In this document: positions 1 to 35,485 of the stretch, one piece after another
How positions within the stretch are numbered: the first letter of the stretch is position 1
Layout of the letters: each line of letters opens with the position of its first letter
Source: Clostridia bacterium
Lineage (GTDB): Bacteria; Bacillota; Clostridia; Oscillospirales; CAG-272
NCBI GenBank assembly: GCA_017456005.1
Contig: JAFTLJ010000095.1
Location: forward strand, 1 to 35,485
DNA: 35,485 nucleotides
Direction of reading: 5' to 3'
Translations under genes and position numbers: made by a program
Notes under the pieces: model-generated
Seen by the model: the letters and a program-made list of their open reading frames with translations, nothing else
What the model was told of the DNA's origin: nothing
The model's database searches: none

Positions 1-17
1 GTAAAAACGTTTGGTTA

Positions 18-138
<121 letters not shown>

Positions 139-144
139 AGAAAT

Positions 145-261
<117 letters not shown>

Positions 262-273
262 TTTTCTCTATTT

Positions 274-350
274 GCCTAATTAGCTCAGTCGGTTAGAGCA
301 TCTGACTGTTAATCAGGGGGTCGTTGGTTCGAGTCCAACATTGGGCGCCA
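274..350 (+). tRNA. tRNA-Asn (GTT)
   Basis: The cloverleaf is complete: acceptor stem GCCTAAT/ATTGGGC, anticodon loop with GTT, a GGTTCGAGTCC T-arm, and an encoded CCA at 348-350. It follows the tandem 5S genes as the distal tRNA of an rRNA operon. Confidence 0.97.
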
Positions 351-355
351 AAAAG

Positions 356-388
356 AAAACGAGAGGTTTTACCTCTCGTTTTTCTTTT
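356..388 (+). terminator. Intrinsic terminator of the 5S/tRNA-Asn operon
   Basis: AACGAGAGGT pairs with ACCTCTCGTT around a TTT loop and is followed by a T-rich tract. From here to 712 I see no gene. That stretch holds only a perfect 12-bp stem-loop (481-509) with no T-run and short spurious reading frames. Confidence 0.85.
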
Positions 389-712
389 TATTTTCACTTT
401 TGCTCCCGTACCAACTCCGCCCCTGTTAACCACCAGATGCTTTCCAAAGACGGAACTAAGCGAAGTTGGTTAGTTCGCGAGTTAAAACAACCTAAACGGT
501 TGTTTTAACGACGCGAAAGGCACGAAGCAAGCATTTTTGAAGAAAATCTGCGATTTGCGCGCAAAAATGCTATGCGCCTGCCGTGTCGGTTGCACTTTGT
601 TTGCACAAGATAGAAACGCTGCACGAAACGGCTGTTTTTCTTTTGCGAAAGCGTCTCCCCACACTTTGTTCGCACAGGAGAGCTTTTGCTAATCAGCATA
701 AAGCAAAAGCAT

Positions 713-1615
713 TTATTTTTCATATACAAGGATATCTCTCAAGTTTACATCAATTATGCGATTGCAAAACTTAAATCCGCAAGCTGCAAGAATTTCCTCT
801 ACGTTTTGTGAGCCGGCGTACATTCTTAATTGTTTTAGCCAATATATCATTTCTTCATCAGAAAAGTTGTATATGGAAAAATCTCGGTAGGATTGCGTAT
901 TACGGATATTGTGAGTGCACTCTATTACAAATTTTCCACCGGGCTTTAACACTCTGTACGCTTCTTTTAAAATTGTGGGGATTTCTCTGCATTCGTTTAA
1001 GCCATGACAACAACAAACCGATGTAAACATACAGTCATTAAAAGGTAAGTTCCATAGCGATGCGGCAATTCCCAAGCCGTTTACGTTGTAATATTTAGCG
1101 AGAGCATCTGCGTTTTTTGCACAGATAAAGTCAATATCAACGCCCATATAAAAATCGCGTTCAGTCATTCTTTTCATAACGCGATTAGTGCCACCGCCCG
1201 CGCCTATCGTGAGCTCAAGAATATGGTTGCTTTGCAAATGAAAAATGTTATCGATGTAAATATTCCGATGTAACTGATGTTTTTCCTGTAATTTGGAAGC
1301 TTGGGCGGCTTTTTGCTCCCCATTTGATATTTTGGAGCTTACAGTAATAGCTTTTATCATCGTGTCTGTATCAATATCATCAATGGAATTATTTCTTCCC
1401 GAAATCCACACGGGCTTGCCAACCTCGGCATATTTTTCCAACCGTCTTATAAATTCCGCTTTATCGGGAATCTGTGACTTCATAAATTCCGCCGATATTT
1501 TGCGCCAACCGGCAAAATCGTGCGGATAGAAATTTTTCCAGTTTTCTTCGAAAAACTTTTTTAGCGTATCAATATCTTCCCAAAATAAAACATCGTCTAT
1601 TGCATTAAAAACCAT
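713..1615 (-). CDS. Class I SAM-dependent methyltransferase
   Basis: This 300-residue protein has a methyltransferase fold in its C-terminal half: a SAM-binding motif I (ILELTIGAGGGTN, about 132-144), the acidic loop GVDID (158-162) that would hold the ribose, a motif IV-like region near LPFND (190-194), and YRVLKPGGKFVIEC (about 220-233). The N-terminal 120 residues do not resemble a domain I recognise. The substrate cannot be read from sequence. The ATG follows a GAAGAGG ribosome binding site. A minus-strand promoter fits at TTGTAT (1668-1673) and TATAAT (1645-1650) with a 17-bp spacer. It is transcribed alone, divergently from the XRE gene. A role in small-molecule or RNA methylation is inference only. 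Confidence 0.85.
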   Translation of the reverse strand: MVFNAIDDVLFWEDIDTLKKFFEENWKNFYPHDFAGWRKISAEFMKSQIPDKAEFIRRLEKYAEVGKPVWISGRNNSIDDIDTDTMIKAITVSSKISNGEQKAAQASKLQEKHQLHRNIYIDNIFHLQSNHILELTIGAGGGTNRVMKRMTERDFYMGVDIDFICAKNADALAKYYNVNGLGIAASLWNLPFNDCMFTSVCCCHGLNECREIPTILKEAYRVLKPGGKFVIECTHNIRNTQSYRDFSIYNFSDEEMIYWLKQLRMYAGSQNVEEILAACGFKFCNRIIDVNLRDILVYEK

Positions 1616-1644
1616 TTTGCATTACCTCTTCTTGATTTTTTTTT

Positions 1645-1673
1645 ATTATAGCATTTCGCCTTTGCAAATACAA
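1645..1673 (-). promoter_or_regulatory. Sigma-A promoter for the methyltransferase gene
   Basis: Read on the minus strand, the -35 is TTGTAT (1673-1668) and the -10 is TATAAT (1650-1645), separated by 17 bp. It lies about 30 bp upstream of the ATG at 1615 and overlaps the back of the divergent promoter at 1677. Confidence 0.6.
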
Positions 1674-1676
1674 GAC

Positions 1677-1705
1677 TTGAAATTTTATCGATTTTGTGGT
1701 ATAAT
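1677..1705 (+). promoter_or_regulatory. Sigma-A promoter with no gene before the next terminator
   Basis: TTGAAA (1677-1682) and TATAAT (1700-1705) have a 17-bp spacer. Transcription would start near 1712 and meet the terminator hairpin at 1732-1762 about 50 nt later, before any reading frame. Confidence 0.6.
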
Positions 1706-1731
1706 ATATATGCAAAAAAGCTTTGTAAATT

Positions 1732-1762
1732 AAAAAACGCTCGATTTTCGGGCGTTTTTGCT
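1732..1762 (+). terminator. Terminator hairpin between two promoters
   Basis: AAAAACGC and GCGTTTTT arms close a CGA-TTTT-CGG hairpin with a T-tract in the 3' arm. It separates the promoter at 1677-1705 from the XRE gene's own promoter at 1813-1841, so the 1712-1762 transcript would be a free small RNA or an attenuated leader. Confidence 0.6.
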
Positions 1763-1812
1763 TTTTATAAAAAATCCACTTGATTCGTTAGTTCATCTCA
1801 ATAAACGTGATA

Positions 1813-1841
1813 TTGAAATAGTATATTTCGAATGTTATAAT
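1813..1841 (+). promoter_or_regulatory. Sigma-A promoter for the XRE regulator gene
   Basis: TTGAAA (1813-1818) and a perfect TATAAT (1836-1841) have a 17-bp spacer. It lies 45 bp upstream of the ATG at 1887. Confidence 0.75.
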
Positions 1842-1886
1842 ATAATCAGAAAGCGCGCTTCGATTATTTTAGAAGGGATTATATTT

Positions 1887-3020
1887 ATGAATTTGAATTT
1901 TGCTGAAAATTTTAAAAATCTCCGTAAACAAAAGGGAATAACGCAAGAGAAGATTTCCGAAGCTTTAGGGGTTTCCAGCCAATCTGTTTCGCGCTGGGAG
2001 CTCGGTATTTGCTACCCCGATATAGAGATGCTGCCTTCTATTGCAAATTATTTTGGTGTGAGCGTGGATAATCTTTTGTCTAACGATGTTGATTCCAAGA
2101 AAAAGGATCTTAAGCTTTTCAAAGAAAAGATGGCGTCTTTTGATGAATATACAGAGGAACTGATCGAATTTGTAAGCGAATACTGCAAAAAATACCCCGA
2201 TGTGGATTATTATGCTTATGAGCTTATGTGGGTGATAAAGGGCTACATTGTGGTCGATGAAGAAAAAACCGGAAAATATATGCCCGTTTTGCTGAAAAAC
2301 GCAGAAAGGCTTCTACCCACACAGTATCGCACAGCTGTTATTCATATTATGGCGGTGGTAAGCCCCGAAAATGAGCTTGAAAAATGGCTGAATATGGCTC
2401 CGTACAGCGGGTTCAGCCGCCGCGCCTGCCTTGTTTTCCGCGCCGCAGCCCATGACGAGCATGAAACGAACGATATACAGCAGGGGCTGGAAGTGTTTGA
2501 AACATTTGCAATCCAGCTTGACAGACGTTTTCCCGATAAGCTCGGCTCCGCCAAAAAAGCTTTGTTCCAAAAATCTGTTTTGCGAACAATAGAATCCTTT
2601 GGCGAAAACGGCGAAATTCCCGATGCATGGAAAGCCTTCTATGCTTATAAGCAGCTTGTTTTGGCGGCTTGCCTTTTTGCACAGAAGAAAACGGAGGAGG
2701 CTTGGGAAAATTTCGATTCCGCTATTGAAAAGTGCAAATATATATATTCGCTCGAGGAAAAATGGCTTTCCGTTGGCGGCAGGCTATTTGCAAATATAAA
2801 GGTCAGCAAGGATTGGAATTTTGCTGTCGATGAAAAGGGAAACGAGCATAGATTGTTTGGAATAACGTATCGCTCGTTTTCCGATATGAAGCTTATATAC
2901 GATCTGCTGACGTATCCCTGCTGGTCTTGGTTCAACTCTGTAAGAGAAACTGAAAAATATAAAGCCGCCGTGAAATGGGTGAGTGAGGCAAAAGAAAATA
3001 TAAAAGACAGCAGAATATAG
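1887..3020 (+). CDS. XRE-family transcriptional regulator with a large C-terminal domain
   Basis: Residues 4-60 form a Cro/CI helix-turn-helix (LRKQKGITQEKISEALGVSS, then SVSRWE and a PDIEMLPSIANYF helix). The remaining ~310 residues are helix-rich and may form TPR-like repeats, but I recognise no named domain, so the signal sensed is unknown. I chose the ATG at 1887 because it follows AGAAGGGA and starts directly before the HTH. An in-frame GTG/ATG-less extension back to 1758 has no HTH content and crosses the promoter. The protein is 377 aa and cytoplasmic. It is a single-gene transcript with its own promoter and a strong terminator at 3022-3053. The target is unknown; autoregulation would be usual. 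Confidence 0.85.
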   Translation: MNLNFAENFKNLRKQKGITQEKISEALGVSSQSVSRWELGICYPDIEMLPSIANYFGVSVDNLLSNDVDSKKKDLKLFKEKMASFDEYTEELIEFVSEYCKKYPDVDYYAYELMWVIKGYIVVDEEKTGKYMPVLLKNAERLLPTQYRTAVIHIMAVVSPENELEKWLNMAPYSGFSRRACLVFRAAAHDEHETNDIQQGLEVFETFAIQLDRRFPDKLGSAKKALFQKSVLRTIESFGENGEIPDAWKAFYAYKQLVLAACLFAQKKTEEAWENFDSAIEKCKYIYSLEEKWLSVGGRLFANIKVSKDWNFAVDEKGNEHRLFGITYRSFSDMKLIYDLLTYPCWSWFNSVRETEKYKAAVKWVSEAKENIKDSRI

Positions 3021-3021
3021 T

Positions 3022-3053
3022 AGCAAAAAACACCGCCGCCGCGGTGTTTTTTG
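3022..3053 (+). terminator. Intrinsic terminator after the XRE gene
   Basis: GCAAAAAACACCGC pairs with GCGGTGTTTTTTG around CGCC, ending in six T. Confidence 0.85.
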
Positions 3054-3059
3054 TCATTA

Positions 3060-3088
3060 TTGACATATTTACAGCTTTATGGTAAAAT
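3060..3088 (+). promoter_or_regulatory. Sigma-A promoter of the sirtuin/radical SAM operon
   Basis: A perfect TTGACA (3060-3065) and TAAAAT (3083-3088) have a 17-bp spacer, 40 bp upstream of the first gene of the operon. No other promoter is evident before 6846. Confidence 0.75.
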
Positions 3089-3128
3089 ATCAATATGATA
3101 AAAATAACGATGGGGGCGAAAGAAGACG

Positions 3129-3683
3129 ATGGGAAATCCCGAATTTGATTTTGAATTTATGGGTAACAGCACGCGAAATCCGCTTGAAAATATGCCCAAA
3201 AAAGAAGGAAAAATTGTTTTTGAAGATAATACGACCAATAAAAAGGAAGTAACGCTTACTCTTTCCGATAAAGAGGTGGAAAAGCTCGCCGAGGAACTGA
3301 ACAGGGCTTTGGATGAATACAGGAGGGAGCAGGAAGAAAAAAGAAGAAAAGAAACCGAAGAAACGCTGAATGCCATAAGAAAAAACTTAGAGGAGCTTAA
3401 ACGCAGATTGCCTCAAAAGCTGAATTTCGTTTTTGCAAACGGGATGAATCTTTTTCAAGGTGTGCGAATAATGTTGCCTTCGTTCTACGGATATGGATAT
3501 GGCATGTATATTGTTTCTGCCTGCGTTTCTTATGAGGGGAAGGAATACGTTATATTGCGTCCGGAATATGTAAATCTATACACGGTATGTTACGCGTCGA
3601 GCGGAATGCTTTTTCAGGAGATGAATATGAACATCAGCAATGCTATTCTAAATTATTGTACGAGCCAATATTGGCTTGTGTGA
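3129..3683 (+). CDS. Hypothetical coiled-coil protein, first gene of the radical SAM operon
   Basis: This 184-residue protein is not recognised. Residues about 45-95 are a strongly charged Glu/Lys/Arg helix with coiled-coil character. Residues 98-184 form a separate, aromatic and hydrophobic C-terminal part containing FYGYGYGMY and YEGKEYVILRPEYVNLY, which reads like a small beta-rich domain. There is no signal peptide and no clear membrane span. The ATG follows GGGGGCGAAAG. Its stop codon overlaps the ribosome binding site of the sirtuin gene (ATG 7 nt downstream), so translation is probably coupled. Position suggests a partner of the downstream enzymes, but no function can be assigned. Confidence 0.75.
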   Translation: MGNPEFDFEFMGNSTRNPLENMPKKEGKIVFEDNTTNKKEVTLTLSDKEVEKLAEELNRALDEYRREQEEKRRKETEETLNAIRKNLEELKRRLPQKLNFVFANGMNLFQGVRIMLPSFYGYGYGMYIVSACVSYEGKEYVILRPEYVNLYTVCYASSGMLFQEMNMNISNAILNYCTSQYWLV

Positions 3684-3690
3684 GGTTACT

Positions 3691-4431
3691 ATGACCGACA
3701 TAGAAAAAGTACGTAAAATTATAAAAGAGAGCGAAAACATCGTGTTTTTCGGCGGCGCCGGCGTTTCGACCGCCAGCGGTATACCCGATTTTCGCGGCAC
3801 GGGAGGCTTGTATAACAATGCAGATAGTTTTTCTGAAGCGCCCGAAACGATACTGCACAAAAATTATTTGCTTGCTAAGCCCGCAAAATTTTATGAATAT
3901 TATAAAAAATGTATGCTCTACCCGAATGCCGAGCCGAATGGCGCGCACAAAGCGCTCGCTCGCCTGGAGGAAAAGGGCAAATTGAAAGCTGTTATTACGC
4001 AGAATATAGACGGGCTTCACAGCGCGGCGGGCAGCAAGAACGTAATAGAGCTGCATGGCTCTGTTGCGCGCAACTACTGCATAAGGTGCGGAAAAGAATA
4101 TCCGCTTGCCCACGTTGCAGAGGCAGAGAATGTGCCGCTTTGCACCTGCGGCGGAATGGTGCGCCCCGACGTGGTTATGTACGGCGAAATGCTGGACGCA
4201 GACGCTTGGCAGCGCGCACAGCAAGCGATCTTGCGAGCAGACGTGCTTATAGTGGGCGGAACCTCGCTTACGGTTTACCCTGCGGCAGGCTTGCTCGATT
4301 ATTACTATGGCGACCATTTGATAATTATAAACAAAACCCCCACTCCTTTCGACGATAAGGCGGAATTTGTACTCCGCGAGCCTATCGCGGAGGTGCTGGA
4401 GGCTGTAGTACGGAGGCATTTATGGGGATAA
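3691..4431 (+). CDS. cobB: Sirtuin, NAD-dependent protein deacylase
   Basis: This 246-residue sirtuin has every core motif: NAD-binding GAGVSTASGIPDFRG (22-36), TQNIDGLH (103-110), catalytic His122 in ELHGS, and a zinc module with Cys130/Cys133 and Cys151/Cys153, the second pair being C-x-C rather than the more usual C-x2-C. Family knowledge: it removes acetyl or other acyl groups from lysines using NAD+, in the cytoplasm. I chose ATG 3691; a TTG at 3676 lies inside the upstream gene. Its 3' end overlaps the radical SAM start by 10 nt, so the two are translationally coupled. Sirtuins are usually solitary housekeeping genes, so the coupling here is notable. Whether its substrate is an operon partner is unknown. 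Confidence 0.93.
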   Translation: MTDIEKVRKIIKESENIVFFGGAGVSTASGIPDFRGTGGLYNNADSFSEAPETILHKNYLLAKPAKFYEYYKKCMLYPNAEPNGAHKALARLEEKGKLKAVITQNIDGLHSAAGSKNVIELHGSVARNYCIRCGKEYPLAHVAEAENVPLCTCGGMVRPDVVMYGEMLDADAWQRAQQAILRADVLIVGGTSLTVYPAAGLLDYYYGDHLIIINKTPTPFDDKAEFVLREPIAEVLEAVVRRHLWG

Positions 4432-5813
4432 AAAACAAAATAGCGCAATATAAGGAATGGAAAAGCGGCGTGAAGCACTGCACCTTCAACCCCGACGGCC
4501 CGGGCGTGGTGCGCATACACATGGTGCCGCCGAAATTCAATCTTTTCAAAAACGCGCCGTACATAGTAATCCTAAACGGCTACTATCTTTTGCCCATCGG
4601 CTATTCGTGGGCGATACTGCTTTCCACATTTATAGAAGAAGTAAACACTTTCGACGGCAAGGAAATGAGCGAAGAAGATGTGAACAGCGTATTTGAAAAT
4701 ACCCTAAAAAAAACGCGTCACGTATATTCGCACGTGCCGGAAGATGTCCTTAACGAGGATTTAGAGGAAATTTTAGATATAATTTTCGAGATCGCACACG
4801 GAGGAAGCGTAGACGCGGAAATAGAAAAGCTTTCCGTCCGCGCATATGCCGGGCGAATGAGCGCACCGCACAGAATGGACCTTATGGTAAGCGCGATGAC
4901 GGATGAGTGCGGCGAATGGAAATGCAACCAGAAATGCATTTTCTGCTATGCGGCAGGGCAAGAATACGCAAAAGTGCGCGAACTTTCCACGGAAGAGTGG
5001 AAAAAGGCTATAGATAAGTTGCGTGCGGCAGGCGTGCCCATGCTCACGTTCACGGGCGGCGAGCCTACGCAGAGGGAAGACATAGCAGAGCTTGTGGAGC
5101 ACGCAAAATGGTTTATAACGCGCCTTAACACAAACGGCGTGAATGTTACAAAGGAGCTTGCGGCAGAGCTAAAAAAAGCAGGGCTCGACAGCATGCAGGT
5201 GACGCTTTATTCCCATGACGAGGCGGTGCACAACACGCTGGTGGGCAGCGCACACTTCAAAGATACCGTGGAGGGTATAAAGAACGCCGTGGCGGCAGGG
5301 CTTGATATAAGCGTGAACACACCTCTTTGCAGAAAAAACGCAGATTATGCCGAAACACTAAAGTTTATACACTCGCTCGGCGTGCGATTTGCTACGGCAA
5401 GCGGGCTTATTTGCACGGGCACAGCGAGCGCAAACCACGAAAACTACGATTTGACCGAAGAGGAGCTTTACAGCGCTGTACGTGCCGCAAAAGCTTTTTG
5501 CGATATGCACGATATGGAGATGGACTTTACCTCCCCCGGGCTTATAGCAAAGGAGAAGTTAGAGGAAATAGGGCTTAATGTGCCTATGTGCGGCGCGGCG
5601 CTCAGCAATATGGCAGTAGCGCCCGACGGCACGGTGGTGCCGTGCCAAAGCTGGCTTTGCGAGGGTGCGAGGCTTGGAAATATACTTACAGACAGCTTTT
5701 CGCGCATATGGAAGCACAAAACGGCGCTCGCTTTGCGCAAAATGAGCGAAAAAGAAGCGCTTTCCTGCCCGTTCAGGCGCTCTTTGGGAAAGGAGAAGAA
5801 AAATGGCAAATAG
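4422..5813 (+). CDS. Radical SAM enzyme with a partial SPASM-like C-terminus
   Basis: 463 residues. The radical SAM [4Fe-4S] motif is Cys168-x3-Cys172-x2-Cys175 (CNQKCIFC), followed by FTGGEP (210-215) for SAM binding and a TIM-barrel region to about residue 370. The C-terminal part has CGAALSNMAVAPDGTVVPC, then QSWLC and a final SCPF, which resembles a SPASM/twitch auxiliary cluster region with fewer cysteines than a full SPASM. The first ~150 residues contain LNGYYLLPIGYSWAILL and may be a peptide-recognition domain of PqqD/RRE type (inference). GGAGG precedes ATG 4422. It overlaps the sirtuin gene by 10 nt and the tail-protein gene by 11 nt. Enzymes of this type commonly modify Cys-containing peptides, so the Cys-Ala tail of the next protein is the obvious candidate substrate. 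Confidence 0.92.
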   Translation: MGIKNKIAQYKEWKSGVKHCTFNPDGPGVVRIHMVPPKFNLFKNAPYIVILNGYYLLPIGYSWAILLSTFIEEVNTFDGKEMSEEDVNSVFENTLKKTRHVYSHVPEDVLNEDLEEILDIIFEIAHGGSVDAEIEKLSVRAYAGRMSAPHRMDLMVSAMTDECGEWKCNQKCIFCYAAGQEYAKVRELSTEEWKKAIDKLRAAGVPMLTFTGGEPTQREDIAELVEHAKWFITRLNTNGVNVTKELAAELKKAGLDSMQVTLYSHDEAVHNTLVGSAHFKDTVEGIKNAVAAGLDISVNTPLCRKNADYAETLKFIHSLGVRFATASGLICTGTASANHENYDLTEEELYSAVRAAKAFCDMHDMEMDFTSPGLIAKEKLEEIGLNVPMCGAALSNMAVAPDGTVVPCQSWLCEGARLGNILTDSFSRIWKHKTALALRKMSEKEALSCPFRRSLGKEKKNGK

Positions 5814-6846
5814 ACGAAAAAAAGAACCGGATAGCTTTTCCCCCGAATACGTAAAGAAGAACAGAACGTTCCCAAAGGCAAATACGGTCTGGCTCGTTAT
5901 TTTGGTTATCTTGCAGACGGCGGCGCTCATTTTTGCCATAGCCTATACCCCTAAACCGCAGGACGTTATAAAGGAATACGGCATAACCGTAACTCCTTTG
6001 GAAGATGGCACGCTCGATATAGAATATTCCTTTGTTTGGAACGCGCTCGACACGGGCGAGGAGCTCACCTGGGTGGAAATAGGTATGGCGAACCCGAATT
6101 TTACTATCTATAAAAATTCGCTTTCGCAGGAAATAAACCGTGCGGAAAAGTATATGGATTACGCGCGAATATATTTCGAGCGCGCATACAAGGGCGGCGA
6201 AACGCTGGAATTTTCTTTTAAAATAAACCAGGGCGGCTTGCTTCATAGCCAAGGCGACGGCTATTTCTACTCTTTCGTTCCGGGTTGGTTCAACTCCACG
6301 CCTGTGGAGCATTACACGTTCCGCTGGGATAAATCGAGCCTTATAAAAACCGCCAACGCAAATACTGTGCGCGAGGGATATTATATTTGGGAAGGCGAGA
6401 TGGATTGCGGCACTTATGTTATGATGAATGTAAACTACGCCGAGCGTGCTTTCGAGGGCATCACGCCTACAATCTATATACCGTTTGATTCAGAAGATGT
6501 ATATAATCAGCTTGCAGACGACAAAGCGGGTATAGTATTCTTTATGATTATAATTATTCTCGGCATAGGCGTAGCAGAGCTTTATATTGTGGACAGCTTC
6601 GTTTCCTACAACCGCGGCAGAGGTTTTCTTTCGGGCTATGGCCACCACGTTCACCTCTACGGCAGGTATAACCGCAGATATGCGGATGCGAGAGATAGGC
6701 ATATGGCACAAAGCAGCAGTAGCAGGGGCGGCTTCCGCGGCGGCGGTTGCGCGTGTGCTTGCGCCTGCGCTTGCGCGGGCGGCGGCAGAGCAGGCTGTAG
6801 CCAAAAGGATACGTATGAAAACAAAAAAGTTAAATACAAAAAGTGA
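5803..6846 (+). CDS. Membrane protein with (Cys-Ala)5 tail, putative radical SAM substrate
   Basis: 347 residues. A charged N-terminus is followed by a membrane span (about 28-48), a ~190-residue extracytoplasmic beta-rich domain resembling the DUF2207 N-terminal region (ITVTPLEDGTLDIEYSFVW), a second span (about 242-262), and a ~85-residue Gly/Ser/Arg/Tyr-rich C-terminal tail. The tail carries five alternating Cys-Ala pairs, Cys316, 318, 320, 322 and 324, then GGGRAG and Cys332, and ends in a lysine-rich segment. Only one other cysteine exists in the protein. The alternating pairs use mixed codons (tgc/tgt, gcg/gct/gcc), so this is selected protein sequence, not a slipping DNA repeat. The start overlaps the radical SAM gene by 11 nt. 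I recall similar CACACACAGGGRAGC-type tails in other Firmicute proteins, but know of no described function. Likely modified, cross-linked or metal-binding. Confidence 0.85.
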   Translation: MANRRKKEPDSFSPEYVKKNRTFPKANTVWLVILVILQTAALIFAIAYTPKPQDVIKEYGITVTPLEDGTLDIEYSFVWNALDTGEELTWVEIGMANPNFTIYKNSLSQEINRAEKYMDYARIYFERAYKGGETLEFSFKINQGGLLHSQGDGYFYSFVPGWFNSTPVEHYTFRWDKSSLIKTANANTVREGYYIWEGEMDCGTYVMMNVNYAERAFEGITPTIYIPFDSEDVYNQLADDKAGIVFFMIIIILGIGVAELYIVDSFVSYNRGRGFLSGYGHHVHLYGRYNRRYADARDRHMAQSSSSRGGFRGGGCACACACACAGGGRAGCSQKDTYENKKVKYKK

Positions 6847-6849
6847 TGC
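6831..6849 (+). repeat. Left arm of a 19-bp inverted repeat flanking the 7043-7576 gene
   Basis: TAAATACAAAAAGTGATGC occurs here across the stop codon of the Cys-Ala tail gene and, inverted and identical, at 7713-7731. Both copies are followed on their own strand by a hairpin containing ACCTGC/GCAGGT. Confidence 0.8.
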
Positions 6850-6891
6850 CAAGGGGTGTCTTCCATAAAGCAGGTTTTACCTGCCGAGAAA

Positions 6892-6930
6892 CAAAAGGAG
6901 TACGAGCGTTTTGTTCGTACTCCTTTTTTA
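6892..6930 (+). terminator. Terminator of the sirtuin/radical SAM operon
   Basis: AAAAGGAGTACGA pairs with TCGTACTCCTTTT around an 8-9 nt loop and ends in T6. A smaller hairpin (GCAGG-TTTT-CCTGC type, 6870-6885) precedes it. Confidence 0.85.
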
Positions 6931-6947
6931 TACTATCGGGCGGTAAT

Positions 6948-7040
6948 AAGCCTCCCTTTACACAAGGGAGCCTTTCTTTATGTTCATCTATGACTTGTCA
7001 ATTTTCCTGACAAGCACTGCTTTTGTGGACACAAAAGCCT
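6948..7040. repeat. Three successive small hairpins between convergent genes
   Basis: AAGCCTCCCTT/AAGGGAGCCTT (6948-6975, one mismatch), CTTGTCA/TGACAAG (6994-7014) and GCTTTTGT/ACAAAAGC (7019-7038, followed by CTTTTT on the plus strand) lie in a row. The last may act as a back-up terminator. The first resembles short dispersed hairpins common in gut Firmicutes (from memory, not tested). Confidence 0.5.
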
Positions 7041-7042
7041 TT

Positions 7043-7576
7043 TTAGCATCTATAAAAACAAGAAATTAACTCAACTGCAAAATAGATTGCGGATGCAGTA
7101 GCTGCAACAATCATTAAAGCTGCTACAATCCAAATAAATATTTTTATCCACTTCGACTTTGTTTCTTTCGTTAAATGTATAATTGACACTGCAATATAAT
7201 CTATAACCAAAGCAAATAGTATTAAAATAGCAATAGCGGATATTTTATCATTAAGTGTATTTGCATAAACAATAAATTTATTTGTTTCTATTCCCCAAGG
7301 TTCAATAGGTATATCCGGAATTATCAAGAAAACTATGTTTGTCAGTAAAACAATTCCTATGCCGAGATAAAAAGGAATGCCACAAAAAGACATCTTGTTT
7401 TTGTCTTTCTTCAAGCGTCTGGTTCTTCCGTAAATCGACATGCTGTCTAACAAAACAATACGCAAAACGGTATTGTTGATGGAAATATATTTTCCTTTTT
7501 GATAACGGCTATCATATCCTGCAAGAAGTCGGACAAAAAATATTGATAAAGCAAAAATCAAGTACACCATTACCAT
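7043..7576 (-). CDS. Hypothetical four-helix membrane protein
   Basis: The 177-residue protein has about four hydrophobic segments: the N-terminus, IVLLTNIVFLIIPDI, ISAIAILILFALVIDYIAV and IFIWIVAALMIVAATASAIYFA. Basic loops (RRLKKDKNK, KETKSKWIK) suggest where the cytoplasmic sides lie. No family is recognised. I prefer ATG 7576, which sits 7 nt after AGAGGTGG; a GTG at 7588 lies inside that ribosome binding site. Its base composition is more AT-rich than the operon on its left. The gene is bracketed by a perfect 19-bp inverted repeat (6831-6849 and 7713-7731), which hints at insertion or inversion of this segment. Confidence 0.7.
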   Translation of the reverse strand: MVMVYLIFALSIFFVRLLAGYDSRYQKGKYISINNTVLRIVLLDSMSIYGRTRRLKKDKNKMSFCGIPFYLGIGIVLLTNIVFLIIPDIPIEPWGIETNKFIVYANTLNDKISAIAILILFALVIDYIAVSIIHLTKETKSKWIKIFIWIVAALMIVAATASAIYFAVELISCFYRC

Positions 7577-7678
7577 ACTTGTTACCACCTCTCTTAATTA
7601 TATTATATCATATTTTTCAGCGTTTTTCAATAATGAATAAATGCTTTGATTAAATAACCTCGGTATTTAAAAAATACT

Positions 7679-7713
7679 TTTGGCGTACCTGCCTTATCGC
7701 AGGTACGCCAAAG
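7679..7713. repeat. Long perfect stem-loop without a T-run
   Basis: TTTGGCGTACCTGC pairs with GCAGGTACGCCAAA around CTTATC, giving a 14-bp stem. No gene ends here on either strand and there is no adjacent T-run in frame for termination on the plus strand, so its role is unclear. It abuts the right arm of the inverted repeat. Confidence 0.7.
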
Positions 7714-7731
7714 CATCACTTTTTGTATTTA
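7713..7731 (-). repeat. Right arm of the 19-bp inverted repeat
   Basis: Reverse complement of 6831-6849 with no mismatch; the match ends exactly at both borders. It lies just upstream of the promoter region of the membrane-bound XRE gene. Confidence 0.8.
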
Positions 7732-7747
7732 TAGCGTTCAAAAACTC

Positions 7748-7770
7748 AATATCAACTGATATTCAATATC
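7748..7770. promoter_or_regulatory. Candidate operator upstream of the XRE membrane regulator
   Basis: AATATC-AACT-GATATT is an inverted repeat (7748-7763), followed by a third CAATATC half-site (7764-7770). It lies just upstream of the -35 box at 7778. XRE proteins commonly autoregulate through such sites; assignment to this regulator is inference. Confidence 0.4.
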
Positions 7771-7777
7771 GTTTTTG

Positions 7778-7806
7778 TTGACTTTACGGTGTTGTTTTTG
7801 TACAAT
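7778..7806 (+). promoter_or_regulatory. Sigma-A promoter of the XRE membrane regulator gene
   Basis: TTGACT (7778-7783) and TACAAT (7801-7806), 17-bp spacer, 33 bp before the ATG. Confidence 0.75.
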
Positions 7807-7839
7807 AAAATCAAAGAAAACACATTTTGAGGTGAAAAA

Positions 7840-8457
7840 ATGAACGATTATAATTTCGGCAATTTTGTGTGCATGTTGCGGGAGAAAAAGGGGCTCACGC
7901 AGGCGGATGTGGCGAGCGCGCTGGGCGTCACCCCCGCCGCTGTTTCCAAATGGGAAAACGGTAGCTCCAAACCGCGTGTGGAAGTGCTTTTCCGCCTCGC
8001 AGAGCTTCTCGGCGTAAAACCGGAAGAGCTTATGGCGGGAAAATATTTGGAAGAGGAAACCGAGCTTGAAAAATGGAAAAAGTATATGAAAATACCGAAG
8101 CTCGGCAAAAAGGGAATTATTATTTTGCTTTCTTCCGTTTTGGGCGGAATCTTGATTATAACCGCGCTTGCCGTGTCTATTGTTTTTGCCGTGATGAACG
8201 CGCAGAAAAATACTGCGGAATACCAAATGGCATACGAATACGTGGTAAACAGCAAAGCCTTTGCCGAAGCGGGCATAGAGGAAAAGGATTTGCGTTTTAA
8301 CAGCTATTCCCACAGAACGGGCACAGGCGCGAACGGCGAAAGAATTTACGAGGCAGAGTACGGCTTCACCGTAGGATTTAAAAAGAATTTCACAGTCATA
8401 CTTCACAAAAGCGGCGAAAGCTGGTACGTTTGCGAAGACTGCACGCACTTTGAATAG
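7840..8457 (+). CDS. Membrane-anchored XRE-family regulator
   Basis: 205 residues. An N-terminal Cro/CI HTH (residues about 6-62: LREKKGLTQADVASALGVTPAAVSKWENG, then VEVLFRLAELLGV) is followed by a short basic linker, one membrane span (about 94-120, GIIILLSSVLGGILIITALAVSIVFAV) and a ~80-residue extracytoplasmic domain that I do not recognise (ending GESWYVCEDCTHFE with two Cys three apart). The layout suggests a one-component sensor that binds DNA from the membrane. The ATG follows TGAGGTGA. It has its own promoter and a bidirectional terminator shared with the convergent DUF2752 gene. Confidence 0.88.
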   Translation: MNDYNFGNFVCMLREKKGLTQADVASALGVTPAAVSKWENGSSKPRVEVLFRLAELLGVKPEELMAGKYLEEETELEKWKKYMKIPKLGKKGIIILLSSVLGGILIITALAVSIVFAVMNAQKNTAEYQMAYEYVVNSKAFAEAGIEEKDLRFNSYSHRTGTGANGERIYEAEYGFTVGFKKNFTVILHKSGESWYVCEDCTHFE

Positions 8458-8458
8458 A

Positions 8459-8482
8459 AAAAAAGCACTCTTAGTGCTTTTA
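8459..8482. terminator. Bidirectional terminator
   Basis: AAAAGCACT-CTT-AGTGCTTTT, with A- and T-runs on both sides, serves the XRE gene (plus) and the DUF2752 gene (minus, whose stop codon overlaps it). Confidence 0.8.
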
Positions 8483-8902
8483 TACCGCTGTCGGCGCGAG
8501 GAGAACAAACGGGAAAACGGGTATGTTGCGCAAGATCCAGTATGCTATTATTACTGCAACCACCGTTATACCGAACCATTTGCTCTTTACTTCGGGAAAT
8601 GGCAAAACATCCTTGCCGAAAACAAAGCCGAGATACAGCTTTGCCACGTAGTATATGAGGAACGGCAGAGAAATGAACATAAGCGGCTGGTAGCGGAAGG
8701 CGGCGTAAAAATCGAGGTGCAAAAGCGCGAGAAAACATCTGCCGGAACCACAGCCTGCACAGTACAGCCCCGTTATCTCATAAAAAAGGCATGGCGGCGT
8801 TTTGCCAAGAAGAAAGAATACTGTGGCTATGAGCATGGCGCCTGCAGGCACGCCGATGCTTATAAGAAGGCGCAGTTTTTTGTTTTTATAATATTTTTCC
8901 AT
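8480..8902 (-). CDS. DUF2752 family membrane protein
   Basis: 140 residues with three to four membrane spans. The diagnostic DUF2752 signature is present: CLFYEITGLYCAGCGSGRCFLALLHLDFYAAFRYQPL, that is a Cys-x(n)-TG-x2-C-x-GCG-x2-R block followed by the D-x3-AF-x2-P motif (the motif is spread over residues about 38-74). The family's function is unknown. The ATG follows AAAGGAGCT. It lies 66 nt downstream of the zinc-ribbon/CD225 gene, with a hairpin terminator between them, so it may depend partly on read-through. Zinc-ribbon CD225 proteins and DUF2752 proteins are, to my knowledge, often found near each other, which supports a functional link. Confidence 0.88.
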   Translation of the reverse strand: MEKYYKNKKLRLLISIGVPAGAMLIATVFFLLGKTPPCLFYEITGLYCAGCGSGRCFLALLHLDFYAAFRYQPLMFISLPFLIYYVAKLYLGFVFGKDVLPFPEVKSKWFGITVVAVIIAYWILRNIPVFPFVLLAPTAV

Positions 8903-8932
8903 AGAAAGCTCCTTTCGAAAAAGGGTGAACGT

Positions 8933-8961
8933 AAAAATCCCGCTTGAAGCGGGATTTTGTG
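8933..8961 (-). terminator. Terminator between the CD225 and DUF2752 genes
   Basis: AAAAATCCCGCTT pairs with AAGCGGGATTTT; the T-run lies on the minus strand after the stem. Confidence 0.75.
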
Positions 8962-8968
8962 TTTGAAT

Positions 8969-9385
8969 TTACATTGCGCCCATTGCGCCGACCATTGCCA
9001 TAACTACTACGAGAACTATGTAGAGGACGATGACCACAGCGCCGCCTATAGTACCGATAAGGTTGCATGTCTTTGCTGTTTTGAGCTTCTTTGCTTCTTC
9101 TTCTGCCGTAGCAGCATCTTTAGCGATAACCGTAAAGATGAGAGCCGCGATACCGAGGGGTGTGCAGCAAACAAGAAGGTTGATGATAGACCAAACGAGC
9201 TGTGCTACGTTGAGGTTGCCGGAAGCCTTTTCGGGGGCGGGGGCCGCGTTGATTTCCTGAACGGGAATTTCGATTTCGGGTGTAACTACTTCTGCGGGAG
9301 CCTGTTCTGCCTGTGCTGTGCCGCAAGAGGGGCAGAATTTTGCGCTTTCTTCAAGCTGAGCGCCGCAATTTTTGCAAAATGCCAT
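8969..9385 (-). CDS. Zinc-ribbon protein with CD225/dispanin membrane domain
   Basis: 138 residues. A zinc ribbon with Cys4, Cys7, Cys18 and Cys21 (FCKNCG ... FCPSCG) is followed by a Pro/Glu/Ala-rich linker (about 25-57) and a two-span CD225-type domain (NLNVAQLVWSIINLLVCCTP, GIAALIFTVIAKD, then IGGAVVIVLYIVLVVVMAMV). Family knowledge: such proteins are small membrane-associated proteins of unknown function in bacteria. The ATG follows AAAGGAGA. A strong promoter sits at 9442-9470. The very end is Met/Gly/Ala-rich (MAMVGAMGAM), consistent with a membrane terminus. Confidence 0.88.
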   Translation of the reverse strand: MAFCKNCGAQLEESAKFCPSCGTAQAEQAPAEVVTPEIEIPVQEINAAPAPEKASGNLNVAQLVWSIINLLVCCTPLGIAALIFTVIAKDAATAEEEAKKLKTAKTCNLIGTIGGAVVIVLYIVLVVVMAMVGAMGAM

Positions 9386-9441
9386 GATGAAAATCTCCTT
9401 TATATATTGAAATATTGGGTTAAAAACTTTTTAATATAATC

Positions 9442-9470
9442 ATTATACAAATATATTAGCCTTTTGTCAA
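9442..9470 (-). promoter_or_regulatory. Sigma-A promoter for the zinc-ribbon/CD225 gene
   Basis: On the minus strand a perfect TTGACA (9470-9465) and a perfect TATAAT (9447-9442) are 17 bp apart. Confidence 0.85.
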
Positions 9471-9508
9471 TACAATTCCGCGAAATTTGTCGTTTGGGCG
9501 CTTTTTGG

Positions 9509-10000
9509 TTATTTTTCGGGGGTGTATTGGTAGGCTATGCGTTCGCTGCCGTTTTCCACGTGTATTATGCCGCAGGGTACAAAGCCGTTTTTGCAAAGCA
9601 TATTCTGCATTGTAATATTGTCTTTGTGCGTGTCGGCGCGCACGTTTTTGCTGTGCGCCTTGCAGAAATCCAGCGCCGCTTTGCCTATGCCGCGCACCTC
9701 GCCGTCGCTCGCCATGCGGTGCATAACGTTATACGGCTTATCGTCGGGCCACGCGCCCTGTTCTATAACTGCGTAAGTGGGGTCCGCCCCCTCTATAAAG
9801 GCAAAAACGCCGTGTATTTTTCCGTTTTCCGTGCAGAGGTATAAATTGCCGCTTTCAATATCGTTTTTCACGATTTCTTCTGGTGGGTAGGTCGTGCCCC
9901 ATTGTGTTTCGTTGCCGTGTGCACGCATATACGCGCGCGCCGCCGCGTAAACGCGCAGAATTTCGGGCAGCTCGAAAAGTGTAGCTTTCTGTATATTCAT
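9509..10000 (-). CDS. GNAT family N-acetyltransferase
   Basis: 163 residues with the GNAT layout: an N-terminal ATLFELPEILRVYAAARAYM helix, central strands (NLYLCTENGKIHGVFAFI), an acetyl-CoA pyrophosphate loop in GEVRGIGKAALDF (about 99-111) and a C-terminal DNITMQNMLCKNGFVPCGII element characteristic of the fold. It would transfer an acetyl group from acetyl-CoA to an amine; the acceptor is not predictable. The ATG follows AAGGAGC. A promoter fits at TTGACT (10076-10071) and TAAACT (10053-10048) on the minus strand. It is monocistronic. Confidence 0.9.
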   Translation of the reverse strand: MNIQKATLFELPEILRVYAAARAYMRAHGNETQWGTTYPPEEIVKNDIESGNLYLCTENGKIHGVFAFIEGADPTYAVIEQGAWPDDKPYNVMHRMASDGEVRGIGKAALDFCKAHSKNVRADTHKDNITMQNMLCKNGFVPCGIIHVENGSERIAYQYTPEK

Positions 10001-10047
10001 AGAACCGTGCTCCTTAAAATAATGCTATCTATACTTATATTACTATG

Positions 10048-10076
10048 AGTTTACCGCAAAATACACAAAAAGTCAA
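10048..10076 (-). promoter_or_regulatory. Promoter for the GNAT gene
   Basis: Minus-strand TTGACT and TAAACT with a 17-bp spacer, 48 bp upstream of the ATG. Confidence 0.55.
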
Positions 10077-10109
10077 TAAACTTTTCGTCAATATATGTTA
10101 AAATAAGTC

Positions 10110-10138
10110 TTGATTTTTTTGAAAAAGTGTTGTATAAT
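10110..10138 (+). promoter_or_regulatory. Sigma-A promoter of tRNA-Leu
   Basis: TTGATT (10110-10115) and a perfect TATAAT (10133-10138), 17-bp spacer, about 15 bp before the tRNA. Confidence 0.8.
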
Positions 10139-10153
10139 ATATAGCGTAGTTTC

Positions 10154-10240
10154 GCCGGTGTGGTGGAATTGGCAGACGCGCCGGACTCAAAATCCGGTGG
10201 TAGCGATACCATGCGGGTTCGACCCCCGCCACCGGCACCA
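10154..10240 (+). tRNA. tRNA-Leu (CAA)
   Basis: A class II tRNA with acceptor stem GCCGGTG/CACCGGC, anticodon stem CCGGA/TCCGG enclosing CTCAAAA (anticodon CAA), a long variable arm, the GGGTTCGACCC T-arm and encoded CCA. It is a single-gene transcript with its own promoter and terminator. Confidence 0.96.
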
Positions 10241-10276
10241 AAAACCGCAAACATAGGTTTGCGGTTTTTCTTTTTT
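10241..10276 (+). terminator. Terminator of tRNA-Leu
   Basis: AAAACCGCAAAC pairs with GTTTGCGGTTTT (ATAG-type loop), followed by a T-rich tract. Confidence 0.85.
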
Positions 10277-10292
10277 ATCGGGAGCTTTACTT

Positions 10293-10859
10293 ATGGAATT
10301 TGAAAGATTTAAACCTTTATTTAAGCTTATAGAAAGCGAAATGCAAAAAAGAGAGCGCACGGTGCTTGCCATAGACGGTGCTGCCGCCTCCGGCAAAAGT
10401 ACGCTCGCCGCATTTTTGGCGGAGAAATACGGCGCGGAAACCGTGCATATGGACGATTTCTTCCTGCCGCACGAGCGCAAAACGACGGCGCGCCTTGCTG
10501 AATTCGATGGCAATATAGACCGCGAGCGCTTTGCCGCCGAGGTTTTGCCTTATATAAGAGAAGCAAAGCCTTTTTCATACGGCAAATACGATTGTTCCGC
10601 AGGGGCGGTGCTTTCACGTATTGAACTTGGCACGTCTCGCCTCGCCGTGGTGGAGGGGGTATACAGCCTTTCGCCGTGCTTTGAGCGCTTTTACGATATA
10701 AAAATTATGCTCACGATCAGCAAGGAGGAACAGCTCGCACGCCTAGAGGAGAGGTGCGCCCCGTGGCAACTTGAAAAATTCAAAAGCGTATGGCTGCCGC
10801 TGGAGGAGCGATATTTTACGCTCGGCGGCATACGCGAAAAGTGCGATATCGTGTTATGA
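10293..10859 (+). CDS. Uridine kinase-like P-loop kinase
   Basis: 188 residues. The Walker A motif GAAASGKST (29-37) follows a hydrophobic strand (VLAIDG); HMDDFFLP (about 51-58) matches the nucleoside-binding acidic loop of uridine-kinase-like enzymes; AVVEGVYSLSP is the Walker B-like strand; LEERC is in the lid region. The family phosphorylates nucleosides or related small molecules with ATP in the cytoplasm; the substrate here is not certain. The start follows a GGGAGC site in a leader fused to the tRNA-Leu terminator. A hairpin at 10912-10943 follows its stop. Confidence 0.85.
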   Translation: MEFERFKPLFKLIESEMQKRERTVLAIDGAAASGKSTLAAFLAEKYGAETVHMDDFFLPHERKTTARLAEFDGNIDRERFAAEVLPYIREAKPFSYGKYDCSAGAVLSRIELGTSRLAVVEGVYSLSPCFERFYDIKIMLTISKEEQLARLEERCAPWQLEKFKSVWLPLEERYFTLGGIREKCDIVL

Positions 10860-10911
10860 AACCGTTTCCATATATTGTGTGTTGTGGAAAGCGGCCACCT
10901 TATGTTACAAT

Positions 10912-10944
10912 AAATACAGAAAGCCGAGAGGTTTTCTGTATTTT
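10912..10944 (+). terminator. Hairpin between the kinase and hydrolase genes
   Basis: AAATACAGAAA (10912-10922) pairs with TTTCTGTATTT (10933-10943). It may terminate the kinase transcript or form the leader of the hydrolase mRNA: a TACAAT -10-like box (10906-10911) overlaps its left side. Confidence 0.5.
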
Positions 10945-10964
10945 AATTTAAAGAGGTGGTATTT

Positions 10965-11795
10965 TTGAAGAAAAAGATCTTGCCGTTTGTATGTTGTTTT
11001 TTTGCCATGTTTTTGCTTATGCCCGCTGTAAGGGCAAATGCTTACACAGGCGTTAACGTGTACATAAACGGCAAAAAACTCACGACAAGCGACACTCCGA
11101 GAATTATAAACAGCACGACGTACGTTCCCCTGCGCGATATGTGCGAGCTTTTCGGCGCAGACAGCATTTCTTGGAACGATGGTACAAAGACCGCCACTAT
11201 ATACGCGCGCGGCATTAAAATCTACATAACACAGGGCAACACGTATATAGTGGCAAACGGGCGCTATTTTGCAGGCGGCGAGCCCGTGCGCAACATAGGC
11301 GGCAGGCTGTACGTGCCGGTGCGGCTGCTTGCGGCGGCTTTTGCAAGCGGCGTTTCCTGGAACGGTGCGAGCTATACCGTTAAAATAAGCGACAGCGGCG
11401 GCGTGCCCGTTTCGGGCGAGGCATATTACGATGCCAACGAGGTATATTGGCTTTCGCGAATAATATATGCGGAAAGCGGTGCAGAGCCTTTTCGCGGCAA
11501 AATTGCCGTGGGCAACGTGGTGCTCAACCGCGTGGCGAGCGCGCAGTTCCCAAACAGCGTTTACGGCGTTATTTTCGATAAAAAATACGGCACGCAGTTT
11601 TCGCCCGTGGCGAGCGGCACTATCTACAAAGCGCCAAATGCCGATTCCGTTATAGCGGCGAAAATTTGCCTGGAGGGCTATTCGGTAAACAAAAATATAC
11701 TCTATTTTATGAACCCGAGCCTCGCCACAAATAATTGGATATCGAAAAACCGCCCGTATGCCTTCCGCATAGGCACACATAATTTTTACTATTAA
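10965..11795 (+). CDS. Secreted SleB-type cell wall hydrolase with copper amine oxidase-like domain
   Basis: 276 residues from a TTG start. A signal peptide (KKKILPFVCCFFAMFLLMPA, cut near ANA-YT) is followed by a copper-amine-oxidase N-like repeat domain (VNVYINGKKL ... TTYVPLRDMCELFG ... RLYVPVRLLAAAF, about 28-140) that usually binds cell wall, then a SleB/CwlJ-type Hydrolase_2 domain (YWLSRIIYAESGAEPFRGKI, then AVGNVVLNR and a C-terminal HNFYY). The family cleaves peptidoglycan, often of spore cortex. Glu in YAESG is the likely catalytic residue. TTG 10965 lies 5 nt after AGGTGG; the in-frame GTG at 10956 is inside that site. The gene ends at a strong terminator shared with the convergent RCC1-like gene. 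SleB-like domains also occur in non-spore cell wall enzymes, so a germination role is not certain. Confidence 0.88.
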   Translation: MKKKILPFVCCFFAMFLLMPAVRANAYTGVNVYINGKKLTTSDTPRIINSTTYVPLRDMCELFGADSISWNDGTKTATIYARGIKIYITQGNTYIVANGRYFAGGEPVRNIGGRLYVPVRLLAAAFASGVSWNGASYTVKISDSGGVPVSGEAYYDANEVYWLSRIIYAESGAEPFRGKIAVGNVVLNRVASAQFPNSVYGVIFDKKYGTQFSPVASGTIYKAPNADSVIAAKICLEGYSVNKNILYFMNPSLATNNWISKNRPYAFRIGTHNFYY

Positions 11796-11827
11796 AAAAC
11801 CAGGCTTTTAAAAGCCTGGTTTTTGTA
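11795..11827. terminator. Bidirectional terminator
   Basis: AAAAAACCAGGCTTTT pairs with AAAAGCCTGGTTTTT; it serves the SleB-type gene on the plus strand and the RCC1-like gene on the minus strand. Confidence 0.88.
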
Positions 11828-11831
11828 TTAT

Positions 11832-13169
11832 TTATTCTGCTATGCGAATTTCGTCGAAATCGCCCGTTTCACATTGTGCGCTGGTGTTGTCGCCAACAGC
11901 AAGGACCTTGCCGTATTTATTAAGGGCGACTGTGTGGTTTCTGCCTGCGGCGATGGCGCGTATACCCGTCCATTTCTGCACGTTACATTGACCGTAGCCG
12001 TTGTAACCCGTGGCGATACAAGTGCCGTCTTTGCAAAGCCCTACCGTGTGGTAGTTGCCTGCGGCAATGGCGCGTATACCGCTCCATCTGCCTACCTCAC
12101 ATTGGTTGTTGGCGTTGTTGCCCATAGCAACGCAGCACCCGTTTTTGCGCAAGCCCACTATGTGCAGTCTGCCTGCGGCAACGTCTGCAATACCTGCCCA
12201 GTGCTCTGCGCCGCCTTCGCCGTCTATGTTTATGCCTGCGGCGCATACCGTGCCATCGGAGCGCAAGCCTACGGTATAGTTATTGGATGCGGAAATGGCA
12301 ACAATGTCTTGCCAATCTTCCACGTTGCATTGGCCGTATGTATTGTCGCCCGTGGCAACGCAGGTGCCGTCCAGGCGCAAGCCTACTGTGTGTGCCACGC
12401 CTGCGGAAATATTGCATATTGTGCTCCATCTGCCGACATCGCATTGGTTATTGCCGTTGTAGCCAACGGCATCGCACGTGCCGTTGCGGAAAAGCGCTAC
12501 CGTGTGGTAGGAGCCTGCGGTGACAGCCATAACGTTTTCCCATTCCTCTACGTTGCATTGGCCGTAGTTGTTGTGACCTGTGCAGAGCACGTTGCCGTTT
12601 TCGCGCACAGCCACCGTGTGCAGACCGCCTGCGGAAATAGTCGTGGTGCCTTCGCGCGGCTTTGCGGGAATTGGGTTGAAGGAGGGGCGTTCTATCATGG
12701 TGGTTTTTGCAAACTCTTCCTCCTCTTCCTTTTCATCTGCGAGAGAGGAGATCGCCTGCAGGTCCTTGGGAAGGGTTATTTCACGTGTGAAATCTTCCGA
12801 CATGGGCGAGGTGCGCTTTACCCCTACCTTCAGCACCTCTGCCTTGGTTTCTGTTTCGTGGGTTTCCGTTTTTTCCTCTTCGGGCTTTGTATATTCCTCT
12901 GTATAAGTGGAAAAAGCGGCAGGGGCGTACATATCTGTGTAGGAAAGCTTATCTTCTTTTTCTTCTGCTTCTTCTTTTACGGCGGCTCTCGCTATTTTCC
13001 AAAACGGAATTATTAAAACGAGCGAAGCCACCGCAAGGGCGATGAGTACGAACGAAACGGTAATGTTTTCTTTAATAACGAGAAGCGCGAGAGCAGAAAA
13101 TATCAGCGCTTCTGCAATAAAGACTATACCCGATAGTATTTTTAGTTTTTTACCTGTTTGTTCTGACAT
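11832..13169 (-). CDS. Membrane-anchored RCC1-like repeat protein (seven 38-residue repeats)
   Basis: 445 residues. Two membrane spans (about 11-32 and 38-57) are followed by an acidic, low-complexity linker (about 62-160, Glu/Lys/Thr-rich) and seven RCC1-type repeats starting at residues 178, 216, 254, 292, 330, 368 and 406. The period is exactly 38 residues throughout, with the consensus I-[SA]-A-G-x2-H-T-V-[AG]-L, G-T-C-x-A-T-G-x-N and GQC-x-V. A seven-bladed beta-propeller is the natural prediction. Most repeats carry Cys in the GTC and QC positions. ATG 13169 follows GAAAGGGTGA. It lies 16 nt downstream of the SGNH hydrolase gene and is probably co-transcribed. Function unknown; propellers of this kind are usually binding platforms. 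Confidence 0.85.
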   Translation of the reverse strand: MSEQTGKKLKILSGIVFIAEALIFSALALLVIKENITVSFVLIALAVASLVLIIPFWKIARAAVKEEAEEKEDKLSYTDMYAPAAFSTYTEEYTKPEEEKTETHETETKAEVLKVGVKRTSPMSEDFTREITLPKDLQAISSLADEKEEEEEFAKTTMIERPSFNPIPAKPREGTTTISAGGLHTVAVRENGNVLCTGHNNYGQCNVEEWENVMAVTAGSYHTVALFRNGTCDAVGYNGNNQCDVGRWSTICNISAGVAHTVGLRLDGTCVATGDNTYGQCNVEDWQDIVAISASNNYTVGLRSDGTVCAAGINIDGEGGAEHWAGIADVAAGRLHIVGLRKNGCCVAMGNNANNQCEVGRWSGIRAIAAGNYHTVGLCKDGTCIATGYNGYGQCNVQKWTGIRAIAAGRNHTVALNKYGKVLAVGDNTSAQCETGDFDEIRIAE

Positions 13170-13185
13170 ATGAAAAATCACCCTT

Positions 13186-13854
13186 TCAGTTATTTTCGAT
13201 AGATTTTTTTATATTGGAAAGAATTACGCTGTATGCGCCAGAGGTAAGGTGCATATATTCATCGTTTTGGTATTGCGGCTTCAAATATCCGTTTTCGCCT
13301 ATAAGCAGGGAATGTGAATCTATATAGGGGACGGAAAGGGAAGCGCAGACTTCGCGCACCCAACGGTTAGCCTCCAGCACGGCTTCTTTTGTAATTTTTT
13401 TATAGTAGTTTACCGATTTATCGGAAAGCGGCAAAATAGACTGTACGAATATTTTCGTGCCGGGCGAAGCCTCTTTTACTGAAAGCAGCATATTTTTGTA
13501 TATCCTTTTAAATTCCGCTTCCGAAAGAACGCCCACGCCGCCCGAAACGCCGAGAGTTATAACGAGCACAGGCGGCTTTATCTTTCGCACGGCATCGCGC
13601 AGAGTGAGCAGTTCGCCGCTTTGCAGACGAACGCATTTTTCTGTATTTACCGTTGAAAAGCGGACCGTGCTGCCTTGCCCCGACCAAACGCGGGAAGCGG
13701 GCACGCCGCCGCGCACAGCCATATGTGCTGTTGTGGAATCGCCGAAGAACACGGCGCTTTCAAATGCCTCTGCCGCCTTTGCACATGGGGCGAGCGCGGA
13801 AAAGAGGAGCAAAAATAAAACGAATAATTTTTTTATTTTAAAAAGTTTTTTCAA
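13186..13854 (-). CDS. Secreted SGNH/GDSL-type hydrolase
   Basis: 222 residues from a TTG start. A signal peptide (KKLFKIKKLFVLFLLLFSAL, cut near AKA-AE) precedes a SGNH domain: GDST with Ser40 (38-41), a Gly-containing block II (VWSGQGST), VITLGVSGG (block III, with the usual Asn absent at the expected place) and DEYMHLT near the C-terminus with the catalytic Asp/His. Such enzymes remove acyl groups from glycans or lipids outside the cell. TTG 13854 follows GAGGT; a GTG at 13887 would place a poorly hydrophobic extension before the signal peptide. It precedes the RCC1-like gene in the same operon, which suggests both act at the cell surface. Confidence 0.85.
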   Translation of the reverse strand: MKKLFKIKKLFVLFLLLFSALAPCAKAAEAFESAVFFGDSTTAHMAVRGGVPASRVWSGQGSTVRFSTVNTEKCVRLQSGELLTLRDAVRKIKPPVLVITLGVSGGVGVLSEAEFKRIYKNMLLSVKEASPGTKIFVQSILPLSDKSVNYYKKITKEAVLEANRWVREVCASLSVPYIDSHSLLIGENGYLKPQYQNDEYMHLTSGAYSVILSNIKKSIENN

Positions 13855-14073
13855 AGCCCATAACCTCAAAAAATCATAATTTTGCACGCCGATAAAACAA
13901 AAGCGCGCCTCTGATTTTAATTGTTTGCGTTTTGCTCGCAGTATATTAGAGGATTTTTAAGGTAATTAAACGAAAAAACGTATATATCTATTATATCAAA
14001 TATATAAAATCTTTACAATAGGAAAGTTGATTTTTTGCCGAAAAAAATAATTTAAATTTTTTTGAAAAAAGGG

Positions 14074-14102
14074 TTGACATTTCGTTTTGTTTGTGATATT
14101 AT
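14074..14102 (+). promoter_or_regulatory. Sigma-A promoter of tRNA-Arg
   Basis: A perfect TTGACA (14074-14079) and TATTAT (14097-14102), 17-bp spacer, preceded by an A/T-rich UP-like stretch. Confidence 0.85.
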
Positions 14103-14130
14103 GTTATACGTTCCGTAAGGAAATGGTGAT

Positions 14131-14206
14131 GCGCTCGTAGCTCAGTGGATAGAGTGCCCGGCTACGAACCGGTAGGTCGTGGGTTCGAATCCCCCCGAGC
14201 GCGCCA
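14131..14206 (+). tRNA. tRNA-Arg (ACG)
   Basis: Acceptor stem GCGCTCG/CGAGCGC, anticodon loop CTACGAA (anticodon ACG, wobble A presumably deaminated to inosine), T-arm GGGTTCGAATCC and encoded CCA. The top pair of the anticodon stem (C27-T43) is mismatched. It is a single-gene transcript. Confidence 0.95.
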
Positions 14207-14207
14207 G

Positions 14208-14247
14208 AAAAACTCCGCTTTCGAAAGAAAGCGGAGTTTTGTTTTGC
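14208..14247 (+). terminator. Terminator of tRNA-Arg
   Basis: AAAACTCCGCTTTC pairs with GAAAGCGGAGTTTT and ends GTTTTG. Confidence 0.85.
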
Positions 14248-14267
14248 TTAAGTTTTTCTTAACCTCA

Positions 14268-14296
14268 TTGACATTCCGTGCGATTTTGTTTAAAAT
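14268..14296 (+). promoter_or_regulatory. Sigma-A promoter of the small membrane protein gene
   Basis: A perfect TTGACA (14268-14273) and TAAAAT (14291-14296), 17-bp spacer, 29 bp before the ATG. Confidence 0.8.
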
Positions 14297-14325
14297 AGAA
14301 TCAAAGATATACTTCGGAGGTTATT

Positions 14326-14643
14326 ATGAAAAAGAAGACTGCCATAGGTATAATAGCCGGTATACTTGCGTATTTGCTTGTTATCGCGCTGTTTACATTT
14401 TTTACCTTGAAATACGGCTCTGCGGATATAGGCGCTATAGATATCGGGTTGTTTGCCACGATGTTTTACGTGTGCTTTATGATATTTACACCGAAATTGC
14501 TTGTCGTTCTTTCCGCAAGCCTTTGGGTATATGAGCTTGTGAGATACTGTAAGCATCGCGAAAAAAAGCGTTTTGCCATATCAAGCGCGGTGTATGCTGT
14601 TCTTTTAGTTTTATCCGTGCTGATTGAGATCGCTATGGGGTGA
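14326..14643 (+). CDS. Small three-span membrane protein
   Basis: 105 residues with three hydrophobic segments (about 6-28, 38-64, 84-102) and a basic loop (KHREKKR) that probably faces the cytoplasm. No family is recognised. The ATG follows CGGAGG. It precedes the Nudix gene by 19 nt and shares its transcript. Nothing in the sequence reveals its function. Confidence 0.8.
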   Translation: MKKKTAIGIIAGILAYLLVIALFTFFTLKYGSADIGAIDIGLFATMFYVCFMIFTPKLLVVLSASLWVYELVRYCKHREKKRFAISSAVYAVLLVLSVLIEIAMG

Positions 14644-14662
14644 ATGAAGTAAGGGGGCTTTT

Positions 14663-15118
14663 ATGTCTAAACCGGAAAAAGCTATTTTTACGAATATGTG
14701 TATGATATACGATTCCTACGGAAATATACTCGTTGAAGAACGTGTGAAGGGTAGCTGGCGTGGTATCGCTTTCCCGGGAGGGCACGTGGAGCCGGGCGAG
14801 GCTTTCACAGATTCCGTAGTGCGCGAGGTTCGGGAGGAAACGGGGCTTAAAATAGAGCACCCCACGCTCTGCGGTGTTAAGCAATTTCACACCGAAGCGG
14901 GCGAAAGGTATGTGGTATTTCTTTACAAATCAGATAAGTTTTCGGGCGAGCTTTCTTCCTCGGCAGAGGGGCGTGTTTTCTGGATAAAAAGGGAAGAACT
15001 GAAAAATTACCCTCTTGCGCTCGATTTTGAAGCGCTCGTTCGCGTTTTTGAAGATGATGAAATTTCTGAATTTTTCTGCTATGAAGAAGACGGTAAATAT
15101 GCAAAACGGCTTTTGTAA
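14663..15118 (+). CDS. Nudix hydrolase (MutT-like)
   Basis: 151 residues with a full Nudix box: GGHVEPGEAFTDSVVREVRE followed by ETGL, matching G-x5-E-x7-R-E-U-x-E-E-x-G-U (about 38-60). The preceding strand VEERVKGSWRGIAFPGG is typical of the 8-oxo-dGTP diphosphatase group. The family hydrolyses nucleoside diphosphates linked to another moiety; sanitising oxidised dGTP is likely but not proven. The ATG follows AAGGGGGC, 19 nt after the small membrane protein gene. A terminator overlaps its 3' end. Confidence 0.92.
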   Translation: MSKPEKAIFTNMCMIYDSYGNILVEERVKGSWRGIAFPGGHVEPGEAFTDSVVREVREETGLKIEHPTLCGVKQFHTEAGERYVVFLYKSDKFSGELSSSAEGRVFWIKREELKNYPLALDFEALVRVFEDDEISEFFCYEEDGKYAKRLL

Positions 15119-15132
15119 GCCGTTTTTTTCTT
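15102..15132 (+). terminator. Terminator of the Nudix transcript
   Basis: AAAACGGCTT pairs with AAGCCGTTTT around TTGT, ending in T7. The stem overlaps the last codons of the gene. Confidence 0.85.
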
Positions 15133-15223
15133 GAAAAATAAAAATTTTTGTCCGCAAATGCTCTTTTTTTACGCTTATATATATGAAAAGCAAATTTGAC
15201 ATTCAAAATTCGGAGGAAGTCTT

Positions 15224-15739
15224 GTGAAAAGAGAAAAAATATGCGAAAAAGCGCTCGCCGAGCTGAAAACAGGCGATCTGAATGCGCTTTCCGTGATCTA
15301 TGATACTATGGCAAGGCAGATTTTTTCGCTTGCGTACACTATTACGGGCAACTACTGCGATGCGGAGGATGCCCTGCAGAATACAATGATAGATATAGCA
15401 AAATCCTGCCGCGGCTACAAGGGCGGAAAGCCCACGGCGTGGATATTTACCATAACTCGCCACAACGCGCTGGATATTGTAAGAAAGCGCCAAAAAGAAG
15501 CAGAAATTTACATAGAGGAAACGAGCGAGGAACCATCGGAAGAAAACAGGGAATTTGCCTTGCTCGAGACTTTGGATATGCTTGGCGTTCTGGACGAGGA
15601 TGAAAAGCAGATAGTGCTTATGCGCGTTTACTCGCAAATTCCGTATTCGGAAATAGCGGACGTTATGGGAATAAAGGTTTTTGCCGCACAGAAAAAATAT
15701 CAGCGCGCCATAAGCAAGCTGAAGAAATACAATCCGTAA
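15224..15739 (+). CDS. ECF-type RNA polymerase sigma factor
   Basis: 171 residues. Region 2 (SVIYDTMARQIFSLAYTITG, NYCDAEDALQNTMIDIAKSC and KPTAWIFTITRHNALDIVRK, about 22-90) is followed by a short acidic linker and region 4 (LDEDEKQIVLMRVYSQIPYSEIADVMG, about 122-150, then QKKYQRAISKLKKY). No region 1 or 3, as in ECF factors. The start is GTG 15224 after GGAGGA. It is followed after 15 nt by a membrane-anchored partner gene, the typical sigma/anti-sigma layout. The target promoter is not visible. Confidence 0.92.
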   Translation: MKREKICEKALAELKTGDLNALSVIYDTMARQIFSLAYTITGNYCDAEDALQNTMIDIAKSCRGYKGGKPTAWIFTITRHNALDIVRKRQKEAEIYIEETSEEPSEENREFALLETLDMLGVLDEDEKQIVLMRVYSQIPYSEIADVMGIKVFAAQKKYQRAISKLKKYNP

Positions 15740-15754
15740 TAGGGAGGTGCTGAA

Positions 15755-16525
15755 ATGAAAAAAAGAGATATAAAAAACGCGCTTTCGCGCTTCGATGAAA
15801 CAAAGATACCCGATAAATACAAGATCCTTTCCTCCTGCGGCGTAGAATATAAATATGAGTACACTGAAAAAATGCACAAACGCGTGCGGCATATGAATTT
15901 GGTTAGGGTAGCGGCGCTTTTGGTGCTTATAAGCCTGCTTGTTTCCGTTACAACGGCGTTTGCCACGAGCGAGCAGGTTCAGGAATTTTTCGGGTATATA
16001 AAAGTGCGCTTTTTCTACGGCGATGGCTCTTATTCGGATAAGATAGTGGGCTCGTATCCTCTGGATAGCGTGCATACGAGCGCACAACAGGGGCAATGGC
16101 AGCCTGACGGCATTGTACAGAACCCCGATTATTGGAAAGACCGCCAAAAAGACGTTTCCGGGTACGAGATAGATGTTGTAGATATAAGTGAAGGAGGTAT
16201 AACTGTACACATATTCGGCGGAGAAGATTTCCGCGTGTATAAGAACTATGTAAAAATAGAGCGAATAGACACTTTTGAACAGTTTGCACAATGGCATACC
16301 GTTTTTGAACGTCTTATGACACAGTACGGTGGCGGCTATGCGACCAACCCGACGACCGATGTAATAAACACAGAGGGCGATTTCACCTCTGAAATAGAAA
16401 ATCTCAACCAAATACTTGCGGGCGACGAAGAGGACAGGTATAAATACCGAATAACTATCAAAGTATGCTCTGCGGCAGGCAAAGAGGATGAAGGCGACAT
16501 AAGCACGGAATTTACCCTTGACTGA
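15755..16525 (+). CDS. Membrane-anchored partner of the ECF sigma factor, putative anti-sigma
   Basis: 256 residues with a cytoplasmic N-terminus of ~48 residues rich in charged residues, one membrane span (about 49-70, NLVRVAALLVLISLLVSVTTAFA), and a ~185-residue extracytoplasmic domain rich in Asp/Glu/Tyr that I do not recognise. The ATG follows GGGAGGTGC. Its place immediately after the sigma gene and its topology suggest an anti-sigma factor or sensor. I see no canonical HxxxCxxC zinc anti-sigma motif, so the assignment rests on context. It is terminated by a strong palindrome at 16532-16574. Confidence 0.78.
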   Translation: MKKRDIKNALSRFDETKIPDKYKILSSCGVEYKYEYTEKMHKRVRHMNLVRVAALLVLISLLVSVTTAFATSEQVQEFFGYIKVRFFYGDGSYSDKIVGSYPLDSVHTSAQQGQWQPDGIVQNPDYWKDRQKDVSGYEIDVVDISEGGITVHIFGGEDFRVYKNYVKIERIDTFEQFAQWHTVFERLMTQYGGGYATNPTTDVINTEGDFTSEIENLNQILAGDEEDRYKYRITIKVCSAAGKEDEGDISTEFTLD

Positions 16526-16531
16526 AACCAA

Positions 16532-16574
16532 TAAAAACATAAGGCGCGCCGTACGGCGCGCCTTATGTTTTTGT
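16532..16574 (+). terminator. Terminator of the first ECF pair
   Basis: AAAAACATAAGGCGCGCC pairs with GGCGCGCCTTATGTTTTT around GTAC, an 18-bp near-perfect palindrome. Confidence 0.9.
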
Positions 16575-16646
16575 ATTTCTTACACTTGAAAATTTGGAAA
16601 AAGTTAAATATTTTTATATATTTTGTTTCAAATAAAGAAATAAAAC

Positions 16647-16675
16647 TTGACAAATCCCCGTTGTTCCAATATAAT
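16647..16675 (+). promoter_or_regulatory. Consensus sigma-A promoter of the acyl ligase/ACP operon
   Basis: A perfect TTGACA (16647-16652) and a perfect TATAAT (16670-16675) with a 17-bp spacer: the strongest promoter match in the window. Confidence 0.9.
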
Positions 16676-16691
16676 TATAGGTGTATAATGT

Positions 16692-16730
16692 TGATTAGTT
16701 TTAATCACTCATAGTGTCAATACCTCTATG
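16692..16730 (+). promoter_or_regulatory. Dyad in the ligase leader, candidate operator
   Basis: TGATTA-GTTT-TAATCA (16692-16707) is a perfect 6-bp dyad placed 17 bp after the -10 box, where a bound repressor would block transcription. It is followed by CTCATAG/CTATGAG arms. It loosely resembles fatty-acid-regulator sites such as FabT boxes, but is not a clear match. Confidence 0.45.
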
Positions 16731-16771
16731 AGAAACAGACAACGAACGAATAAGTGAAAGAAGGTAATTTT

Positions 16772-18484
16772 TTGAAAAAGAACACAGGTCTTGGTCACAT
16801 TGTTCATCAGTTTGATAACCTTTACGATGGAGTAAAAAAAGAAGCTGAACGTTACGGCGACAGAGTGAGATATTACTACCGCGACGGTGAAGACAGAGTA
16901 TTTACGTATAACGATATGAAGCTTCATGTCGATTATATCGCGGCAGCGCTTACAAAGCTCGGTCTTGCAGGCAAATTTAACTGCGTTACGGGCGATACTC
17001 ACCCCAACTACGTTGCATCTTATATCGCAACTGCTTCCACGGGCGGCGTTATTATTCCTCTCGACAAAGAAATTTCCGATGAACAGTTTGTAAACTTTAT
17101 GCTTTTCTGCGATACGGAGGTCGTTTTCTACACAGCTTCCCAGAAGAAGAAAATCAACGCTTGCGCACAGAGCCTTCCCCTTGTAAAACTTTTCGTATGC
17201 ATCAGCCACACCGCAGTAGAAACACCCGAAGGCGACGAACGCTTTATGAGCTTTGAAGATTTCTTCGAAATCGGCCGCAAGGCTTACGAAGAAGAGGGCA
17301 TCCACGCGGCAGAAGAAAACGTTCCCGATATGGACAAAATGTGCGCGATCATATTTACATCCGGCACAACAGGTTCCAGCAAAGGTGTAATGCTTTCTCA
17401 GAAAAACCTCGTTACAGCTACTATGGACTCCAACGCCATTATCGACTGCGCCGAGGATGATATGTTTGTTTCCGTACTTCCCATTCACCACACGTATGAG
17501 TTTACTTGCGGTCAGCTTGCTCTTCCCAATGCGGGTGCTGCAACGGCGATAAACGATTCTATAAAGAATACGCTCCGCAACTTTGCAAAATATAAACCCA
17601 CAGCTCTTATACTCGTTCCGCTTTACGTTGAAACGATGTATAAGAAGATCTGGTCTGAAATAGACAAAAAAGGTAAGAGAAAAACAGTTCGCGCGGCTAT
17701 GAAAATGTCCGATGCACTTCTTAAGGTTGGCGTAGACATACGCCGCAAGGTGTTCAAGGATATTCACGATGCGTTCGGCGGCAGACTGAAATACATTGTA
17801 TGCGGTGGCGCTCCTCTTCGCCCCGAGCTTGTTAAAGATTTCGATTCCTTCGGTATCAACATCTGCGAGGGCTACGGTATCACAGAGTGCTCTCCCCTTA
17901 TTTCCTGCAACCCCATGGGCTGGAAGAAATATCACTCCACGGGTCTTAAGGTAAACAGCGTTGAAGTAAGGATCGAAAAGGTTCGTGAAGAAGACGAAAC
18001 TGGCGAAATCGTTGTTAAGGGCGACAACGTAATGCTCGGTTACTATAAAAACCCCAAGGCTACCGTTGAAGTATTCACGGAAGACGGCTGGTTCAGAACA
18101 GGCGACATCGGTTATATGGATAAAGATGGCTTCATCTTTATCACAGGCAGAAAGAAAAACGTAATTATTCTTTCCAACGGTAAGAACGTATTCCCCGAGG
18201 AGCTCGAAGAATACCTTTCCGCAAGCCCGCTTGTTGCAGAATGTGTTACTGTAGGCAGAAAAGACGAAAACGGCGAAGAAACATCTATCGCAGCTATCGT
18301 TTACCCCGAAGCAACACAGTTCGAAGGCAAAACTCCAGAAGAAATCAAAGCCGCTATCGAAAAGCTCGTGGCTGATGTAAACAAGAAGCTTCCTTCCTTC
18401 AAGCACATCAACACAGTCGAGATACGCGATACGGAATTTGAAAAGAACACTTCCAGAAAGATTTTGCGTTACAAAGTTAAATAA
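16772..18484 (+). CDS. AMP-forming acyl-CoA/acyl-ACP synthetase
   Basis: 570 residues. The adenylating family signatures are all present: the P-loop IIFTSGTTGSSKGVMLS (about 193-209), YGITECSPLIS (about 368-378), WFRTGDIGYMDKDGFIFITGRKKN (about 443-466) and NGKNVFPEELE. The C-terminal Lys-containing region (FEKNTSRKILR) matches the catalytic lysine segment. It activates a carboxylic acid with ATP, probably a fatty acid. The start is TTG 16772, seven nt after AGAAGG; an in-frame GTG at 16754 lies before it. A free-standing ACP follows 34 nt downstream, so the acyl-adenylate may be passed to that carrier instead of CoA. Confidence 0.93.
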   Translation: MKKNTGLGHIVHQFDNLYDGVKKEAERYGDRVRYYYRDGEDRVFTYNDMKLHVDYIAAALTKLGLAGKFNCVTGDTHPNYVASYIATASTGGVIIPLDKEISDEQFVNFMLFCDTEVVFYTASQKKKINACAQSLPLVKLFVCISHTAVETPEGDERFMSFEDFFEIGRKAYEEEGIHAAEENVPDMDKMCAIIFTSGTTGSSKGVMLSQKNLVTATMDSNAIIDCAEDDMFVSVLPIHHTYEFTCGQLALPNAGAATAINDSIKNTLRNFAKYKPTALILVPLYVETMYKKIWSEIDKKGKRKTVRAAMKMSDALLKVGVDIRRKVFKDIHDAFGGRLKYIVCGGAPLRPELVKDFDSFGINICEGYGITECSPLISCNPMGWKKYHSTGLKVNSVEVRIEKVREEDETGEIVVKGDNVMLGYYKNPKATVEVFTEDGWFRTGDIGYMDKDGFIFITGRKKNVIILSNGKNVFPEELEEYLSASPLVAECVTVGRKDENGEETSIAAIVYPEATQFEGKTPEEIKAAIEKLVADVNKKLPSFKHINTVEIRDTEFEKNTSRKILRYKVK

Positions 18485-18518
18485 TTATTTTTTAAATATC
18501 TAAGGAGCCTTTACTACC

Positions 18519-18743
18519 ATGTTTGAAGAACTCAAGAAAATTCTCGTTGAAGAATTCAGCATCGACGAAGAAAAGATCACACTTGAAGCTGAATTTGTGA
18601 ATGACCTCGGCATCAACTCTCTCGAGCTTGCTGACCTTGTATTTATCTGCGAAGACAAATTCAACGTTACGTTCGAAGAAGATGACCTTCACACATTCCT
18701 CACAGTTGGCGACGTTGTTAACTACCTTGCCGACAAAGAATAA
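18519..18743 (+). CDS. Acyl carrier protein
   Basis: 74 residues of the ACP four-helix fold, strongly acidic. The phosphopantetheine attachment Ser34 lies in LGINSLELADL, with Asn instead of the usual Asp before Ser. The ATG follows AAGGAGCC. It is the second gene of the transcript that begins at 16647 and ends at a strong terminator. The pairing with an adenylating enzyme suggests a dedicated acyl carrier, separate from the housekeeping fatty-acid ACP, which is outside this window. Confidence 0.95.
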   Translation: MFEELKKILVEEFSIDEEKITLEAEFVNDLGINSLELADLVFICEDKFNVTFEEDDLHTFLTVGDVVNYLADKE

Positions 18744-18766
18744 TTAGTTTTCTTACTTATGTTTGG

Positions 18767-18805
18767 GTAAAAAACGCTTTTGCGTATCGCAGAAGCGTTT
18801 TTTTC
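18767..18805 (+). terminator. Terminator of the ligase/ACP operon
   Basis: AAAAACGCTT pairs with AAGCGTTTTT around a GTATCGC-type loop; ends in T7. Confidence 0.88.
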
Positions 18806-18823
18806 TTTGACATAACGGTGCGC

Positions 18824-18847
18824 GAAAATTTTTTGAAAAATTTTCGA
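18824..18847. repeat. AT-rich perfect hairpin upstream of the second ECF sigma gene
   Basis: CGAAAATTTTT-TG-AAAAATTTTCG is an 11-bp inverted repeat about 60 bp before the sigma gene. It lies in a non-coding leader. Function unknown; could be an operator or a secondary terminator. Confidence 0.6.
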
Positions 18848-18908
18848 AAACAAAGAAGTTTTTTTGAAAAAAAAGGTAGATATATAGTGAAGGGAGGAAG
18901 AGAGCATT

Positions 18909-19466
18909 ATGAGCGACCAAGAAATAATAGATATGCTTTTTGAGCGTCTGGAAACGAGCCTCACGGCAATTGACACAAAATACGGCAAAAGCTGCCGCAC
19001 CATAGCTTATAATATCGTGGGCAACGAGCAGGATGCGGAAGAATGTGTGAACGATGCTTACCTTGCCGTGTGGAACAGTATTCCGCCCGAAAAACCCAAC
19101 CCGTTTGCGGCGTTTCTTTTCAAAATTTTGAGAAATATTGCTATGAAAAAGCACCGCACCTCACAAACACAAAAGCGAAAATGCGTTTTCGAAGAGCTTT
19201 TGGCGGAAATGGAGCCTTTTCTGGAATCTGAGGAAACCGTGGAAAGCCAAATAGAGAAAAGAGAGCTGGCACGGATGATAGAGGAGTTTTTAGACACGCT
19301 CTCGCCCGAAAACCGAGCAGTATTTATGCGGCGATATTGGTTTTCGGAAAGTTATGCGGAAATATCGCGCGCTATGGGGATAAGCGAAAACAGCGTATCC
19401 ACAAGGCTTATGCGCACACGAGAAAAAATGAGAAAATATTTAAACGAAAGGGGAGTTTTGGTATGA
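18909..19466 (+). CDS. ECF-type RNA polymerase sigma factor
   Basis: 185 residues. Region 2 (CRTIAYNIVGNEQDAEECVNDAYLAVWNSIPP and FLFKILRNIAMKKHR) and region 4 (LSPENRAVFMRRYWFSESYAEISRAMG, ENSVSTRLMRTREKMRKYL) are clear. The ATG follows AGGGAGGAAGAG. Its stop shares an ATGA with the start of the next gene, so the pair is translationally coupled. It is more like the sigma factor at 34135-34692 than like the one at 15224, with shared NDAYL/NDTYL, SIPPEKP/TIPPQRP and RTREK/RTRKK blocks. Confidence 0.93.
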   Translation: MSDQEIIDMLFERLETSLTAIDTKYGKSCRTIAYNIVGNEQDAEECVNDAYLAVWNSIPPEKPNPFAAFLFKILRNIAMKKHRTSQTQKRKCVFEELLAEMEPFLESEETVESQIEKRELARMIEEFLDTLSPENRAVFMRRYWFSESYAEISRAMGISENSVSTRLMRTREKMRKYLNERGVLV

Positions 19467-20524
19467 AACCCGAAAAATTTTTAGAGGCAATGAACGAAAT
19501 AGACGACAAATATATTGAGGAAGCGAGGTGCTATAAAATGAAAAAAAGATTTCCTATAAAACGAACTATAGCAGCGGCGGCGTGCGTAGCGCTTATGATA
19601 GGTACGATACCGCTTGTGAAGCATTTTAACACACCTGCAGGCACGGGTACGACAGGCGGCGTGGTACAGGGCACGACAGGCGGAGAAGATGCACTTCCCA
19701 CAGTTATCAAACTTGGCGAAAGCGGCAAGTTTACAGCTTATGACACGGGCGAACACGATGCTGTTTTGCAACTTAATGCTAATCGCAAAGAGGAATTTAA
19801 AATTGAAAAATTTGCGAATCATTTTGTGGATCCAACGAAAGAGAAAACAAGAAAAACGATAACTTTGAATGGAAAAACTTGGACGGGTCAGTATTCTCAA
19901 AGCGTAGATAGCGCTTTTTATGGATATGATTATGATATTTATATAGGTGTTGATTTGCTTACTTGGAAAAATATCTTTAGTATAAGATGTAATAGTGATA
20001 CAGGAGAAGTTATAGGTTTTTATGCAGAACCTGTATGTTTGTCTGAAATTTCCAAAACGCCTATTTCACGCGATGAAAGCTACGAAAAAGCCGTGGAGTT
20101 TTTGAAGAAAAATGTAATTGATATAAATGAGTATGTTTTACATCAGGAAAAAGCAAATGATATTAGAAGTGGATATGATTTTTCTTTCCGACGGGTTGTG
20201 AATGGGGTTAAAACCGATGACCATATTGAAATAGGGATAACAGGTGCAGGTGAAATATATACCTACCATTTGTATGGATATAAATCTATGGGTAATGTGG
20301 ATTTATCTGCGTTGAATATGACTTCTCTTAATCAAACGATAGATGCAAAAATAAATACTATTTATAAAAATAATTTTGATATTACAAGTAATTCTGAAAT
20401 AACATTACGCCGACTTGAAGATGGCACGTATTATTTTTATTGCATTACACGTGTAAATGGCAGAACAACAAAAGATGGAGAACTTTTGCAAGATTTGTCT
20501 GTACTCGCAATTACTATGGATTAA
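19463..20524 (+). CDS. Membrane-anchored ECF partner, putative anti-sigma
   Basis: 353 residues. The cytoplasmic N-terminus MKPEKFLEAMNEIDDKYIEEA precedes a membrane span (about 34-52) and a Thr/Gly linker (TGTTGGVVQGTTGG). The rest is an extracytoplasmic domain of unknown fold, probably beta-rich, with a repeated YxKA-type motif as in PepSY-like folds (inference). It begins with an ATGA overlap with the sigma gene. Its N-terminal segment and linker are closely matched by the protein at 33101-34138 (LLQAMGRIDPKLIADAA, TGTTGTPNTTTG). From about 19740 the coding DNA becomes clearly more AT-rich than the start of the gene, which suggests a separate origin for the sensor domain or faster drift. 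Confidence 0.82.
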   Translation: MKPEKFLEAMNEIDDKYIEEARCYKMKKRFPIKRTIAAAACVALMIGTIPLVKHFNTPAGTGTTGGVVQGTTGGEDALPTVIKLGESGKFTAYDTGEHDAVLQLNANRKEEFKIEKFANHFVDPTKEKTRKTITLNGKTWTGQYSQSVDSAFYGYDYDIYIGVDLLTWKNIFSIRCNSDTGEVIGFYAEPVCLSEISKTPISRDESYEKAVEFLKKNVIDINEYVLHQEKANDIRSGYDFSFRRVVNGVKTDDHIEIGITGAGEIYTYHLYGYKSMGNVDLSALNMTSLNQTIDAKINTIYKNNFDITSNSEITLRRLEDGTYYFYCITRVNGRTTKDGELLQDLSVLAITMD

Positions 20525-20541
20525 AAAATAACTATACATCA

Positions 20542-20727
20542 TTGTTGACATTTATATTTTTGTTCACAATGGGATTTTCAAATTTTTCGTTTGCCTCCGT
20601 ACTTGATGACAGTTATAAAAACATCGAAGAACGAGCCTATTATTTAGAAAATTGCTATGAAGGTTTGTATTTGAACGTGGACCCGTATACACCCAAACAA
20701 GCACACAAGGCGGCTAAAGCCGTGTGA
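20542..20727 (+). pseudogene. Possible small ORF or remnant of a secreted protein
   Basis: A frame open to 20727 reads as a hydrophobic segment (LLTFIFLFTMGFSNFSFA) followed by about 40 polar residues ending YTPKQAHKAAKAV. It resembles a signal peptide and the start of a mature chain, but no ribosome binding site or convincing start codon precedes it, and the ORF begins in the spacer after the anti-sigma stop. I see it as a degraded fragment or a very small secreted peptide. It is followed by the terminator at 20743. Confidence 0.3.
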
Positions 20728-20742
20728 CATATTTTATCCCTC

Positions 20743-20773
20743 AAAAATACCGTCCTTCGGGGCGGTATTTTCC
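20743..20773 (+). terminator. Terminator after the second ECF pair
   Basis: AAAATACCGTC pairs with GGGCGGTATTTT around CTTC, with T-rich 3' flank. Confidence 0.85.
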
Positions 20774-20875
20774 TTTGCTTTTATACTCTGCGTTTTTGAA
20801 AAATATATCAAAAAAATAAATTTCATAAAACATTTTCAAGAAAACTATTTATTTTTCTTTTTACTTATGATATAC

Positions 20876-20895
20876 TATAATCGTAAAACTATAAT
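20876..20895 (+). promoter_or_regulatory. Promoter region of cysS
   Basis: Two TATAAT boxes (20876-20881 and 20890-20895) lie in an A/T-rich stretch; -35 boxes are weak. Either would start a leader of about 90-110 nt. Confidence 0.45.
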
Positions 20896-20936
20896 ACGGC
20901 AAAATGAATATTTTTTTGCTATATCTTAAAGCATAT

Positions 20937-20974
20937 TCACCTTTGCCGAAAACACTCTGCAAAGGTGATTTTTT
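20937..20974 (+). promoter_or_regulatory. Leader terminator (putative attenuator) before cysS
   Basis: CACCTTTGC (20938-20946) pairs with GCAAAGGTG (20959-20967), followed by ATTTTTT. It lies between the promoter region and the cysS ribosome binding site, so most transcripts would stop unless the hairpin is opened. The leader also reads in frame with cysS from an ATG at 20904, and a Cys codon (TGC, 20958-20960) falls at the base of the 3' arm of this hairpin. No T-box consensus is present. Confidence 0.55.
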
Positions 20975-20993
20975 ACAAATACGGAGATTTTTT

Positions 20994-22421
20994 ATGAAAC
21001 TTTACAACACACTTACAAAACAGGTGGAAGAGTTCGTTCCCAACGAAGCCGGCAAGGTACAAATGTATACCTGCGGCCCCACGGTGTACCATTTTGCGCA
21101 CATCGGTAACCTTCGCACCTACATTATGGAAGACGCGCTCGACCGTTTCCTTCGCTACTACGGCTACGATGTTAAACGCGTTATGAACATAACAGACGTT
21201 GGCCACCTCACAAGCGACGCCGACACGGGCGAAGACAAAATGCTCAAGGGCGCAAAGCGCGAGCACAAAACCGTTATGGAAATAGCGGAATTTTACAAGC
21301 AGGCTTTCTTTGCCGATTACGGAAAGCTCAATATCAGAACCCCCGACGTTATCGAGCCTGCAACAGCTTGCATAGATTCCTTTATAGCCACAATCGAATC
21401 TTTGCTTGAAAAAGGTTATGCTTACCTCGCAGGCGGCAACGTATATTTCGACACCTCCAAGGTGCGCGATTACTACGCGCTTACGGGCCATAACGATTCC
21501 GAAGACCTCAAAATCGGCGTTCGCGACGACGTTTCCGAGGACGAAAACAAGCGCAACAAGAGCGACTTTGTGCTTTGGTTCACAAAATCCAAATTCGATT
21601 CTCAGGAGCTTAAGTGGGAAAGCCCCTGGGGCGTTGGCTACCCCGGCTGGCACATCGAATGCTCTTGCATCAGTATGAAGCATTGCGGCGAATACCTCGA
21701 TATCCACTGCGGCGGCGTGGACAATATCTTCCCGCACCACACCAATGAAATAGCGCAGAGCGAAGCGTACGTTGGCCACAAATGGTGCAATTACTGGGTG
21801 CACGTTCAGCACCTCAACGACGAACGCGGCAAAATGAGCAAATCCAGCGGCGAATTCCTCACGCTTTCCTTGCTCGAAAGCAAAGGCGTAAACCCCCTTG
21901 CATACAGGCTTTTCTGCTTGCAGAGCCACTACCGCAAGCCCCTCGTTTTCTCTTGGGAAACGCTCGGCAATGCAGAGGTTGCCTACAACAAGCTTATAAA
22001 ACGTATAACAAACCTCAAAACAGAGGGCGAAGCAGACGCGGCGGCTGTTGCAGCATACAAAGAGAAATTTATAGAAGCTGTCGGTATGGATATCAACACG
22101 GCGCAGGGCCTCACGGTGCTTTACGATATGCTTAAGGACAAAACCCTCGCAGATGTTACAAAGCGCGCCATAGCGGCAGATTTCGACAACGTTCTCGCGC
22201 TCGGTCTTTTGGACGGCAAGAAGGAAGAGCCAAAAAAAGAGCCTGCGGCAGAGCTTGAAGTGCCCGAAGAGGATAAATGGATAGTAGAGCTTATCGCAGA
22301 GCGCAAGGCGGCTAAAAAAGCGAAAGATTTCGCGCGCGCAGACGCTATCCGCGAAGAGCTTCTTTCAAAAGGCGTAACACTTGTGGATACACGCGAAGGC
22401 ACAAAATATACAAAAAACTGA
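20994..22421 (+). CDS. cysS: Cysteinyl-tRNA synthetase
   Basis: 475 residues, normal length. Class I signatures: CGPTVYHFAHIGNLR with the HIGN form of HIGH (about 27-41), KMSKSSGE (the KMSKS loop, about 281-288), and zinc ligands around CSCISMKHCG. The C-terminal domain (DKWIVELIAERKAAKKAKDFARADAIREELL) has the usual helical bundle. It charges tRNA-Cys in the cytoplasm. ATG 20994 follows CGGAG and is where the CysS family begins (KLYNTLT). It heads a cysS-rimO-pgsA operon (10 nt to rimO) and sits behind a leader terminator. Confidence 0.98.
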   Translation: MKLYNTLTKQVEEFVPNEAGKVQMYTCGPTVYHFAHIGNLRTYIMEDALDRFLRYYGYDVKRVMNITDVGHLTSDADTGEDKMLKGAKREHKTVMEIAEFYKQAFFADYGKLNIRTPDVIEPATACIDSFIATIESLLEKGYAYLAGGNVYFDTSKVRDYYALTGHNDSEDLKIGVRDDVSEDENKRNKSDFVLWFTKSKFDSQELKWESPWGVGYPGWHIECSCISMKHCGEYLDIHCGGVDNIFPHHTNEIAQSEAYVGHKWCNYWVHVQHLNDERGKMSKSSGEFLTLSLLESKGVNPLAYRLFCLQSHYRKPLVFSWETLGNAEVAYNKLIKRITNLKTEGEADAAAVAAYKEKFIEAVGMDINTAQGLTVLYDMLKDKTLADVTKRAIAADFDNVLALGLLDGKKEEPKKEPAAELEVPEEDKWIVELIAERKAAKKAKDFARADAIREELLSKGVTLVDTREGTKYTKN

Positions 22422-22431
22422 AGGTAATAAA

Positions 22432-23778
22432 ATGAACAAAAATACAGTTAAAATTGGATTTGTGTCGCTCGGTTGCTCCAAAAACCTTATCGACACAGAG
22501 GTAATGCTCGCACGCCTTGCGAACGCGGGCTATGCTATTACGACGGATGAAACGGAAGCCGACGTTGTTATAGTTAACACCTGCGCTTTTATAGAAAGCG
22601 CAAAAAAGGAATCTATCGAGAATATACTCGATATTGCTTGGCTCAAAGAGCACAACGGGCTTAAGGCTATTATAGTTACGGGTTGCCTTGCAGAGCGCTA
22701 TGAAAAGCAGATCTTTACAGAGCTTCCCGAGGTGGACGCCGTTATAGGCGTTGGCTCCATAAACAAAATTGAAGAGGCTGTTGAAGCTGTGCTGAGCGAT
22801 GAAAAATTCTATGCTCACGACGATAAAAACGAAGCCCCCCTCGGCGGCGAGCGCATAGTTACCACGGCAGAGCACACAGCGTACCTCAAAATCGCAGAGG
22901 GCTGCGACAATAAGTGCACGTACTGTGCTATCCCCGGCATACGCGGTAAATTCCGCAGCCGCACGATAGAAGATATCGTGAACGAAGCAAAAGAGCTGGA
23001 AGATATCGGCGTTAAAGAGCTGAATATCATCGCACAGGACACTTCCCGCTATGGCCTGGATATCTACGGTGAGTACGCGCTTGCAAGGCTTGTACGCGCT
23101 ATAACAGAGGCTACGAGCATTCCGTGGATCCGCTTGCTTTACTGCTACCCCGACAAGATAACAGACGAGCTTATCGCAGAGATGCGCGATAACGACAGGG
23201 TAGTGAAGTACATAGATCTCCCCATCCAGCATATCAGCGACGGCGTGCTGAAGCGTATGAATCGCCACGGCGACGGTGCGATGATACGTGAAACAGTTAA
23301 AAAGCTCCGCGAAAATATCCCCGGTATCACTATCCGTACCACTGTTATGGTAGGCTTCCCCGGCGAAACGGACGAAGAGTTTACAGAGCTTTGCGAATAT
23401 GTGAAAGAGGCTGAATTTGACCGCCTCGGCGCGTTTACATACTCCAGAGAGGAAGATACTCCGGCATATAACCTTCCCGAGCAGGTAGACGAGCAAATCA
23501 AGCAAGAGCGCTATGATATTATCATGCGCGAGCAGCTCCATATTACGGAAAAGAAAAACGAAAAGCTCGTTGGCAAGACTATCAAGGTGCTTTGCGAAGC
23601 ATTTGACCCCGCGGCAGAGATCTATTTCGGCAGAAGCGCGGCAGATGCCCCCGATATAGATGCTAAAATTTATTTCCGCCCCGAAATAGGCAAAAGACGT
23701 ATCAACCCCGGCGAATTTGTTAATATCAAGATAGACGACGTTATAGACTACGACCTTATAGGCGATATAGTTAGATAA
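22432..23778 (+). CDS. rimO: Ribosomal protein S12 methylthiotransferase
   Basis: 448 residues. An N-terminal MTTase domain with three cluster cysteines (LGCSKN, NTCAF and TGCLAE), the radical SAM core CDNKCTYC (about 159-166) and a C-terminal TRAM domain (KLVGKTIKVLCEAFD to NIKIDDVIDYDLIGDIV) identify RimO. It adds a methylthio group to Asp of ribosomal protein S12. IPGIRGKFRSR is the RimO-type segment that distinguishes it from MiaB. The ATG follows AAGGTAATAAA, 10 nt after cysS, and pgsA follows 17 nt later, an order common in Firmicutes. Confidence 0.97.
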   Translation: MNKNTVKIGFVSLGCSKNLIDTEVMLARLANAGYAITTDETEADVVIVNTCAFIESAKKESIENILDIAWLKEHNGLKAIIVTGCLAERYEKQIFTELPEVDAVIGVGSINKIEEAVEAVLSDEKFYAHDDKNEAPLGGERIVTTAEHTAYLKIAEGCDNKCTYCAIPGIRGKFRSRTIEDIVNEAKELEDIGVKELNIIAQDTSRYGLDIYGEYALARLVRAITEATSIPWIRLLYCYPDKITDELIAEMRDNDRVVKYIDLPIQHISDGVLKRMNRHGDGAMIRETVKKLRENIPGITIRTTVMVGFPGETDEEFTELCEYVKEAEFDRLGAFTYSREEDTPAYNLPEQVDEQIKQERYDIIMREQLHITEKKNEKLVGKTIKVLCEAFDPAAEIYFGRSAADAPDIDAKIYFRPEIGKRRINPGEFVNIKIDDVIDYDLIGDIVR

Positions 23779-23795
23779 AAAGAAAGGAATTTATT

Positions 23796-24380
23796 ATGAA
23801 TCTTCCGAACAAGCTCAGCCTTTTGCGTGTTTTCCTCGTTCCTTTGTTTATGGTGTTCTACCTTTGCAACTTCGGCCTCGGTATCTGGCGCTTTATTATA
23901 GCCGCTGTAATCTACATGGCGGCAGGCTTTACAGATTTCCTCGATGGCAATATAGCGCGCAAATACGGCCTTGTAACAAACCTTGGCAAGTTCCTCGATC
24001 CTTTGGCAGATAAGTTTATGGTTATGACCTCGCTCCTTTGCCTTTGCTATATGTCCGCAGACGATGCCGTTTACGGCGCGTGCCTGGTTGTGGCGGCGGC
24101 TATAGTTATCTTCCGCGAGCTTGCTATCACTTCTATGCGCCTCGTTGCGGCAAGCACAGATGGCTCTGTTATCGCGGCGGCTTACCTCGGCAAGCTCAAA
24201 ACCGTTACGCAGATGGTATTTACGACATTTGCAATAGTGGAGCCCGCTTTCTATTCGCTCGAGCTCGCTGTTTTCAATAACCACATCATTTCCTACGTTC
24301 TTATGGCTCTCATGGTTATAATGACAGTTTGGTCCGGTGTGGATTACCTCAAATCTTATTGGAAATATATTAAAGAATAA
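23796..24380 (+). CDS. pgsA: CDP-diacylglycerol-glycerol-3-phosphate 3-phosphatidyltransferase
   Basis: 194 residues, integral membrane. The CDP-alcohol phosphotransferase motif D-x2-DG-x2-AR-x(n)-G-x3-D-x3-D reads DFLDGNIARKYGLVTN then LGKFLDPLADK (about 48-75), with all catalytic aspartates. Four or so membrane spans surround it. It makes phosphatidylglycerol phosphate from CDP-diacylglycerol and glycerol-3-phosphate. It ends the cysS operon. No clear terminator follows before the next promoter at 24441. Confidence 0.96.
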   Translation: MNLPNKLSLLRVFLVPLFMVFYLCNFGLGIWRFIIAAVIYMAAGFTDFLDGNIARKYGLVTNLGKFLDPLADKFMVMTSLLCLCYMSADDAVYGACLVVAAAIVIFRELAITSMRLVAASTDGSVIAAAYLGKLKTVTQMVFTTFAIVEPAFYSLELAVFNNHIISYVLMALMVIMTVWSGVDYLKSYWKYIKE

Positions 24381-24440
24381 TACATGTTTTGGTGGGGAAG
24401 TATAAAATTATGGCAAAAATGTAAAAATCGCCGTTTCCCC

Positions 24441-24469
24441 TTGACTAAATGCCGTTTTTGGTATACAAT
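24441..24469 (+). promoter_or_regulatory. Sigma-A promoter of the DUF1292 gene
   Basis: TTGACT (24441-24446) and TACAAT (24464-24469), 17-bp spacer. Confidence 0.8.
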
Positions 24470-24506
24470 ATAAATGTAACAGAAAAACTTAAGGAGATAG
24501 TTACCA

Positions 24507-24800
24507 ATGGTTGATAATAACAACGAAATGGAAGTTCTTGCGCTTACCGATGAAGACGGTTCTATCGTGGAATTTGAATTTATCGGCACAGTAGAGCTCG
24601 ACGGTAAAGAATATTACGCGCTCGTTCCGCTGGAAGATAACGATGAAGGTGCCTACATCATCCTCCGCGCAGAAGACGCTGAAGATGGCGACGTAAACCT
24701 CGTTACAATCGACGATGACGACGAATATGACCGCGTTGCAGACCTTGTTGAAGACGAATATTTTTCCGAAATCGACTACGATAACATGAGCAACGATTAA
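24507..24800 (+). CDS. DUF1292 family protein (YrzB-like)
   Basis: 97 residues, very acidic, with the DUF1292 core: VLALTDEDGSIVEFEFIGTV, ELDGKEYYALVPLED, YIILRAE, and VNLVTIDDDDEYDRVADLVED. Family members occur in most Firmicutes near the mltG/udk region or elsewhere; function unknown. The ATG follows AAGGAGATAG. It is transcribed alone and is followed by the probable 6S RNA gene. Confidence 0.93.
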   Translation: MVDNNNEMEVLALTDEDGSIVEFEFIGTVELDGKEYYALVPLEDNDEGAYIILRAEDAEDGDVNLVTIDDDDEYDRVADLVEDEYFSEIDYDNMSND

Positions 24801-24835
24801 AAAGCTCTTCCTCGGCATATACTATATGTGAAAAG

Positions 24836-25046
24836 CTTTTTCCTGCCCCTCTCGTGATACGCCCTGTATTATACCTACACCTTACAATTGGAGCCCGTGC
24901 TTCTTATGGGAATGCAGACCTCCCGTCAAGTCCTGCTTACGTCACGACTTTCACGGACGCTGGGAGCACAAAGTAAGAGGATAAAGGCCCACTCCTTGCT
25001 GAAATGCAGGGGATTAATCGGGGCTACACGGCCGGGTGGGAAATGA
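24836..25046 (+). ncRNA. ssrS: Probable 6S RNA
   Basis: A ~210-nt non-coding stretch folds end-to-end into an interrupted rod. Closing arms TTTCCTGCCC and GGGTGGGAAA pair perfectly; inside them CGCCCTG/CGGGGC, GGAG/CTCC, CTTCTTA/TAAGAGG and CTCCC/GGGAG nest in order, and the apex is AAGTC/GACTT. A long hairpin with a large internal bubble is the known 6S architecture, and the sequence feels like Clostridial 6S. Family knowledge: 6S mimics an open promoter and sequesters sigma-A RNA polymerase. Ends are set from the closing stem. A TATACT box sits at 24818. Identity is by structure and memory; a covariance search would decide. Confidence 0.72.
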
Positions 25047-25078
25047 AACAAAAAATAACAAATTTAATTTTGTTGGTT

Positions 25079-25111
25079 ATAAAAACGCCCGATTTTATCG
25101 GGCGTTTTTCC
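25079..25111 (+). terminator. Terminator downstream of the 6S RNA
   Basis: AAAAACGCCCGAT pairs with ATCGGGCGTTTTT around TTT. Confidence 0.88.
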
Positions 25112-25144
25112 ATATGTGTTTATTTTCCCCCACGGAATATTGAG

Positions 25145-25178
25145 CAAAAAAACACACGGTGCAAACCGTGTGTTTTTG
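25145..25178. terminator. Terminator of the solute-binding protein gene (bidirectional)
   Basis: AAAAACACACGGT pairs with ACCGTGTGTTTTT around GCAA; T-runs occur on both strands. Confidence 0.85.
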
Positions 25179-25187
25179 TTTTGGAAA

Positions 25188-26678
25188 TTAGTTGAGTGTA
25201 GCGAGTTTTTCTTTGTAAGCTTTAGCGCCTTCAAGGATAGCTTCGGAAAGTTTACCCTTAACTGTAGCTATAGCGTTTTCACCGTTCTGAACGTTGGAAA
25301 GGAACGTTGTGTCAACCTGACCCCAGTTGAGCTGGTAGCCAAGGTCGAATGTACGGGATTTAAGAATGATATCAACCATTTCAGCTGCTTCAACGTCTGT
25401 TGTGTAGTTGTATTTGTAGAGGTTGAGGTAGTCGTTGTATACTGTGTAGTAGGAGTGGAATGCGTACAGCTCGAGGAAGTTTTTGATTCTGTCGAGGTCT
25501 GTGCAAGTTGTGGGAACGCCGATGTAGATCATGTGGTTGTCAACGTTGTGCTTGTAATCAGCCTGAGCAGAAGAAAGCTTCGGATGAGGAATAACGCCGA
25601 TGTCAACGGGGTCTGTAGAAGAGCCCTGTTTGCCTGCGTAGTAGGAAGCCATACGGAGAACTTCGGGAGCGAAGAGTGTAAGGCCGCCGCGCATCTGTGC
25701 TTCAACAGTTGTGTAAGCTGTAACTGTTGTGTATTCGTGTGCGTATATGTCGATGATTGTGTCTGTAGCTGTAACAGCTGCATCTTCGAAAGCGTGTGTA
25801 AATGTTGTGGAATTGTCTTTGTTATCTGTCTTTGTAACGTAGGACTGGCCTGCACCGAAGTAAAGACCACGGATACCGAATGTGGAAGAAACAAGACCGA
25901 ATACGTCGCCGGAGCCTGTTGTCATAGCAGAGTCACCGTCTTCGTTACCTGCTTTTTTAACCATTTCGAAGAATTTGTCGAGTGTCCATTCGTTGTTCTT
26001 AACGAATTCATAAGGATCGTAGCCTTCGAGAGCGGGTGTGTTTTCGAGAACTGTTTTGTTGAAGAACATTACCCAAGTAGCGTCGAAGGATGTGAGAGAG
26101 AATGCGCCGAGCATAGAGTAGAGCTTGCCGTCAACTGTTACGTCTTCGATAAAGCCCTGATCCCACCAAGGCTGTTCAAGGTCGATGCCGAGTGTGTAGA
26201 AGTTGTAGTAGTTTGTGGAAGCCATGGAACCGAGGTTGTATCTTGTACCTACAACGTCGATACGGCTCTGACCTGTTGCAAAGTCGTTTGTAAGTGTGCC
26301 TTCGCCAACGTCTTCAACTTCAACGAAGCAGTTGTAATGCTCGAACAAAATGTCGTTTCTTTCGATGATGGAAGCGTCGAGGATACCTTCGCTGTCTTCG
26401 TCTGCGTAAACTTCATAGTCTGCCCAACCGTCTGTTGTTACGAGAGGTGTGGAGAATTTGAATGTTTTGCCGCCGAAGTCAACGTTTTCGAAACCGGGGC
26501 GGGGGTCTTTAAAGTCTGAATTGGGGTCTGTGTTGAGAGTGGACTCTGTTGTACCCTTTGTGCCGTCGCCTGTGCCGTCGAGTTCTTCGGGGGGCTGATT
26601 TGTGCCGCCGCAAGCAGTAAGAGCAACAACGCCCATAAGCAATGTGAGTGCCAACAAGATTGACAATACTCTTTTCAT
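25188..26678 (-). CDS. Extracellular solute-binding lipoprotein
   Basis: 496 residues. A lipoprotein signal peptide with LTAC lipobox (Cys23) is followed by a Gly/Thr/Asn/Asp-rich linker (about 24-58) and a solute-binding domain of the ABC family 1 type (GGKTFKFSTPLVTTDGW, IIERNDILFEHYN, TLDKFFEMVKKA, a Tyr/Trp-rich middle). It would bind a sugar or other solute outside the cell and deliver it to a permease. No permease or ATPase gene lies next to it, so it is an orphan binding protein here. The ATG follows AAAGGAGAT; a strong promoter lies at 26749-26777. Codon use differs from its neighbours (many GTT/ACA/GAA), as often for a highly expressed gene. Confidence 0.9.
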   Translation of the reverse strand: MKRVLSILLALTLLMGVVALTACGGTNQPPEELDGTGDGTKGTTESTLNTDPNSDFKDPRPGFENVDFGGKTFKFSTPLVTTDGWADYEVYADEDSEGILDASIIERNDILFEHYNCFVEVEDVGEGTLTNDFATGQSRIDVVGTRYNLGSMASTNYYNFYTLGIDLEQPWWDQGFIEDVTVDGKLYSMLGAFSLTSFDATWVMFFNKTVLENTPALEGYDPYEFVKNNEWTLDKFFEMVKKAGNEDGDSAMTTGSGDVFGLVSSTFGIRGLYFGAGQSYVTKTDNKDNSTTFTHAFEDAAVTATDTIIDIYAHEYTTVTAYTTVEAQMRGGLTLFAPEVLRMASYYAGKQGSSTDPVDIGVIPHPKLSSAQADYKHNVDNHMIYIGVPTTCTDLDRIKNFLELYAFHSYYTVYNDYLNLYKYNYTTDVEAAEMVDIILKSRTFDLGYQLNWGQVDTTFLSNVQNGENAIATVKGKLSEAILEGAKAYKEKLATLN

Positions 26679-26748
26679 AGGGAAAATCTCCTTTTATTAA
26701 ATTTTTTCGGTTTGTGCGCAAAAAACACGCACATAACTTTCTGTAAGT

Positions 26749-26777
26749 ATTTTATCACAATGTTGGTGTTTTGTCAA
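26749..26777 (-). promoter_or_regulatory. Sigma-A promoter of the solute-binding lipoprotein gene
   Basis: Minus-strand TTGACA (26777-26772) and TAAAAT (26754-26749) with a 17-bp spacer. It leaves a ~65-nt leader that contains a GTGCG...CGCAC hairpin (about 26713-26733). The rest of 26778-26929 holds A/T-rich sequence without a gene. Confidence 0.85.
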
Positions 26778-26929
26778 TGAAATGTGACATACTCGGCTTA
26801 AAAAAACTTGTCAAGTTTTTGTTAAAAATAACAATATAATAACAATAAATGAAACAAAATGGTAAAAAACAAAGTGCATACTTTGTTTAAAAATCAGAAA
26901 AACGGCGTTTTTTGCCTTTTGAGGGCAAA

Positions 26930-26966
26930 AGAAAAAACGTTTCCCGGAAAAGAAAACGTTTTTTGC
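26930..26966 (-). terminator. Terminator of the M23 peptidase gene
   Basis: AAAAAACGTTT pairs with AAACGTTTTTT. A second hairpin TTTTGCC/GGGCAAAA lies just beyond (26909-26931). Confidence 0.75.
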
Positions 26967-26985
26967 TTTTGATTTTGCCAGAGGC

Positions 26986-27726
26986 TTAATCCTCGTAATC
27001 GCTGCCGGCATCCTTTTCGGGAAGCGATACCTTGGAAAGCGGGTTCATAATTTCTTCATCCTTGTACATTTCAAAGTGTACGTGAGGTCCTTCGGAAATT
27101 TCCACAAGCGCCGTGTCGCCTACGTAGCCTATAACGTCGCCTGCGGTGACCTTTGCGCCCTCTGCCGTGCCCTCGGGCAGCTTTGTCTGCAGGTTCTTAT
27201 AAACCGTAACGTAGCCGCCGTCGTGCGTTATTTCCACAGTTTGGCCCATCATGGGGTCGTAGAAGACCTTTGTTATTTCGCCGTTTGCCGCTGCGAGCAC
27301 GTCTGTGCCTGCATCTGCGGCAATATCAAGCCCGCAATGCACGCGGTAATCTTCCATGGTTAGGGAGAAAACGGGAATATCCGCAGAGTAATCTTTAACG
27401 AGCGTGCCGTTTACAGGGCAAACGAAATCGGGCTCTTCTGCGCCTGTGGGCTCATCGCCGCCATCGGGTGTTTGCGTGCCGGGCGCGCTTGTGCCGTCTG
27501 TACCGGGGGTTGTGGGTGTGTTGCCCGTACCGTTGGGTGTGCTTATCGTGCCCGTTGTTTTAGAGGGGAGCTTTACGGGCGCTGTGGTGCCTGCGCCTGC
27601 GGAGCGTTTGCTTGCCGTGAAAGCGATGATGGTAACGATAAGCGTGAGCGCGAGCAAAACGGCAACCGCTATGGCGATGCCTTTGTTAAGCTTGTCTTGT
27701 TTCTGTTGGTTTGTGTTCATATTCAT
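26986..27726 (-). CDS. Membrane-anchored M23 (LytM) peptidase-like protein
   Basis: 246 residues. A short cytoplasmic N-terminus and one span (about 16-38) are followed by a long Thr/Pro/Gly linker (about 44-95, many TPGT-like units) and a LytM domain (about 100-232). The zinc ligands are present: His130 and Asp134 in HCGLDIA, and His215/His217 in HVHFEM. It would act on peptidoglycan cross-links outside the membrane. The single-span plus LytM layout and size also fit SpoIIQ, the forespore partner of SpoIIIAH, but other M23 proteins look alike, so I do not assign the symbol. The ATG follows AAAGGAAAC. Confidence 0.88.
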   Translation of the reverse strand: MNMNTNQQKQDKLNKGIAIAVAVLLALTLIVTIIAFTASKRSAGAGTTAPVKLPSKTTGTISTPNGTGNTPTTPGTDGTSAPGTQTPDGGDEPTGAEEPDFVCPVNGTLVKDYSADIPVFSLTMEDYRVHCGLDIAADAGTDVLAAANGEITKVFYDPMMGQTVEITHDGGYVTVYKNLQTKLPEGTAEGAKVTAGDVIGYVGDTALVEISEGPHVHFEMYKDEEIMNPLSKVSLPEKDAGSDYED

Positions 27727-27857
27727 TTTTGTTTCCTTTCTGCCTTGCAGCTGAACGTTTATGTTGTAGCCTTGCGGCTTAACTGTTTATATTTTCGCCG
27801 CTTTTTTCTGTTTTATACAGTGAAAGGTAAATTTGGCAAAAAGGTTTTTGGGGAAGA

Positions 27858-27892
27858 AAAAAATAAGGTTCCCCTTTTCGGGAAACCTTACC
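27858..27892 (-). terminator. Terminator of the HAD/M28 transcript
   Basis: On the minus strand TAAGGTTTCCC pairs with GGGAACCTTA (one-base bulge), followed by T7. Confidence 0.8.
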
Positions 27893-27906
27893 TTTAATAT
27901 ACAATA

Positions 27907-29166
27907 TTATTTCTGGGGATTTTTGCGGAGGTATTTGTCTACCTTTTCAACTATCTCTGTGGGCACTGTGCGGTCGATGGGGAAGTAAACCGCGCTGTCG
28001 AGCTTTTTGGAGAAGCCGAGAATGAAGTTTGCCGTTCTTGCGAGGCTCTTTGCTGTTACCGTGGAGATGATGTCGTAGCGGCAATGGATCTTTGTGGAAT
28101 CGGCAGCGGCACGGCGGAAGAAGTTTATGCCAGGGATGCCGTTGTCTGCAAAGGGGATGGCGTCGGAGGAGTAGATATCCTGCTTAACCTCCATGGGGAA
28201 GCCTATTTCCTTTTTATAGAAGTCCATAGCGTGGCAAACCGCTACGTCTGCCATAACGAGCGCTGTGTCGTAGCCGAGTATGGGGCCTGTCATATCTACG
28301 TTTATGCAAAGGCGGATGTTTTCAAGCTCATCCTTGTGGTCGGCAACATATGCTTTACTGCCCAAAAGACCTCTTTCCTCAGAGCCTGTGAAAATAAATC
28401 TCATTGTGCGCTGGGGGCGGTTTTTTGCAAAGTAACGAACAAGCTCCAGGTTGTTTACCGTGCCGGAAGCGTTATCGAACATACCATGGCTGAAAATAAC
28501 AGAGTCGTAATGTGCTGTGTAAACGATAACTTCCTCGGGGTATTTTGTGCCGGGGATCTCGCAAATAACGTTCTGGCTGTCTGCTTCGCCCTCTTCCTGC
28601 TCGAGCGTGAACTTAACCGTTTTGGGGCAGGAGTTAACGAGCTTTATGCCGTCTGTCATGCGCATGCAAAGGCCGGGGATAACGCCTTCGTCTGTGTGAA
28701 CGGGGCGGAGCATACGCTCTTCGAGGTCTGTTTCGCTCTTTTTGTCGAGCCAAGTGCCGCTTGTGGAAACGAACGCAAGCGCACCGGATTTAACGAGCTT
28801 TTTGAAGTTTTCGACGTTTAAGCCGCCTGCAACGAAGACAATTTTGCCCTTTGCGCCGGCAAGGCACATTTCGTCGAAAGATTCGAGGTAGTAGAAATCT
28901 GCTTCGATACCGTCTTTCGCGGCGTTGCCCGAAAAACCGTAGCCCGAAACTTCGTATTCGCACTTGAAGGGGGACGTTACTTCAAATTTAGCTTTCTTGA
29001 TTTCGTAACGGGGGGCTTTGAACGTTTCTATTTTGGGTTCAAGCCCGATGCTCTTAATTTCTTCGGCGATGATTTCTGCGCCGCGCTTTTCGCCTTCGAA
29101 CGTGGAGAGGCGTTCGAAATTGAGCTTTTTCAAGAGAGAATACATTCTTTTTCCGCTGAGTTCCAT
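27907..29166 (-). CDS. M28 family metallopeptidase
   Basis: 419 residues, no signal peptide. The M28 zinc site is complete: His219 and Asp221 (TAHYDS), Asp231 (FDNASG), Glu263/Glu264 (GSEERGLLGS), Asp291 (NVDMTG) and His361 (KIHCRYD). An insert of PA-domain type (about 75-190, SGYGFSGNAAKDG, KGKIVFVAGG, KLVKSGALAFVSTSG) precedes the catalytic half. It is probably a cytoplasmic aminopeptidase or related amidohydrolase. The ATG follows AAAGGAATATTAAA. It lies 60 nt after the HAD phosphatase gene and probably shares its transcript. Confidence 0.93.
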   Translation of the reverse strand: MELSGKRMYSLLKKLNFERLSTFEGEKRGAEIIAEEIKSIGLEPKIETFKAPRYEIKKAKFEVTSPFKCEYEVSGYGFSGNAAKDGIEADFYYLESFDEMCLAGAKGKIVFVAGGLNVENFKKLVKSGALAFVSTSGTWLDKKSETDLEERMLRPVHTDEGVIPGLCMRMTDGIKLVNSCPKTVKFTLEQEEGEADSQNVICEIPGTKYPEEVIVYTAHYDSVIFSHGMFDNASGTVNNLELVRYFAKNRPQRTMRFIFTGSEERGLLGSKAYVADHKDELENIRLCINVDMTGPILGYDTALVMADVAVCHAMDFYKKEIGFPMEVKQDIYSSDAIPFADNGIPGINFFRRAAADSTKIHCRYDIISTVTAKSLARTANFILGFSKKLDSAVYFPIDRTVPTEIVEKVDKYLRKNPQK

Positions 29167-29226
29167 TTTAATATTCCTTTCGAAATTACTGCTTTCTTAA
29201 AAATGAAAAAAGATAAGCATTATTTT

Positions 29227-29880
29227 TTAAAGACTGCCGTTTTCGTATTTTTCTTTTACCTCTGTTAGCGAGGAGCATACCGTGTATGCCAGCTCGGCAA
29301 TGTCTTTTTCGGGCGCTACAAGGTCGGGCACCATAACAGGGCGCATGCCCGCGGCGCGGGCAGCCTTTATGCCGTTGGGCGAATCCTCGAAAACGGTTAT
29401 TTCGCTCGGGGGTGCACCAAGGCGTTCTGCGCAGAGCAGGAAAATTTCGGGGTTTGGCTTGCTGTGCGTAACCATTTCGCCCGAAACTATAACGTCGAAA
29501 TATTCATATATTCCGTGGTGCTTCATTCTGCGCTCTATGGTGGAAAAAAGACCGGAGGAGGCGATAGCTATTCTGTATCCGTTTTCGTGCAGATACGCAA
29601 GCAGTTCGCGCACGCCCTTTTTCAAAGGTACGGGGGTTTCGGCTTCGTAACCGTGTGCAAGCGAGCGCACTTCCTCGTTGCAGGCGGTAAAATCGAACGC
29701 GCCGCCGTAGTATTCGTTAAAAATAATACCGCGTGTGAACGTGTTCGTGCCGATGATCTTGGGGAAAAGCCCGTCTATATTTGGTATACCGTGCTTTTTT
29801 GCAACCTCGCGCCAGGCGCGGAGCGCGCGCGTTTCGGAATCGACCAAAAGCCCGTCCATATCGAATATAACAGTTTTCAC
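29227..29880 (-). CDS. HAD superfamily phosphatase, beta-phosphoglucomutase-like
   Basis: 217 residues from GTG 29880. Motif I FDMDGLLVDSE (6-16) with Asp nucleophile and general acid, motif II IASSG (about 105-109), the motif III Lys in SKPNPEIF (about 140-147) and motif IV VFEDSPNGIKAARAAGM make this a subfamily IA HAD enzyme of the PGMB/phosphatase group. The substrate is probably a sugar phosphate. It precedes the M28 peptidase gene, with no terminator seen between them. The GTG follows GGTGGTGG; the next in-frame ATG would remove the catalytic Asp. Confidence 0.92.
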   Translation of the reverse strand: MKTVIFDMDGLLVDSETRALRAWREVAKKHGIPNIDGLFPKIIGTNTFTRGIIFNEYYGGAFDFTACNEEVRSLAHGYEAETPVPLKKGVRELLAYLHENGYRIAIASSGLFSTIERRMKHHGIYEYFDVIVSGEMVTHSKPNPEIFLLCAERLGAPPSEITVFEDSPNGIKAARAAGMRPVMVPDLVAPEKDIAELAYTVCSSLTEVKEKYENGSL

Positions 29881-30040
29881 AAATCCACCACCGATGCCTT
29901 AGAATTTTTTTGTGGCGCGATTGCTCAAAAATATACTTTTTCTTTGTGCATTATGTATACCTCGCGCCATTTTGTAGTATACCACAATAAAAGCGATATG
30001 GCAAGAGATTTTGTGAATTTTGGCGATTTTTCACAAAAAA

Positions 30041-30075
30041 AGAACACAGCCGCACGAAAATACGGCTGTGTTTGA
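30041..30075 (-). terminator. Terminator of the M20 operon
   Basis: On the minus strand AAACACAGCCGTA pairs with TGCGGCTGTGTT around a TTTTCG-type loop, followed by T7. Confidence 0.85.
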
Positions 30076-30083
30076 AACGTTTT

Positions 30084-31532
30084 TTACAGAGCTTGTATAA
30101 ATCTGACATAAAATTCCACGGTTTTTATAAGCGTATCTATCGGTATGCGCTCGTTGTTACCGTGAATCATGGCGCGCTCCTCTTTGGAAAGGCGCATCGC
30201 GGAAAAACGGTAAACCCTGTCGGTGATTCTGCAGTAGTGGCGGGAATCGCTGCACGCCATCATAAGGTAGGGCGAAACTATGGCTTCGGGCCACGTTTGG
30301 TGAATAGCCGCCTTTAGCTTGCCCCATTCCTCGCAGGAGGTGTCGGAGCATATAGAGGGGTTCATACCGCTTACCACATCTATTTTCACCTTCGGGTCAT
30401 CTACGATTTTTGTAAGGCGAGCTTTCACGCTTTCCACCGTGTCTGTGCCGAGAAGGCGCATGTTTATGCCGAAGCTTGCTTTGGGCGGCAGCACGTTATA
30501 GGCAGTGCTGCCCTCCATTTTCGTAACAGCGACGGTTGTGCGCATAAGCGCGTTTATTTCGCCGCCCGAAAGCTTGCCGAAAAGGTAGAGCACGGGCTTG
30601 AAGAGCCAAAGGTTTGCAAAGATCATTCGCATGGGGAAGGTAGCGTTTCTACCCATGGCATCGAACATTTCCGCCGCTGGCTTTGTAAGCTGAGGCTTGA
30701 ACGGTTTTTTCTCTATTTTCGTTATAGCCTTTGCCAGCTTGCCGCAGATGGTGTGTACGGGCGGTGTGGAGGCATGCCCACCTTCCGATTCCATAGTAAA
30801 GCTCATATTTACAAAGCCTTTTTCTGCCGTGCCTATAAGCGCACATTCGCGCGTTACACCGGGGAATACGTTGCCGACGACGGCGCCGCCTTCGTCGAGC
30901 ACTATGGCGGGTTTAACGCCGTTTTTCTCGAGGTGAGCCACTATATCGGGGCAGGTGTCGCCGCTTGTTTCCTCTTCGCCGGAGAAGGAAAGGTATAGGT
31001 CGTTTTCGGGCACGAAGCCGTCTGCGAGAAGCTTTTCGAGCGCTTCCATAATGCCGCAGAGCGTGCCTTTTGTATCGAGCGTGCCGCGGCCTATTATGTA
31101 GCCGTCTTTTACGATGCCGTCGAATGCCGGTGTGTTCCAGCCCTCCTCATTCACGGGCACAACGTCGTAGTGTGCCATACAAACGGAGGGCTTTTCGGCA
31201 GATTTGCCTGCGAGGCGGTAGAGAAGCCCCGTTTTGCCGACCTTTTCAAACGTGCATTTTTCGTGAATAAGCGGAAAACGCTCGCGCAGGAGCGCTTCGA
31301 ATTTTGCAAATTCCGCGCGATCCACAAGCTCTTCTTCTACATATGAAACGGTTTTGCAGCGTATCATATCCGCCATATCAGCCACGATTTTTTCGCGGTC
31401 GAGCGCGATATTTTCTTCTATAACAGGCGCTTCTTTTTCGGGTTTAAAGCACAGCGTGCGTATAACGACCACTGCTATGAGCAGCGCAAGAGCACCGAGC
31501 ACGCCGAGCGCGATGTATTCGCCGATACCCAT
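30084..31532 (-). CDS. M20 family metallopeptidase, membrane-anchored
   Basis: 482 residues. An N-terminal span (about 6-28, [21 protein letters not shown]) anchors an M20/ArgE-type catalytic domain: His121 and Asp123 (AHYDVVPV), Asp153 (GRGTLDTKG), Glu186/Glu187 (SGEEETSGD), Asp213 (VLDEGG) and a C-terminal HGNNERIP loop. The dimerisation insert is present. It resembles the PM20D1/Gly-X carboxypeptidase branch, which acts on N-acyl amino acids or dipeptides. It is the last gene of an operon with two polytopic membrane proteins; its ATG is 2 nt from the preceding stop, so it is coupled. An N-acyl amino acid or peptide substrate imported by these proteins is the simplest reading (inference). 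Confidence 0.93.
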
Positions 31533-31534
31533 AA

Positions 31535-32188
31535 TCAGATCCAGCCTTTCTTATACATAATTCTGCCTGCGCCGAGAGTGATGATGATACCTACGGGCAC
31601 AAGCACGCCAACCGCCGAGGAAAGACCGGGGGCAATGAGGAAGAGCGCCACCATAAACACAAGCGGAGCGATGGAAAGCTTCCAGTTTTTGCTGATATAA
31701 ACAACGCCGAGACCGCCGAAGAGCGCCGGGAGAATGTTATCGAACGCGGGCTGGAGCGTGGGGGAATTGAGTATGGGGGAAATAAGAGCAAGGAGCGCAA
31801 CGCCGAGCGCTATTATAAGCGTGGTAACGATAGAGGAGGTGGCGATAGCTATTGTGGAAACGACTTCGCCCTCTTCGCTGTCGGGCTCGACACCCATATT
31901 TTCCATGGCGGTGAGCGCGGCGGGCGCTTTTATGCTTGTGATATTACCCGTAACGAAGCCGAGGTACGTACCGCCCACGCCGAGCATGGGTGTATACGTT
32001 ATAACCTCTATAACGCCGACTGTCCAGAACATTGGCGCAACACCGAGAAGCCCCTTCAGCACGGGCACGATTGGCGGCCAAGCGTTATACGCTATACACA
32101 TAACTACGGGTATCATAACTATAATGAATGCGGCTGTCCAGATCCAGATCTTGCCGTATTTATCGGTTTTCTTTATGTAATCGTTCAT
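31535..32188 (-). CDS. Polytopic membrane protein, partner of the DUF5058-like protein
   Basis: 217 residues with about six hydrophobic segments (for example [82 protein letters not shown]). The [20 protein letters not shown] block between spans is Gly/Thr-rich and may line a pore or substrate site. I do not have a family name. GAGGAGG precedes the ATG at 32188, 11 nt after the upstream gene; the M20 gene follows 2 nt later. Probably a transporter component with the DUF5058-like protein. Confidence 0.82.
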
Positions 32189-32199
32189 ATTTTACCTCC

Positions 32200-32925
32200 T
32201 CAACCTACGATAACGGGTGTTATAAGAACGGCGAAAACGAGCGCGCCGACCATGCTTATGGAGATAGCGTACGTTTCGAGCCATTTAAGGTTGAATTTCT
32301 TTATAAGCAAACCGCAGATGCCCATTATTGCGGCGGAAACGAGAAGCACAAAAAGCGGAATGTAGCCAGCAAGCCCTTCGCGTATATGGGCAAAAGCCGT
32401 GCCGAGAAAGGCAGAGATCATACCGAGGAAGAGCGATGTCATGAATATATCGCCCCATTTTTTGTCTTTGTTTTTTACCTTGAGCATACCGCCCTTTATC
32501 TTTTTCATAAGTATGGGTGGCAGGATTATGCTGGGCATAATTCCCAGCGTCATTACCCATGCGACCGTCGTATACGTAGCGGGGTCCGTTATTGTTTGCG
32601 AAAGGGATATTCCGAGCGCGGATGCTGCGCTTTCTGCGGCAGGGAGCTCATATGTTAGCGCGCCTATAACGCTCATACGTATCCATGGCAGGGGAATGCC
32701 GAGAAACTTGGAAAGCGTTATAACGCCGAGCAAAATTGAAATAGCGGGCGCTATTGTAAATATAGACGTAGAAAAAATAACTTTGCGCAGTTTCTGTGCG
32801 CTCATTCCCAGCTGTTTTCCTCTGCGATATGCGCGAACGAGGAAAAATGCGGACTGTGCAAGCACGAAGATTATAACGCAAACTGCTATTATATACAGAA
32901 ACGTGCTGTTGACATTGAATTCCAT
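32200..32925 (-). CDS. DUF5058-like membrane protein
   Basis: 241 residues with about seven spans. The segment FTIAPAISILLGVITLSKFLGIPLPW followed by IRMSVIGALTYELPAAESA (text abbreviated; residues about 55-98) matches my memory of the DUF5058 family, a set of uncharacterised Firmicute membrane proteins often next to a second membrane protein and an M20 peptidase. First gene of a three-gene operon. The ATG follows GAGAGGTTCC. No convincing promoter was identified in the 170 bp upstream. Substrate unknown; the M20 partner hints at peptides or N-acyl amino acids. Confidence 0.8.
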   Translation of the reverse strand: MEFNVNSTFLYIIAVCVIIFVLAQSAFFLVRAYRRGKQLGMSAQKLRKVIFSTSIFTIAPAISILLGVITLSKFLGIPLPWIRMSVIGALTYELPAAESAASALGISLSQTITDPATYTTVAWVMTLGIMPSIILPPILMKKIKGGMLKVKNKDKKWGDIFMTSLFLGMISAFLGTAFAHIREGLAGYIPLFVLLVSAAIMGICGLLIKKFNLKWLETYAISISMVGALVFAVLITPVIVG

Positions 32926-33062
32926 AAAAGGAACCTCTCTTTCGTTGATGATTTCAGGAATGTTGACCTGTCAATTTTAATTATATATGTTTTTTTGCTT
33001 TTTTTCAAGGGGGTATTGAAGATATATTGAATTTTTTTGAACAGATTGTGAAGAAAAAAGAG

Positions 33063-33090
33063 AAGCCCGCCTTTTCGGGCGGGCAGATGG
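33063..33090 (-). terminator. Terminator of the minus-strand ECF pair
   Basis: GCCCGCC pairs with GGCGGGC around TTTTCG-type loop; the minus-strand T-run (TTCTCTTTTTTC) follows. Confidence 0.75.
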
Positions 33091-33100
33091 AAATTTTTGT

Positions 33101-34138
33101 TTATGTGGTATCTATATCGGGATAAACCACACTTGATTCGGCTGTATCTGTGTTATTTGGAAAAAATTCATTTTTTTGAGCTAATTTCAATGTTAAAAAT
33201 GTTTTGAACGCGTTTGAATCAGTTTCAAAGTTTGCAAGTTGCTCTTTTGTAACAAAGATATAAAGCGAATTGTTTTTGATTGTTGCACAAATACCCGCTT
33301 GGCCGAATAATTCAAGATTTTTTTTGTTGGTGTAAGCATCATATGCCTTGCGGAAAGCTATTCTTGCGATGTTCAGTTCTCCTAACTGATCATAGTATTG
33401 CTTTTCTAAATCTGAATAATATTTATGTATTTTGTTTTTTGCTTCGGTGGGGGTTTGAATGTATTGTTCTATAAAATCTTCTCCTAATGCCTCCGCGGCG
33501 CAGTTATAAATTGCCTCATAACGCTTATAATAGGAGAAAGTCCATTTTGTGCCGTCAGGTGCCCCGGTTGTATACATTTTTTTTCCGTATTGTGAAATAT
33601 ATTGAAACTCTTGGCTTGAAAGTACACTTGGATTATTTGAAAGATTTCTGGCGGCTTCATATTTTCCGTAGGTGTCTTTGAGCTTTTTTTCAAGTGAATA
33701 TATGTTTATACCGTCGAAGTAAGAATTGTTATATTCTACTTCGTTAAATTCTATAACTTGTATTGCAAAAATTTCTTGGTTATCTGCATTGATTATTTCG
33801 TCGTACAAATTTTTCTTCATATTCCAACCGTTCCAAAGCACCGTGTAATAAGTACCAACACCGGATGGATCTGACCAAATAACCGTGCCGTTCGGCGAAA
33901 TTATCGCTCCGGTTGTAGTATTCGGTGTACCGGTTGTACCGGTATGCGGCGTATTGGTTTTCGATATATACATTATGTTTAAACTCAAGCTTGCTATAAG
34001 CAAAATGCAGGCTGCAAGAGCGCCGTATTTAAGCATCATATTTTTTACATTTTTCTTCTGCGATACATCTGGTGCTGCGTCTGCGATCAACTTTGGGTCT
34101 ATACGCCCCATAGCTTGAAGCAAATTAGTATTCGTCAT
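33101..34138 (-). CDS. Membrane-anchored ECF partner, putative anti-sigma
   Basis: 345 residues. A cytoplasmic N-terminus with LLQAMGRIDPKLIADAA is followed by a membrane span (about 35-54), a Thr/Gly/Pro/Asn linker and an extracytoplasmic domain of unknown fold containing charged, helical parts (RIAFRKAYDAYTNKKNLELFG). It overlaps the sigma gene by an ATGA. Layout and N-terminal motif match the partner at 19463-20524, although the outer domains do not look alike. AT-rich relative to the left half of the window. Terminal hairpin of the gene: GCCCGCC-TTTTC-GGGCGGGC at 33065-33086. Confidence 0.82.
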   Translation of the reverse strand: MTNTNLLQAMGRIDPKLIADAAPDVSQKKNVKNMMLKYGALAACILLIASLSLNIMYISKTNTPHTGTTGTPNTTTGAIISPNGTVIWSDPSGVGTYYTVLWNGWNMKKNLYDEIINADNQEIFAIQVIEFNEVEYNNSYFDGINIYSLEKKLKDTYGKYEAARNLSNNPSVLSSQEFQYISQYGKKMYTTGAPDGTKWTFSYYKRYEAIYNCAAEALGEDFIEQYIQTPTEAKNKIHKYYSDLEKQYYDQLGELNIARIAFRKAYDAYTNKKNLELFGQAGICATIKNNSLYIFVTKEQLANFETDSNAFKTFLTLKLAQKNEFFPNNTDTAESSVVYPDIDTT

Positions 34139-34692
34139 AGGTCAAACCCCTCCTTTTTCAAAAATTGTTCTAATTTCTTTCGGGTGCGAAGTAAGTGCAT
34201 AGTTACGTTGCTTTCTTTCATGGAAAAATCGTTTGCAATCTCTGCGACGGAACTCATATAGAAATAACGACGCACAAAGATGTTTCGCGTCCGTTGCGGC
34301 AAAGCCCATATAAAACGGGTCAGCGCGTCAGATAGCGCAACATTCTCGCCAATATCTGCGCCGCTGTTATTATCGGGAATACACTCAGATAATTCATCAA
34401 GGACAAACTGAACTTGCCCGCCGCGCTTTTGTGTGTGCTGTGCTTCGTAGGTATCAAGTGCGAGTTGTCTGCTTATCATTCCTACATACGGCTTTAATGG
34501 GTCGGGACGTTGCGGGGGTATGGTATTATACGTTTTCAAATATGTATCGTTTACAACTTCTTTTGCGTCCTCGTCGTTGTAAAGTATCTGATACGCGATA
34601 TAATGACAATACCGCCCGTATTTCTTTTCGGTTTCTGCAATAGCAGTTTCGGAACGTGCCCAATACAAATCTACTATCTGCTTATCGTCCAT
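34135..34692 (-). CDS. ECF-type RNA polymerase sigma factor
   Basis: 185 residues. Region 2 (HYIAYQILYNDEDAKEVVNDTYLKTYNTIPP, VGMISRQLALDTYEAQH) and region 4 (LPQRTRNIFVRRYFYMSSVAEIANDFSMKESN, then VTMHLLRTRKKLEQFL) are clear. The ATG follows AAAGGAG, which lies 3 nt after the stem-loop at 34710-34742. Its N-terminus (MDDKQIVDLYWARSETAIAE) is nearly the same as that of the truncated gene at 35405 (MDDNKIIELYWDRSEQAISE), so the two are recent paralogues. It is followed by an overlapping membrane partner. Both copies carry the same leader motif. Confidence 0.93.
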   Translation of the reverse strand: MDDKQIVDLYWARSETAIAETEKKYGRYCHYIAYQILYNDEDAKEVVNDTYLKTYNTIPPQRPDPLKPYVGMISRQLALDTYEAQHTQKRGGQVQFVLDELSECIPDNNSGADIGENVALSDALTRFIWALPQRTRNIFVRRYFYMSSVAEIANDFSMKESNVTMHLLRTRKKLEQFLKKEGFDL

Positions 34693-34709
34693 AGCCTAAA
34701 CTCCTTTCT

Positions 34710-34742
34710 CGTTTATTTCAAGGCCTTTCACCCTAATAAACG
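34710..34742 (-). promoter_or_regulatory. Leader stem-loop with shared 21-nt motif (copy 1)
   Basis: CGTTTATT (34742-34735 on the minus strand) pairs with AATAAACG (34717-34710) and encloses AGGGTGAAAGGCCTTGA. It ends 3 nt before the AAAGGAG of the sigma gene. The 21 nt at 34718-34738 are identical to 35360-35380 in the other orientation, while the outer stem differs with compensating changes. Confidence 0.65.
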
Positions 34743-34786
34743 GGAAAAACAGCACTTGCACCACTCATTCAGGAAATTTTTTTATA

Positions 34787-34792
34787 ATTATA
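34787..34792 (-). promoter_or_regulatory. -10 box upstream of the minus-strand ECF gene
   Basis: A perfect TATAAT on the minus strand, about 95 bp upstream of the ATG, places the stem-loop inside the 5' UTR. No good -35 is seen at 17 bp (an ACACAT-like hexamer); this could be weak or dependent on another factor. Confidence 0.45.
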
Positions 34793-34861
34793 ACATATTT
34801 CCGAGAAAAATGTGTGAACTGATATGAAAATATGGTGCCATCGCAGCGGCACTGGTATATA

Positions 34862-34901
34862 AAAACAACGGCAAGAATTCTTCATTCCTGCCGTTGTTTA
34901 T
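34862..34901 (-). terminator. Hairpin in the divergent intergenic region
   Basis: AACAACGGCA pairs with TGCCGTTGTT, with T5 on the minus strand. No intact gene ends here. The ~700 bp between the two ECF genes holds this hairpin, direct repeats of GTATCAAAA (34912-34931), a GTTGCCA repeat (35101-35117), and the remnant at 35225-35337. Confidence 0.6.
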
Positions 34902-35224
34902 TATTCATCGAGTATCAAAACGGTATCAAAAACTCGCTTTGAATGCCGAAATTCCTTGATTTATAAGGCTTTTTCGCCTTGCGTTTATTATTCCCACTCG
35001 CTCCTGAAAAATAAATCTTAAACAGATTTGCTTATGGGATTTAGCTCAAGGTCTTAGGATTATTTCCATTATTCAGACAGCAGAGGCTATCTGATTTTTT
35101 GTTGCCATACTGTTGCCAAAGTTGAGATTGCATCAAGGACAATTTTATTTAGATTATTTGCATTATACCACAAACAGGTGCATTTTTCAATACATCGCAC
35201 CACAACAGCGGAAAAGTTTACAAT

Positions 35225-35337
35225 TCTGTGCTATAATATATATACGTGAAACTGAAAACAACGGCGATCTGGAAAAGCGCCACGTCGCCGTTGATGCTAT
35301 CTCCGAAAATTTTCAAAAACTTTCAGATAAAGTGTAG
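35225..35337 (+). pseudogene. Possible 3' remnant of a mobile-element gene
   Basis: A reading frame ends at 35337 with IYIRETENNGDLEKRHVAVD then AISENFQKLSDKV, which looks like the C-terminus of a protein, but the preceding part of the frame reads as non-protein and has no ribosome binding site. A perfect TATAAT (35232-35237) and an inverted repeat CAACGGCGA/TCGCCGTTG lie in the same stretch. It may instead be structured leader of the ECF gene. Flanking GTTGCCA and GTATCAAAA repeats suggest an old integration site. I cannot decide. Confidence 0.3.
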
Positions 35338-35357
35338 TGAACAGAGTACAAATCCGG

Positions 35358-35384
35358 TGTATTAGGGTGAAAGGCCTTGATACA
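35358..35384 (+). promoter_or_regulatory. Leader stem-loop with shared 21-nt motif (copy 2)
   Basis: TGTAT (35358-35362) pairs with ATACA (35380-35384) and can extend inward to U-G, A-U, G-U, G-C and G-C pairs, leaving a small UGAAAGG-type loop. The motif and its distance to AAAGGAG (35389-35395) match copy 1. The changed stem bases in both arms keep the pairing. Confidence 0.65.
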
Positions 35385-35404
35385 AATGAAAGGAGTGTGA
35401 TGGT

Positions 35405-35485
35405 ATGGATGATAACAAAATCATAGAGCTTTATTGGGATCGATCCGAACAAGCCATATCTGAAACTTCAAAAAAATACGGAAGA
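35405..35485 (+). CDS. ECF-type sigma factor, 5' part (runs off the window)
   Basis: The first 27 codons read MDDNKIIELYWDRSEQAISE followed by TSKKYGR. They match the start of the minus-strand sigma factor at 34692 (MDDKQIVDLYWARSETAIAE then TEKKYGR), so this is a paralogous ECF sigma gene in the opposite orientation. The ATG follows AAAGGAG and the shared leader stem-loop. The rest lies outside the window. Confidence 0.85.
   Translation, partial: MDDNKIIELYWDRSEQAISETSKKYGR

Follow-up and report, generated by a model that had tools for sequence, protein, structure and literature searches.

The closest described counterparts of the locus analysed here are SkfB, CteB and AlbA, the SPASM/twitch maturases that form the thioethers of sactipeptides and ranthipeptides; these enzymes consist of a radical SAM core and a C-terminal auxiliary-cluster region, and their genes lie beside those of Cys-rich substrates. 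QhpC of the QhpD/QhpC pair differs from the protein discussed below in that it is reported to bear a cleaved 28-residue leader; it is a soluble subunit and to our knowledge has no Cys-Ala comb. The radical SAM/SPASM enzyme of the ACGX system (TIGR04340) is, as we take from its name, the partner of an Ala-Cys repeat.

SkfB is reported to combine an RRE, the radical SAM domain and a twitch domain with an apparent open site on the auxiliary cluster (PMC6231123). The products of the known radical SAM cross-linking systems are mostly small peptides, as in a review (PMC8326336).

In the window, by which we mean the whole stretch of 35,485 nucleotides from a Clostridia bacterium, a radical SAM/SPASM enzyme is likewise encoded beside a Cys-rich protein. 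The difference from SkfB, CteB and AlbA is that this protein and its relatives are membrane proteins of about 300-490 amino acids (two longer ones are fused to TPM) and not short peptides with a leader.

Gene Arrangement in the Window

Four genes follow one another closely on the forward strand: an open reading frame of 184 amino acids (3129-3683) with a charged, coiled-coil-like stretch judged by eye; the gene of a sirtuin, an NAD-dependent protein deacylase by its family matches (3691-4431, ATG start at 3691); that of the radical SAM/SPASM enzyme of 463 amino acids (4422-5813), identified by Pfam matches and invariant Cys; and that of a membrane protein of 347 amino acids with a Cys-Ala tail (5803-6846), from here on called the tail protein, whose family is weakly related to DUF2207. 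The sirtuin could also start with TTG at 3676. Upon re-reading of the open reading frames the gene junctions again came to +7, −10 and −11 nucleotides, as in the original prediction. The four genes had there been taken for one system; the genes and their junctions are borne out, and only two of the four belong to a conserved system.

Ahead of the run lies a promoter-like site (TTGACA-17 nt-TAAAAT, 3060-3088, forward strand), assigned by consensus match, with 11 of 12 consensus positions and a TG before the second hexamer. It has the top score among 11 such sites between positions 2700 and 7100, where shuffled sequences gave a mean of 7.0. Upstream of it (3034-3046) is a terminator-like hairpin, one of 8 such sites as compared with 5.5 in shuffles.

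The Radical SAM/SPASM Enzyme

The enzyme of the window reaches 93.1 bits with Pfam Radical_SAM (cut-off 29.5) and 36 bits with SPASM (cut-off 21.5), the latter being matched in 28/28 enzymes. Its CX3CX2C motif (C168/C172/C175) lies inside the Radical_SAM domain and is invariant in the 38 sequences aligned, as are C390, C408 and C449 in the twitch/SPASM region. An extra CxxC...C set is found in the members from families f155 and f114 (one is missing in L156) and is absent from the Clostridia members, which thus have a reduced, twitch-like Cys set. The enzyme alignment of the Clostridia (A3) comprises the window and 27 of 29 further loci, L032 and L063 being omitted.

Among solved structures SkfB is the best match; PqqE, anSME, 5v1q and CteB (5wgg) also match, and so do enzymes that act on non-peptides, namely tetraether synthase (second best), BtrN, cytosylglucuronate decarboxylase and MoaA. 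None of the curated NCBIfam enzyme families reached its cut-off among the best 25 models per protein: the best score of the window enzyme is 109.6 bits (cut-off 500), and the scan including the f114 homologues yielded at most 144 bits (cut-off 525). TIGR04340 of the ACGX system gave 64 bits with two f114 homologues (cut-off 400) and is not among the best 25 models for the window enzyme.

Residues 1 to about 150 form an N-terminal domain whose fold was not recognised. Profile comparison (hhalign) of this N-terminus with those of 15 SCIFF maturases did not reveal an RRE, the values being 3% and then up to 4%; the top solved chain is a MarR-type regulator (E of 0.012 over the entire chain, with no individual stretch significant). 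The N-terminus of the f114 enzymes is PqqD-like by eye only. The lack of profile support for an RRE, and scores below the NCBIfam cut-offs, set the enzyme apart from the sactipeptide and ranthipeptide maturases.

Association of the Enzyme with the Tail Protein

In all 41 copies examined the enzyme gene adjoins a gene for the tail-protein domain. The copies are those of the window, of 29 other Clostridia loci, of L096 and L142, and of nine loci outside the class; they represent 11 families of one phylum and one unverified record. The tail itself is visible in 38 of them, the remaining three (L022, L029 and L032) being cut by contig ends before the tail. With the start codons of both genes picked by a script, 24 of 28 downstream tail-gene copies lie at most 20 nucleotides from the enzyme gene. 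L028 has two tail-gene copies, both upstream of the enzyme gene. In the nine copies outside the class the neighbour is matched by the profile of the tail alignment A4 (see below) with E values of about 4e-49 to 2e-53 in f155 and of 2e-11 to 7e-15 in f114.

A reciprocal search of the same 391 genomes of the class found the enzyme in 10 and the tail protein in 11, ten being in common; in the eleventh, a cut end of the enzyme gene precedes the tail gene. The distances of the partner proteins correlate with r = 0.84 (24 pairs; 0 of 2000 permutations as high), a value that shared descent alone gives likewise. The original prediction had linked the two genes and had set against itself the case of homologues lying mostly away from Cys-Ala-tailed proteins; since 41/41 are adjacent, this case does not apply, and the two genes form a dedicated pair. 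That enzyme and tail protein are functionally linked is almost certain.

Carriage by mobile elements was considered and rejected. At E 1e-30 there was no match among 72,556 plasmid records and a single one among 50,697 phage records. It came from an unverified faecal contig of 7.4 kb, on which the remaining genes appear chromosomal by eye; two viral contigs matched in the core only, with 37 and 27% identity. In a scan of a genome-contig collection the contig of the sister species was the sole match. A strict DNA pattern for CACACAGGGR was matched by this genome only among 398 genomes of the phylum, which is misleading because nine more distant enzyme genomes among the 398, found by profile, carry Cys-Ala tails that escape the pattern, with GGRG, GGGG or SSGG after the comb. 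Searches of open-licence papers, preprints excluded, turned up no description of the pair. The interpretation made for this locus is partly supported: the link between the two genes of the pair, which is uncatalogued, is borne out, and a four-gene unit with sirtuin is not.

The Tail Protein

The tail protein has an external-type domain, which is followed by a membrane helix, a basic stretch and the tail. In the window the second membrane helix, assigned by hydropathy, comprises residues 244-262 approximately (6532-6588, forward strand), and the Cys-Ala comb with the Gly-Cys end of the tail core reads CACACACACAGGGRAGC (6748-6798, forward strand); the tail noticed originally is real. In 37 of 39 tail proteins the segment after the helix carries a higher net charge than the one before it, a topology signal, and the chain past the second helix, tail included, is predicted from sequence to be cytosolic.

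A core of Cys-Ala comb, small-residue turn and Gly-Cys is present in all 37 uncut tails, as judged with a pattern written post hoc. In alignment A4, which has 26 rows (two from L028; L022, L029, L031, L032 and L033, cut or interrupted, are omitted), the comb residues show little or no variation, comb Ala being conserved as strongly as comb Cys. In 27 comb strings each of four Ala positions uses all four Ala codons; since the residues are near-invariant while the Ala codons vary, the comb is conserved beyond chance. The strings were selected with the comb pattern, and the codon spread is the only result taken from them; one L033 tail is counted twice, and an L028 tail with Tyr in the comb was excluded as off-pattern.

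The tail protein of the window exceeds no Pfam or NCBIfam cut-off and does not match DUF2207 (PF09972) at E 1. Eight of the 26 tail proteins match PF09972 at E ≤ 0.1, and L025 passes the Pfam cut-off (26.5 versus 24.4) as the only one of the scored members L025, L027, L055, L060, L063 and L096. A scan of 21 genomes, of which 19 carry the pair, gave matches for three tail proteins and a pass for one; those of f155, f114 and L142 gave no match. The external-type domain is weakly related to DUF2207. A further likeness to the DUF2207 membrane proteins and their LemA/TPM neighbourhood is that TPM and LemA genes occur at the f155 loci. They are absent at the other 35 loci, so that the idea of an envelope module draws on one family. 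The difference lies in the weakness of the relation and in the comb, which three ordinary DUF2207 proteins lack at the ends shown (L134 and L136 end Gly-rich, L135 does not).

Possible Function of the Pair

We consider it fairly probable that the two genes form a system in which the neighbouring membrane protein has the radical SAM/SPASM enzyme as its dedicated maturase. The part modified is likely the tail. The chemistry could well be thioether formation, to which we give somewhat less than even chances. Enzyme and membrane protein would be co-produced from overlapping or nearly touching genes, the predicted cytosolic tail being on the enzyme's side of the membrane. The N-terminal domain may hold the substrate, and a tail thiol may bind at an open site of an auxiliary Fe-S cluster; the 5′-deoxyadenosyl radical would abstract hydrogen from tail residues, and Cys sulphurs would form intramolecular thioether links of the sactionine or ranthionine type, by which the Cys-Ala strand and the Gly-Cys end would become a cross-linked knob. 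The modified protein would stay membrane-bound, perhaps in an envelope or stress module, and no peptide would be released. The conservation of comb Ala, as strong as that of comb Cys, is not accounted for by thioethers that involve Cys only.

The strict alternation of Cys and Ala and the equal conservation of both would suit an epimerase converting alternate residues of the strand to the D form, like the proteusin epimerase PoyD with its 1,3 pattern; the review that reports this pattern also gives two [4Fe-4S] clusters for the epipeptide epimerase EpeE and a Cys critical for catalysis in epimerases (PMC8326336). We regard an epimerase as unlikely: the conservation of the comb Cys would be left without reason, and three Cys are invariant in the auxiliary region here, whereas the same review gives proteusin epimerases the radical SAM cluster only (PMC8326336).

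It is equally improbable that thiolates of the comb form a metal or Fe-S site or a redox relay, which the enzyme loads, repairs or uses with the residues remaining unmodified. With CxC spacing, an extended strand would present many thiols on the same face; 5-10 Cys fall within the 45 residues that finish with the core, and 13 of 39 proteins have a Cx2C...Cx2C motif in the region from helix to tail. The radical SAM motif, however, is intact in 38/38 aligned enzymes and would be needless for a scaffold role.

The relationship of the enzyme to peptide maturases and the position of the f114 tails at the extreme C-terminus (SSCACACACACASSGGCT) could indicate a RiPP precursor, the tail being cleaved and exported as a modified peptide and the remainder being an oversized leader. 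This is very unlikely, since except for the tail protein no neighbour family recurs in more than five of the 29 Clostridia loci, and thus no common exporter or leader protease is apparent, since the partner retains its external-type domain and membrane helix, and since L154 and L155 have an internal tail, in the same frame as a TPM domain.

The Sirtuin and the Coiled-Coil Gene

The sirtuin scores 182 bits with Pfam SIR2 (cut-off 24) and 318.2 with the NCBIfam equivalog NF001752 (cut-off 221). As it is the sole SIR2 gene in this genome, it is more simply read as a housekeeping deacylase. It lies next to the pair at 2 of the 41 loci, those of the window and of the sister species (L021) in the same genus, where the arrangement is kept (enzymes 90% and sirtuins 86% identical); this comes near to a sirtuin confined to one genome's locus, the finding named in advance as counting against a coupling. 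PF02146 was matched in 25 of 30 pair-carrying genomes, in which, except for those two, the genes are on a different contig or lie hundreds of kilobases from the pair, and was without match in five (G003, G012, G510, G586 and G521; G012 is 94% and G510 98% complete, the other three less than 90%). At other loci the pair is preceded by a peroxiredoxin-like gene (L024, judged by eye), by a metallo-beta-lactamase-fold gene (L031) or by genes of membrane proteins. Nor is the lysine-rich tail end, proposed as the sirtuin target, conserved: the 30 residues after the core contain 0 to 8 Lys, and none in the three f114 tails.

That sirtuin and radical SAM enzyme jointly act on the tail protein by lysine deacylation and radical modification, as the overlapping genes in the window and the same order in the sister species had suggested, is most improbable given this distribution, the other kinds of upstream neighbour and the variable tail end. 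The sirtuin is probably a passenger of the pair, a housekeeping gene that would have arrived upstream in one recent lineage. The coiled-coil protein exceeds no Pfam or NCBIfam cut-off, and its gene, originally counted as a member of the system, has no relative in the neighbourhoods of the other 40 loci and stands outside the conserved unit.

Implications

The pair, which spans at least 11 families within one phylum and is covered by no curated enzyme family among the best 25 models each, points to radical modification of a membrane protein at its inner end, in contrast to the small peptides of most known cross-linking systems. Tentatively, it may represent a new class of protein modification, with a range of Clostridia and relatives, in which a dedicated radical SAM enzyme would introduce cross-links into the Cys-Ala comb that a membrane-anchored protein carries at its cytosolic end. 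If so, a permanent thioether-ribbed knob or redox element would couple the external domain to the cell interior. A result on the modification could give a handle on the tail proteins and perhaps also on their DUF2207/TPM/LemA neighbours.

The Four-Gene Run and Its Sirtuin

The original prediction described four genes of the window (3129-6846, + strand) as one run with junctions of +7, -10 and -11 nt, and this description proved accurate. The run is preceded by a single promoter-like site and encodes, all on the + strand, a 184-aa charged protein, a sirtuin, a radical SAM/SPASM enzyme (4422-5813) and a 347-aa membrane protein (5803-6846) that ends in CACACACACAGGGRAGCSQKDTYENKKVKYKK; the last two are referred to here as the pair. 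Two other genes, both on the - strand, encode a protein with RCC1-like repeats (HTVGL...ATGDN), recognized by eye (11832-13181), and a small protein containing CLFYEITGLYCAGCGSGR (8480-8902), which we take to be DUF2752-like.

The further proposal that the sirtuin and the radical SAM enzyme are functionally coupled fared less well. By its family score the sirtuin, the product of the only SIR2 gene in the window genome, is an ordinary NAD-dependent deacylase, and only in two genomes (G000 and G001) does it lie beside the pair. When the window sirtuin was compared by tblastn with 41 loci, matches were obtained in the window and in L021 alone, the latter being contig JAFTOK010000168.1 from roe deer caecum, of the same genus as the window, whose organism is on this basis placed in the Clostridia. 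A SIR2 gene was found in 25 of the 33 genomes searched, 30 of which carry the pair; five of these 30 (G003, G012, G510, G586 and G521) gave no SIR2 match. Where SIR2 and the pair otherwise share a contig, they are separated by about 465 kb (G529) and about 670 kb (G1080). At the remaining loci the upstream neighbours vary, except for an unknown membrane protein common to five (L027, L050, L056, L061 and L063); it has 276-336 aa, its gene lies 1 to 191 nt upstream of the enzyme gene, and the two copies tested reached no Pfam cut-off.

Constant Pairing of Enzyme and Tail Protein

The enzyme is present in 5 of 59 near relatives of the window genome, in 10 of the 391 class genomes searched, in 10 of 269 genomes from the phylum and in 16 of 200 from family f52; these genome sets overlap and, f52 excepted, include the window's own genome. 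The gene neighbourhood was examined for 41 copies (the window, 29 loci, L096, L142 and nine from outside the class). The predicted association of the enzyme with a Cys-Ala-tailed protein held throughout: in 41/41 copies a gene encoding the tail-protein domain is the direct neighbour of the enzyme gene, at L033 as its first piece only. The tail itself is visible at 38 loci and unseen in L022, L029 and L032 because the contig stops before it. A reverse search with the tail protein recovered 11 of 391 class genomes, namely the ten enzyme-carrying ones and G569, where the contig (L096) starts inside the enzyme gene and the tail gene is next; an extra tail gene in G413 (L095) sits at a contig end, its neighbour being outside view.

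Several loci have peculiarities of their own. At L033 (3663-6568) the tail gene is split in two with opposite-strand ORFs between the pieces, the adjoining enzyme gene being whole; at L028 (4782-6709) two tandem tail genes precede a single enzyme gene; and L032 has an in-frame TAA inside the enzyme match, its contig stopping in the Gly-rich region of the tail gene. L142 (MT837216.1), from a record titled Bacteriophage sp., carries the pair among genes that look bacterial by eye.

The Tail and the Protein That Bears It

In all 37 uncut tails (36 loci) Cys-Ala repeats (the comb) lead into a pair of small residues, then a Gly or Arg, at most three residues and Gly-Cys, a pattern composed after the tails had been seen; the 45 residues that end there contain 5-10 Cys. 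Invariant across 26 aligned tail proteins are C318, A319, A321, C322, A323, C324, A325, G328, R329, G331 and C332. All four Ala codons are in use at each of four comb Ala positions (27 strings chosen by the comb pattern, two of them the same L033 tail; one L028 tail, in which Tyr replaces a comb Cys, was not counted). In most Clostridia copies the core continues with [ST]xKDFY, and in three (L058, L060 and L062) SSG replaces GGG. Tails of family f155 read CACACAGG[GR]GAGC; those of f114 have the terminal sequence SSCACACACACASSGGCT.

The tail protein begins with a hydrophobic segment, which is followed by a conserved external-type domain, a second helix, a basic region and finally the tail. 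Its net charge is higher after the helix than before in 37 of 39 proteins, from which it is predicted that the tail should lie on the cytosolic side. Between helix and tail 13 of the 39 have a Cx2C...Cx2C motif, and the L053 protein scores above the Zn_Ribbon_1 cut-off. The domain shows weak kinship to DUF2207, which 8 of 26 members match at an E-value of 0.1 or below; L025 scores above the gathering cut-off, and the window protein and all those of f155, f114 and L142 gave no match. The sole hint found to a DUF2207 function is a deletion in Streptococcus mutans, reported to make the cells less tolerant of acid and peroxide and to reduce their biofilm formation (PMC10457818).

A TPM-domain gene is present at five of the six f155 loci and a LemA gene at four, those not seen falling past the ends of the contigs; the other 35 loci showed neither gene. 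In L154 (3367-5439) and L155 (3446-5284) tail protein and TPM domain form one frame, so that the comb is internal. The L156 and L157 tail proteins have sub-threshold matches (23.2 and 19.6 bits, cut-off 40) to the YxzE-like putative bacteriocin family PF25184, spanning the helix and the Gly-rich part.

The Enzyme and Its Possible Chemistry

Six Cys (C168, C172, C175, C390, C408 and C449) are invariant in 38 aligned enzymes, and f155 and f114 members have extra SPASM Cys that Clostridia members lack. The enzyme tree has three groups, with L021 nearest to the window and then other members of f1, the window's family; its deep join, where long branches come together, is not reliable. The top solved matches were SkfB (E 1.4e-20), tetraether synthase, PqqE and BtrN. 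SkfB, CteB and SuiB are reported to combine an RRE with a radical SAM domain and a twitch or SPASM domain, SkfB and CteB having an auxiliary cluster with an open site (PMC6231123). For an RRE in the present enzyme, profile comparison of the N-terminal domain gave no support (3-4%), and other searches with this domain nothing significant (top, a MarR-type chain, E 0.012).

None of the Pfam and NCBIfam models among the matches listed names the pair, nor is it described in the open-licence papers searched. It would work like a sactipeptide/ranthipeptide system, but lacks the curated family and the short precursor of these. That such radical SAM chemistry can act within a protein is shown by QhpD (PMC7876137); a distant parallel is the repeated Asp-Cys motif in peptides of a mapped, uncharacterized radical SAM group (PMC9062424).

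Alternating epimerization of the comb and a metal site there are less likely alternatives; epimerization gains in weight because Ala and Cys of the comb are equally conserved. For a thioether, which like the purpose of the modification is inferred here, the acceptors could by analogy be Ala, Gly, Arg or Lys residues close to the comb, since ruminococcin C is reported to have Cys joined to Glu, Asn, Arg or Lys and, in one variant, to Ala (PMC6779426). The enzyme is most likely a maturase dedicated to its substrate.
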